Shown in pieces: positions 1 to 39,692 of a stretch of 39,692 bases of DNA. The notes beneath the pieces were generated by a model. It had not been told where the DNA came from. It worked only from the letters and a program-made list of their open reading frames with translations, and made no database searches. Source of the stretch: Spirochaetales bacterium (GTDB lineage: Bacteria > Spirochaetota > Spirochaetia > SZUA-6 > JAFGRV01). A program made the position numbers and the translations under genes. The stretch is from assembly GCA_016930085.1 (NCBI GenBank), contig JAFGHO010000114.1, forward strand, positions 1-39,692. Reading direction: 5' to 3'. The stretch's first letter is position 1. Every line of letters starts with the position of its first letter.

Positions 1-513
1 CCCGATGTCCCGCAAAAGGAGAAGTCGGTTCCCGATCCGACCCATGAAACCCCGACGGTTGATGAGGAAAAGGATATCGCACTTGATACAAAAGAACCGC
101 CTCTCCATGAAGATGGTGAAAAAACGACGACCGATGCAGGAAAAACCTACGAGGAGATTGTCGAGATAACCCTTGAAGAGGCGGACCCCCATCCTCCGGG
201 GACCCGCGATGACCGGGAGATAACTGAAATTGTCTCAGACGCTTCACACAGAATCGATGAAACCGAAACGGCGTTACTTGTTCCCGGTTACTATTTTATT
301 CAGCTTGGCGCGTACGCGGAAAAGCAGCTTGCCTCTTCGATACAGAAAAGATTCACGAATTTATATCCGGTGAAAATTTATGAGATAGCCCATACAAAAA
401 TCACTATCTATAAAGTCCTGGTCGGCCCCCTTAACAAGGATGAAAGCGACACGCTTCTTTTCCGGTTCAAGGCGTTGGGGTACAGGGACGCCTTTGTCAA
501 GTATATCAACTAG
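1..513 (+). CDS. SPOR-domain protein, C-terminal part
   Basis: The frame is open from the first base of the window and stops at TAG 511-513, so only the last 170 residues are visible. Residues 1-90 are acidic, Pro/Thr-rich and look like a disordered linker. From about residue 97 a SPOR domain begins (YYFIQLGAYAEKQLA) and continues through YKVLVGPLNKDE to the end. SPOR domains bind glycan strands stripped of peptide stems and usually place a protein at the septum or in the periplasm. The missing N-terminus could be an RlpA-type transglycosylase, an FtsN-like membrane anchor or something else; the window cannot tell. The domain call is firm, but the full product is unknown. Confidence 0.8.
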   Translation, partial: PDVPQKEKSVPDPTHETPTVDEEKDIALDTKEPPLHEDGEKTTTDAGKTYEEIVEITLEEADPHPPGTRDDREITEIVSDASHRIDETETALLVPGYYFIQLGAYAEKQLASSIQKRFTNLYPVKIYEIAHTKITIYKVLVGPLNKDESDTLLFRFKALGYRDAFVKYIN

Positions 514-559
514 CCCGGCCACGTCTCTCGGGCAACCGGCAGGTGTCTATATAACATCG

Positions 560-590
560 CCGGCGTGCGTCCGTCACATGCCGGTCTCTT
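560..590 (+). terminator. Weak hairpin after the SPOR gene
   Basis: CCGGCGTG at 560-567 pairs with CATGCCGG at 577-584 (8 bp including one G:U, 9-nt loop). It is followed by TCTCTTCC rather than a clean T-run. It lies 47 nt past the stop codon and could end the upstream transcript, but the poor T-tract makes it weak. The rest of 514-735 shows no further gene. Confidence 0.3.
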
Positions 591-735
591 CCTGAAAAAT
601 CTCGCCTGTTGTGACAAAATGGTAAGTTCGTCCTTTATTTTACCAGAGAATGCAGGATTTTAGAAATGATTCTGCAGGTTTGTAGAAATTAATCATTTCA
701 CATTCTCGAAATCAATCTATGAAAGGATGAATGAT

Positions 736-2565
736 ATGGTCAACAGAAAAGGAATTGTCGGTATTGCGATTGTTCTGGTTATCCTGATTCAGGCGGGATA
801 TATTTATTCGCAGGATGATATTCAGTCAACAATGCCGGTCTATCTTGTCGTCAAGGGAGGCGTTACGGAAGAAGAAGCCTATGTCCTTGCTTCTTCTCTC
901 GGGCTTGGGGATGAGTTCGGCGGGATGAAGGGGATGCCGGATGAAAACGGGCTACTCTCGTTTGTCGATACGGAACGCTTTCAACTGGTCCCCACAAGAC
1001 AGCTTCGGGATGTATCCTCCGATGAGGACGGCAACAAGACGATTGCCGAAAGTATCGACATGAAAGCCCTGAAAGAAATTCGGGCATATCCGGGGGAAAA
1101 AGCCCTGGAAAGATTCGGCGGCGCGCTTAAAAAAGCCGGTCTTTTGACGTTCGAAGCCAGAGAGTTTGTCAAAAACAGTGAACTGGTTATCTGCGAAAAC
1201 GAAACCGGAAATTTTTTCAGGGTCGGGATCGACACAAAAGTCGGATTTAACCGGTACCTGAAAGGAATCCCCCTGACCGGGGCCGGCTCAAAGACGATGG
1301 CAATATTCGATCCCCGGGGTACGGTGACCAACCTTCTCGTCGCCGACAGGGATCTCAAGGAAGGGGCCGCAGTCGAACTTTTGACACCGAAAGAAGTGGA
1401 AGAACGGCTTCGTGAAACATACGGGAAAGAAATCGGGATTTCCACACGGCTCGTCTATTACGCCCCGCCGCTTGCATACGCAAATGTGAAGGTGATCGTT
1501 CCGCACTATCTCTGCTCGATTACCGAAAAGGGTAATAACGAGGAGACCGTTCGACTCGATGAATTAATTCCGGCCGTCCGCGATCTCCGATATGTTCCCT
1601 CCGCGATTGTCAAAGCCTCATTCGATGGCGACGTCTTGAAGGGGAAAGTGGATATTCGCGGCGGTGCGCCCCCCTATGATATTCAGTGGAATATCGGCGG
1701 AAGCATAAAAACATCCGGGAACGAAGTCCTTGTCTATAAACTCGATGCGCGGACAAAGATCGATAGACAATATATATCCGCCACAATTACGGATCAGAAC
1801 GGGATTTCCGTGACGGCGGGAACGGCCGTAGCGCTGGATCCTTCCTTTACTGCAACAGCCACCATTCAACCGCCCGTGATTATCGCGAATTACAGGCAGT
1901 TCGGAACGGAGAACTCCGTGACCAATCAGTTCGGCGACCTCGAACAGGGGTTCGTCAACCAGATGCTCGCAGACGGGGTCGCAAAACGCTTTCAGTGGAA
2001 AGGCAAGTGCGCGTGGGAACAGGATTTCAAATCTCCCATGGATTATTATTACATCGACAATACCGACATCACCCTCTATGTCGGCCACGGCAGTCCGACC
2101 GGATTTACCTTTGTCGATACTACCCACGACGACTATAAACTGGATTACAATGATGCGGATAACGACTGGGGGGACAGGGACCTCGAATGGCTGGCCCTTT
2201 ATTCCTGCCAGGTGTTGAATGTCAGTTACCCGCCGCTCTCGCTTTTCGAGCGATGGCGCCAGGAGTTCGACGGTCTCCACCTGCTTTTGGGATTTCATAC
2301 GAACGCGCAGGCGAACTCCGGATTCACGAACGCATTCGCTTCAAATATGGTCGACAGCGATATGACCGTCCGTGCTTCATGGTTCAAAGCGATCAACACG
2401 GATCAGCCTTCCGACAGGGTCGGTGTCGTGATGGGCGCGGGAATGATTGATTCGGGGGGCAACTGGATTTGGAACTGGAACGATCATTTCTGGGGTCACG
2501 GGAGCGTGGGCCCGGACATTCCGCAGAGCAAGATCGATTTTTACTGGGCACTGATCTGCTGGTAA
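736..2565 (+). CDS. Exported DUF6345-like protein (HG...SC motif)
   Basis: This is an exported protein of 609 residues. The N-terminus is a clear signal peptide (MVNRKGIVGIAIVLVILIQAG, then YIYSQ). ATG 727 sits directly on the GAAAGG SD, whereas ATG 736 is 9 nt downstream of it, so 736 is preferred. The middle (about residues 290-375) looks like a beta-sandwich of Ig/PKD type. The C-terminal third carries DITLYVGHGSPTGFTF, then DRDLEWLALYSCQVLN, then FDGLHLLLGFHTNA. From memory this matches the DUF6345 family. The spaced His-Gly and Ser-Cys elements recall the His/Cys dyad of clan CD (caspase/gingipain-fold) peptidases, but peptidase activity is my inference. The gene is monocistronic: a strong terminator follows 26 nt after the stop. 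No neighbour suggests a substrate. Confidence 0.75.
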   Translation: MVNRKGIVGIAIVLVILIQAGYIYSQDDIQSTMPVYLVVKGGVTEEEAYVLASSLGLGDEFGGMKGMPDENGLLSFVDTERFQLVPTRQLRDVSSDEDGNKTIAESIDMKALKEIRAYPGEKALERFGGALKKAGLLTFEAREFVKNSELVICENETGNFFRVGIDTKVGFNRYLKGIPLTGAGSKTMAIFDPRGTVTNLLVADRDLKEGAAVELLTPKEVEERLRETYGKEIGISTRLVYYAPPLAYANVKVIVPHYLCSITEKGNNEETVRLDELIPAVRDLRYVPSAIVKASFDGDVLKGKVDIRGGAPPYDIQWNIGGSIKTSGNEVLVYKLDARTKIDRQYISATITDQNGISVTAGTAVALDPSFTATATIQPPVIIANYRQFGTENSVTNQFGDLEQGFVNQMLADGVAKRFQWKGKCAWEQDFKSPMDYYYIDNTDITLYVGHGSPTGFTFVDTTHDDYKLDYNDADNDWGDRDLEWLALYSCQVLNVSYPPLSLFERWRQEFDGLHLLLGFHTNAQANSGFTNAFASNMVDSDMTVRASWFKAINTDQPSDRVGVVMGAGMIDSGGNWIWNWNDHFWGHGSVGPDIPQSKIDFYWALICW

Positions 2566-2591
2566 CCGGCGGGTACCGTACGATCGGATAC

Positions 2592-2628
2592 AAAAAGGCG
2601 GCCGCGGTTGATTCGGCCGCCTTTTTTT
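2592..2628 (+). terminator. Rho-independent terminator
   Basis: AAAAAGGCGGCCG, a 9-nt loop and CGGCCGCCTTTTTTT form a GC-rich stem with A/T-tract extension and seven Ts. It closes the DUF6345-like gene, and the symmetry means it could also act on the minus strand. Confidence 0.93.
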
Positions 2629-2629
2629 A

Positions 2630-2658
2630 TTGAATCAACCTTTTCGATCGGCTATGAT
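2630..2658 (+). promoter_or_regulatory. Promoter upstream of ligA (TTGAAT-17-TATGAT)
   Basis: TTGAAT at 2630-2635 and TATGAT at 2653-2658 are separated by 17 nt. The pair begins right at the end of the previous terminator. Predicted transcription starts near 2665, about 130 nt before ligA, and would first meet the hairpin at 2696-2745. Confidence 0.6.
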
Positions 2659-2695
2659 AGATCAAGCGTCGAAAGGTGTCATAAAAAGAACGGCA

Positions 2696-2745
2696 CCCCC
2701 GTGTCCTTGAGGAAGATCGATGCGCCGTGATACGGGGGCTTTTTA
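2696..2745 (+). terminator. Leader hairpin with T-run before ligA (attenuator or small-RNA terminator)
   Basis: CCCCCGTGTC (2696-2705) pairs over 10 bp with GATACGGGGG (2729-2738), one pair being G:U. The loop is 23 nt and CTTTTTATT follows. It lies between the predicted promoter at 2630-2658 and the ligA start at 2796. It could therefore end a transcript of about 80 nt (a small RNA) or attenuate ligA expression. No open reading frame of note lies in the leader. Confidence 0.55.
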
Positions 2746-2795
2746 TTCGATAAGGGAATCAAAAGACGCCGACATTTGAATTACGGAGAATCCGA

Positions 2796-4838
2796 ATGGA
2801 AAAGGAAGATATCAAGGCGGAAATCGGGAATTTGAGAAGGCTGCTCTATCGCTATCAGCATCTATACTATGTGCTTTCACGGCCTGAGGTAAGCGACGCA
2901 GAATATGACAGACTGATGGACAGGCTGGTGCTTCTCGAAAAGACATATCCGGAGTTCGCCGATCCGGATTCACCCTCCATGAAAGTAGGTTCGGATATCT
3001 CGCAGAGTTTTCCGGAGGTCGAACATACCATCCCCGTATTGAGTCTCGACAAATGCACGAGTTTCGCAGCCGTCAAGGAATGGATCGGGAAAACGGAAAA
3101 AAACGCGGAAAGGCCCCTTTCGTTCGTTGTCGAGGAAAAAATCGACGGCGCTTCGATCGTCCTTTACTATGAAGAAGGGAGATTGAGCAGGGCGGTCACG
3201 AGGGGAAACGGGATCAGGGGAAACGATATTACCGGAAATGTCATGACGATAAAAGCCGTTCCGCTGAAACTCCCGAAACCGGTGACGCTGGCGGTCCGCG
3301 GTGAAATATTTCTCCCTGTCGAATATTTCGACCGTATAAACTCGTCAATGGAAATCCCGTATGCAAATCCCAGGAATCTCGCGTCGGGAACATTGCGGCG
3401 GGTGAAAAGTTCGGAAGTCGCCTCGGTCCCACTCGATATTTTTACCTACGAAGGCTTTTCGGCGGCGCCCGTTTCGACCCATATAGAAATACTGGAAAAC
3501 CTCGCAGAGTTGGGGTTCAGACTGAACGGGACACTCGGCGTTTTTTCCGACCGGACCGATCTCGAGGAAATAAGGAAAAGGCATCCGCACTGGAGGACCG
3601 GGAAGATCGACGATATGGAGTCCTTTATAGCATCGGAAAGAGAACGGAGAAGCTCCCTGGACTATGAAATCGACGGACTCGTCATCAAGGTCAATGAAAT
3701 ACCCGCCCGGGAAGCACTCGGCTACACGGGACATCATCCGCGCTGGGCGATCGCGTACAAGTTCGAATCCCCCGAAGGACTGACAAGGGTAAAGAAGATA
3801 GACGTACAGGTCGGCAGGACGGGACGGATAACGCCGGTCGCACGGGTCGAACCCGTCGAAATATCCGGCTCGGTAATCACCAATGTCACCCTCCATAATG
3901 AAGAATACGTTCATATTCTCGAACTCGGTGAGGGAGATGTGATCGTGGTTTCCAAGCGGGGAGACGTGATCCCTTCCGCGGAATCCGTTTCAGAACATTG
4001 CGCCGAACGTATCTGGAATATGCCCGAATCCTGTCCGTCGTGCGGGAGCAGGCTCGAAAAGAAAGGCGCGCATCATTTCTGTACGAATGAAGAATGTGAG
4101 GCGAAAAACAGGGGCAGGCTTTATTTCTTTGTCGGGAAAGGACAGATGGATATCGATTACTGCGGTCCGGAAACGATCGATCTGCTTTACAAAAATGGAT
4201 ATGTCAGGGACATTCAGGATATATACCGGTTTGATCCCGACAGGCTGCTGCATGAACCGGGATTCGGAGAAAAAAAAGTGGGGTTGCTTAAAAAGGGAAT
4301 CTCAGAGAGTAAAAAAAAGCCGTATCGAATTGTGCTGCAATCCCTCGGTATTCCGGAACTCGGTCCGAAGGTCGCGGAACTTCTTATCGAGGCGGGGTAC
4401 CGGTCTATCGACAGCCTGCTCGAAGCGGCCGGTAACAAGGACACCGAACCGCTCGTGGCGATAGACGGGATCGGTGAAAAAACGGCCCTTACCATTATCG
4501 GGGAACTCTCCCGCCCGGAGGTCAGGAAACGGATCGACGGGTTGAAAAAGGCGGGGCTTTCTTTTTCCGAACCCGAAGACCGGTCCGGACCGGAACCGGA
4601 ACAGATATGCAGGGGGCAGACCTGGTGTGTGACGGGCAGCTTCAGGAGGTTCAAACCACGGGAGAAAGCGATGGAGGAGGTGAAGAGACGTGGGGGGAGG
4701 GTCACCTCTTCAATTTCAACCAGAACGACTCATCTTCTTGCCGGTCCGGGGGCGGGCGGCAAACTGGATAAGGCCCGTTCGCTTGGTATTTCCGTGGTCG
4801 ACGAAGACGAGTTTTTACGCATGATGGATTTGGAATAA
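2796..4838 (+). CDS. ligA: NAD+-dependent DNA ligase LigA
   Basis: This enzyme seals nicks in duplex DNA using NAD+ during replication and repair in the cytoplasm. At 680 residues it has the normal family length and all expected parts in order. An N-terminal helical NAD-binding (Ia) region holds HLYYVLSRPEVSDAEYD. The adenylation domain has catalytic Lys115 in EEKIDGAS and the downstream DYEIDGLVIKVN. The OB fold is around VGRTGRITPVARVEPV. A zinc finger uses Cys413, Cys416, Cys429 and Cys434. Helix-hairpin-helix repeats follow (LGIPELGPKVAELL, IDGIGEKTAL), then a C-terminal BRCT domain with CVTGSFRRF. ATG 2796 has GGAG 8 nt upstream. It appears to be transcribed alone, with tRNA-Phe converging from the other side. 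Confidence 0.98.
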   Translation: MEKEDIKAEIGNLRRLLYRYQHLYYVLSRPEVSDAEYDRLMDRLVLLEKTYPEFADPDSPSMKVGSDISQSFPEVEHTIPVLSLDKCTSFAAVKEWIGKTEKNAERPLSFVVEEKIDGASIVLYYEEGRLSRAVTRGNGIRGNDITGNVMTIKAVPLKLPKPVTLAVRGEIFLPVEYFDRINSSMEIPYANPRNLASGTLRRVKSSEVASVPLDIFTYEGFSAAPVSTHIEILENLAELGFRLNGTLGVFSDRTDLEEIRKRHPHWRTGKIDDMESFIASERERRSSLDYEIDGLVIKVNEIPAREALGYTGHHPRWAIAYKFESPEGLTRVKKIDVQVGRTGRITPVARVEPVEISGSVITNVTLHNEEYVHILELGEGDVIVVSKRGDVIPSAESVSEHCAERIWNMPESCPSCGSRLEKKGAHHFCTNEECEAKNRGRLYFFVGKGQMDIDYCGPETIDLLYKNGYVRDIQDIYRFDPDRLLHEPGFGEKKVGLLKKGISESKKKPYRIVLQSLGIPELGPKVAELLIEAGYRSIDSLLEAAGNKDTEPLVAIDGIGEKTALTIIGELSRPEVRKRIDGLKKAGLSFSEPEDRSGPEPEQICRGQTWCVTGSFRRFKPREKAMEEVKRRGGRVTSSISTRTTHLLAGPGAGGKLDKARSLGISVVDEDEFLRMMDLE

Positions 4839-4850
4839 GGATACTTCTAT

Positions 4851-4889
4851 AAAAAAAAGGGGCTGTCCAAAAAGTTTGGATAACCCCTT
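4851..4889 (-). terminator. Terminator after tRNA-Phe
   Basis: Read on the minus strand, AAGGGG and TCCAAA pair with TTTGGA and CCCCTT around a small loop with an internal bulge, followed by eight Ts (A-run 4851-4858 on the plus strand). It lies five bases past the mature tRNA 3' end and also sits where ligA transcription converges. Confidence 0.8.
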
Positions 4890-4893
4890 CCTG

Positions 4894-4966
<73 letters not shown>

Positions 4967-4981
4967 AATTCTTGCTGATCA

Positions 4982-5009
4982 TTAATAACACAAATATAAA
5001 TTATGTCAA
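4982..5009 (-). promoter_or_regulatory. tRNA-Phe promoter (TTGACA-16-TATTAA)
   Basis: On the minus strand a perfect TTGACA (5004-5009) is followed after 16 nt by TATTAA (4982-4987). Transcription would start about 10 nt before the mature tRNA 5' end. Confidence 0.7.
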
Positions 5010-5116
5010 TATCTATTCACGAAAAAAACGGTGAAAACGGCAGTTTTCTTTTTCGATTATTCCGTTAATCGGTTTTTACCCTCCTATTCGATAGCGTTAC
5101 GATCACCCCGATACGG

Positions 5117-6034
5117 TCATTTCTCACCGTTACCGGTCGCATTCTGCGCAATATCCGTTCCTGTTTCGTCGGGAATCGGTATTTCAGTCGATTTGTCGGG
5201 TTGTTTCCCGTCTTCTGCCTCTTTTTTATCTTTTTCCGGGAATATCCAGTCCGTTGCCTCTTTAATGATTCGATAGAGACTCATTATCTGAATATTGGAT
5301 TTCTGTTTGTCCAGTTTTTTTATCCATTTATTTTTTGTGTAGAGACGGAGAAAGGCCTCCTTCCCCGATTCGAGTTTCTCTTTATCGGAATCATCGAGAC
5401 CGGGAAGGTTTTTTATCATGAACATCGAAAGCAGAAAAACAATGTGGTCCTGTGAAGGAGATATGAGCGCGGCGAAGGTGTCTTTCGCCTGTCCGAGTTT
5501 GTTCAGCTGCATCTGGCTTATACCGTAATTCCACATTATCCAGGCCCTGCTTTTGAGATTCTTTAACCGCAGCAGTTTTTCGAAAAAGGCTTCGGATTCC
5601 GACGCGTTGCCGGAAATCAGGTAGGGGATGCTGAATTGGACCGCGTATGAGGCAATCAATGAAGGTTTTTTACCTTTGATGTAATACTCCAGTCGTTTCA
5701 TCCCCTCGATATTCGAGGTACACAGGTAGGAGTTGAGAAGAATTTTTATCGAATATCCCGATATCCTGTCTTTTTGATAGATTCTTGTTTCCAGATAGTT
5801 GATGAGACCGTACCAGTCTTCATTTTCGAGATAGCTAAAAAACTTCCAGTTTTTGATAAAATATGAGTTGAGGATTCCGAGGGTGACGAGAAAGAGGGTG
5901 AGTGTTATCCAGTATTTGGGCAGACTATGAAGGAACTGGTCGAATCCGATGATAAAAAACGGCATGGTAAAAAAAAATAAAAAGGAAAGAATGATTATCG
6001 CATTAAAAATTATAAAAATAGTTTTAAATTTCAT
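5117..6034 (-). CDS. Membrane-anchored helical-repeat protein, function unknown
   Basis: This protein has 305 residues. The first 60 contain two strong membrane segments (KTIFIIFNAIIILSFLFFF and YWITLTLFLVTLGILNSYF). A soluble, alpha-helical stretch to about residue 270 has TPR/SEL1-like spacing (WIMWNYGISQMQLNKLGQAK reads like a TPR helix pair). The last ~40 residues are charged and probably disordered. I chose the second Met because AGGAGA lies 6 nt upstream; the longer reading adds 15 residues without an SD. It is divergent from the HD-GYP gene across only 70 nt, so the two may share regulation. I do not recognise the family; a scaffold role is possible but unproven. Confidence 0.75.
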   Translation of the reverse strand: MKFKTIFIIFNAIIILSFLFFFTMPFFIIGFDQFLHSLPKYWITLTLFLVTLGILNSYFIKNWKFFSYLENEDWYGLINYLETRIYQKDRISGYSIKILLNSYLCTSNIEGMKRLEYYIKGKKPSLIASYAVQFSIPYLISGNASESEAFFEKLLRLKNLKSRAWIMWNYGISQMQLNKLGQAKDTFAALISPSQDHIVFLLSMFMIKNLPGLDDSDKEKLESGKEAFLRLYTKNKWIKKLDKQKSNIQIMSLYRIIKEATDWIFPEKDKKEAEDGKQPDKSTEIPIPDETGTDIAQNATGNGEK

Positions 6035-6051
6035 CAATTTTCTCCTATAAT
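6023..6051 (+). promoter_or_regulatory. Possible promoter for the HD-GYP gene
   Basis: TATAAT at 6046-6051 is a perfect -10, but the -35 position 17 nt upstream reads TTTAAA. The predicted start gives a leader of about 47 nt to ATG 6105. It overlaps the start of the divergent gene. Confidence 0.4.
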
Positions 6052-6060
6052 GATAAAAAG

Positions 6061-6089
6061 AGTGTAATTGTTTCTTCAAACATGGTCAA
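6061..6089 (-). promoter_or_regulatory. Promoter for the membrane protein (TTGACC-17-TACACT)
   Basis: On the minus strand TTGACC (6084-6089) is followed after 17 nt by TACACT (6061-6066). This is 27 nt before the chosen start at 6034 and is interleaved with the divergent plus-strand promoter. Confidence 0.6.
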
Positions 6090-6104
6090 CCGGAGGTTGT
6101 ATTG

Positions 6105-7241
6105 ATGAAAAATATTCCCGTATCGACACTCGCCCCTCATATATATTTTACCGCCCCGGTTTTCATCGATGGAGGTTATATCCTCCTTCTTCCGGATACT
6201 CCGGTTACACAGGAAATCGTCGATCGACTGAAAGAGTGGAATTATTCGCATGTTTTTACCGAAGGCGATACGGTCAATCATCCGAGCGATACAATTGTCG
6301 TATCACCGGAGGTGAAAAAAGGGGGGTTCGATATATCGATTAAGGAAAGTGAAAATCATCAGAAAATAATGACCTTCTATTTTGACTTTATCGAATATGT
6401 CGACACCTTCATCAATAATTTTTTACGGAAGAATGATCTTGATATCGCCTCCCTGACGATGAAGATCAAAGAGGTAATCAATACCTTGAAAGAGGACCGG
6501 GATTACCTCCTTGGCTTTACCGCGAAAAAACATCCGGTCGAAAATTATCTCATTCCCCATATCGTCAATTCGACGCTCATCTCATTGGGTATCGGTGAAT
6601 ATCTGAAGCTGCCGCCGCACAAGCTGATCGATCTCGGGCTGGCTTCCGTGCTTCACGAAATCGGCATGATGAAGGTGCCAAGGGCATTGTATATGGGGAA
6701 AAGCGAACTCAGTCAGCAGGAAAAGAAAACGATCGCGACACATACCCTCTGGGGGTACAGAATGCTGAAAAATTTTTCCGTATCCGAGCCTATTGCCGCG
6801 GTCGCCCTCGAACATCATGAACGGATGGACGGAAGCGGATATCCGCGCGGACTCAAGGGAGAGGCGATATCGTTTTATTCCCGGATCATCGCGGTTGCCT
6901 GTTCATTCGAGACAAGTGTCTCAAAACGGCCGTACAAGGAACCGGTCGACGGCCATAAAGCGATGCTCTTCCTGCTTACCGCGCAGAAACACAGGTACGA
7001 CGAGACCGTGTTGAAAGCGCTTGTCTTCACCCTGTCGATTTTTCCCCTTGGTACGTTCGTACTGCTTTCGAACAACGCGAAAGGGATCGTCTATAAAACC
7101 AATTCGGAAAATCCGAAATATCCTGTCGTCAAACTTCTTGTTGACGAGCATGGAAGGGAAATCACCGCCCCGGTACTCGTGCAGACGTCGAAAGAGACGG
7201 GGATCACCATCGCACGAACCTTGCGTTCGGAAGAAATATAG
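6105..7241 (+). CDS. HD-GYP domain protein with altered HD motif
   Basis: HD-GYP proteins normally hydrolyse cyclic di-GMP, so a signalling role is likely. The protein has 378 residues. An N-terminal ~60-residue segment (PVSTLAPHIYFTAPVFIDGG) resembles the DUF3391-like lead-in of this family. A helical linker follows, and the HD-GYP core runs from about residue 150 to 300. The GYP part is intact: EHHERMDGSGYPRGLKGE. The metal-binding HD signature, usually HDIGK, is instead HEIGM in SVLHEIGMMKVP, so the Asp is replaced by Glu and the following Lys by Met. This could weaken or abolish catalysis and leave a sensor role. ATG 6105 follows GGAGG by 8 nt. The nucleoside kinase gene lies 84 nt downstream. 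Confidence 0.87.
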   Translation: MKNIPVSTLAPHIYFTAPVFIDGGYILLLPDTPVTQEIVDRLKEWNYSHVFTEGDTVNHPSDTIVVSPEVKKGGFDISIKESENHQKIMTFYFDFIEYVDTFINNFLRKNDLDIASLTMKIKEVINTLKEDRDYLLGFTAKKHPVENYLIPHIVNSTLISLGIGEYLKLPPHKLIDLGLASVLHEIGMMKVPRALYMGKSELSQQEKKTIATHTLWGYRMLKNFSVSEPIAAVALEHHERMDGSGYPRGLKGEAISFYSRIIAVACSFETSVSKRPYKEPVDGHKAMLFLLTAQKHRYDETVLKALVFTLSIFPLGTFVLLSNNAKGIVYKTNSENPKYPVVKLLVDEHGREITAPVLVQTSKETGITIARTLRSEEI

Positions 7242-7325
7242 GGTGTAACAAGACGGGCGGCGGTACACGGCGTCTTTCCTTCAGAGGATGTTATTCGGGA
7301 TTGTTTGAAAAACAGGGAGCATGGA

Positions 7326-8984
7326 ATGAAGGTAGCGGTTCGATTTCCGTCCGGCCGGTCAAAAGAGTATCAGGCCGGCACAATCGTCAGGGACATTATT
7401 TGTGAAGAGGAGTTCTCCGGGACGAAATATCCCGTTATCGCGGCCAGGGTGAATAACGAGATCACCAGTTTTACCTATAAAATCGTCGTCAACAGTGAGA
7501 TACACGCGGTGAGGCTCGATTCGAGGGAAGGGACCAATATATACCGCCGGTCCCTCTGTTTCCTTTTAAGTCTTACGGCAAAAAAACTGTTCCCCGAACG
7601 ACGACTCATCATAAGCCACTCGCTCGGGAAAGGGTTTTTCTATTATTTTGAAGGGTTGGACTGCGTTTCAGAGCGCGATATCGATATGCTTCTCGAACAT
7701 ATGAAAGCGGTCGTGGCTTCCGATCTTCCGGTGACCAGGAGACTTGTTTCCTATACCGACGCGGTCGACTACTTCAGGAAAAACAATCAGCCCGATACGG
7801 TGAAACTTCTCGCCTATAGAAACGATTCCAGGATCCCCGTCAATGAGTGCGGTGAGTTTCTCGACATTTCTCACGGTCCGCTCGTCCCTTCGACGGGATT
7901 CCTCAAGGTATTCGACATTATCAATTATCAGTCGGGATTCCTGCTGCGGTATTTCGGATTCGGAAATCCGGGTAAAATACAGCGTTTCAAGGACAATCCC
8001 GTTCTGTTTTCCATATACAGGGAATATAAGTCCTGGGGAAAGATCCTCAACGCCCACTGCGTGGGGGCGCTGAACGAGTTGATTTCAAGCGGGAAAATAA
8101 AAGAGTTTATCCAGGTAGCGGAAGCCCTGCACAACAAGAAGATATCGGAAATAGCGGACCGCATACAGCAGCGGGGAAAGGGGGTCCGTCTCATCGCGAT
8201 CGCGGGTCCCACCTCGTCAGGCAAAACGACGTTTGCCAAAAAACTGGCGATCCAGCTTCGCGTACTCGGTATGACACCCGTCCAGTTGTCGATCGACAAT
8301 TATTTCCTTTCACGGGAAGAGACGCCGCGGGATGACGAAGGAAACTACAATTTCGAAACACTCGATGCGCTGGATATCCTCCTGTTCAACAGGCACCTGA
8401 AGGCATTGCTTGAGGGCAGGGAGGTGGAGGTTCCCGATTACAATTTCATTCTCGGCAGGAGACAGAATAAAGGAACCCCCCTGAAGCTGCCGGAAAAAGG
8501 CATTCTCATCTGCGAAGGGATTCATTTTCTCAATGACAGACTGACATCGTTGGTGAAGCCGGAGATGAAATACAAGATCTATGTTTCGGCACTCACGCAG
8601 TTGAACCTTGACGACCATAACAGGATTTCGACAACCGATAACCGCCTCATTCGGCGAATGGTGCGGGATAATACCTTCAGGGGGTATACGGCCGGAGAGA
8701 CCCTGAAGATGTGGCAATCGGTAAAGCGTGGGGAAAGCATCAATATTTTTCCCTTTCAGAACTCTTCCGATTCGGCATTTAATTCCGCACTCGATTATGA
8801 ACTCGCCGTTCTCAAGGTCTATGCCGAACCGCTTCTCAAAACCGTCAAACCCGATGTCGAAGAATATAACGAAGCAAAACGCCTTCTATCGTTTTTGACT
8901 AATTTTATACCCATCACCTCGCAATGGGTCCCTTCCGAATCCATTTTACGTGAGTTTATCGGCGGGAGCGCGTTCAGATACTGA
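7326..8984 (+). CDS. TGS/uridine-kinase-like nucleoside kinase
   Basis: This is a 552-residue multidomain kinase. Residues 1-60 look like a TGS (ubiquitin-like) domain. Residues ~70-180 match the threonyl-tRNA-synthetase second additional domain (ISHSLGKGFFYYFEG). A phosphoribulokinase/uridine kinase domain follows with P-loop GPTSSGKTT at residues 294-302, and DNYF plus EGIHFLND downstream as expected for that family. It likely phosphorylates a nucleoside using NTP, but the substrate cannot be read from sequence. It is not a ThrRS, because there is no class II catalytic core. ATG 7326 has AGGGAG 6 nt upstream; a TTG start at 7305 would add seven residues without a better SD. It probably shares a transcript with the HD-GYP gene. 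Confidence 0.85.
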   Translation: MKVAVRFPSGRSKEYQAGTIVRDIICEEEFSGTKYPVIAARVNNEITSFTYKIVVNSEIHAVRLDSREGTNIYRRSLCFLLSLTAKKLFPERRLIISHSLGKGFFYYFEGLDCVSERDIDMLLEHMKAVVASDLPVTRRLVSYTDAVDYFRKNNQPDTVKLLAYRNDSRIPVNECGEFLDISHGPLVPSTGFLKVFDIINYQSGFLLRYFGFGNPGKIQRFKDNPVLFSIYREYKSWGKILNAHCVGALNELISSGKIKEFIQVAEALHNKKISEIADRIQQRGKGVRLIAIAGPTSSGKTTFAKKLAIQLRVLGMTPVQLSIDNYFLSREETPRDDEGNYNFETLDALDILLFNRHLKALLEGREVEVPDYNFILGRRQNKGTPLKLPEKGILICEGIHFLNDRLTSLVKPEMKYKIYVSALTQLNLDDHNRISTTDNRLIRRMVRDNTFRGYTAGETLKMWQSVKRGESINIFPFQNSSDSAFNSALDYELAVLKVYAEPLLKTVKPDVEEYNEAKRLLSFLTNFIPITSQWVPSESILREFIGGSAFRY

Positions 8985-8985
8985 G

Positions 8986-9009
8986 AGGGCCGATATGCGG
9001 CCTTTCATT
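8986..9009 (+). terminator. Hairpin after the nucleoside kinase
   Basis: AGGGCCG (8986-8992), loop ATATG and CGGCCTT (8998-9004) form a 7-bp stem starting directly after the stop codon. The tail TTCATT is only modestly T-rich. It sits between convergent genes. Confidence 0.45.
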
Positions 9010-9054
9010 CACATAAGGATATCACTTCCTTTGCTGGCGGCATTTGAACTTGAA

Positions 9055-9426
9055 CTACTCCCGCTCGTCGTTATTCATCAAGGTCGTTTTTCCCGGTGCC
9101 GAAGACGGCGCAAGCGCCGAAGGATGCGCCAGAAACATAAGTCCGTAACCGCTTTTTTTCAATTCATTGGCTTTCGAGAAATTCCGTGCCGATCGCACCA
9201 GCCTCACTTTTCCTTCGTAATACCGTTTTTTATTATAATCAACGATGATATCGAACTCTTCTCCAAGATCGAATATCGAAAGATCTTCGGAAAGAATAAA
9301 AATTCCGCCTTCGGACAGATTGGTTGAAACGAACTCCATTATCGACGTGTCGCCGTTCGGCAGTACTTTTTTTACGATCGTTTTGATTAAAAATGTCTTT
9401 CGTTTATATTCGCGTTTATCTCTCAT
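9055..9426 (-). CDS. PilZ domain protein (c-di-GMP receptor)
   Basis: This 123-residue stand-alone PilZ protein carries both ligand motifs: an RxxxR-type start (DKREYKRKTF, residues 3-12) and NLSEGGIF (residues 37-44), followed by the usual beta-barrel pattern ending GYGLMFLA. PilZ domains bind cyclic di-GMP and pass the signal to a partner. The last ~25 residues are Ala/Pro/Ser-rich and probably disordered. ATG 9426 is preceded by AGGGGGG and a 6-nt spacer. It is transcribed towards the kinase gene from its own promoter. The HD-GYP protein encoded 1.8 kb away makes a c-di-GMP circuit plausible. Confidence 0.9.
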   Translation of the reverse strand: MRDKREYKRKTFLIKTIVKKVLPNGDTSIMEFVSTNLSEGGIFILSEDLSIFDLGEEFDIIVDYNKKRYYEGKVRLVRSARNFSKANELKKSGYGLMFLAHPSALAPSSAPGKTTLMNNDERE

Positions 9427-9467
9427 TAGTATCCCCCCTTGCGGATATCCGGAGATCGACGTCAGGC

Positions 9468-9484
9468 ACTATAATGATTATAGT
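9468..9484. promoter_or_regulatory. Palindrome at the PilZ gene promoter (possible operator)
   Basis: ACTATAAT-G-ATTATAGT is a perfect 8-bp inverted repeat with a one-base centre. It covers the end of the -10 box and the predicted transcription start of the PilZ gene, a position suited to a dimeric repressor. No binder is identified. Confidence 0.4.
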
Positions 9485-9510
9485 ATAGCATACCGCCGGT
9501 GTCCCTTCAA
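9482..9510 (-). promoter_or_regulatory. PilZ gene promoter (TTGAAG-17-TATACT)
   Basis: On the minus strand TTGAAG (9505-9510) and TATACT (9482-9487) are 17 nt apart. The start of transcription would be near 9475, about 50 nt before ATG 9426. Confidence 0.65.
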
Positions 9511-9548
9511 TCCTTCAGGCGGCTTCATAGGAATCTGATGGAGTCTTC

Positions 9549-9576
9549 TTGACATATTTACTCCCGTCACTATACT
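9549..9576 (+). promoter_or_regulatory. Promoter for the exported 373-aa protein (TTGACA-16-TATACT)
   Basis: A perfect TTGACA (9549-9554) is followed after 16 nt by TATACT (9571-9576). Transcription would begin near 9583. The ATG at 9580 therefore lies upstream of the predicted mRNA start and cannot be the translation start. Confidence 0.72.
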
Positions 9577-9603
9577 ATAATGAAGAAGAGACGGAAGATG
9601 CCA

Positions 9604-10725
9604 ATGAAAAGATATCTCTTCGCCGTAATCCTGGCATGCATGCTTTCGACGTTAAGCCATGCACAGTATTATCGACATTATTCTCACGCCTCGAAAATAC
9701 GACTTGCAGAGGCATATTATCTTGTCGGCAGGCAGTATATGTCGATGGGAAAAGAATCGGGAAGATTCTATATGCGCCTGGCATATTCGATTTATCCCGG
9801 ATTTGATCCGGAACACATCGGCGTGGAAGCGGATGAACCGGTTTTTATTGCGAACTGCTTTGACCGGATAAACGAGGTTGAAAAATCGTTCGAAAATAAA
9901 GAGGACCTCAAAAATCTCCTCACCTGCCGCTTTATGCGGATGACGGGATTGCTTTTCTTCGGCGAACGGTCGGGGGTAAGCGGGTTTTTCGACAGCATGG
10001 TTTTTATCGGAGAGAATAACCGGTTTATGACGCAACGGGAATTGGCGGAGGCCATGGCGGACAATACCACGCCACGATCTGGCCATAGGATTATGCCTGA
10101 AGAACTCTATGATTATGAGTCGGTTATTGTCGCCGACGCCCCCCGGACGGTAACATCATGTTACGGTGAGAGTTACGTGTTCACGATCAAGCCCCGTGAG
10201 GAACCGGTAACCGTCCATCCGTTTTTCAGGGGAAAAGAGCAGACATACTACTTCAGGCGTGACGGGGAAAGATTTCGTGTGTTCGGTATCGGCCATACGG
10301 CACCGGTGGTCGCCGCGATCGATGATGCCGGTGTTTCGGCCGGTATATTCAAAGCCTTTTTCGATGCGGTCGATGCGTTTCTGAAAAGGGATATGACCGG
10401 TATCAAGGTGTATCTCAATAAAAAGGTGACGATTCTTCCCCTCGGTACAACAGTTGATTTTTCCGAAATCGAACTTACTTTTCAGGGTTTTTTTGATGAT
10501 AGCGGATTCAACAGCGGCAGGTATACCGCCGCCGATCTGCTCGATCGGGATAATTACGCCGTCATCGGGACGGATCGATTTACGGACCTCTATCCGGAAG
10601 GAGTCTACGTCCTCATTGCCTCTGTACGGAAGGAGTATTGTAACGGGATTCCTTTCTGGCCGGGATATATATACTACTTTTTTGCACGTATCGATGGGGA
10701 ATGGAAGGTAATCGCCATGGCCTGA
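9604..10725 (+). CDS. Exported protein of unknown function
   Basis: This protein has 373 residues with a signal peptide (MKRYLFAVILACMLSTLSHA, then QYY). Residues ~25-65 read like a TPR helix pair (LAEAYYLVGRQYMSMGKESG). The C-terminal ~130 residues form an alpha-beta domain ending in an NTF2-like finish (RIDGEWKVIAMA). ATG 9604 has GGAAG 6 nt upstream; ATG 9598 is also possible, and ATG 9580 is excluded by the promoter. I do not recognise a named family. The probable site is the periplasm. The minus-strand lipoprotein at 21.3-22.1 kb has a comparable mixed alpha/beta C-terminus, but homology between them is not evident by eye. Confidence 0.75.
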   Translation: MKRYLFAVILACMLSTLSHAQYYRHYSHASKIRLAEAYYLVGRQYMSMGKESGRFYMRLAYSIYPGFDPEHIGVEADEPVFIANCFDRINEVEKSFENKEDLKNLLTCRFMRMTGLLFFGERSGVSGFFDSMVFIGENNRFMTQRELAEAMADNTTPRSGHRIMPEELYDYESVIVADAPRTVTSCYGESYVFTIKPREEPVTVHPFFRGKEQTYYFRRDGERFRVFGIGHTAPVVAAIDDAGVSAGIFKAFFDAVDAFLKRDMTGIKVYLNKKVTILPLGTTVDFSEIELTFQGFFDDSGFNSGRYTAADLLDRDNYAVIGTDRFTDLYPEGVYVLIASVRKEYCNGIPFWPGYIYYFFARIDGEWKVIAMA

Positions 10726-10762
10726 AAAGAAATCAAAAAGCTGACGGGTCCAAAAAATGTAC

Positions 10763-10791
10763 TTGAATAAGGACATGAAAAGAATTAAGAT
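10763..10791 (+). promoter_or_regulatory. Possible promoter for the response regulator
   Basis: TTGAAT (10763-10768) and TAAGAT (10786-10791) are 17 nt apart, ahead of an AT-only run. A start near 10798 would leave a leader of about 27 nt to the ATT codon at 10825, just enough for the AAGGAG at 10812. Confidence 0.5.
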
Positions 10792-10824
10792 ATATATATA
10801 TTTTATTGACTAAGGAGCGGCAGA

Positions 10825-11274
10825 ATTAGAACAAAATCTGATTTTCCGAGCATCAATGTGAAACGTCCCGGAGGCCTCAAGGAAGATGAATCTCCGTACC
10901 AGGTGATGATTGTCGATGATTCGATGTTTGTAAGAAAACAGATAGCCCAGATTCTTACGTCCGAGGGTTTTAATATCATCGATGTCGCTTCGAACGGCCA
11001 GGAAGCGCTGGAAAAATATAAAAATCATCATCCGAAAGTCGATCTTGTTACCATGGACATCACGATGCCGGTCATGAACGGAATCGATTCCCTGCAGTCA
11101 ATTCTGGAATTCGATAAAAACGCAAAAGTCGTCATGGTAAGCGCTATCGGAAAACAGGAATATGTAAAGAAAGCCCTTCTTTTAGGCGCAAAGAATTATA
11201 TTGTCAAGCCCCTGAACCGGAAAAAGGTACTCGCCCGGGTAATGAAGGTTCTGGGAGGGGCATTCATAGAATAA
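10825..11274 (+). CDS. CheY-like response regulator (apparent ATT start)
   Basis: This is a single receiver domain without an output domain. Counted from ATT 10825 it has 149 residues, with the acidic pair Asp31-Asp32 (IVDDSMFV), phosphoacceptor Asp78 (TMDITMPVMNG), Ser106 and Lys129 (VKPL). It probably signals by protein contact, like CheY. The start is unusual. The frame opens after TGA 10807-10809 and contains no ATG, GTG or TTG until GTG 10858, which has no SD. A strong AAGGAG at 10812-10817 lies 7 nt before ATT 10825, and the intervening codons (TKSDFPSINV) look coding. AUU initiation is known for infC but is rare; GTG 10858 is the fallback, giving 138 residues. The PAS-PP2C gene lies downstream. 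Confidence 0.82.
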   Translation: MRTKSDFPSINVKRPGGLKEDESPYQVMIVDDSMFVRKQIAQILTSEGFNIIDVASNGQEALEKYKNHHPKVDLVTMDITMPVMNGIDSLQSILEFDKNAKVVMVSAIGKQEYVKKALLLGAKNYIVKPLNRKKVLARVMKVLGGAFIE

Positions 11275-11368
11275 TCATATCAGACTGAACGATTTTTCAA
11301 AGCAGACAGGGTATTATCGCGATTTTCCGCACCACATGAAAACGGGTAAAAATATCTCTTTATTCCAC

Positions 11369-11398
11369 TTGATAAAGTATTTCTTTTTACTGTATTGT
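11369..11398 (+). promoter_or_regulatory. Possible promoter for the PAS-PP2C gene
   Basis: TTGATA (11369-11374) and TATTGT (11393-11398) are 18 nt apart, about 50 nt before the start codon. It suggests the phosphatase can be expressed separately from the response regulator. Confidence 0.42.
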
Positions 11399-11450
11399 GA
11401 ATCCTGTATGAAACAAAACGGGAAGGCCTCGTGTTTACAGGGTGATGTCC

Positions 11451-13070
11451 ATGATGCACAATGACGTTTCTCAATCAAAACATCATCTTGAATCGATTTT
11501 TGATTCCATTACGGAACCCATTTTTTCCGTGAATAACGATTACCGTATTACCAGACTCAACAAAAAATATGAATCACTCCTGCAAAAAACGTTTCAGGAT
11601 ATATTGGGCCAGCTTTGTTATACGCAACTTTACCGGCGCAGCACGGTCTGTCCGGAATGCCCCATTTCGAATATTATGAAAGAGGGGAAAAAGACCTCGT
11701 TCAAGATCAGCGTCAGCGACGAAAGAATATACGACGTTCATTGTTTTCCCCTCTACGACAAAAACGGGGCGATTATTGAAATGGTGGAATTTGCACGCGA
11801 CATAACGGAGGAAGAACGTATAAGGAACGAACTGGTAAATCTTCAGCGGCAGGTGCTGGCCACATCCCTTAAGCTCGCCGATCAGAACAAGGAACTCGAA
11901 CGTGCCTATACCAAGTTAAGCAGGGAGCTTACCCTGGCGAGAATCGTCCAGCGCGGCATCCTTCCCCAATCTCTCCCGCAACCGCCCGAACTCAGAACGG
12001 CCGTTTATTATTATCCCATGGAGGATGTCGGGGGTGATTTGTATGATTTTATTCAGATCAATTCGGACCTTATCGGCATCATTCTTGCCGATGTCTCCGG
12101 TCATGGAATCCCGGCGGCATTTATCGCCGCCATGGCAAAAATGTCTTTTTATCTTCACGCAATGAACAATATATCGACGGCAAGGGTATTAAGCCAGGTC
12201 AATAAAGACATGTGTACAAACCTCCATACCAACGAATTTTTTTTTACCGCTTCATATTGTCTGGTCGATCTTATTACCAATAGGGTGAAATATTCGAACG
12301 CAGGTCATCCGCATCTTCTTATCTATCGAAACGACCTGAAAGCGATCGAGTCGAGCATAAAGGAAAAGGGCCTTATCATGGGACTCAATAAAGAGGCTCT
12401 CTATGAAGAAGAAGAAATTGAACTCAACAAGGGCGACAGACTCATTTTTTACACCGACGGTATTACCGAGTGTTCAAACGGGGATGAGACCTTCGGTCTT
12501 GAACGGCTCAAGGATATACTCCTTGCGACCTCGACATATAATGTCAAGGCGCAGGTGGATGAGGTCGAACGTGAGTTGAGGGCCTTTATGAAATCAAAGG
12601 AATTGGGCGACGATGTCACCCTCATTATCATTGAAGCGGCTCTTGACAACAAGTATCGCTGCTTTGATCTTGATAATGAATTCGATACGATGACGAATGT
12701 CTCTATTGTGGCGATCAGGCATCCGCTGGAGTTTGAACGGGCGATCAGCAATACACTCGGCGTGATGGACACCTTTATGTTTCACGACCAATCGATCCGG
12801 AATACCAAATTCGCCATGTATGAGGCCCTCAACATGTATTACCATTCACGGGACAGACACACCGAACCGATCTATGTCGCCTTTCGAAGCGATAAGGAAT
12901 GCTGCACTGTCGTGATTGTCGATTCACGTTATCTGTCGACCGCAGACATCTTTCCCTATTACCGGTCAAATGCGAACAATCATTCGATGAATGTGGTCCT
13001 CAAGAACATCGATACGATAGACTTCAAGCACGGCGGCAAGAAGATCGTTTTGAAAAAGTATAATAAATAA
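11451..13070 (+). CDS. PAS-PP2C (RsbU/SpoIIE-type) phosphatase with RsbW-like C-terminus
   Basis: This is a soluble serine phosphatase of 539 residues, expected to dephosphorylate a STAS anti-anti-sigma factor. A PAS domain (about 10-115) contains the Cys-rich segment STVCPECPI common in such sensors. A coiled coil (about 120-165) follows. The PP2C domain (about 165-395) keeps its metal-binding motifs: DVGGDLYDF, ADVSGHGIPAA, YTDGITE and DDVTLIII. A further ~120 residues (FAMYEALNMYYHS, then VVIVDSRY) resemble a degenerate GHKL ATPase of the RsbW class: the N-box pattern is recognisable but the glycine-rich ATP lid is not. ATG 11451 follows AGGG by 8 nt; 11445 and 11454 are alternatives. The STAS protein 6 kb downstream is a natural substrate candidate. 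Confidence 0.87.
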   Translation: MMHNDVSQSKHHLESIFDSITEPIFSVNNDYRITRLNKKYESLLQKTFQDILGQLCYTQLYRRSTVCPECPISNIMKEGKKTSFKISVSDERIYDVHCFPLYDKNGAIIEMVEFARDITEEERIRNELVNLQRQVLATSLKLADQNKELERAYTKLSRELTLARIVQRGILPQSLPQPPELRTAVYYYPMEDVGGDLYDFIQINSDLIGIILADVSGHGIPAAFIAAMAKMSFYLHAMNNISTARVLSQVNKDMCTNLHTNEFFFTASYCLVDLITNRVKYSNAGHPHLLIYRNDLKAIESSIKEKGLIMGLNKEALYEEEEIELNKGDRLIFYTDGITECSNGDETFGLERLKDILLATSTYNVKAQVDEVERELRAFMKSKELGDDVTLIIIEAALDNKYRCFDLDNEFDTMTNVSIVAIRHPLEFERAISNTLGVMDTFMFHDQSIRNTKFAMYEALNMYYHSRDRHTEPIYVAFRSDKECCTVVIVDSRYLSTADIFPYYRSNANNHSMNVVLKNIDTIDFKHGGKKIVLKKYNK

Positions 13071-13080
13071 AAAGGCGGGA

Positions 13081-13233
13081 TTATTTTTCGAATATTCGGC
13101 GTATCAATTCCCTTTTTTCCATGGCACCTATGTTTTCGGCGTTTGCCCGAAGCATCTGCCTTTTTAATCTCACATAGGCAAACACACCGGAGCTTACGAT
13201 CAAAAGGAGAATGAAGAGGTCGATTATCTGCAT
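13081..13233 (-). CDS. Small single-span membrane protein, 50 aa
   Basis: This short frame runs from ATG 13233 to TAA 13081. It starts MQIIDLFILLLIVSSGVFAY, one hydrophobic membrane span, followed by a basic cytoplasmic tail (VRLKRQMLRANAEN, ending RRIFEK). An SD region (GAGGAGTGAAGGAAA) sits directly upstream, and a good promoter lies about 80 nt before the start. The positive-inside pattern and the signals upstream support a real gene. No family is recognised. It lies between the converging PAS-PP2C gene and the large ATPase gene, so a role in that signalling locus is possible but only positional. Confidence 0.6.
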   Translation of the reverse strand: MQIIDLFILLLIVSSGVFAYVRLKRQMLRANAENIGAMEKRELIRRIFEK

Positions 13234-13312
13234 TTTCCTTCACTCCTCGGATAGGATTACCGGATAAAGGTTAGCCAAATGCATCGATAGTATTATAGTA
13301 TCCGGTTCTATA

Positions 13313-13341
13313 AGTATACAAGGGAACGGGTATATAGTCAA
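13313..13341 (-). promoter_or_regulatory. Promoter for the 50-aa membrane protein (TTGACT-17-TATACT)
   Basis: On the minus strand TTGACT (13336-13341) and TATACT (13313-13318) are 17 nt apart. A second -10-like TATAAT lies at 13292-13297. The promoter falls between the stop of the large ATPase gene and the small gene, so the small gene need not depend on read-through. Confidence 0.6.
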
Positions 13342-13360
13342 GTAATTTGAAAGAGGGCGG

Positions 13361-16300
13361 TCAGATAAGATTTTTCTTCTTGGCTTCGTTAAAGATATTG
13401 TGGTTCCAGAAGTTTTTTAGCAGGAATTTCGTTCTGTCCGATGGCACTTCGATTCTACTCGCCCGTTCCTGAAGCTGCTTGAATGCCTTGTTGAGGATGG
13501 TGAGGGAATCGTCTATTTCATCATCCTTCGAGCCCTGGAGTACCAGCGAATAGAGAAAATAATAAAGACAGTTGTAGGGATCGACCGGTGATGTTTTTTC
13601 ACCCCTCGTTATTTTATAGAACTCTGTAATTCCTTCTTTCAGATTTCCATTGAGACTGACCATATACGCTTTAAATGCATAAAGGAGACGGGTAAATATC
13701 GAATCCTGATCCGAGGTTCGAAAACATTTTTCTTCGATTGCCGAATAGCCGTTCTCCCAGGTAATAATTTCATCCGGAACGTGTTTTTGTTCGTATGGTT
13801 TTCCTATACTCTTTTCAATACTTTCAAGGGCCTTTTTATATTGTTTCTGGAAAAAATATCCTTCACTGAGGAAATAAAGCGTTTCCCTGTTTTCTTCAAG
13901 GGACAAAAGAAGCGATATGCCGTTAAGGATTTTACCGGAATAAATGGTCACTCTGGCAAGCCATGCCCTTATCACCGGGCGAGCCTTATCGATATAGTAA
14001 AGTGAGGTGAGGGAAAGACATTCCATCAATGCGGCGTGCGCTTCGGCGTAAAGACCGAGCTCGAACAACATACGCGATGTAAAAAAGCGGAGATACAATT
14101 CCCATTCTCTTTTTCCCGCGGATGCGGCTAATTCTCTTCCTTCTTCCGAAATACCGATCGCTTTTGATATATTACCCTGCATGAAGAGTGTCCCGCTGAT
14201 CAGAATCATGATGAGTATTTTAGTATACGGATGGCCGCCGTCAGGGAATGTCCGTAACGCCACATTGAGATAATCGAAGGCATCCTCGATTTTTTCGTTT
14301 GCCAGCATGATGGCACCGAGGTTGATGTAAGCCCGGGCGACATTCTCCGGAGTACCGTGTTCCTGATAATCCATGAGTGATTTTTTATTGTATTTGACCG
14401 CTTCCTCGCTTTCACCTTTGAGCAGCGAATAATGGGCCATATTGAGAAAAAGTTCAGCCCGAAACGATGAACCGTGATATTCGTCGATATCCTTTTCTAT
14501 CACATCGACGCAAATTTTATCCGCCCGTTCCATATCTCCTTGCAGTAACGCCATTCTAAGCTGTCCTGAGTGAAGTATCATTTTGAGTGTATGCTTTTTT
14601 TCATCATCCAGATGCTTTTCGAGGTTCAGATTTTTTATATCGAGGAAGGGTTTCACATTGGTAAAATCGTTCTCGTTTATTTTTCTTTCGATCAATGCAT
14701 GAAGCACTTCCAGGGAGACAGAATAATTATTCAAATTCTTGAAAAAAGAGAACAGAACGACATAGCTTTTGATTTTTCCGTTTTTCCACATAGCGATCAC
14801 ATAATCGCCGATGGAGTCTTTCAGGTATGTGGTTTTCGTTCCCATGATTTCATCGATTTTGTTTTTCATCATGGGGAATGTGGGAATGATGTATTCTCCC
14901 GTCGAGATTAATCCATAATGAAATAGATGGAGGAAAATCTTGTCGATAAGATGCAGTTGAAATCCGATCGAAGCGAGGAATTCGGTGAGTTCGGATCGCG
15001 TAAGCACGCCGCTTGACAGATAAATATAGTAAAGGATGTCTTTTTCATTCTCTTTGAAATTCGTGATGACGGTGAGGATGACTTTCGTATTGGAAAGGCC
15101 TTCGTCGAGCCGAATTTCCTCCTTTGATTTCCATGCGTAATGGTTTTTTTCTTTTACCAAACGATTCAGTATATGACTGTAGTGGAAGAAGTTCATGACG
15201 GGCACGATTGTTCCCTTTGAATAGTCTGCAAGATCATTACAAAGATTTTTCGATATTTTAATGCCGGGATACAGGGTCCTTCCGATACTCTTTATCTCGT
15301 TCTGCTCGAGGGGGGGTATTTTAATCTTGTGATAGGGCATGTTTCCGAACGTCTTCGGGAGTTTTGATTGATGCGAAACAATGACGGGGAGTAACGATGT
15401 GTTTCCCAGGAAATCCTTGAGAATCGAGTTGAGCATTTCCATTGATGACGGTTCGTAGGTATCGACATCGTCACAGATAACGATTCCGGGCATAAGGAGT
15501 GAGTTCATCATCGACAGATAGCCTGAAAGATACAGATTATACGAAGCAAGAAAATCTTCATAGAGGTGGTCCGGGCTTTGTTCCTTTATACTGTTCTTTT
15601 TCAGGTAATGGAGGATCTCTCCCCGCGTTTTCCACACCTTCGCTTCCCATGACCTGAGATGGTCGGGTAATTCATTGAGCAACTGCAGATTGATGCTGTT
15701 GACAAACGGATGGATGAACGATCTGTTTTTAAATCTCGTATATAGCCGGGGAACATATGAAAATCGTTTTTCAGAAACAAAATCCTTGACGATATTGCAG
15801 GTGATCGTCGTTCTGCCCGTCCCCTGTTTTCCGTAGATGAGTATGATTTTTTCTTTTTCCGTTCCATTGATAAGGGGGGTTATTTCATCACTCAACCTCA
15901 TATAGACGCTTTTTCGTACCCATGTCACCGAATCTTTATGCTCCGTTTCCTTTAACCGTTCCGGTTTTTTGGAGACATAATAAAATTGCCCTTCCTGTGT
16001 ATAGGTGAAATATTTTGAGAAATAATCCTTTTCATGCCTGCTTACCCATATCTTTTCTTCACTCTCAAGCGAAAAGAGTTGTTTTTTCAATTTTTCGGAA
16101 ATACGTTCGGGGGGTTCGGTCCGGGAGAACGAGATCATGATATTGAAGCCAAAGAGTTCTTCACGAATTTTACAAAGTAAATCATACACCTGGAAAACGA
16201 TGTGGGCGATCATGCCGGGATCACTTTTTTCTTCTTCCCCGAGGGTAAAGAGAAAGAATCCCTCCCTTTCCTGAAAGCGGATGAGTTCGAACCGGCATGC

Positions 16301-16402
16301 CCTTCCGATAGAAGCAAATTCCGCTTCGACCGGCGCCATATCTTCTTTGTTTATTTTCTTCAACTGCGAATAACTGTGTATATGAACAAGGACATATATC
16401 AT
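13361..16402 (-). CDS. Large STAND-like ATPase with C-terminal TPR repeats
   Basis: This protein has 1013 residues. The first ~150 form an alpha-beta domain I cannot name (FNIMISFSR, then EEKIWVSRHEKDYFSKYF). An AAA/STAND-type ATPase follows with Walker A GKQGTGRT at 191-198 and Walker B IVICDDVD at 307-314, then a helical region. From about residue 600 to 980 there are TPR-type repeats (AYINLGAIMLANEKIEDAFDYL is typical). The order sensor, NTPase, TPR matches MalT/AfsR-like signal ATPases, but no DNA-binding domain is visible, so its output is probably by protein contact. No SD precedes ATG 16402, and the only promoter-like pair would start the mRNA at the ATG itself. It diverges from the GAF-PP2C gene. 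Confidence 0.82.
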   Translation of the reverse strand: MIYVLVHIHSYSQLKKINKEDMAPVEAEFASIGRACRFELIRFQEREGFFLFTLGEEEKSDPGMIAHIVFQVYDLLCKIREELFGFNIMISFSRTEPPERISEKLKKQLFSLESEEKIWVSRHEKDYFSKYFTYTQEGQFYYVSKKPERLKETEHKDSVTWVRKSVYMRLSDEITPLINGTEKEKIILIYGKQGTGRTTITCNIVKDFVSEKRFSYVPRLYTRFKNRSFIHPFVNSINLQLLNELPDHLRSWEAKVWKTRGEILHYLKKNSIKEQSPDHLYEDFLASYNLYLSGYLSMMNSLLMPGIVICDDVDTYEPSSMEMLNSILKDFLGNTSLLPVIVSHQSKLPKTFGNMPYHKIKIPPLEQNEIKSIGRTLYPGIKISKNLCNDLADYSKGTIVPVMNFFHYSHILNRLVKEKNHYAWKSKEEIRLDEGLSNTKVILTVITNFKENEKDILYYIYLSSGVLTRSELTEFLASIGFQLHLIDKIFLHLFHYGLISTGEYIIPTFPMMKNKIDEIMGTKTTYLKDSIGDYVIAMWKNGKIKSYVVLFSFFKNLNNYSVSLEVLHALIERKINENDFTNVKPFLDIKNLNLEKHLDDEKKHTLKMILHSGQLRMALLQGDMERADKICVDVIEKDIDEYHGSSFRAELFLNMAHYSLLKGESEEAVKYNKKSLMDYQEHGTPENVARAYINLGAIMLANEKIEDAFDYLNVALRTFPDGGHPYTKILIMILISGTLFMQGNISKAIGISEEGRELAASAGKREWELYLRFFTSRMLFELGLYAEAHAALMECLSLTSLYYIDKARPVIRAWLARVTIYSGKILNGISLLLSLEENRETLYFLSEGYFFQKQYKKALESIEKSIGKPYEQKHVPDEIITWENGYSAIEEKCFRTSDQDSIFTRLLYAFKAYMVSLNGNLKEGITEFYKITRGEKTSPVDPYNCLYYFLYSLVLQGSKDDEIDDSLTILNKAFKQLQERASRIEVPSDRTKFLLKNFWNHNIFNEAKKKNLI

Positions 16403-16407
16403 ACGGT

Positions 16408-16436
16408 ATTAAACAATAAAAAGCGGGGTATTGCAA
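16408..16436 (-). promoter_or_regulatory. Candidate leaderless promoter of the large ATPase gene
   Basis: On the minus strand TTGCAA (16431-16436) and TTTAAT (16408-16413) are 17 nt apart. The expected start point, 6-7 nt past the -10, falls on the A of ATG 16402. The boxes are only moderate matches. Confidence 0.4.
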
Positions 16437-16689
16437 ACGATAATTTATACTATTTATGACGGGTTTCCCACGAGTTGGTTATTGGTAATGTTTTTGCCTG
16501 CATAGCCATGTGTTTCGCACTGGATGACGAAGGCTTCTCCGACGATCAAAGACGTCCGAAACCCGCATCGAGGCGGTGAGATCAAAACGCGAATCCTGTG
16601 ACCGCTTATTTTCCGCATTTATACACGCTGGCGAAAGTCCGCGTTATCGACCTTTTCCCATTTGTGCGATTTTTATGAAAGCCTACCAC
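16437..16689. other. Non-coding stretch, possible gene relic or dispersed repeat
   Basis: There is no gene with an SD here. The stretch has more GC than its flanks. On the minus strand there is a stop-free run of about 40 codons (around 16490-16605, reading DSRFDLTASMRVSDVFDRRR and onward) without a convincing start. It could be a decayed gene or a dispersed repeat. I see no riboswitch or tRNA fold in it. Confidence 0.3.
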
Positions 16690-16726
16690 TTGACTTTATT
16701 GATTTTTAAGTGATACACTTTATATT
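16690..16726 (+). promoter_or_regulatory. Overlapping promoters of the membrane-GAF-PP2C gene
   Basis: Two interleaved pairs are visible: TTGACT (16690-16695) with TACACT (16714-16719) at 18 nt, and TTGATT (16699-16704) with TATATT (16721-16726) at 16 nt. Either gives a leader of about 65-70 nt. Confidence 0.6.
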
Positions 16727-16795
16727 CAAAAGCAAGTAGCCGAAAAAGAAAAGAGAAGAATTTTTTTATTTTAATAAGCAGAGGAAGGTGCATTT

Positions 16796-18790
16796 TTGGG
16801 GCTGTTAAATGAAATAATTAAAGAAATATCTTTTCATAGCATAAAGCTTATAGCCGTTCTCTTTTCATTTCTGTATCTGCGGAATGTGTCGGCTAAAAGA
16901 CCCATGGGGGCCTTCCGTTTCATCAATTATATAATCCTCGTCCTTTTTATCCGCGAGATGTTGTACGGCGTATTGCGGGTCATTGATGCAACATTGGAAC
17001 TTCAGATTTTCGACTCGTTGCTCTGTGTATTGCTTGTATCCGATAGTATCATCCTTCTCCTGTACCTTTTCTGGCTCAGGCATTACACCGGCAAACGGGG
17101 ATACGATATATCCATTATCGTTTTCAATATCGCAAGTATCGCGATTGTCCTTATCAATGTCATATTCTTTCAATTTCTGCCCACCTATTTCAGGATTATT
17201 TATATCGCCATTATTGTCGCTACATCTATTTATCTTGATGTCCAGCTCTTTGCCGTGTCCCAGTACAACACGGAAAACCCGGACATCATTCTGGTAGTAA
17301 AGAATATGCTCATTTTTTACCCGCTTTTGAACGCGACAGTCATCTATTCGGGTATCATCCCCGTCTCGGATGAAGGGGTCGTCTTTCAGAGTATTATCCT
17401 CGCACTGTTTATATTGGTACATCTCTATGTCATCTCCAAATACAATTTCCTGTTTGACAGGGAACTCGAACAGGAACTCAAATTCATTTCGGATGATCTT
17501 GAATCGCTTTTTGAGTTCATGCGGGAACTCGGCGGTGCCATCGCCGAAAAAGTGGGGCAGGACAAGGTCCTCAGTTACGTCATTGAATCGACCGTCAAAA
17601 CAACAGCGGCGGATGCGGGCGCCATCCTTCTCATCGACGATTATGATGATATTCTCATGGTAAAGGCTGTTTCCGGGTTTTTCCCACCGTTATATGCGGT
17701 ACCGAATGTGGTAAAAACGACCATTAATCGGCTCGAAACCTATTTCAAATCCACACCGATCAGGCTGGGTGAGACAATTTTCGGGGAGGTCGCAAAAACC
17801 GGCCAGCCGACACTGATAAAAAGCTCATTCGAAGACCCGAGATTAAAACATAATGTCCTCAATGACACGCTTTTTGTCAGTTCCGTTATCCTTATCCCCC
17901 TTGTCATTGAAAGAAGAGTGCTCGGCGTTCTTGCCGTGCTCAACAGGGAGCGGGGAAAGGCTTTTACTGAAAATGATTTCGAGCACCTTAAAACATTCGG
18001 GGAATACGCGGCCCTTACCATAGATTTTATCAAGAAATCCATGGAACTCCAGGAGAAAAAGGAAATCGAGAGAGAAATCACGATCGCAGCGGATATTCAA
18101 AAGACATTGCTGCCGAAAAAGCTGCCGAAGTTGAAAAGCGCGGTTCTGGAAGTATTTTCCAAACCGGCAAAAGGGGTGAGCGGCGATTATTACGATATTA
18201 TCAACCTGAAAAGCAACAAACTGGCGCTTGTCATTTGTGATGTGGCGGGAAAGGGCGTTCCGGCGGCGATGGTGATGGTGATGATCCGCTCGATCCTTCA
18301 CCTCATTACGCGATCGGACAGGGAAGTTCACACGATTCTGACATGGGTAAATAAGGGTATTTCAGGAGAAATCGATATCGATCATTACGCGACCATGAGC
18401 ATCCTGACGTATGACCAGGCAAGCAAGGAACTCAATTATTCCAATGCGGCGCACCATCCGCTTCTTATTTATAGAAACGGGACGAAAAAAATCGATACAC
18501 TGGACACCGAGGGACTCCCTATCGGTATTGAACCGTCGACGCGCTACGGCCAGAAACGGGTAAAATTAAAAAGCGGAGATATTATCATTCTCTATACGGA
18601 CGGAATTATCGAGGCGATGAATGCAAAGGGGGAACAATATTCCTCTGAAAAATTCATCGACCTCATCTTGAAAAATTCACAGAAAACGCCAAAGGAACTC
18701 GTTGAAGTAATCAAGGCGGATATCGAAGCATTTGTCGGTAATAAAAAACAGCATGATGATCAAACGCTTATTCTTATGAAGGTCAATTGA
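16796..18790 (+). CDS. Membrane GAF-PP2C (RsbU-type) phosphatase, TTG start
   Basis: This is a 664-residue membrane sensor phosphatase. Residues 1-215 hold about seven hydrophobic spans. A short helix leads to a GAF domain (about 240-400, AGAILLIDDYDDILMVKAVSG, then GVLAVLNRERGKAFTENDF). A coiled coil (QEKKEIEREITIAADIQ) joins it to the PP2C domain (about 425-660), with GVSGDYYDI, CDVAGKGVPAA, YTDGIIEAMN and HDDQTLILM all intact. It should dephosphorylate a STAS protein in response to a membrane or GAF-bound signal, and the STAS/RsbW pair lies just downstream. The start is TTG 16796: GAGGAAGG lies 7 nt upstream and no ATG is available nearby. The catalytic motifs make the call secure; the ligand is unknown. 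Confidence 0.92.
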   Translation: MGLLNEIIKEISFHSIKLIAVLFSFLYLRNVSAKRPMGAFRFINYIILVLFIREMLYGVLRVIDATLELQIFDSLLCVLLVSDSIILLLYLFWLRHYTGKRGYDISIIVFNIASIAIVLINVIFFQFLPTYFRIIYIAIIVATSIYLDVQLFAVSQYNTENPDIILVVKNMLIFYPLLNATVIYSGIIPVSDEGVVFQSIILALFILVHLYVISKYNFLFDRELEQELKFISDDLESLFEFMRELGGAIAEKVGQDKVLSYVIESTVKTTAADAGAILLIDDYDDILMVKAVSGFFPPLYAVPNVVKTTINRLETYFKSTPIRLGETIFGEVAKTGQPTLIKSSFEDPRLKHNVLNDTLFVSSVILIPLVIERRVLGVLAVLNRERGKAFTENDFEHLKTFGEYAALTIDFIKKSMELQEKKEIEREITIAADIQKTLLPKKLPKLKSAVLEVFSKPAKGVSGDYYDIINLKSNKLALVICDVAGKGVPAAMVMVMIRSILHLITRSDREVHTILTWVNKGISGEIDIDHYATMSILTYDQASKELNYSNAAHHPLLIYRNGTKKIDTLDTEGLPIGIEPSTRYGQKRVKLKSGDIIILYTDGIIEAMNAKGEQYSSEKFIDLILKNSQKTPKELVEVIKADIEAFVGNKKQHDDQTLILMKVN

Positions 18791-18934
18791 TGAATTCCCT
18801 CATTTTAACCCCTTTTTGATGCATCGATCCTCAAAACAAGCCGGGTCACGGTCGATTCGGAAGGGGGAAGGTAACACGAGGTTTTTCGGAATCATGATCG
18901 AAAAGCAAAATGCGTAATAAAAAACAGAAGAGGG

Positions 18935-18963
18935 TTGTAAGCGAAGCCGACGATATGTATAAT
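18935..18963 (+). promoter_or_regulatory. Promoter of the STAS-RsbW pair (TTGTAA-17-TATAAT)
   Basis: TTGTAA (18935-18940) is followed after 17 nt by a perfect TATAAT (18958-18963). The leader to ATG 19066 is about 95 nt. No other gene is convincing between 18791 and 19065. Confidence 0.68.
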
Positions 18964-19065
18964 ATAGATGTGAGATATTGAATCGACTTCAGGATGTCTG
19001 TATGGTGATGATAATCTTCACGGAGTTTATGAGGATTCATTCAGTTTGAGAAAGGAGCGTATTGT

Positions 19066-19407
19066 ATGGAACTGAAAATAAGGAAATCGGGGTCAATCTA
19101 TATAATCGATGTCAATGGTGAAATGGATCTCTATAATTCCTATAAACTCAAAGAACTTATCCTCAAGATGATGGACAAAAAAATCCAGCACTATATTATA
19201 AATCTCGAAAAGGTTGATTATATTGACAGCAGCGGGATAGGCGCTTTGATTTATATTTGTTCCACGGTGAAAAAGAACAATATGAAATTACGAATTGCCA
19301 ATATACACGGGTCGGTTAAGAAGGTTATTGAATTAACGAAGCTTATGGGGTATTTCCCGATTTCAAACAGCATTGACGAAGCAATTAATAAAATTGAAGC
19401 AGAATAA
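19066..19407 (+). CDS. STAS-domain anti-anti-sigma factor (RsbV/SpoIIAA-type)
   Basis: This 113-residue single STAS domain has the phosphorylation-site motif VDYIDSSGIGAL, with Ser55/Ser56 at the place where the partner kinase phosphorylates. In partner switching, the unphosphorylated form binds the RsbW-type kinase and frees its sigma factor or other client; the phosphatases upstream would reset it. An SD-like AAGGAG precedes ATG 19066. The stop is 9 nt before the next gene, which encodes just such a kinase, so the two form an operon. Confidence 0.94.
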   Translation: MELKIRKSGSIYIIDVNGEMDLYNSYKLKELILKMMDKKIQHYIINLEKVDYIDSSGIGALIYICSTVKKNNMKLRIANIHGSVKKVIELTKLMGYFPISNSIDEAINKIEAE

Positions 19408-19416
19408 AGGAGTGGC

Positions 19417-19983
19417 ATGATGGGTGAATCGGAAGAAATTAAAGAAATAAAAGTCGATGAAAAGAGTCCTCTTTTTGAAAAGACGGGTATGTTCTACAAG
19501 GAGTTTCCGAGCGATTACCGGCAAATCCGGTATTTTACGCTTTTAATTGTTCAAAAGGCACCGCCGGAAATAAAAGAAATAAACCTCCTGGAGCAGCAGG
19601 TAAGTGAACTGATCAAAAACGCCGTAAAACACGGCAATAAAAACGATATTAACAAAAAAGTGAGGGTCTGGTACAATTTTGATTCCCATTCCGCACAACT
19701 GATCGTCGAAGATGAAGGAGAGGGTTTTAAAAACCTCGAAGTATGGAACGATTTCAATAAAAAACGAACCGAGTGCTTTTTACGCCAGGATTTCGAGAAT
19801 ATGGCCGAATTCGTTTCGTTCCGGACAGAGAAAAGTGATGAAAATGACGGCGGAAACGCACTCTTCGCGGCAGTGGAGTACTGGAACATGGGGGTGATTT
19901 TCAACAACAAGAAGAATTGTGTCGCCGTCAAGAAACGGTTTCCCAAAAAACATTTTGGCGTCGAAATCGAGGAAGATAAATAG
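19417..19983 (+). CDS. RsbW-type ATP-binding protein (anti-sigma kinase family)
   Basis: This protein has 188 residues with a GHKL/HATPase fold. The N-box is LLEQQVSELIKNAVKHGNKN (about 55-75) and the G1 box is VEDEGEGF. The middle is longer than in B. subtilis RsbW, and the C-terminus (NGGNALFAAVEYWNMGV) shows part of the ATP-lid end. It should bind ATP and phosphorylate the STAS protein encoded 9 nt upstream, holding a client when active. The client is not encoded here: no sigma factor is in the window. AAGGAG at 19407-19412 fits ATG 19420 (7 nt) slightly better than ATG 19417 (4 nt). Confidence 0.9.
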   Translation: MMGESEEIKEIKVDEKSPLFEKTGMFYKEFPSDYRQIRYFTLLIVQKAPPEIKEINLLEQQVSELIKNAVKHGNKNDINKKVRVWYNFDSHSAQLIVEDEGEGFKNLEVWNDFNKKRTECFLRQDFENMAEFVSFRTEKSDENDGGNALFAAVEYWNMGVIFNNKKNCVAVKKRFPKKHFGVEIEEDK

Positions 19984-20077
19984 CCTGCCGGTATCGGTTT
20001 CTTTATTGCTATCATCATCCGTTATGGTCCCGCTGAGCGCCCCGTTCAGTGATAGACCCGGAACGGCTGCCTGACGG

Positions 20078-21334
20078 TTACATGCCGGAAAGCCGGGATG
20101 AAAGGAGATCCGTCCTGTTTTCGTCGTCTTCCGGAATATAGGTTTTTCCGTAAATAAACTCGAAAATGAATCTGAAATCCTCGGGCGTGATTTTTAAATA
20201 CTTCAAGGCGTAATAAAATGTATTGTTATCCCTGTATTTTCTCGTCACTTCGCATAAAATCTCGATTTTCCGTACTTTGATCTTCAGGGTCACGGTCAGC
20301 CTGGATTGAAGGGGGAGATCCAATGAAAGTGTCTTTTCATTGTGGGCAAAAAGAAGACCCGAAGCACTGATATCAATCAGGGGAACATCATAGTCGATAT
20401 CATGTGAATCGATCGCTTTAAAATAGCCGTTTTTCTTCAACGAGAAGCAGAGGATCTTTGAAAACTCATAAACATATGTGAGAAGATGCATGTCGATCGT
20501 CTTTTGGGACTCGGCGTCCGTATGGAGGTAGATATAACCGACCAGATATACATTGTAGAGCAGGGGGCAATAAAGTTGTGAAAAATAGCCTTTCGACAAT
20601 TTTTTATCGAGCAGGTTCCTGATCTTGTTCCCGATCGAACTTTTCGGCGTTCCCGCTTCTTCTTCGTAACTCATGAGGTCTTTCTGGGTAAGAACGATTT
20701 TCTCCGGGAAAACGCTTTTTATGACGAACCCGTCTTCGATTTTCGGAAGCCAGATTATTTTTCCGGTTTTTGCCATGAGGTTTTCTTCGTAGGTGGCGGG
20801 AATCCTGTTTCTCATCATGACGATTTTATTATCCGAAACCCTCCCGTCCATTTTTTTTCTGAAGGTTTTTAGGAGTCCATCGATACTCGAATTATCGAAG
20901 TTGTCCGAAAACGTCGCGTTTTCAATGAAATGCACGCCCCGGGTTTTCGGAAAATCGATATTGATCCGCTTCCCTTTTGTCGTGAAATAGACGGAGACGT
21001 TGTCCTGCGCTTTCATTCGTTCATATTGCCTTTGAAGATTTTTATAGACATTTTCCGGTTGTTTTATACCGATGATATTTCCGGTTATTGATCTGATTTT
21101 TGATGCGAATGTGTGATAGCTGTTTTCAAAGGTAAAAAAAACGGTAAGTTCGCCATATTGCCTGATATGGGAAATATCCGCATCCCCGCAGTCGAAAAAG
21201 ATTTCAGTTTCGCTGAATCTGGCAAGGGTGACGGTAGTCTCGGTTTTTTCGAACATTATTTTGAGGGGGATGAGGTTGTCCTGGATTTTCCTGAATATGA
21301 ACTCTTTTTCGATCCTGCTGATTTTTACTCCCAT
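20078..21334 (-). CDS. PilZ-like domain protein (DUF1577-like?)
   Basis: This protein has 418 residues. An N-terminal beta-rich region and a central alpha-beta region are followed by a C-terminal PilZ-like domain (about 315-395) with LIDISASGLLFA, the D-x-S-x-x-G motif, and the typical ending ALKYLKITPEDFRFIFEFIY. The RxxxR half of the c-di-GMP site is not visible before it, so ligand binding is uncertain. From memory the overall plan resembles spirochaetal DUF1577/PilZ proteins, but that is unverified. ATG 21334 follows GGGGGAA with a 5-nt spacer; an earlier TTG at 21352 is less likely. It lies 14 nt downstream of the lipoprotein gene, so the two form an operon. Confidence 0.75.
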   Translation of the reverse strand: MGVKISRIEKEFIFRKIQDNLIPLKIMFEKTETTVTLARFSETEIFFDCGDADISHIRQYGELTVFFTFENSYHTFASKIRSITGNIIGIKQPENVYKNLQRQYERMKAQDNVSVYFTTKGKRINIDFPKTRGVHFIENATFSDNFDNSSIDGLLKTFRKKMDGRVSDNKIVMMRNRIPATYEENLMAKTGKIIWLPKIEDGFVIKSVFPEKIVLTQKDLMSYEEEAGTPKSSIGNKIRNLLDKKLSKGYFSQLYCPLLYNVYLVGYIYLHTDAESQKTIDMHLLTYVYEFSKILCFSLKKNGYFKAIDSHDIDYDVPLIDISASGLLFAHNEKTLSLDLPLQSRLTVTLKIKVRKIEILCEVTRKYRDNNTFYYALKYLKITPEDFRFIFEFIYGKTYIPEDDENRTDLLSSRLSGM

Positions 21335-21348
21335 TTGATTCCCCCGCC

Positions 21349-22128
21349 TCAATAATCGCCGGCGGCATCATAGTCGGCCGGTCTGTAAGGTTCGTCGTTT
21401 TTGTTTTCTCCCGATTCAATATCGTAAAAATCGATTTGTATATCCGAGATATACCATTTGTCGTCATTGATGAGGTAAACGGAACCTTCGGCGGAATTAT
21501 TTTTACCAAAGATCCGCACCCTGAGGCGGGCTTCACCGCCGGAGTCGATTGTCACATCACCGAACCGTACCGCTACGGGAATAATCCCCTCTTCGATATA
21601 ATGTGAAAGAAAGAACTCGAGCCGTGATTTCTCGCCGCCTGCGATCAGCGGGGTTTCGATTGACCCCTTCTCGAAGGCGTCGAAAAATACGTTCAGTGTG
21701 TTCATGATCGCCTTCCGGTCCCGCCCCATTGAAGAAGAATCCGGCAATTGTCCGATCATATAATCCCGCGGTAAAAGAATCGTTTGACTCAGCGCGGGCA
21801 ATAAAATCTGGTGTTGCTGCGACCCTAACGAAAAATTACTTTCCGTCTTGTCCTGTTGCACTTCCTGCAGGGTAAGGGTCCTTTCCTTCTCCGCGGCTTT
21901 CACTGTCGTCGTCGTTTGAATGCCCGAATTCCTCCGGATTTCGGCACCTTCTTCGCTTTCGACCGAAACAGGCTCGTCGGGAATACGATTCATTTCATTT
22001 TCCGAAGGCCGGAGTGGCGTCTCTTTTTCCGCATCCTTCTTTTGAGAAAAGCAGGATGAGAAAAGGAGGAGACTCAAAAAAAGTATGAATATATAGAGAT
22101 ATGATGCATAAGGGTTTGTTTTCATCAT
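21349..22128 (-). CDS. Lipoprotein of unknown function
   Basis: This 259-residue protein has a type II signal peptide: basic MMKTNPY, a hydrophobic stretch and the lipobox LLFSSC, giving Cys26 as the lipidated residue. About 100 Ser/Glu/Thr-rich linker residues follow. A compact C-terminal alpha-beta domain (about 125-240, ending DDKWYISDIQIDFYDI) suggests an NTF2-like fold. The first residue could be either Met of MM (22128 or 22125), with AAGG close upstream. It is the first gene of a two-gene operon with the PilZ-like protein. No family is recognised. Confidence 0.8.
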   Translation of the reverse strand: MMKTNPYASYLYIFILFLSLLLFSSCFSQKKDAEKETPLRPSENEMNRIPDEPVSVESEEGAEIRRNSGIQTTTTVKAAEKERTLTLQEVQQDKTESNFSLGSQQHQILLPALSQTILLPRDYMIGQLPDSSSMGRDRKAIMNTLNVFFDAFEKGSIETPLIAGGEKSRLEFFLSHYIEEGIIPVAVRFGDVTIDSGGEARLRVRIFGKNNSAEGSVYLINDDKWYISDIQIDFYDIESGENKNDEPYRPADYDAAGDY

Positions 22129-22203
22129 TACGCCTTGCCTGTTCTTCTTTTACCGGTAAAGCCCGGCATTCTGAATAATCCCGACCGTCCCGGCCTTATT
22201 CCA

Positions 22204-22232
22204 TTAATATCAGATATGTAGTGCCGAGTCAA
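22204..22232 (-). promoter_or_regulatory. Promoter of the lipoprotein operon (TTGACT-17-TATTAA)
   Basis: On the minus strand TTGACT (22227-22232) and TATTAA (22204-22209) are 17 nt apart, about 75 nt before the lipoprotein start. It is divergent from the aconitase promoter. Confidence 0.6.
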
Positions 22233-22301
22233 TGAACAGGGAGTTCTCACACGGGGTTCGGAGAACCTCCTTTGCGGGCGGATTTTTCATTGTATTGGCA
22301 G

Positions 22302-22330
22302 TTGCCTCAATTCATATATGTGTATATTGT
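22302..22330 (+). promoter_or_regulatory. Possible aconitase promoter
   Basis: TTGCCT (22302-22307) and TATTGT (22325-22330) are 17 nt apart, giving a leader of about 27 nt to ATG 22364. Confidence 0.4.
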
Positions 22331-22363
22331 AGGGTGTATATTGATGTTGTATGGAGGGGTGAT

Positions 22364-24289
22364 ATGAAAGGAACAATGACGGGCAAGATCATCGGCGCCC
22401 ATTGTGTGGACGGGGAAATGACGGCCGGACGGGAAGTAGGTATCGGGATCGATCAGACACTCACGCAGGACGCCACCGGGACCCTGGTCTATCTTCAATT
22501 CGAAACGATGAATATCAAAAGAGTCAGGACGGAACTTTCCGTCTCTTATGTCGATCACAATACACTGCAGACCGATCACAGGAATATGGACGATCATATT
22601 TATTTGCAGACGGTCGCGGCAAAATACGGGATATATTTTTCCCGGCCGGGAAACGGCATCTGTCATCAAATTCACCTGGAACGGTTCGGAATTCCGGGAA
22701 AGACGCTTTTGGGTTCGGATTCGCATACACCGACAGCGGGAGGGCTGGGAATGCTCGCGATTGGTGCTGGGGGGGTGGATGTCGCCGTGGCCATGGCAGG
22801 GGCGCCTTTTTATGTGACAATGCCCGAAGTCGTGGGTGTGAAACTGACGGGCAGGCTCGATCCGCTTTGTTCGGCAAAGGACGTCATTCTTACCATCCTG
22901 GGCCGTGAAACGGTGAAAGGCGGCGTCGGAAAGGTCTACGAATATTTCGGTGAAGGAGTTGCCACCCTTTCTGTGACCGAACGGGCGACTATTGCCAATA
23001 TGGGAGCGGAACTCGGGGCGACGAGCTCGATCTTTCCATCGGATAAAAGAACACGCGAGTTTCTCGCGTTACAGAAGCGTGAAAAGGATTTTATCGAAAT
23101 CGGGCCGGATAAAGACGCGTTATACGAACGCCTCATCGAAATCAATCTCGCAGATATTGTGCCGATGGTCGCGCAGCCCCATATGCCGGACAAGGTCGTG
23201 CCGGTGGAACAGTTAAAGGGCCTTCCGGTTCAGCAGGTGATGATCGGGAGTTGCACCAATTCGAGCATCAACGATCTGGGGATCGCCGCCGATATCCTGG
23301 GCGGCAAGGTTGTTCCGGAGACGATATCTCTCGGTATTTCACCGGGATCGCGGCAGGTATTCCGCGCTGCGATCGAGGCGGGGATCATCTCACGGCTCGT
23401 CGGAAGCGGCGCGAGGATACTGGAGCTGGCCTGCGGCCCGTGTATCGGGATGGGGTTCGCCCCCGGTTCGGGCATCGTCTCCGTCCGCACGAACAACAGG
23501 AATTTCAAGGCGCGCTGCGGATCGAAGGAGGCGCTCGTTTACCTCGCATCACCCGAAACCGCGGCGGCCACCGCGCTTACCGGTTACCTTACCGATCCGA
23601 GGACGATCGAAGGCGTCCGCAGGAAGGACTATTCACGGCATGTGGTGATCGACGATTCGATGATCACCCCTCCGCCGGAAAAGGGAGAGAACGTCGAGGT
23701 GGTCAAAGGTCCGAATATAAAGCCGTGTCCGCAGGGGAAGGCGCTGCCTGAAGGATTCGTGGCCGAGGTCGTCATCAAAACGGGCGACAATATAACGACG
23801 GACCACATCATGCCCGCGGGAGCCGCGATCCTCCCCCTCCGTTCGAATATTCCCGAGATCGCGAAGCACGTCTTCGAAATCGTCGACCCCGATTTTTACC
23901 GGCGCGCCGAAAAAGCGGATATCGGTATTATCGTGGGCGGAGAAAATTACGGACAGGGTTCTTCACGCGAACACGCGGCACTCGCGCCGATGTATCTGGG
24001 CGTCAAGGCCGTCGTCGCAAAGAGTTTCGCCAGGATTCACAAGACAAACCTCGTCAATTTCGGAATTCTGCCGTTTACCTTTCTGGATCCTGCCGATTAT
24101 GACGGACTCGAAGCGGGTGACCGCATCGCTTTTCCAAAAGATCTCAAGGAGATATTGAGGTCGGGACGGCCGATAGAGGCGGAAGTCGCGAACAAGGGGA
24201 TAACCATCGGTCTCTCTTATGAGTTGTCCGGGCGGTTTATCGATATCATATTAGCCGGCGGACGCCTATCCTACACGGTCGGGCGGTAG
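22364..24289 (+). CDS. Aconitate hydratase (bacterial ~640-aa type)
   Basis: The enzyme interconverts citrate and isocitrate through cis-aconitate in the citric acid cycle. At 641 residues it is shorter than the ~890-residue AcnA and matches the compact mitochondrial/Aquifex-like type. The [4Fe-4S] ligands are Cys297 (IGSCTNSS), Cys357 and Cys360 (CGPCIGMG), with the family's spacing. Other landmarks are GSDSHTPTAGGLGM, TDHIMPAG and the swivel-domain GGENYGQGSSREHAA. The frame is open upstream, but ATG 22364 has GGAGGGG 6-7 nt before it and starts at the conserved region. Homoaconitase or isopropylmalate isomerase are less likely because no leu or lysine genes are nearby. Its presence argues for at least a partial citrate pathway. 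Confidence 0.92.
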   Translation: MKGTMTGKIIGAHCVDGEMTAGREVGIGIDQTLTQDATGTLVYLQFETMNIKRVRTELSVSYVDHNTLQTDHRNMDDHIYLQTVAAKYGIYFSRPGNGICHQIHLERFGIPGKTLLGSDSHTPTAGGLGMLAIGAGGVDVAVAMAGAPFYVTMPEVVGVKLTGRLDPLCSAKDVILTILGRETVKGGVGKVYEYFGEGVATLSVTERATIANMGAELGATSSIFPSDKRTREFLALQKREKDFIEIGPDKDALYERLIEINLADIVPMVAQPHMPDKVVPVEQLKGLPVQQVMIGSCTNSSINDLGIAADILGGKVVPETISLGISPGSRQVFRAAIEAGIISRLVGSGARILELACGPCIGMGFAPGSGIVSVRTNNRNFKARCGSKEALVYLASPETAAATALTGYLTDPRTIEGVRRKDYSRHVVIDDSMITPPPEKGENVEVVKGPNIKPCPQGKALPEGFVAEVVIKTGDNITTDHIMPAGAAILPLRSNIPEIAKHVFEIVDPDFYRRAEKADIGIIVGGENYGQGSSREHAALAPMYLGVKAVVAKSFARIHKTNLVNFGILPFTFLDPADYDGLEAGDRIAFPKDLKEILRSGRPIEAEVANKGITIGLSYELSGRFIDIILAGGRLSYTVGR

Positions 24290-24335
24290 CCGCCGGCCTT
24301 CGGAGAGCGTCCTTCGCACCCGGATGTTTATTCTC

Positions 24336-24365
24336 TTGACACCGGAAAAGGGTATTTGATATACT
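24336..24365 (+). promoter_or_regulatory. Promoter of the yebC-ruvCAB-queA run (TTGACA-18-TATACT)
   Basis: A perfect TTGACA (24336-24341) is followed after 18 nt by TATACT (24360-24365). Transcription would begin about 40 nt before yebC. No later promoter is obvious before queA ends. Confidence 0.72.
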
Positions 24366-24411
24366 GTTCATTCAATCAATCGATTAATGCATAAACAAGA
24401 AGGAGATTTGT

Positions 24412-25155
24412 ATGTCAGGACACAGCAAATGGCATTCAATAAAGCATAAGAAAGGGGCGACGGACGCTAAACGGGGAAAACTCTTTACAAAGATTATCAA
24501 GGAAATAATCATCGCGGCGCGGCTCGGGGGAGGAGACGCGGACGCGAACGCCCGCCTCAGAACGGCGGTCCTCAAGGCAAAAAGCGCCAATATGCCCAAG
24601 GACAATATCGAACGGGCGATAAAAAAGGGAACGGGGGATCTCGACGGCGTCGACTATCAGGAAATGACATACGAGGCGTACGGACCGGGGGGCGCGGCGC
24701 TTCTCATCAACTGCCTCACCGACAACAGAAACAGGACCGCCGCCGAAGTCCGGCATCTGCTTTCGAAAGGGGGAGGCAGTCTCGGGGAGACCGGTTGCGT
24801 TTCGTACATGTTCCACAGAAAGGGAATTATCACCTACGATCCCGCCGCATATTCGGAAGACGAAATCCTTTCGGCGGCGATCGAGGCGGGTGCAGAGGAC
24901 GTGACAAACGACGGTGAAATCATCGAAGTCGTCACCAATCCCGATGATTTCGAAAATGTACTCAAAGCGCTCGAGGATGCCTCCTTCAAGCACGATTCGG
25001 CGGAGATTATGATGATCGCGGAAAACGAGGTGTCGCTGGACGACGAGAAAACGGGAAAGGTGATAAAACTCGTCGAGGCGCTCGAAGACAATGACGACGT
25101 GCAGTCCGTTTCGACGAATCTCAATATCCCCGACGGATTTACCCTGGCTGAATGA
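24412..25155 (+). CDS. YebC/PmpR family protein (TACO1-like)
   Basis: This 247-residue, full-length member starts with the family signature [20 protein letters not shown] and continues through [11 protein letters not shown]. YebC-family proteins were described as DNA-binding regulators; some members help ribosomes through proline-rich stretches, so the exact role here is open. AAGAAGGAG lies before ATG 24412. Its last codons overlap ruvC by four bases (ATGA), so the two are probably translationally coupled. A yebC-ruv link is common in bacteria. Confidence 0.96.
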
Positions 25156-25652
25156 GTATCATCATCGGCATCGATCCCGGCCTGAAGGCCACCGGATACG
25201 GCGTTCTCGACGTTTCAGGCGGTATCGTCACTTACCATACACATGGTGTGATTACGACAAAGCCGAACGAGGCGATCGGTGAGCGGCTCGTCAGGATTTT
25301 TAACCGGTTGACCGAGGTGATCAGGGAGGCGGCGCCGGATGAAGCCGGTGTGGAATCGCTTTTTATGGCGAGAAACCAGAAATCGGCGATCCCCGTCGCA
25401 CAGGCGCGCGGGGTGATTCTTTTAGCCCTCGCATCGCAACGCATTCCGGTCTCCGAATACACACCGCTCGAAGTAAAACTTTCTGTTGTGGGGAAGGGGA
25501 GGGCGGAAAAAGGGCAGGTACAGCACATGGTCCGCCTGATACTGGGCATGCAGAAAATTCCCGAGCCGTGCCACGCCGCCGACGCGCTCGCCGTCGCCTT
25601 GTGCCACAGCAGCCGCCGGGCGGTGCTGAAGCGGTTCGAAGCGGGTTTCTGA
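25152..25652 (+). CDS. ruvC: Holliday junction endonuclease RuvC
   Basis: RuvC cuts Holliday junctions symmetrically at the end of recombination, working with RuvAB. The 166-residue protein carries the RNase H-fold catalytic residues Asp8 ([13 protein letters not shown]), Glu68 (GVESLF), and His141 and Asp144 ([11 protein letters not shown]). The position that is Asp138 in E. coli is His here, a substitution I believe occurs in other RuvC proteins. It starts inside the yebC stop (ATGA) and ends 8 nt before ruvA. Confidence 0.97.
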
Positions 25653-25660
25653 AGAAGAAC

Positions 25661-26266
25661 ATGTTTAACAGTCTATATGGAAAATTGACAGGAAAAGATC
25701 CGGACCGGGTGTATCTTTTATCCGGTGGTATCGAATGGGATATCTCGGTTTCGAATCGCACATCGGGCGCCCTTCCGGAAGAAGGCGCCGAATGCAGGGT
25801 GTTTTGTTTTCTCTATCACCGGGAGGACTCACTCAGGCTGTTCGGATTCGGTTCCCTCGACGAGCGTGATCTGTTTCTCGACCTCATCAAGGTCGAAGGA
25901 ATCGGGCCGTCACTCGCGCTCAAAATCCTTTCCGGCATCGCGGCGGAAGAGTTTGTCCGCGCGGTCGGGGACTCCGACTGCGAACGGTTGTCGATGGTTC
26001 CCGGCCTCGGGAAAAAGACCGCACAGAAGATCGTGCTCAAACTCGCGGGAAAACTCTCACCGCGTTCGCAAAAAGAATCCGGCCATGAGGATATCGTGAA
26101 GGCCTTGAACGGAATGGGATTCGATATGGCGCACGCCCGCGAAGCGGTGGCAAGGGCGGCCGATTCGCTCGGAAAAACGGATGACAGCCTCCGGGGGGAA
26201 CAAAAGGAAAAGGCGCTTTTAAAGGCGGCGCTCGTGTATCTGAGCGGGGGGCGGAAAGAGTCATGA
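25661..26266 (+). CDS. ruvA: Holliday junction branch migration protein RuvA
   Basis: RuvA binds four-way junctions as a tetramer and loads RuvB. The 201 residues are of standard length: an N-terminal OB domain (MFNSLYGKLTGKDPDRVYLL), two helix-hairpin-helix motifs (LIKVEGIGPSLALKIL and LSMVPGLGKKTAQKI), and a C-terminal three-helix domain that contacts RuvB. ATG 25661 follows GAAGAAG after the ruvC stop; a longer in-frame reading from inside ruvC lacks conserved sequence. It overlaps ruvB by ATGA. Confidence 0.96.
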   Translation: MFNSLYGKLTGKDPDRVYLLSGGIEWDISVSNRTSGALPEEGAECRVFCFLYHREDSLRLFGFGSLDERDLFLDLIKVEGIGPSLALKILSGIAAEEFVRAVGDSDCERLSMVPGLGKKTAQKIVLKLAGKLSPRSQKESGHEDIVKALNGMGFDMAHAREAVARAADSLGKTDDSLRGEQKEKALLKAALVYLSGGRKES

Positions 26267-27288
26267 AAGAAGACCGCATCACATCCGGCTCATACATGAA
26301 AGACGCTGACCGGGACGAATTGACGCTCCGGCCGAAGCTGCTCGGTCAGTTTATCGGGCAGGAACAATTAAAGACGAATCTTTCCGTTTTTATCGAGGCC
26401 TCGAAAAAACGCGGGGACGCACTCGACCATGTTTTTTTCTCAGGTCCCCCCGGACTCGGGAAAACGACCCTTTCCGGGATTATCGCGTGCGAACTCGGCG
26501 TGCAGCTGCGTTCGACATCCGCACCCGCGCTCGAAAAACAGTCGGATCTCGCCGCGATCCTTTCCACCATCGGGGAGCGGAACGTTTTTTTCATCGATGA
26601 AATACACCGCCTCAAACCGAACGTCGAAGAGATACTTTATTCGGCAATGGAAGACTTCGAAATCGACGTGATCATCGGTCAGGGACCGGGGGCGCGTTCG
26701 ATCAAGGTGCCGATACCGCCCTTCACCCTCGTGGGCGCGACCACGAAGGCGGGGCTCGTTTCCGGTCCCCTTTACTCCAGGTTCGGCATTTCGGCGCGGC
26801 TGGATTTCTACGAAAAAGAGAGCATTATAAAAATCATCCGCCGTTCGGCGGCCATTCTGGACGTCGATATCGAGGAAAACGCCTGCGAACGGCTGTCACG
26901 GTGTTCCCGCGGAACACCCCGTGTGGCGAACAGGCTGCTCAGGCGCATGAGGGATTTCGCGCAGGTGGTCGGCGACGGGATCATTTCCGCCGGCATCGTC
27001 GAGGAGGGGCTTTCGGCGCTCGACATCGACGAGGCGGGACTCGACAGGGTCGACAGGATGATCCTGGATGTGATCATCAAACGGTACAAAGGCGGCCCCG
27101 TCGGATCGGAGACCCTGGCGATATCGATCAGCGAGTCCGTCGATACCCTCGAGGATATCTATGAACCCTACCTGATCCAGGAAGGGTTTCTCAAACGGAC
27201 GCCCCGCGGCAGAATGGTGACCGAACGCGCCTACCGGCACCTCGGACTCGGGCAAAACGGGAATGAAGACGAGCGACTTCTTTTTTGA
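26263..27288 (+). CDS. ruvB: Holliday junction helicase RuvB
   Basis: This AAA+ motor drives branch migration on RuvA-bound junctions. It has 341 residues: Walker A GPPGLGKT (61-68), Walker B FIDEIHRL, the sensor/arginine-finger region GATTKAGLVSGPLYSRFGI, and a C-terminal winged helix ending with GRMVTERAYRHLGL. It starts in the ruvA stop (ATGA) and overlaps queA by 26 bases in another frame. Confidence 0.98.
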   Translation: MKEDRITSGSYMKDADRDELTLRPKLLGQFIGQEQLKTNLSVFIEASKKRGDALDHVFFSGPPGLGKTTLSGIIACELGVQLRSTSAPALEKQSDLAAILSTIGERNVFFIDEIHRLKPNVEEILYSAMEDFEIDVIIGQGPGARSIKVPIPPFTLVGATTKAGLVSGPLYSRFGISARLDFYEKESIIKIIRRSAAILDVDIEENACERLSRCSRGTPRVANRLLRRMRDFAQVVGDGIISAGIVEEGLSALDIDEAGLDRVDRMILDVIIKRYKGGPVGSETLAISISESVDTLEDIYEPYLIQEGFLKRTPRGRMVTERAYRHLGLGQNGNEDERLLF

Positions 27289-28306
27289 CATCGATCCGGA
27301 ACGGATCGCCCAATACCCCAAAACAATACGCGGCACCTCGCGGCTGTTGCTTCTCGACCGGGAAAAAGGGACGTTGAAGGATGATGAGTTTTCCCGGATC
27401 GGCGACATCATCCGGCCGGGAAGCCTCATCGTCATCAATGATTCACGGGTAAGAAAGGCGCGGGTCTTCGGCAGCCGCGAAGAGACGGATAATCGATGTC
27501 CCGAAGGACCGTCAAAACCGGTCGAGTTTCTTTTTCTGGAAGAAATAAAACCGCGGTTCTGGAAGGTGCTCACGCAGAAGACGAAAAAAAGAAAACCGGG
27601 CGACACGTACCGTTTTTCCGAAGAGGTCACCGGGACCATACGGAAACATGAAAACGGGTACTGCATTCTCGAACTCTCAACCCGGGTGGGAGAAGGTTTT
27701 TTCGAGCGGCACGGACACGTGCCCCTTCCCCCGTACATACGGCGGAGCGATGCCGCCTCCGATTCGGACAGGTACCAGACCGTGTATTCACGCACGACCG
27801 GCTCCGCCGCAGCGCCGACGGCGGGGCTCCACTTTACCGGCGCGATCATGCGGCGGCTCGAAGAAAACGGCTGCCTGATACGCCGCATCACCCTCCACGT
27901 GGGAATCGGAACCTTCATCCCGATACGGACGGAAACGGTGGAGGAACACCGGATGCACGAAGAGGTCTTCGATATTCCCGAAGAAACGGCTCAGACGATC
28001 GAAGCGTACATGAACGGGGGGAAACAAATAATCGCGGTCGGGACCACTGTCGTCCGCGCCCTCGAATCGGCCTGCGACAATGGCCGCATACGGACCGGCA
28101 GACAAAAAACATCCCTCTTTATTTATCCGGGCTACACGTTCAAGGCGGTCAACGGACTCATCACCAACTTCCATACCCCGGGTTCGACCCTGCTCGTCAT
28201 GGTTTCCGCGTTCGCCGGGAAAGCGAACATCGACCGGGCGTACCGCCACGCGATCGAAGCGGGCTACCGCTTTTTTTCCTACGGCGACGCGATGATGATC
28301 GTTTGA
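27263..28306 (+). CDS. queA: S-adenosylmethionine:tRNA ribosyltransferase-isomerase QueA
   Basis: QueA transfers and isomerises the ribose of S-adenosylmethionine onto preQ1 in tRNA, making epoxyqueuosine at wobble position 34. The 347-residue protein begins as family members do (MKTSDFFFDIDPERIAQYP). It carries LIVINDSRVRKAR, VPLPPYIRR, TAGLHFT, LHVGIGTF and LITNFHTPGSTLLVMVSAFAG in order. The start at 27263 lies 26 bases inside ruvB, consistent with translational coupling; the conserved first residues support it over later Mets. It is the last gene of the run; no clear terminator follows. Confidence 0.97.
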   Translation: MKTSDFFFDIDPERIAQYPKTIRGTSRLLLLDREKGTLKDDEFSRIGDIIRPGSLIVINDSRVRKARVFGSREETDNRCPEGPSKPVEFLFLEEIKPRFWKVLTQKTKKRKPGDTYRFSEEVTGTIRKHENGYCILELSTRVGEGFFERHGHVPLPPYIRRSDAASDSDRYQTVYSRTTGSAAAPTAGLHFTGAIMRRLEENGCLIRRITLHVGIGTFIPIRTETVEEHRMHEEVFDIPEETAQTIEAYMNGGKQIIAVGTTVVRALESACDNGRIRTGRQKTSLFIYPGYTFKAVNGLITNFHTPGSTLLVMVSAFAGKANIDRAYRHAIEAGYRFFSYGDAMMIV

Positions 28307-28324
28307 ATGGGGGCCGGAAGAGTA

Positions 28325-28543
28325 ACTACGGATTGCGCGGGAGGGAGCGGATTACGCGGCGGGGTGAGGGGCGCGGCGAAGGGTAACAAGCTGGTTTAAT
28401 GATTATAGTTATAATTTTAATAATAAATAAATTAAAATTTTAATTGACTATTTTGATAAGCGGTGGTGTGTAGTGGTTGAGGGGTATGTGCCGAGTTGTG
28501 GATTAATCCGTGTAATCCGCTTTTTTTCCGCGAAATCCGTAGT
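28325..28543 (+). mobile_element. MITE-like element, copy 1 (219 bp, ~35-bp terminal inverted repeats)
   Basis: The left end, ACTACGGATTGCGCGG and on to 28359, is matched in inverse by the right end 28508-28543 (ending CGCGAAATCCGTAGT). The interior is AT-rich and holds no gene. The same design and nearly the same length recur at 29513-29730. No transposase is present, so it would be non-autonomous. No clear target-site duplication is seen. The sequence similarity extends a few bases left (GAAGAG). Confidence 0.72.
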
Positions 28544-28672
28544 AACATATTTTTGGTTGATTTTTTGATACAGAGTCTGTTTGGCACGGTGTTTTGTGTA
28601 TATTATTGTATTCGATATAGAAGGTGAAATGTTACGGTTGGTTTGGACGGGGTGTAGTTTTTTTATGATTAG

Positions 28673-29215
28673 TTAAAGCTGAAGCACCCAAAATGGTGAA
28701 TAACGATTCGTATATAGAGAAATAAATCTGTTTCGCCATGGTAGATGCTGGATTATTTGAAACAATTGTCGTAAATTCCTTCGAGGGGACTGCTGTAATC
28801 TCTTATTCTCAATACGCCATTGTTTAAAGATTTTTTTGAATTCCTCAATTACTCTATTTCCATATTTCTCGACCATCGCCAAAAACAACTCCAGCAGCCA
28901 CCGCACAAGCTGCGCTATGCTAAAAAAATTCAAATCAGCATGAAGCAGTTTTATCTTCCGGTACACATCCTCGGTAAAATACACGTGCGCGTGTACACGA
29001 TCTAAATCGGGAATGTCCGAGACCGCCCGATACCTGCTCATCCGTTGTTTTCCCCAAATGTGTTCCTTTATGATCAAAGGATCGATACAGGACAATATAT
29101 TAACAATGACTCCGGATAACGAGCGTCTTAAGCCGAATATTGTCAGGTTAAGCAGCTTCTCTTTCATTATTTCAGACATGATAAAATGAAATTCATGCAA
29201 AACCGATGCTATCAT
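28673..29215 (-). CDS. Small protein with ribbon-helix-helix-like segment, unknown function
   Basis: This protein has 180 residues. ATG 29215 has AGGAG 6 nt upstream, the best SD in this island. The middle (about 75-115) reads HAHVYFTEDVYRKIKLLHAD, then FSIAQLVRWLLELFLAM. This beta strand plus two helices resembles a ribbon-helix-helix DNA-binding unit (strand, then E-x-x-Y-x-K, then S-x-A-x-L-V). A basic tail follows (NKRLQQSPRRNLRQL). There is no transposase motif. The gene is boxed between the repeat copies and is markedly more AT-rich than queA upstream, which suggests acquisition with the island. A regulator or an antitoxin-like protein is possible; no toxin partner is visible. Confidence 0.65.
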   Translation of the reverse strand: MIASVLHEFHFIMSEIMKEKLLNLTIFGLRRSLSGVIVNILSCIDPLIIKEHIWGKQRMSRYRAVSDIPDLDRVHAHVYFTEDVYRKIKLLHADLNFFSIAQLVRWLLELFLAMVEKYGNRVIEEFKKIFKQWRIENKRLQQSPRRNLRQLFQIIQHLPWRNRFISLYTNRYSPFWVLQL

Positions 29216-29352
29216 ATGAGACTCCTTTTATAATTGTATTTATACAGTATATAACGCATAAAAAGTGTCAGCTGCTTTGATTTATTAAAAAATCTGTGTG
29301 TTTATTGAACGATGCCTTATCAATGACAGGCAAAAATTATTCAGAAGGAACG

Positions 29353-29471
29353 AAATTAATTTTAATTGACGTGACCGGTTCGATGAGTGGCCGCACTCGA
29401 GATTGGGAAGGAATCCTGCGCGCCGTGTGGTAATCCGTAAAATTCGTTTCTTTTCCGTGAAATCCATAGTA
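29353..29471 (+). mobile_element. MITE-like element, 5'-truncated copy
   Basis: It matches the right half of the full elements: an AT-rich TTTTAATTGAC segment, then the right terminal repeat 29435-29471 (TTTTCCGTGAAATCCATAGT). The left terminal repeat is missing. The sequence is more diverged than the two full copies, so it is probably an older insertion. It lies 41 bp left of copy 2. Confidence 0.6.
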
Positions 29472-29512
29472 AAATTTTTTTAGAGTGACGCGTTGTGAAA
29501 AATGAAGAGCAA

Positions 29513-29730
29513 CTACGGATTGCACGGAAAGGAGCGGATTGCGCGGCGAGGTGAGGGATGGGGCGAAAGACAAGGTTGTATGATTTCAGAGTATCGTTAA
29601 AGATTTATTAATAACTAAATTTCGATTTTAATCGACTGTTTCGATATCCGGCGGCATGCGACGTGGAGAAGGAATACCGTGCGTCGTGGATTAATCCGAG
29701 TAATCCGTTCTTTACCGCGCAATCCGTAGT
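29513..29730 (+). mobile_element. MITE-like element, copy 2 (218 bp)
   Basis: It is in the same orientation as copy 1, with left terminal repeat 29513-29547 (ACTACGGATTGCACGG and on) and right terminal repeat 29696-29730 (ending CGCGCAATCCGTAGT). Its length agrees with copy 1 to within one base while the interior has diverged. This argues for a defined element rather than a chance repeat. From 29731 to the promoter at 29797 only a short hairpin (29748-29776) is seen. Confidence 0.72.
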
Positions 29731-29796
29731 TAATCAATAAAGCGCCGATGCCGTATTTACTACGAAGAAACGGCATTTCCTGACTGAAAATAAAAT

Positions 29797-29825
29797 TTGA
29801 CATTTTTATCCCGATATGATACGAT
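29797..29825 (+). promoter_or_regulatory. Promoter of the exported giant-protein operon (TTGACA-17-TACGAT)
   Basis: A perfect TTGACA (29797-29802) is followed after 17 nt by TACGAT (29820-29825). The predicted leader is long, about 225 nt to TTG 30059. I see no named riboswitch in it. An open frame at 29905-30135 crosses into the real gene and is not supported. Confidence 0.65.
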
Positions 29826-30058
29826 AACAGTTCATCGAGAAATAAAGATACGTAAGAACAATAAAAACGGGAAACATAATAAACAATGACGGTTCCGTAT
29901 AGTCATGTCTATCGTTTCCGGCTTTCTGCCATGCTCATGTCATGAACAAAAGACCATGTGGGGGGTCTCTCGCACCGCGTTCGTTCCGGACTTCCGGGCG
30001 AGCGCACGGCGACCGTTTCAGGCGGCGGCGGGAGAAAGGGTTACAAAGGGGGAAAACA

Positions 30059-32899
30059 TTGAAGAAGACAATTACCGGTATACTCTGCTTAATAAGCGTA
30101 TTGGCTGGGGGGATTGCATGGGGGGATGTTTTTGATCCTAAAGACGGTCTTGAAGAAAAGAACGGGAACCGGTTTTTTTACCGCGTCAGAGGAAACAGCT
30201 ACAAGATGGAATATGTGATCAAAGGTATTGCGGTTCCATCGTCGCTCGAGCAGGGGGATTTTACGGCAACATATACGACGGTCGGCGGGGGAAGCCCCGA
30301 TGGAAGCTCGGACGCGATAATCGAAACAATTTCCGGGCCGGGGAAACATTTATCGTGCGATGAACCTTATAACGGCTGGGATCGTGGACTAATACAACCG
30401 CGATATATTAATGGAACGTATCCTTCATACAACATCTTCGATGCCGATCCACCTTGTATCTACCCCTTTACGATTCATGTTTATGTTCCTCCTGCGGGTC
30501 GGGTCGATGAAACGAAAAAGAATTTTGAATGGCTGACAACACCTCAAATGAGAATAAAGATTGCGAAAGGAAATCTTAAAGATCCCACTACAATTAAAAA
30601 TTATGATTACAATTCGTATAACGGCTTCGAATTCGATCTGAATCCTGGTGAATACGCCATGATACGGCCGCTCAGGGACGGGAGGTATGAATGGGAAGAT
30701 GTCTGTGTTCAGGAAATAGGAATGTTTGAATATGAATATCCATGTACCAGAAAAGAAGATGTTGTTCTCAGTGGTTGTAGTGTTTATTTCGCACTCGATA
30801 CCGTGGCTCCGGAGTTGAACGATGCGCCGGGGATCAAGGATGCGGTGTTCAATAACAACATCTATTATACAAACGAAAGCAGTCTGGATACGGAAGATGG
30901 TGTAACGATTGTCTGGCACGCAATCGAGGATGAGGGGACGTTTGTCTGCGAACAAGCGCAGGAAACGAGCAAAAGCGGTATGGCGAGTTACCGTATCTAT
31001 GAAGCGGAAGAAACAGGATCGGGAAACGAATACACCATGCTCGATACGATTGAGGTGATGGATGACGGCAATGGGGAACAGATTCCTTTTTATGAAAGGA
31101 CGCTCCGGTTCGATGAGGGAAGACATACGCTTTTAATGACCGCGTGCGACAAACGCGGGCTCGACAGCAGGTATGTATATGATGAAAACGGGAAGCTGGT
31201 CGTCGACGGGAATAATAATCCGACACAGAATAAATTTTCAGAACCGTGTATCGTCGTGGTGGACAGGACGCCGCCCGCGATGGTGACTGGTGTCAAACTC
31301 GAAGACGAAAAAACAGTGGAAACCGGAACGGGCACGGCGAGAACTTATGCGGTTTCACCGGCATTCACGCTGGAATGGGATGAAAGTGAGGATATGCCTG
31401 ATGAGGATAACGCGGGAACGGAGAACTATACCGTGCGGCTGCGAAATATAACAGATTCCCCGGCAGTTACTGAAACCACATATGATATTCCCGTTTCAGA
31501 AGGAGAACATGCAGCAATAGAAGCTGAAAACGGCGTGTACGAGGCAGCCGTCAGGGCCGTGGATGCCGCGGGAAACGAAGGCGCGTGGAGTGACACTTAC
31601 ACCTTCTCCATCGACAGCGAGGCGCCGGTGACACCGGCTCCGGCATCTTTTACGATGGAAAGCGATCCCTTCGCTATAAAGAGTGTCGAGGGTGAAACGG
31701 TGAGTTTTTCAACGACAAATGCCGATGCTGCGGTGAGTTTCACGGCCGTTTCCGATGGAACGGAGGCGTGGCAGAGCGGAATCGCTTCGTATACGATCGA
31801 AGACGTGCACGGGACACCGGTCCAAAACGCTGAATTTATTGAGACAGACGGACGGGTCACGATGACGTTTCCGGACGCGTTAAGCGGCACGAATGCCTTT
31901 ACGGTCTACGCGGCAGATAAAGCCGGAAACAGAAGCGGGGGCGTTACCCTTACCATCACGGTAACGGCATTGTCCAGTGTGACGTTTCCCGCGCCGTGTT
32001 ACGAATACGACGGGGAGAACGACGAGTATTCCCTGCTGTGGACGCCCCCGGATACGGTGCCCGAAGGGGCGGAAATCGCGTATTACAAGGCGCTTTTCAG
32101 GACGAGTGACGAGGATGGAAATATGGATTCCCCGAAAGATGAAGCGTTTGCCCCGATTCCGGAAATGACGGAGACAAGGCTTCTGCTCGACGGGATTGAG
32201 CGGGGGGTGGGGATGGTCGTCTATATTCTTGTCGCGGATACGTACGGAAATAAGACTCCCGGCAAGGCATCATTCACCCTCCCGCCGATGGTCATCGACA
32301 CGGTCGAGGATTATGTCCTTAACGATGACGAATACTGGTGGAGCGGGGTCCACGAGATGCACGCAAACGTGATCGTACCCGAGGGCTTCACGCTTACGAT
32401 CCTTCCGGGGACGATCGTGATAACATTCGGGAACGTGAAACTCCAAATCGAAGGCAGTCTCGTGATACTGGGTGAGCCGGACCAGGAAGTGACCTTCGAG
32501 GCGGCCTCACCTTCTTCAACCGCTTGGCAGGGGATTTACCTGGGCGCAGAAGGCACCGGCGTTATCCGTCATGCCGTGATACAGCACGCCCTGCGCGGGA
32601 TGACCGTCGTGACCGGGGCCGGGGCAACCGTCTTTTCAACGGTTTTTTTTCATAACCGTGTTGGGCTTCATTCTTACGGGGCGGCGCCGTCGCTGGACGA
32701 TTGCCGGTTCGAGGAATGCCAGTGGTACGGGGTGAAGGAGGATGCCGTCCGGGAGAACGGGGGCATGAGGCCCGCACTCAACGGGTGCGGGTTCAAAAAC
32801 AACGGGTGCGACTACTATCACGAAGACAACCGGGACATAACGATGGAAGAACTGAACGACATACCCGGAAACGGGAACAACGGGAGGGTGGAAGAATGA
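30059..32899 (+). CDS. Exported multi-domain protein: Ig/FN3-like repeats plus beta-helix
   Basis: This protein has 946 residues from TTG 30059, which has GGGGGA just upstream and begins a signal peptide (LKKTITGILCLISVLAGGIA). An ATG 117 bases earlier has no SD and adds an Arg-rich stretch, so it is rejected. A ~240-residue unknown N-terminal region is followed by Ig/FN3-like units starting near residues 248, 404, 522 and 638 (DRTPPAMVTGVKL, VDAAGNEGAWSDTYTFSID). From about residue 754 a right-handed beta-helix follows (VIVPEGFTLTILPGT, then GVIRHAVIQHALRGMTVV). It is probably surface-exposed or secreted, and likely a binding or structural protein. Its stop overlaps the RHS gene start (ATGA), so the pair is co-translated. 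Confidence 0.83.
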   Translation: MKKTITGILCLISVLAGGIAWGDVFDPKDGLEEKNGNRFFYRVRGNSYKMEYVIKGIAVPSSLEQGDFTATYTTVGGGSPDGSSDAIIETISGPGKHLSCDEPYNGWDRGLIQPRYINGTYPSYNIFDADPPCIYPFTIHVYVPPAGRVDETKKNFEWLTTPQMRIKIAKGNLKDPTTIKNYDYNSYNGFEFDLNPGEYAMIRPLRDGRYEWEDVCVQEIGMFEYEYPCTRKEDVVLSGCSVYFALDTVAPELNDAPGIKDAVFNNNIYYTNESSLDTEDGVTIVWHAIEDEGTFVCEQAQETSKSGMASYRIYEAEETGSGNEYTMLDTIEVMDDGNGEQIPFYERTLRFDEGRHTLLMTACDKRGLDSRYVYDENGKLVVDGNNNPTQNKFSEPCIVVVDRTPPAMVTGVKLEDEKTVETGTGTARTYAVSPAFTLEWDESEDMPDEDNAGTENYTVRLRNITDSPAVTETTYDIPVSEGEHAAIEAENGVYEAAVRAVDAAGNEGAWSDTYTFSIDSEAPVTPAPASFTMESDPFAIKSVEGETVSFSTTNADAAVSFTAVSDGTEAWQSGIASYTIEDVHGTPVQNAEFIETDGRVTMTFPDALSGTNAFTVYAADKAGNRSGGVTLTITVTALSSVTFPAPCYEYDGENDEYSLLWTPPDTVPEGAEIAYYKALFRTSDEDGNMDSPKDEAFAPIPEMTETRLLLDGIERGVGMVVYILVADTYGNKTPGKASFTLPPMVIDTVEDYVLNDDEYWWSGVHEMHANVIVPEGFTLTILPGTIVITFGNVKLQIEGSLVILGEPDQEVTFEAASPSSTAWQGIYLGAEGTGVIRHAVIQHALRGMTVVTGAGATVFSTVFFHNRVGLHSYGAAPSLDDCRFEECQWYGVKEDAVRENGGMRPALNGCGFKNNGCDYYHEDNRDITMEELNDIPGNGNNGRVEE

Positions 32900-35800
32900 A
32901 AAACCGGACGAATCATGCAATCATGGCGGCGTGCTGCTGTCTTTTCATATTTTTTTCAGGGACCGATATCTTCGGAGAAGAAATAACGATACAGAGAAAC
33001 GGACCGGGAGTTGTGGAAGCGGCGGCGGTGAGTGTCTCCTCATCGACGGCGCAGAATGCGCCCGGTTATTTTCTGATCGACGGCGACAGCAGTACGGGCT
33101 GGGGGCCGGGCGGCGGCGCGGGCGAATGCCGGGCGCAGCTGGAGCTGGCAACGGCCTCGCTTGTCGTCGGCGCGGAACTATCCGGCAGCTTTGGACCGGG
33201 CGACCGCCTCGTCCTCGAATATCTAGACGGCGGGGGCTGGGTCCCGTTCGCGGGCGGGTTCCTGGAAGGGGCGGAACTCGACCGGGCGGCGGCGGGCGCC
33301 TTTTACGACCTTTCGCTCGAAGGGGCGGTCACCGATACGGTGAGGATACGGTTGTTGTCCCCGGGCGGGGCCATGATCACCGAAGCGGCGGTCATCGGTA
33401 TCGATGCGGGGGAAGTGCCGCATACGTTACGGCCCGTTCTGATCGAAGAGACGGATAATATATCGCCCTTTTATCCGGCATGGCACCTCCTCGACGGGAA
33501 CACCAGGACCGCGTTCAGGACGATTTCGCCGCCCTTTTTTGAAGAAGTTCTCGAAACGATTCTTTCGCTTTCGGACGAGAGGACGGGGATACCCCGCCAT
33601 ACCGTACCCGCGCCGGGAGAAAGCGCGGAGATCACCATGCGTTTCGCGCCGGGAACCGCGGTAAGTGTTATCAGGCTTTACTTCCGGGACGGGGCCCGCG
33701 GAAACACGATTGTCGAGACGGGATTGCAGGGCGTCTTTACGCAGGCCGCGGTGATTTCCGAAGGAAGCACCGCAGGGTGGACGGCCGTCTCTTTGGCAAC
33801 GGGCCCGGAGAACGCGGTAGTTATGGACGCGATACGGATCACGGTGGAAGGAAGCGGATTCGGGCTGGGCGGGATATCTGAGGCCGAGGTCTGGGGGTAT
33901 GGGGATTACCGCGGTGCGGAACGCCGGACGATCGCGGGAACGGAGCAACGGCTTCTCGACGGGGATGTCAACGCGGTGTTTTATGTTGACAACGTTACCG
34001 TGCGGGACAGAACGGCGATCGAGGTGCTGTGCAGAGGCGGCGTCGATATGCCGATGGAAATCAACCTGAACGGGAAAGTATATTCTCGCATGCCGGATAT
34101 GGAAACCGGGGGAAACACCCTCTACCGCTTCGAGGCGGACGGGGACGATTTCGTTCGCGGAAAGAACTGCCTTCGAATAGGCGCAATAGATGACGGAACG
34201 GGTGAGGCGGCGGAGGTCCTGTGCGCCCGTGTTGCCGTGGAACGTAGGGACGGGGAGATCGCGCCCTTTGCGGTGCAGCGGTCGCTTGCCGCGGCATTCG
34301 GGGCCGGGGAAGCGGATATCGGGACCGGAGAGACGATGCTGCTTCATGAAGCCGAAGTCCGGCACACCGAAGGGGTTTTCACCGATATATTCGCTGAAGC
34401 GGACCAGACATGGACCGGACTCGAACCGACCGGCGAAGGCCCGTACCACCACCGGTTCGCCCCGGCCGGCGGCGAACCAATCACCACAAGACGGCTCAGG
34501 GTGATGAAAGACCCCGCCGGACGGACGGCGGGGATGAGGGTGCTGGGAAGCCCGGTGACGGACGGCCCGCCCGAGGTCCGATTCGTCAACCCGGCGGACG
34601 GGGATGAAATCGCCTCCGGCGATGTGCCGTTTGTCATCTGTTACACGGACGATCCCGGGGCGGTGGTTTTCATCAACGGGTTCCCGGCCTTCAAACGGGG
34701 CAATTACCATTGGACTCCCCTCATGTGGCTCGACGACTGGGAAGACGGGTCGCTGACCATCGAAGCGGCGGCAACGGGAGCAGGCGGCATGACGGCGGAA
34801 ACGGCGATCACGGTGTACCGGGCGCCGGGGGTGCTTTTTTCGACGGACCTTCCCGATGAGACCATCCATACCGTCTCCGATTCGATCGAGGTCACGGGAA
34901 GTGTGCTCAATACGTTGATCGATATAACGGTGAACGGAATTCAGGCCGCCGTTTCGCAGAAACGATTTTCCGTGACGGTGAACCTCGACGAAGGGTTGAA
35001 CACGATCACGATATACGGGAAGCACAGAACTTCCGGAATGGAGGGCGTGATCCGGCGGCAGGTGGTCCGATACGGCGGCGGGCTCGTCCTCGATGTTGAG
35101 TACCCGGAAGACGGGTGGCATACGCGAGCCGGAGAGGTCATCGTCAGCGGCACGGCGACCGGAGCGGGAGAGACGGTTGTGTCCGTTAACGGGGTTCCCG
35201 CCATTGTCGAAGGAAGCAGATTCTATTCGGAACCGGCGGCGCTGAGTGAAGGTGAAAACACCATCGCGGTAACCGCGGAAGACGGGGCGGGGAGACAGGC
35301 AACCGGTACGCTCACCGTGTACCGCGACACGATCCCGCCGGACATCACCGGTATCACGCCCGGAGACGGCGCGCTGGTCGCGTCGAGCGTCGTTACCTTC
35401 GAGATAACGCTCGAAGAGACGGGTCCCGTGTGGGTAACGGTGAACGGGCAGCCGTGTATAAAGGAAGGTAATATCCATACCGCGGAACTCGTGTTTCCGG
35501 ACGGATGCCGCCAGGTGCGGATCACGGCCGGGGACGCGGCGGGTAATGTCAGCGAAGGGCTTGTAACGCTGACAACGGACACCACGCCGCCTGTGGAGTT
35601 CGGGGTGACGGCGGAACCGGCGGGCTGGACGAACGACAACCGTCCGGTCCTGACTTTCGAAACGGAAGACGAGGTAAGCGGGATAAGCGGCTACTCGGTT
35701 TCGGTCGACGGCGGCGGGTTTGAAGCGGCCGAAAGCCCGTATATGCTGCCGCCGCTTACAGACGGGGAACACCTCGTCACGGTAACGGCGACCGATCACG

Positions 35801-38800
35801 CGGGGTGGGAACGGTACGCTTTCACATCGGTCTATATCGATACCACACCGCCTGAAGAAATTTCCGGCTTCAAGGTGATTCCGGGAAACGGGAAGGCGAT
35901 CGTCGAATGGGAAGGGGGTGAAGAGGATGTGGACCGGTACGAACTCGAGAGAATACCGGAACCGGACGGCGGTATCGTTATCCTCGAAGCGCCGGGATAC
36001 ACGGACGGGGGACTGATCAACGGCGAGACCTACTCCTACCGTGTACGGGCAATCGACCGCGCGGAAAACGCGGGGGAATATACCGGATGGACCGCGATTG
36101 AAAGCGGGATCGAACGCGAACCTTACGATCCGGAGGGCACCACCGTCGCCGAGTTCGACGGGGTGACGATCTATCTGCCGGCACAGGATGGAGACGAAGG
36201 GATCGCCTGCATCGAGATATATGAAGAACAGGCCGAAGGGATTCCGGAAACTGCGGTGAACCCCATTGTGAGTCCGATGTATGAAATACATCCGGTCGAT
36301 TCAAACGGCCGGAAAATCCTCGAAGGCAACGGGATCGCGAACGATTATGTCGCCGCCATACGGTACGACGAATTAATGATCCCGGAAGGAAAGCGGGAAG
36401 ACGAACTCGGGGTATATTATTTCGACGCGGTTTGGGGAAGGTGGTTCATCATCGACAATTATGTCGTCGACAGGGAGAACAACAGGATATATTTTTCTTC
36501 GGACCATTTTTCGCTTTACACGGTGCAGGCGACGGTGTCGCAGGATCTGGGTACGGAAGAGTACGCGGAAGCGGGGTATTCGCCGTTCAGGACATACGCG
36601 GTTCACGGTTCGCTCGCGGTTTCCCAGAAGGGGGGCTCCGTTCACAATAATGTCACGGAACTCGTTCTGCCCGGGCCGGCCGGATTCGATCTCGCCATTT
36701 CAAGGCGGTATGACACCTCGACGGGAGTAAGCGATTCACGCATTACCGCAGATATCGATACGAGTGGCAATAATGTCGACCTTACACCGTACCTGAAAAA
36801 CCAGGGAGACGTCACCTATTCGATGGGAAACGGCTGGCGGCTCGAGCTGCCCTATATAAAGAATGCGGGAAGCTGCGAGATACTCGTCCTTCCGGGCGGT
36901 TCCATGCATTCGTTTTTCGATATGAAAATCGAAGAGGAAGATTCAGACGATGAGGAGGTATCCGTGTTGTCTCTGACGCCCCGGGACAAGGAAGAGTTCA
37001 AACTGAAAGTGACAAGGGAGAAAGTGACCTATTTCAAAAACAGCCATTATTACGAAGAATACGAGACATGGAAAAACAACGGGTATGTCCTGTCCATGAA
37101 AGACGGAACGTCGTATACCCTGGACGATACCGGCCGCTGCACGAAGATTGCCGATCCGACGGGACTCAATACCATTACCGTCACATATAAAAGCGGTGAA
37201 GGCGTATATAAAATCGATTACATCGAGGATGCTCTGGGAAGAAAGGTACGTTTCGAATACACGACAATACACGATCTTCCTTATATAAAAAACATAAGCG
37301 TCGACGGGGACCCGTATGAACGGACGGTTACCTACACCCAGGATCAAAACGGTATGCTGACCGAAGCGAACGACGCGGGGGGAAGAATATGGCGCTACGA
37401 TTACGCGGAAATATTGATCAATGCTTCACCGGGGCCGGCGCCTTTTTCCCTGACCGACGCGTTGAATAAATTAGGCGACAGCGAGAGGAGAGAAACGAGC
37501 AAGGAAATCAATGAAGCCCTTGAAAGTTACAATGACGGGCAGGAAATATTTCATCACGCCCGTCTCCTGAGCGGGCTTCGAGGGCCGGGGAAGGGTATCA
37601 TAACCGTTATCTATGGTATCAATACCATCGACGACAGGTTGTTTCCGCAGGCAAACGAGATTGTGATTTATCCCGATGGAGAGCGTTCCGAACTCAACCT
37701 GCCCCAGCGGCGGACTATTTACGAATATATGATGGATGAGGAAGCGGTGCCCGACGGCGACGGGGAGGTTAATCCGGACCGAACGAAGCGATACCTCAAG
37801 GAAACGAGGGAAAGAGACGGCAGCAGGGAAACAGTCTATACCTATGAACCGTATATAACGGAGAAAAACAGATGGAAGCTTGGCGAGGAGGGTGAGATCG
37901 AAGAAGCCAAAAAGAAAGGATACGATGTCGCCACAAGGATTTCCAGCATCGCCAGGACAGAACCGGCGGGCGGCAATGTACTCGAAAGGACGGTATTCAC
38001 CTACCCGGAAGAAAGACAGACGGCGCGGCCCGCGGGAAAAACCGTTTATCATGGAGACGGCAATTATATAAGGACTACCTATGATTATGACGAGTACGGA
38101 AACGTCGTCAAGGCGGAGGAATACGGCACGACGGGCGGACGGGAAAACCGGCTCGTGAAAAAGATGATTTACCGGGGCGGGCTTTCATCAATGCAGCCTT
38201 CGGGCGGAGAAACGGAACCCCCGAATTACGATGACGCATGGAAGCCGTACGGTGAACCGGGCGGCAACGACGATGACGGATTTTCCGTCCCGGATATGAC
38301 AATGTATAAAAACGATATCCTGCTTGCCGTATTGACACTCAACTACGTCCCGGCGTTCGACGACAATGGCAACCTCGACGAGGACGGTGAGACGGTATCA
38401 TATCAGTATGCCTACTACGAATACGATGAGAAGGGGCAGGTGAAGCGGAACGCCGTATGGGACAGCGGAAACGAAACGTGGCGGATATCGGCATTTACCT
38501 ACGATTATGAAACCGCAGGCGGGAATGAGTATGGGAACGTTGTTTCACAGACCGATCCGAGGGAACATGTCACCACGTTCAGTTATGACGCGAACGGATA
38601 CATGACAAAGCGGACCGAAAAAGACGTCTGTAACGCGGACGCGCTGGACGGCGACGCGACGAACGATACGTACACGGACATCACGACGGCATACGGCTAC
38701 GAAGCAGCATCCGGGTGGCTCCGGTGGACGAGGAACCCGCGCGGGTACGTGACCGAGTACGAATACGACAAACTGGGGCGGACGACGGCGATCGTCGAAC

Positions 38801-39692
38801 CCGACGATGACGATGCCGCGGATTACACCCCATTGAACGGAAGGCCGGACAACCCGGAAACGGTACTATCCTACGGCGACACCGCGGGAGACCTGTACGC
38901 CGAAGTCGTCGATCCCGAAGGAAGCAAAACCAGGTACGGGTTCGACGATTACGGACAGCTCACCGGCGTCATCAAATACACACGTGACGAAGGCGGGGTC
39001 TACGGCGAATATTCGACCACGCACCTCACCTACAACCGGTGGGGGGACATCGCGACGATTACGGACCCGAACGGGAATACGACAGCATTCGGTTACGACC
39101 CGATGGGACGTCGCAACCTGATCGTCTATCCAGACGGGAATACGAACCGGAACGACAACCCGGCGAAACACCTCGATTTCGATTATTCCGATAACATCCT
39201 CACGGTGACCGACGAAAACGGCAAGATCAGTTCGATACTCAACGACATGAAAGGCCGCGTTCTCGAAACAACGCAGCATAACGGCGGCGAGACGATCACG
39301 ACGGAAACATACTACGACGGCGCCGGAAACACCATCGCCGTGAAAGGACCGAAAGACGGCTTTTTCGTGATGAACGAATACGACTCCCGCAACCGGCTTG
39401 CTCACACCATCATGCCGGAAGAAGAATTTTACGAGAACGGCGAATCCGTCAGCGTGAAGCCGGAAATATGGTACGCCTACGACGAGACGGGAAACAAGGT
39501 AAGCGAAGCCTACGGCGCGCCGGACGGCGAATGGCGGATCACCTGCTACGCCTACGACGAAGCGGGAAGAACTATACAGGCGACACAGATGAACCTCGAC
39601 GGGGAAGGGGAGGAGACAATCCTTGCAAGGAGACGAAGCTACTACGACGCGAACGGCAACATCACCCGCGAAGTGGACGCAAACAATGTCAG
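32896..39692 (+). CDS. Giant exported RHS/YD-repeat protein, 3' end outside the window
   Basis: The frame stays open from ATG 32896 to the last base: 2265 codons without a stop. A signal peptide (HAIMAACCCLFIFFSG) is followed by three discoidin/F5-8-like segments (about 40-170, 181-335, 348-470; each has a LIDGD or LLDG motif). Next come Ig-like and glucodextranase-type beta domains (about 555-980, IDITVNGIQAAV, NTITIYG), one FN3-like domain (984-1065), and an RHS-type N-plug region (LPGPAGFDLAISRRYDTS near 1252, NGWRLELPY near 1312). A helical non-YD insert covers about 1505-1570. YD repeats start near 1725 and run to the edge (TTAFGYDPMGRRNLIVYPDG). RHS proteins form beta-barrel cocoons, often around a C-terminal toxin; any such end lies beyond the window. 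It is coupled to the gene before it by ATGA. Confidence 0.92.
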   Translation, partial: MKNRTNHAIMAACCCLFIFFSGTDIFGEEITIQRNGPGVVEAAAVSVSSSTAQNAPGYFLIDGDSSTGWGPGGGAGECRAQLELATASLVVGAELSGSFGPGDRLVLEYLDGGGWVPFAGGFLEGAELDRAAAGAFYDLSLEGAVTDTVRIRLLSPGGAMITEAAVIGIDAGEVPHTLRPVLIEETDNISPFYPAWHLLDGNTRTAFRTISPPFFEEVLETILSLSDERTGIPRHTVPAPGESAEITMRFAPGTAVSVIRLYFRDGARGNTIVETGLQGVFTQAAVISEGSTAGWTAVSLATGPENAVVMDAIRITVEGSGFGLGGISEAEVWGYGDYRGAERRTIAGTEQRLLDGDVNAVFYVDNVTVRDRTAIEVLCRGGVDMPMEINLNGKVYSRMPDMETGGNTLYRFEADGDDFVRGKNCLRIGAIDDGTGEAAEVLCARVAVERRDGEIAPFAVQRSLAAAFGAGEADIGTGETMLLHEAEVRHTEGVFTDIFAEADQTWTGLEPTGEGPYHHRFAPAGGEPITTRRLRVMKDPAGRTAGMRVLGSPVTDGPPEVRFVNPADGDEIASGDVPFVICYTDDPGAVVFINGFPAFKRGNYHWTPLMWLDDWEDGSLTIEAAATGAGGMTAETAITVYRAPGVLFSTDLPDETIHTVSDSIEVTGSVLNTLIDITVNGIQAAVSQKRFSVTVNLDEGLNTITIYGKHRTSGMEGVIRRQVVRYGGGLVLDVEYPEDGWHTRAGEVIVSGTATGAGETVVSVNGVPAIVEGSRFYSEPAALSEGENTIAVTAEDGAGRQATGTLTVYRDTIPPDITGITPGDGALVASSVVTFEITLEETGPVWVTVNGQPCIKEGNIHTAELVFPDGCRQVRITAGDAAGNVSEGLVTLTTDTTPPVEFGVTAEPAGWTNDNRPVLTFETEDEVSGISGYSVSVDGGGFEAAESPYMLPPLTDGEHLVTVTATDHAGWERYAFTSVYIDTTPPEEISGFKVIPGNGKAIVEWEGGEEDVDRYELERIPEPDGGIVILEAPGYTDGGLINGETYSYRVRAIDRAENAGEYTGWTAIESGIEREPYDPEGTTVAEFDGVTIYLPAQDGDEGIACIEIYEEQAEGIPETAVNPIVSPMYEIHPVDSNGRKILEGNGIANDYVAAIRYDELMIPEGKREDELGVYYFDAVWGRWFIIDNYVVDRENNRIYFSSDHFSLYTVQATVSQDLGTEEYAEAGYSPFRTYAVHGSLAVSQKGGSVHNNVTELVLPGPAGFDLAISRRYDTSTGVSDSRITADIDTSGNNVDLTPYLKNQGDVTYSMGNGWRLELPYIKNAGSCEILVLPGGSMHSFFDMKIEEEDSDDEEVSVLSLTPRDKEEFKLKVTREKVTYFKNSHYYEEYETWKNNGYVLSMKDGTSYTLDDTGRCTKIADPTGLNTITVTYKSGEGVYKIDYIEDALGRKVRFEYTTIHDLPYIKNISVDGDPYERTVTYTQDQNGMLTEANDAGGRIWRYDYAEILINASPGPAPFSLTDALNKLGDSERRETSKEINEALESYNDGQEIFHHARLLSGLRGPGKGIITVIYGINTIDDRLFPQANEIVIYPDGERSELNLPQRRTIYEYMMDEEAVPDGDGEVNPDRTKRYLKETRERDGSRETVYTYEPYITEKNRWKLGEEGEIEEAKKKGYDVATRISSIARTEPAGGNVLERTVFTYPEERQTARPAGKTVYHGDGNYIRTTYDYDEYGNVVKAEEYGTTGGRENRLVKKMIYRGGLSSMQPSGGETEPPNYDDAWKPYGEPGGNDDDGFSVPDMTMYKNDILLAVLTLNYVPAFDDNGNLDEDGETVSYQYAYYEYDEKGQVKRNAVWDSGNETWRISAFTYDYETAGGNEYGNVVSQTDPREHVTTFSYDANGYMTKRTEKDVCNADALDGDATNDTYTDITTAYGYEAASGWLRWTRNPRGYVTEYEYDKLGRTTAIVEPDDDDAADYTPLNGRPDNPETVLSYGDTAGDLYAEVVDPEGSKTRYGFDDYGQLTGVIKYTRDEGGVYGEYSTTHLTYNRWGDIATITDPNGNTTAFGYDPMGRRNLIVYPDGNTNRNDNPAKHLDFDYSDNILTVTDENGKISSILNDMKGRVLETTQHNGGETITTETYYDGAGNTIAVKGPKDGFFVMNEYDSRNRLAHTIMPEEEFYENGESVSVKPEIWYAYDETGNKVSEAYGAPDGEWRITCYAYDEAGRTIQATQMNLDGEGEETILARRRSYYDANGNITREVDANNV

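Follow-up and report, generated by a model that had tools for sequence, protein, structure and literature searches.

Two repeat families in one spacer of a Spirochaetales genome: MITE-like elements linked to GxxExxY genes and a high-copy gene for a predicted tandem ribbon-helix-helix protein

The stretch analysed here, referred to as the window, comprises 39,692 nucleotides of contig JAFGHO010000114.1 from a Spirochaetales bacterium (GCA_016930085.1). In the intergenic spacer that separates queA from the gene after it, two independent repeat families are found together: short elements with terminal inverted repeats (TIRs), and a small gene, P0001, predicted to encode a tandem ribbon-helix-helix (RHH) protein within a cassette of its own. 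The features are as follows.

28322..28326, no strand assigned, GTAAC direct repeat at the left flank of TIR element copy 1, a putative target-site duplication (GTNAC pairs also at contigs C7, C30 and C32)
28325..28543, plus strand, TIR element copy 1, with core TACGG...CCGTA at 28327-28541
28542..28546, no strand assigned, GTAAC direct repeat at the right flank of copy 1, read from the sequence
28549..28672, minus strand, G-poor 3' trailer of the P0001 cassette, common to part of the other copies
28673..29215, minus strand, P0001, predicted 180-aa tandem RHH protein, one of about 30 intact genomic copies
29222..29227, minus strand, Shine-Dalgarno site AAGGAG, kept across the tandem-RHH family
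29248..29281, minus strand, conserved promoter-like motif ATCAAAGCAGCTGACACTTTTTATGCGTTATATA (30 genomic sites, none in the reversed control)
29358..29470, plus strand, third TIR element copy, right half, with the left half missing
29512..29730, plus strand, TIR element copy 2, with mismatched flanks GCAAC and GTTAA

The original prediction, made from the sequence of the window, had placed two copies of about 219 bp with TIRs of about 35 bp at 28325-28543 and 29512-29730, and a repeat comparison recovered both. The inverted arms are 36–40 nt long with 83–85% complementarity, and the left ends of the copies share 86% identity over 64 nt. Each end was correctly described as being built of two related units, which are ACTACGGATTNCNCGG followed by CGGATTNCNCGG, 19 bp apart. 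The 5'-truncated third copy proposed to lie between the other two is likewise present, reduced to its right half, and the small RHH-like gene proposed between copies 1 and 3 corresponds to the ORF at 28673-29215, with AAGGAG standing 6 nt upstream of its ATG. The window copies lack a long ORF, and share with miniature inverted-repeat elements (MITEs) both a short (under about 600 bp), non-coding body and terminal inverted repeats. An Rfam search of positions 28000-30300 gave no match.

The two-unit end pattern, with three mismatches allowed, was found at 17 sites in the 5.36-Mb assembly, spread over nine contigs, compared with none for the reversed control pattern, and the expectation of further genomic copies with the same ends is thus borne out. 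Complete elements of 218–235 bp are present on contigs C7, C30, C32 and C98 (the inner copy there) in addition to the two in the window, and the full-length copy on C30 is 81% identical to window copy 2; a DNA search of 60 relatives with the 219-bp element gave no match outside its own genome. The element edges read as GTNAC-TACGGATT...AATCCGTA-GTNAC. Alignment of these edges, proposed as a way of finding target-site duplications, gave a divided answer: matching 5-bp GTNAC flanks occur in four of the seven complete elements (GTAAC at window copy 1 and C7, GTGAC at C30, GTTAC at C32), and the flanks do not match at window copy 2, the inner C98 copy and the C88 element. Several copies also agree further out, in GAAGAGT... 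and ...ACCCCA, so part of the agreement may reflect common descent, and a 5-bp duplication is for this reason likely rather than proven. No empty site for the elements was found.

The TIR elements are MITE-like: short, non-coding and dispersed, with structured terminal inverted repeats. They resemble bacterial MITEs in these respects and in the 5-bp direct repeats that flank four of the seven complete copies, and differ from them in the internal two-unit structure of their ends and in lacking any identified parental transposase that shares these ends. No full-length, autonomous relative combining these ends with a recognised transposase, which the original prediction had suggested looking for, was found, and the larger elements with the same ends carry a DUF1016_N-SNase gene (C88) or a GxxExxY gene (C98), neither being a recognised transposase. 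The C88 element (L044:4023-5310 = G000:C88:44023-45310) spans 1,288 bp between the same two-unit ends, and its cargo is a 331-aa DUF1016_N + SNase protein that also matches the PADLOC candidate defence family PDC-S02. At the start of contig C113 the end of a related SNase gene adjoins another TIR right end.

In genomes, GxxExxY genes can be associated with flanking inverted repeats. Ten genes here match the family (TIGR04256 / PF13366 PDDEXK_3, PD-(D/E)XK superfamily), and TIR ends lie within about 220 bp of four of them, at distances of 13 bp (C32), 71 bp (C7), about 200 bp (C98) and 206 bp (C88), against about 0.02 expected by our own arithmetic if ends were placed at random. The other six have no recognisable TIR end nearby, and several of these are cut by contig ends. 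The association of the TIR elements with GxxExxY genes is observed at the level of the genome, where repeat ends flank such genes; the window copies themselves hold none. Among other Spirochaetota, an inverted repeat of at least 28 bits, scored between 400-bp flanks, surrounds 15 of 22 GxxExxY loci; among 120 mismatched flank pairs 6 reach this score, as does 1 of 23 control genes. Many of the repeats at GxxExxY loci consist of short units, AACCACTGAGGGCACGGAGAGCACTGAGG for example, strung into arrays. These arrays share a design with C98, in which repeated short units are placed in inverted orientation around the gene; the window copies differ in being 219 bp long with no gene inside, and their unit, CGGATTNCNCGG, differs from the units in other genomes. 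Literature full text in which GxxExxY or PF13366 appears with repeats gave passing mentions only, with no description of the association.

Two side observations concern the layout of such loci. On C98 (L046:5852-6867 = G000:C98:24851-25866) the GxxExxY gene has an outer left end on one side and a complete TIR element of 232 bp on the other, and this order of half-element, cargo and full element resembles that of the window, with a different cargo. At L164 (G129:C1 around 1483287) a GxxExxY gene is flanked by several hundred base pairs of inverted arrays of AACCGCAGATAAACACAGATGAACGCAGATT-type units.

Three alternative accounts of the TIR elements were weighed. The crowding of two complete copies and a half copy into 1.4 kb could suggest a local tandem duplication, the finding named in advance as fatal to a mobile-element reading; complete copies on C7, C30, C32 and C98 lie in different surroundings and the ends are dispersed over nine contigs, which rules this account out. 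The original prediction also had the MITE-like cluster built around the RHH-like gene, and named a transposase or the encoded protein as possible binders of the paired sub-sites in the repeats; with the encoded protein as binder, gene and repeats would form a single mobile unit. The position of the gene between copies 1 and 3 favours such a unit, as does the fact that DNA binding is a property of tandem RHH proteins. The elements of the cluster are real, and the evidence does not support the gene as part of them: of the other family copies fetched, not one has any of the 17 ends beside it, and gene and repeat thus do not recur together; ends are found where the gene is absent, and again beside GxxExxY genes, and upstream of the gene stands a conserved motif of its own, unlike the TIR. 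The proposed binding of the sub-repeats is accordingly unsupported, and we consider a single unit largely refuted and highly improbable. The third possibility, which we judge improbable to a lesser degree, is that the elements and GxxExxY genes are unconnected and simply accumulate in the same tolerant spacers. It would account for the presence of ends near only four of the ten genes, and for the element on C32, which abuts a GxxExxY gene missing its N-terminus and so may have inserted beside the gene; against it, most GxxExxY genes of other Spirochaetota are flanked by inverted arrays of comparable design, and on C98 the gene has a complete element on one side and an outer left end on the other. 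We favour a model in which the 219-bp copies would be non-autonomous, MITE-like members of a class of GxxExxY-associated inverted-repeat elements, presumably mobilised in trans since they lack coding capacity. The TIR ends tie into the inverted arrays around GxxExxY genes across Spirochaetota, and the link points to a class of mobile elements whose movement or maintenance may depend on a PD-(D/E)XK-like protein.

P0001 gave no match to Pfam, NCBIfam, PHROGs or PADLOC. Copies of the gene are homologous over the ORF, over about 100 bp before it and over up to about 160 bp after it; from one copy to another the neighbours are unrelated and the flanks are not shared. The upstream motif (e.g. ATCAAAGCAGCATGCACTTTTTATGCGTTATATA) occurs at 30 sites, 26 before family genes and four at contig ends, and at none in the reversed control. 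It includes a conserved GCAGCANNNNACTTT block, and a related block precedes the copies in genome G004 and those of both subfamilies in genome G002. A minority of cassettes have imperfect inverted ends of 12 bp (GANTCTGTCGG at about −102 and CCGGACAGACTC at about +107), with homology extending about 45 bp beyond the 3' one, and convincing terminal repeats were not found among the cassette copies compared.

The AlphaFold2 model of P0001, built from a 17-row alignment (mean pLDDT 69), predicts a β-α-α arrangement twice in one chain followed by a helical C-terminus, with elements E6-14, H15-22, H33-43, E73-81, H82-91 and H97-141, for which pLDDT is mostly 78–87. Foldseek matches to the model are weak (best E 0.21, none below 0.1), with chains of the F-plasmid relaxosome at the top ranks. 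A structural aligner gave Z 9.2 for the relaxosome chains (rmsd 3.5 over 108 residues), 6.4 for DndE and 5.2 for VirC2, in a list that may lack other tandem-RHH families. Since TraM is absent from one of the matching entries, we read these chains as TraY. On this medium-confidence model P0001 is predicted to be a single-chain tandem RHH protein of the TraY/DndE kind. TraY also binds its own promoter region. In both TraY and DndE the RHH is duplicated and followed by a C-terminal helical extension; both are able to act as monomers, and TraY binds DNA as a monomer (PMC10853773).

P0001 resembles F-plasmid TraY, a relaxosome accessory protein, in its two predicted β-α-α units and helix within one chain; it differs in lacking a sequence match and in about 50 extra C-terminal residues, and its family differs in being chromosomal, with about 30 copies and no relaxase or oriT seen. 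With DndE, a phosphorothioation protein with two RHH domains, it is predicted to share the duplicated RHH and C-terminal helical extension; it differs in having no match to the Pfam or NCBIfam DndE models and no dnd-type partner among the neighbours listed. Searches of Pfam, NCBIfam and PDB sequences found no similarity of P0001 to either protein. Strand residues R73, H75, H77 and Y79, and E8 and H10, alternate and are invariant in 30 of 30 copies, and most of the residues in between vary, as expected for a putative shared DNA-contact face. Subfamily 2 of G002 has T and H at positions 77 and 79, and its upstream motif differs too; this joint change is no more than suggestive.

The family has 43 matches in its own genome: 31 full-length copies including that of the window (30 of them stop-free), about eight decayed copies, and fragments at contig ends. 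Full-length copies are 56–78% identical to P0001 in amino acid sequence. At least nine contig ends lie in or beside cassettes (G000 C18, C34, C46, C49, C64, C68, C112, C117 and C122), which suggests that near-identical copies collapsed in assembly and that the real copy number is probably higher than counted. Close matches were found in only two of 98 relatives, the Spirochaetales MAGs Zod_Metabat.855 and Zod_Metabat.749, with at least 35 each, and a profile search of 393 Spirochaetota genomes added distant relatives in four more, with 4, at least 8, 6 and 1 matches; IMG/VR, PLSDB and phage records gave no match. All 30 copies of the genome form one clade (support 99), and copies from other genomes, represented in the tree by their best-scoring members, cluster by genome almost completely. 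The copies were amplified separately in each of three genomes. Leptospira DUF1564, a multi-copy RHH-like family, was considered and rejected, as near and distant members alike had no Pfam match to DUF1564 at E up to 1; a literature search on DUF1564 found no paper.

Resident copies are under purifying selection. The median dN/dS is 0.19 across 428 pairs and 0.27 among nearest pairs, thus about 0.2–0.3; decayed copies are under-represented in these values because the copies were picked as full-length. Intact copies make up 30 of about 39 not cut by contig ends, and a simple substitution simulation of neutrality since the nearest split leaves about 0.4 of 30 copies stop-free. Empty cassette sites were not found, the neighbours of six cassettes never standing side by side in four genomes of the same family.

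Taken together, we favour, at a probability of roughly 0.55, a reading in which two independent families occupy one spacer, namely the GxxExxY-linked MITE-like elements and a self-contained, autoregulated, spreading tandem-RHH cassette. The cassette would consist of the promoter-like motif, Shine-Dalgarno site, ORF and 3' trailer, and each would make a monomeric tandem RHH protein. This protein may bind the motif before its own gene and before sister copies, and the whole family would therefore be jointly autoregulated. The cassettes may multiply, by duplicative mobility, as short dispersed units in each lineage. A purely selfish element would not usually show purifying selection on its resident copies, and the strongest objection to a spreading cassette is that such selection would be seen with host-serving paralogues as well.

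Such paralogues would be non-mobile regulators of local transcription or chromosome-organising proteins, expanded by ordinary duplication. We regard this as a serious possibility, short of an even chance, given that all full-length copies, each at a dS of 0.2–0.5 to its nearest relative, show purifying selection and that G002 holds two coexisting subfamilies. It is harder to reconcile with copies scattered singly among unrelated neighbours with no shared flanks, with separate amplification in each of three genomes, with the presence of about eight decayed copies, and with several copies cut by contig ends, suggesting near-identical copies. Returning to the spreading cassette, we suggest only tentatively, and with some doubt, that it may represent an undescribed selfish or host-adopted class, in which the gene for a tandem RHH protein of the TraY kind has multiplied, together with its own operator, independently in several Spirochaetota lineages to at least 30 functional copies per genome with no recognisable transposase. 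The gene belongs to a high-copy family that was unplaced in the libraries searched and whose modelled fold is like that of TraY and DndE. In the family libraries searched there is no counterpart to one bacterial genome with about 30 intact, selected copies of a gene for a predicted DNA-binding protein, most of them sharing the promoter-like motif, and this raises the question of what spreads a transposase-free gene and why every copy is kept.

The cassettes also vary at both sides of the ORF. The 3' trailer ends at varying distances past the stop codon (e.g. at L077, L083, L091 and L098), and some copies (L078:1700-2000, and upstream at L134 and L141) contain 50–130 bp of extra, partly hairpin-forming sequence between the motif and the ATG.
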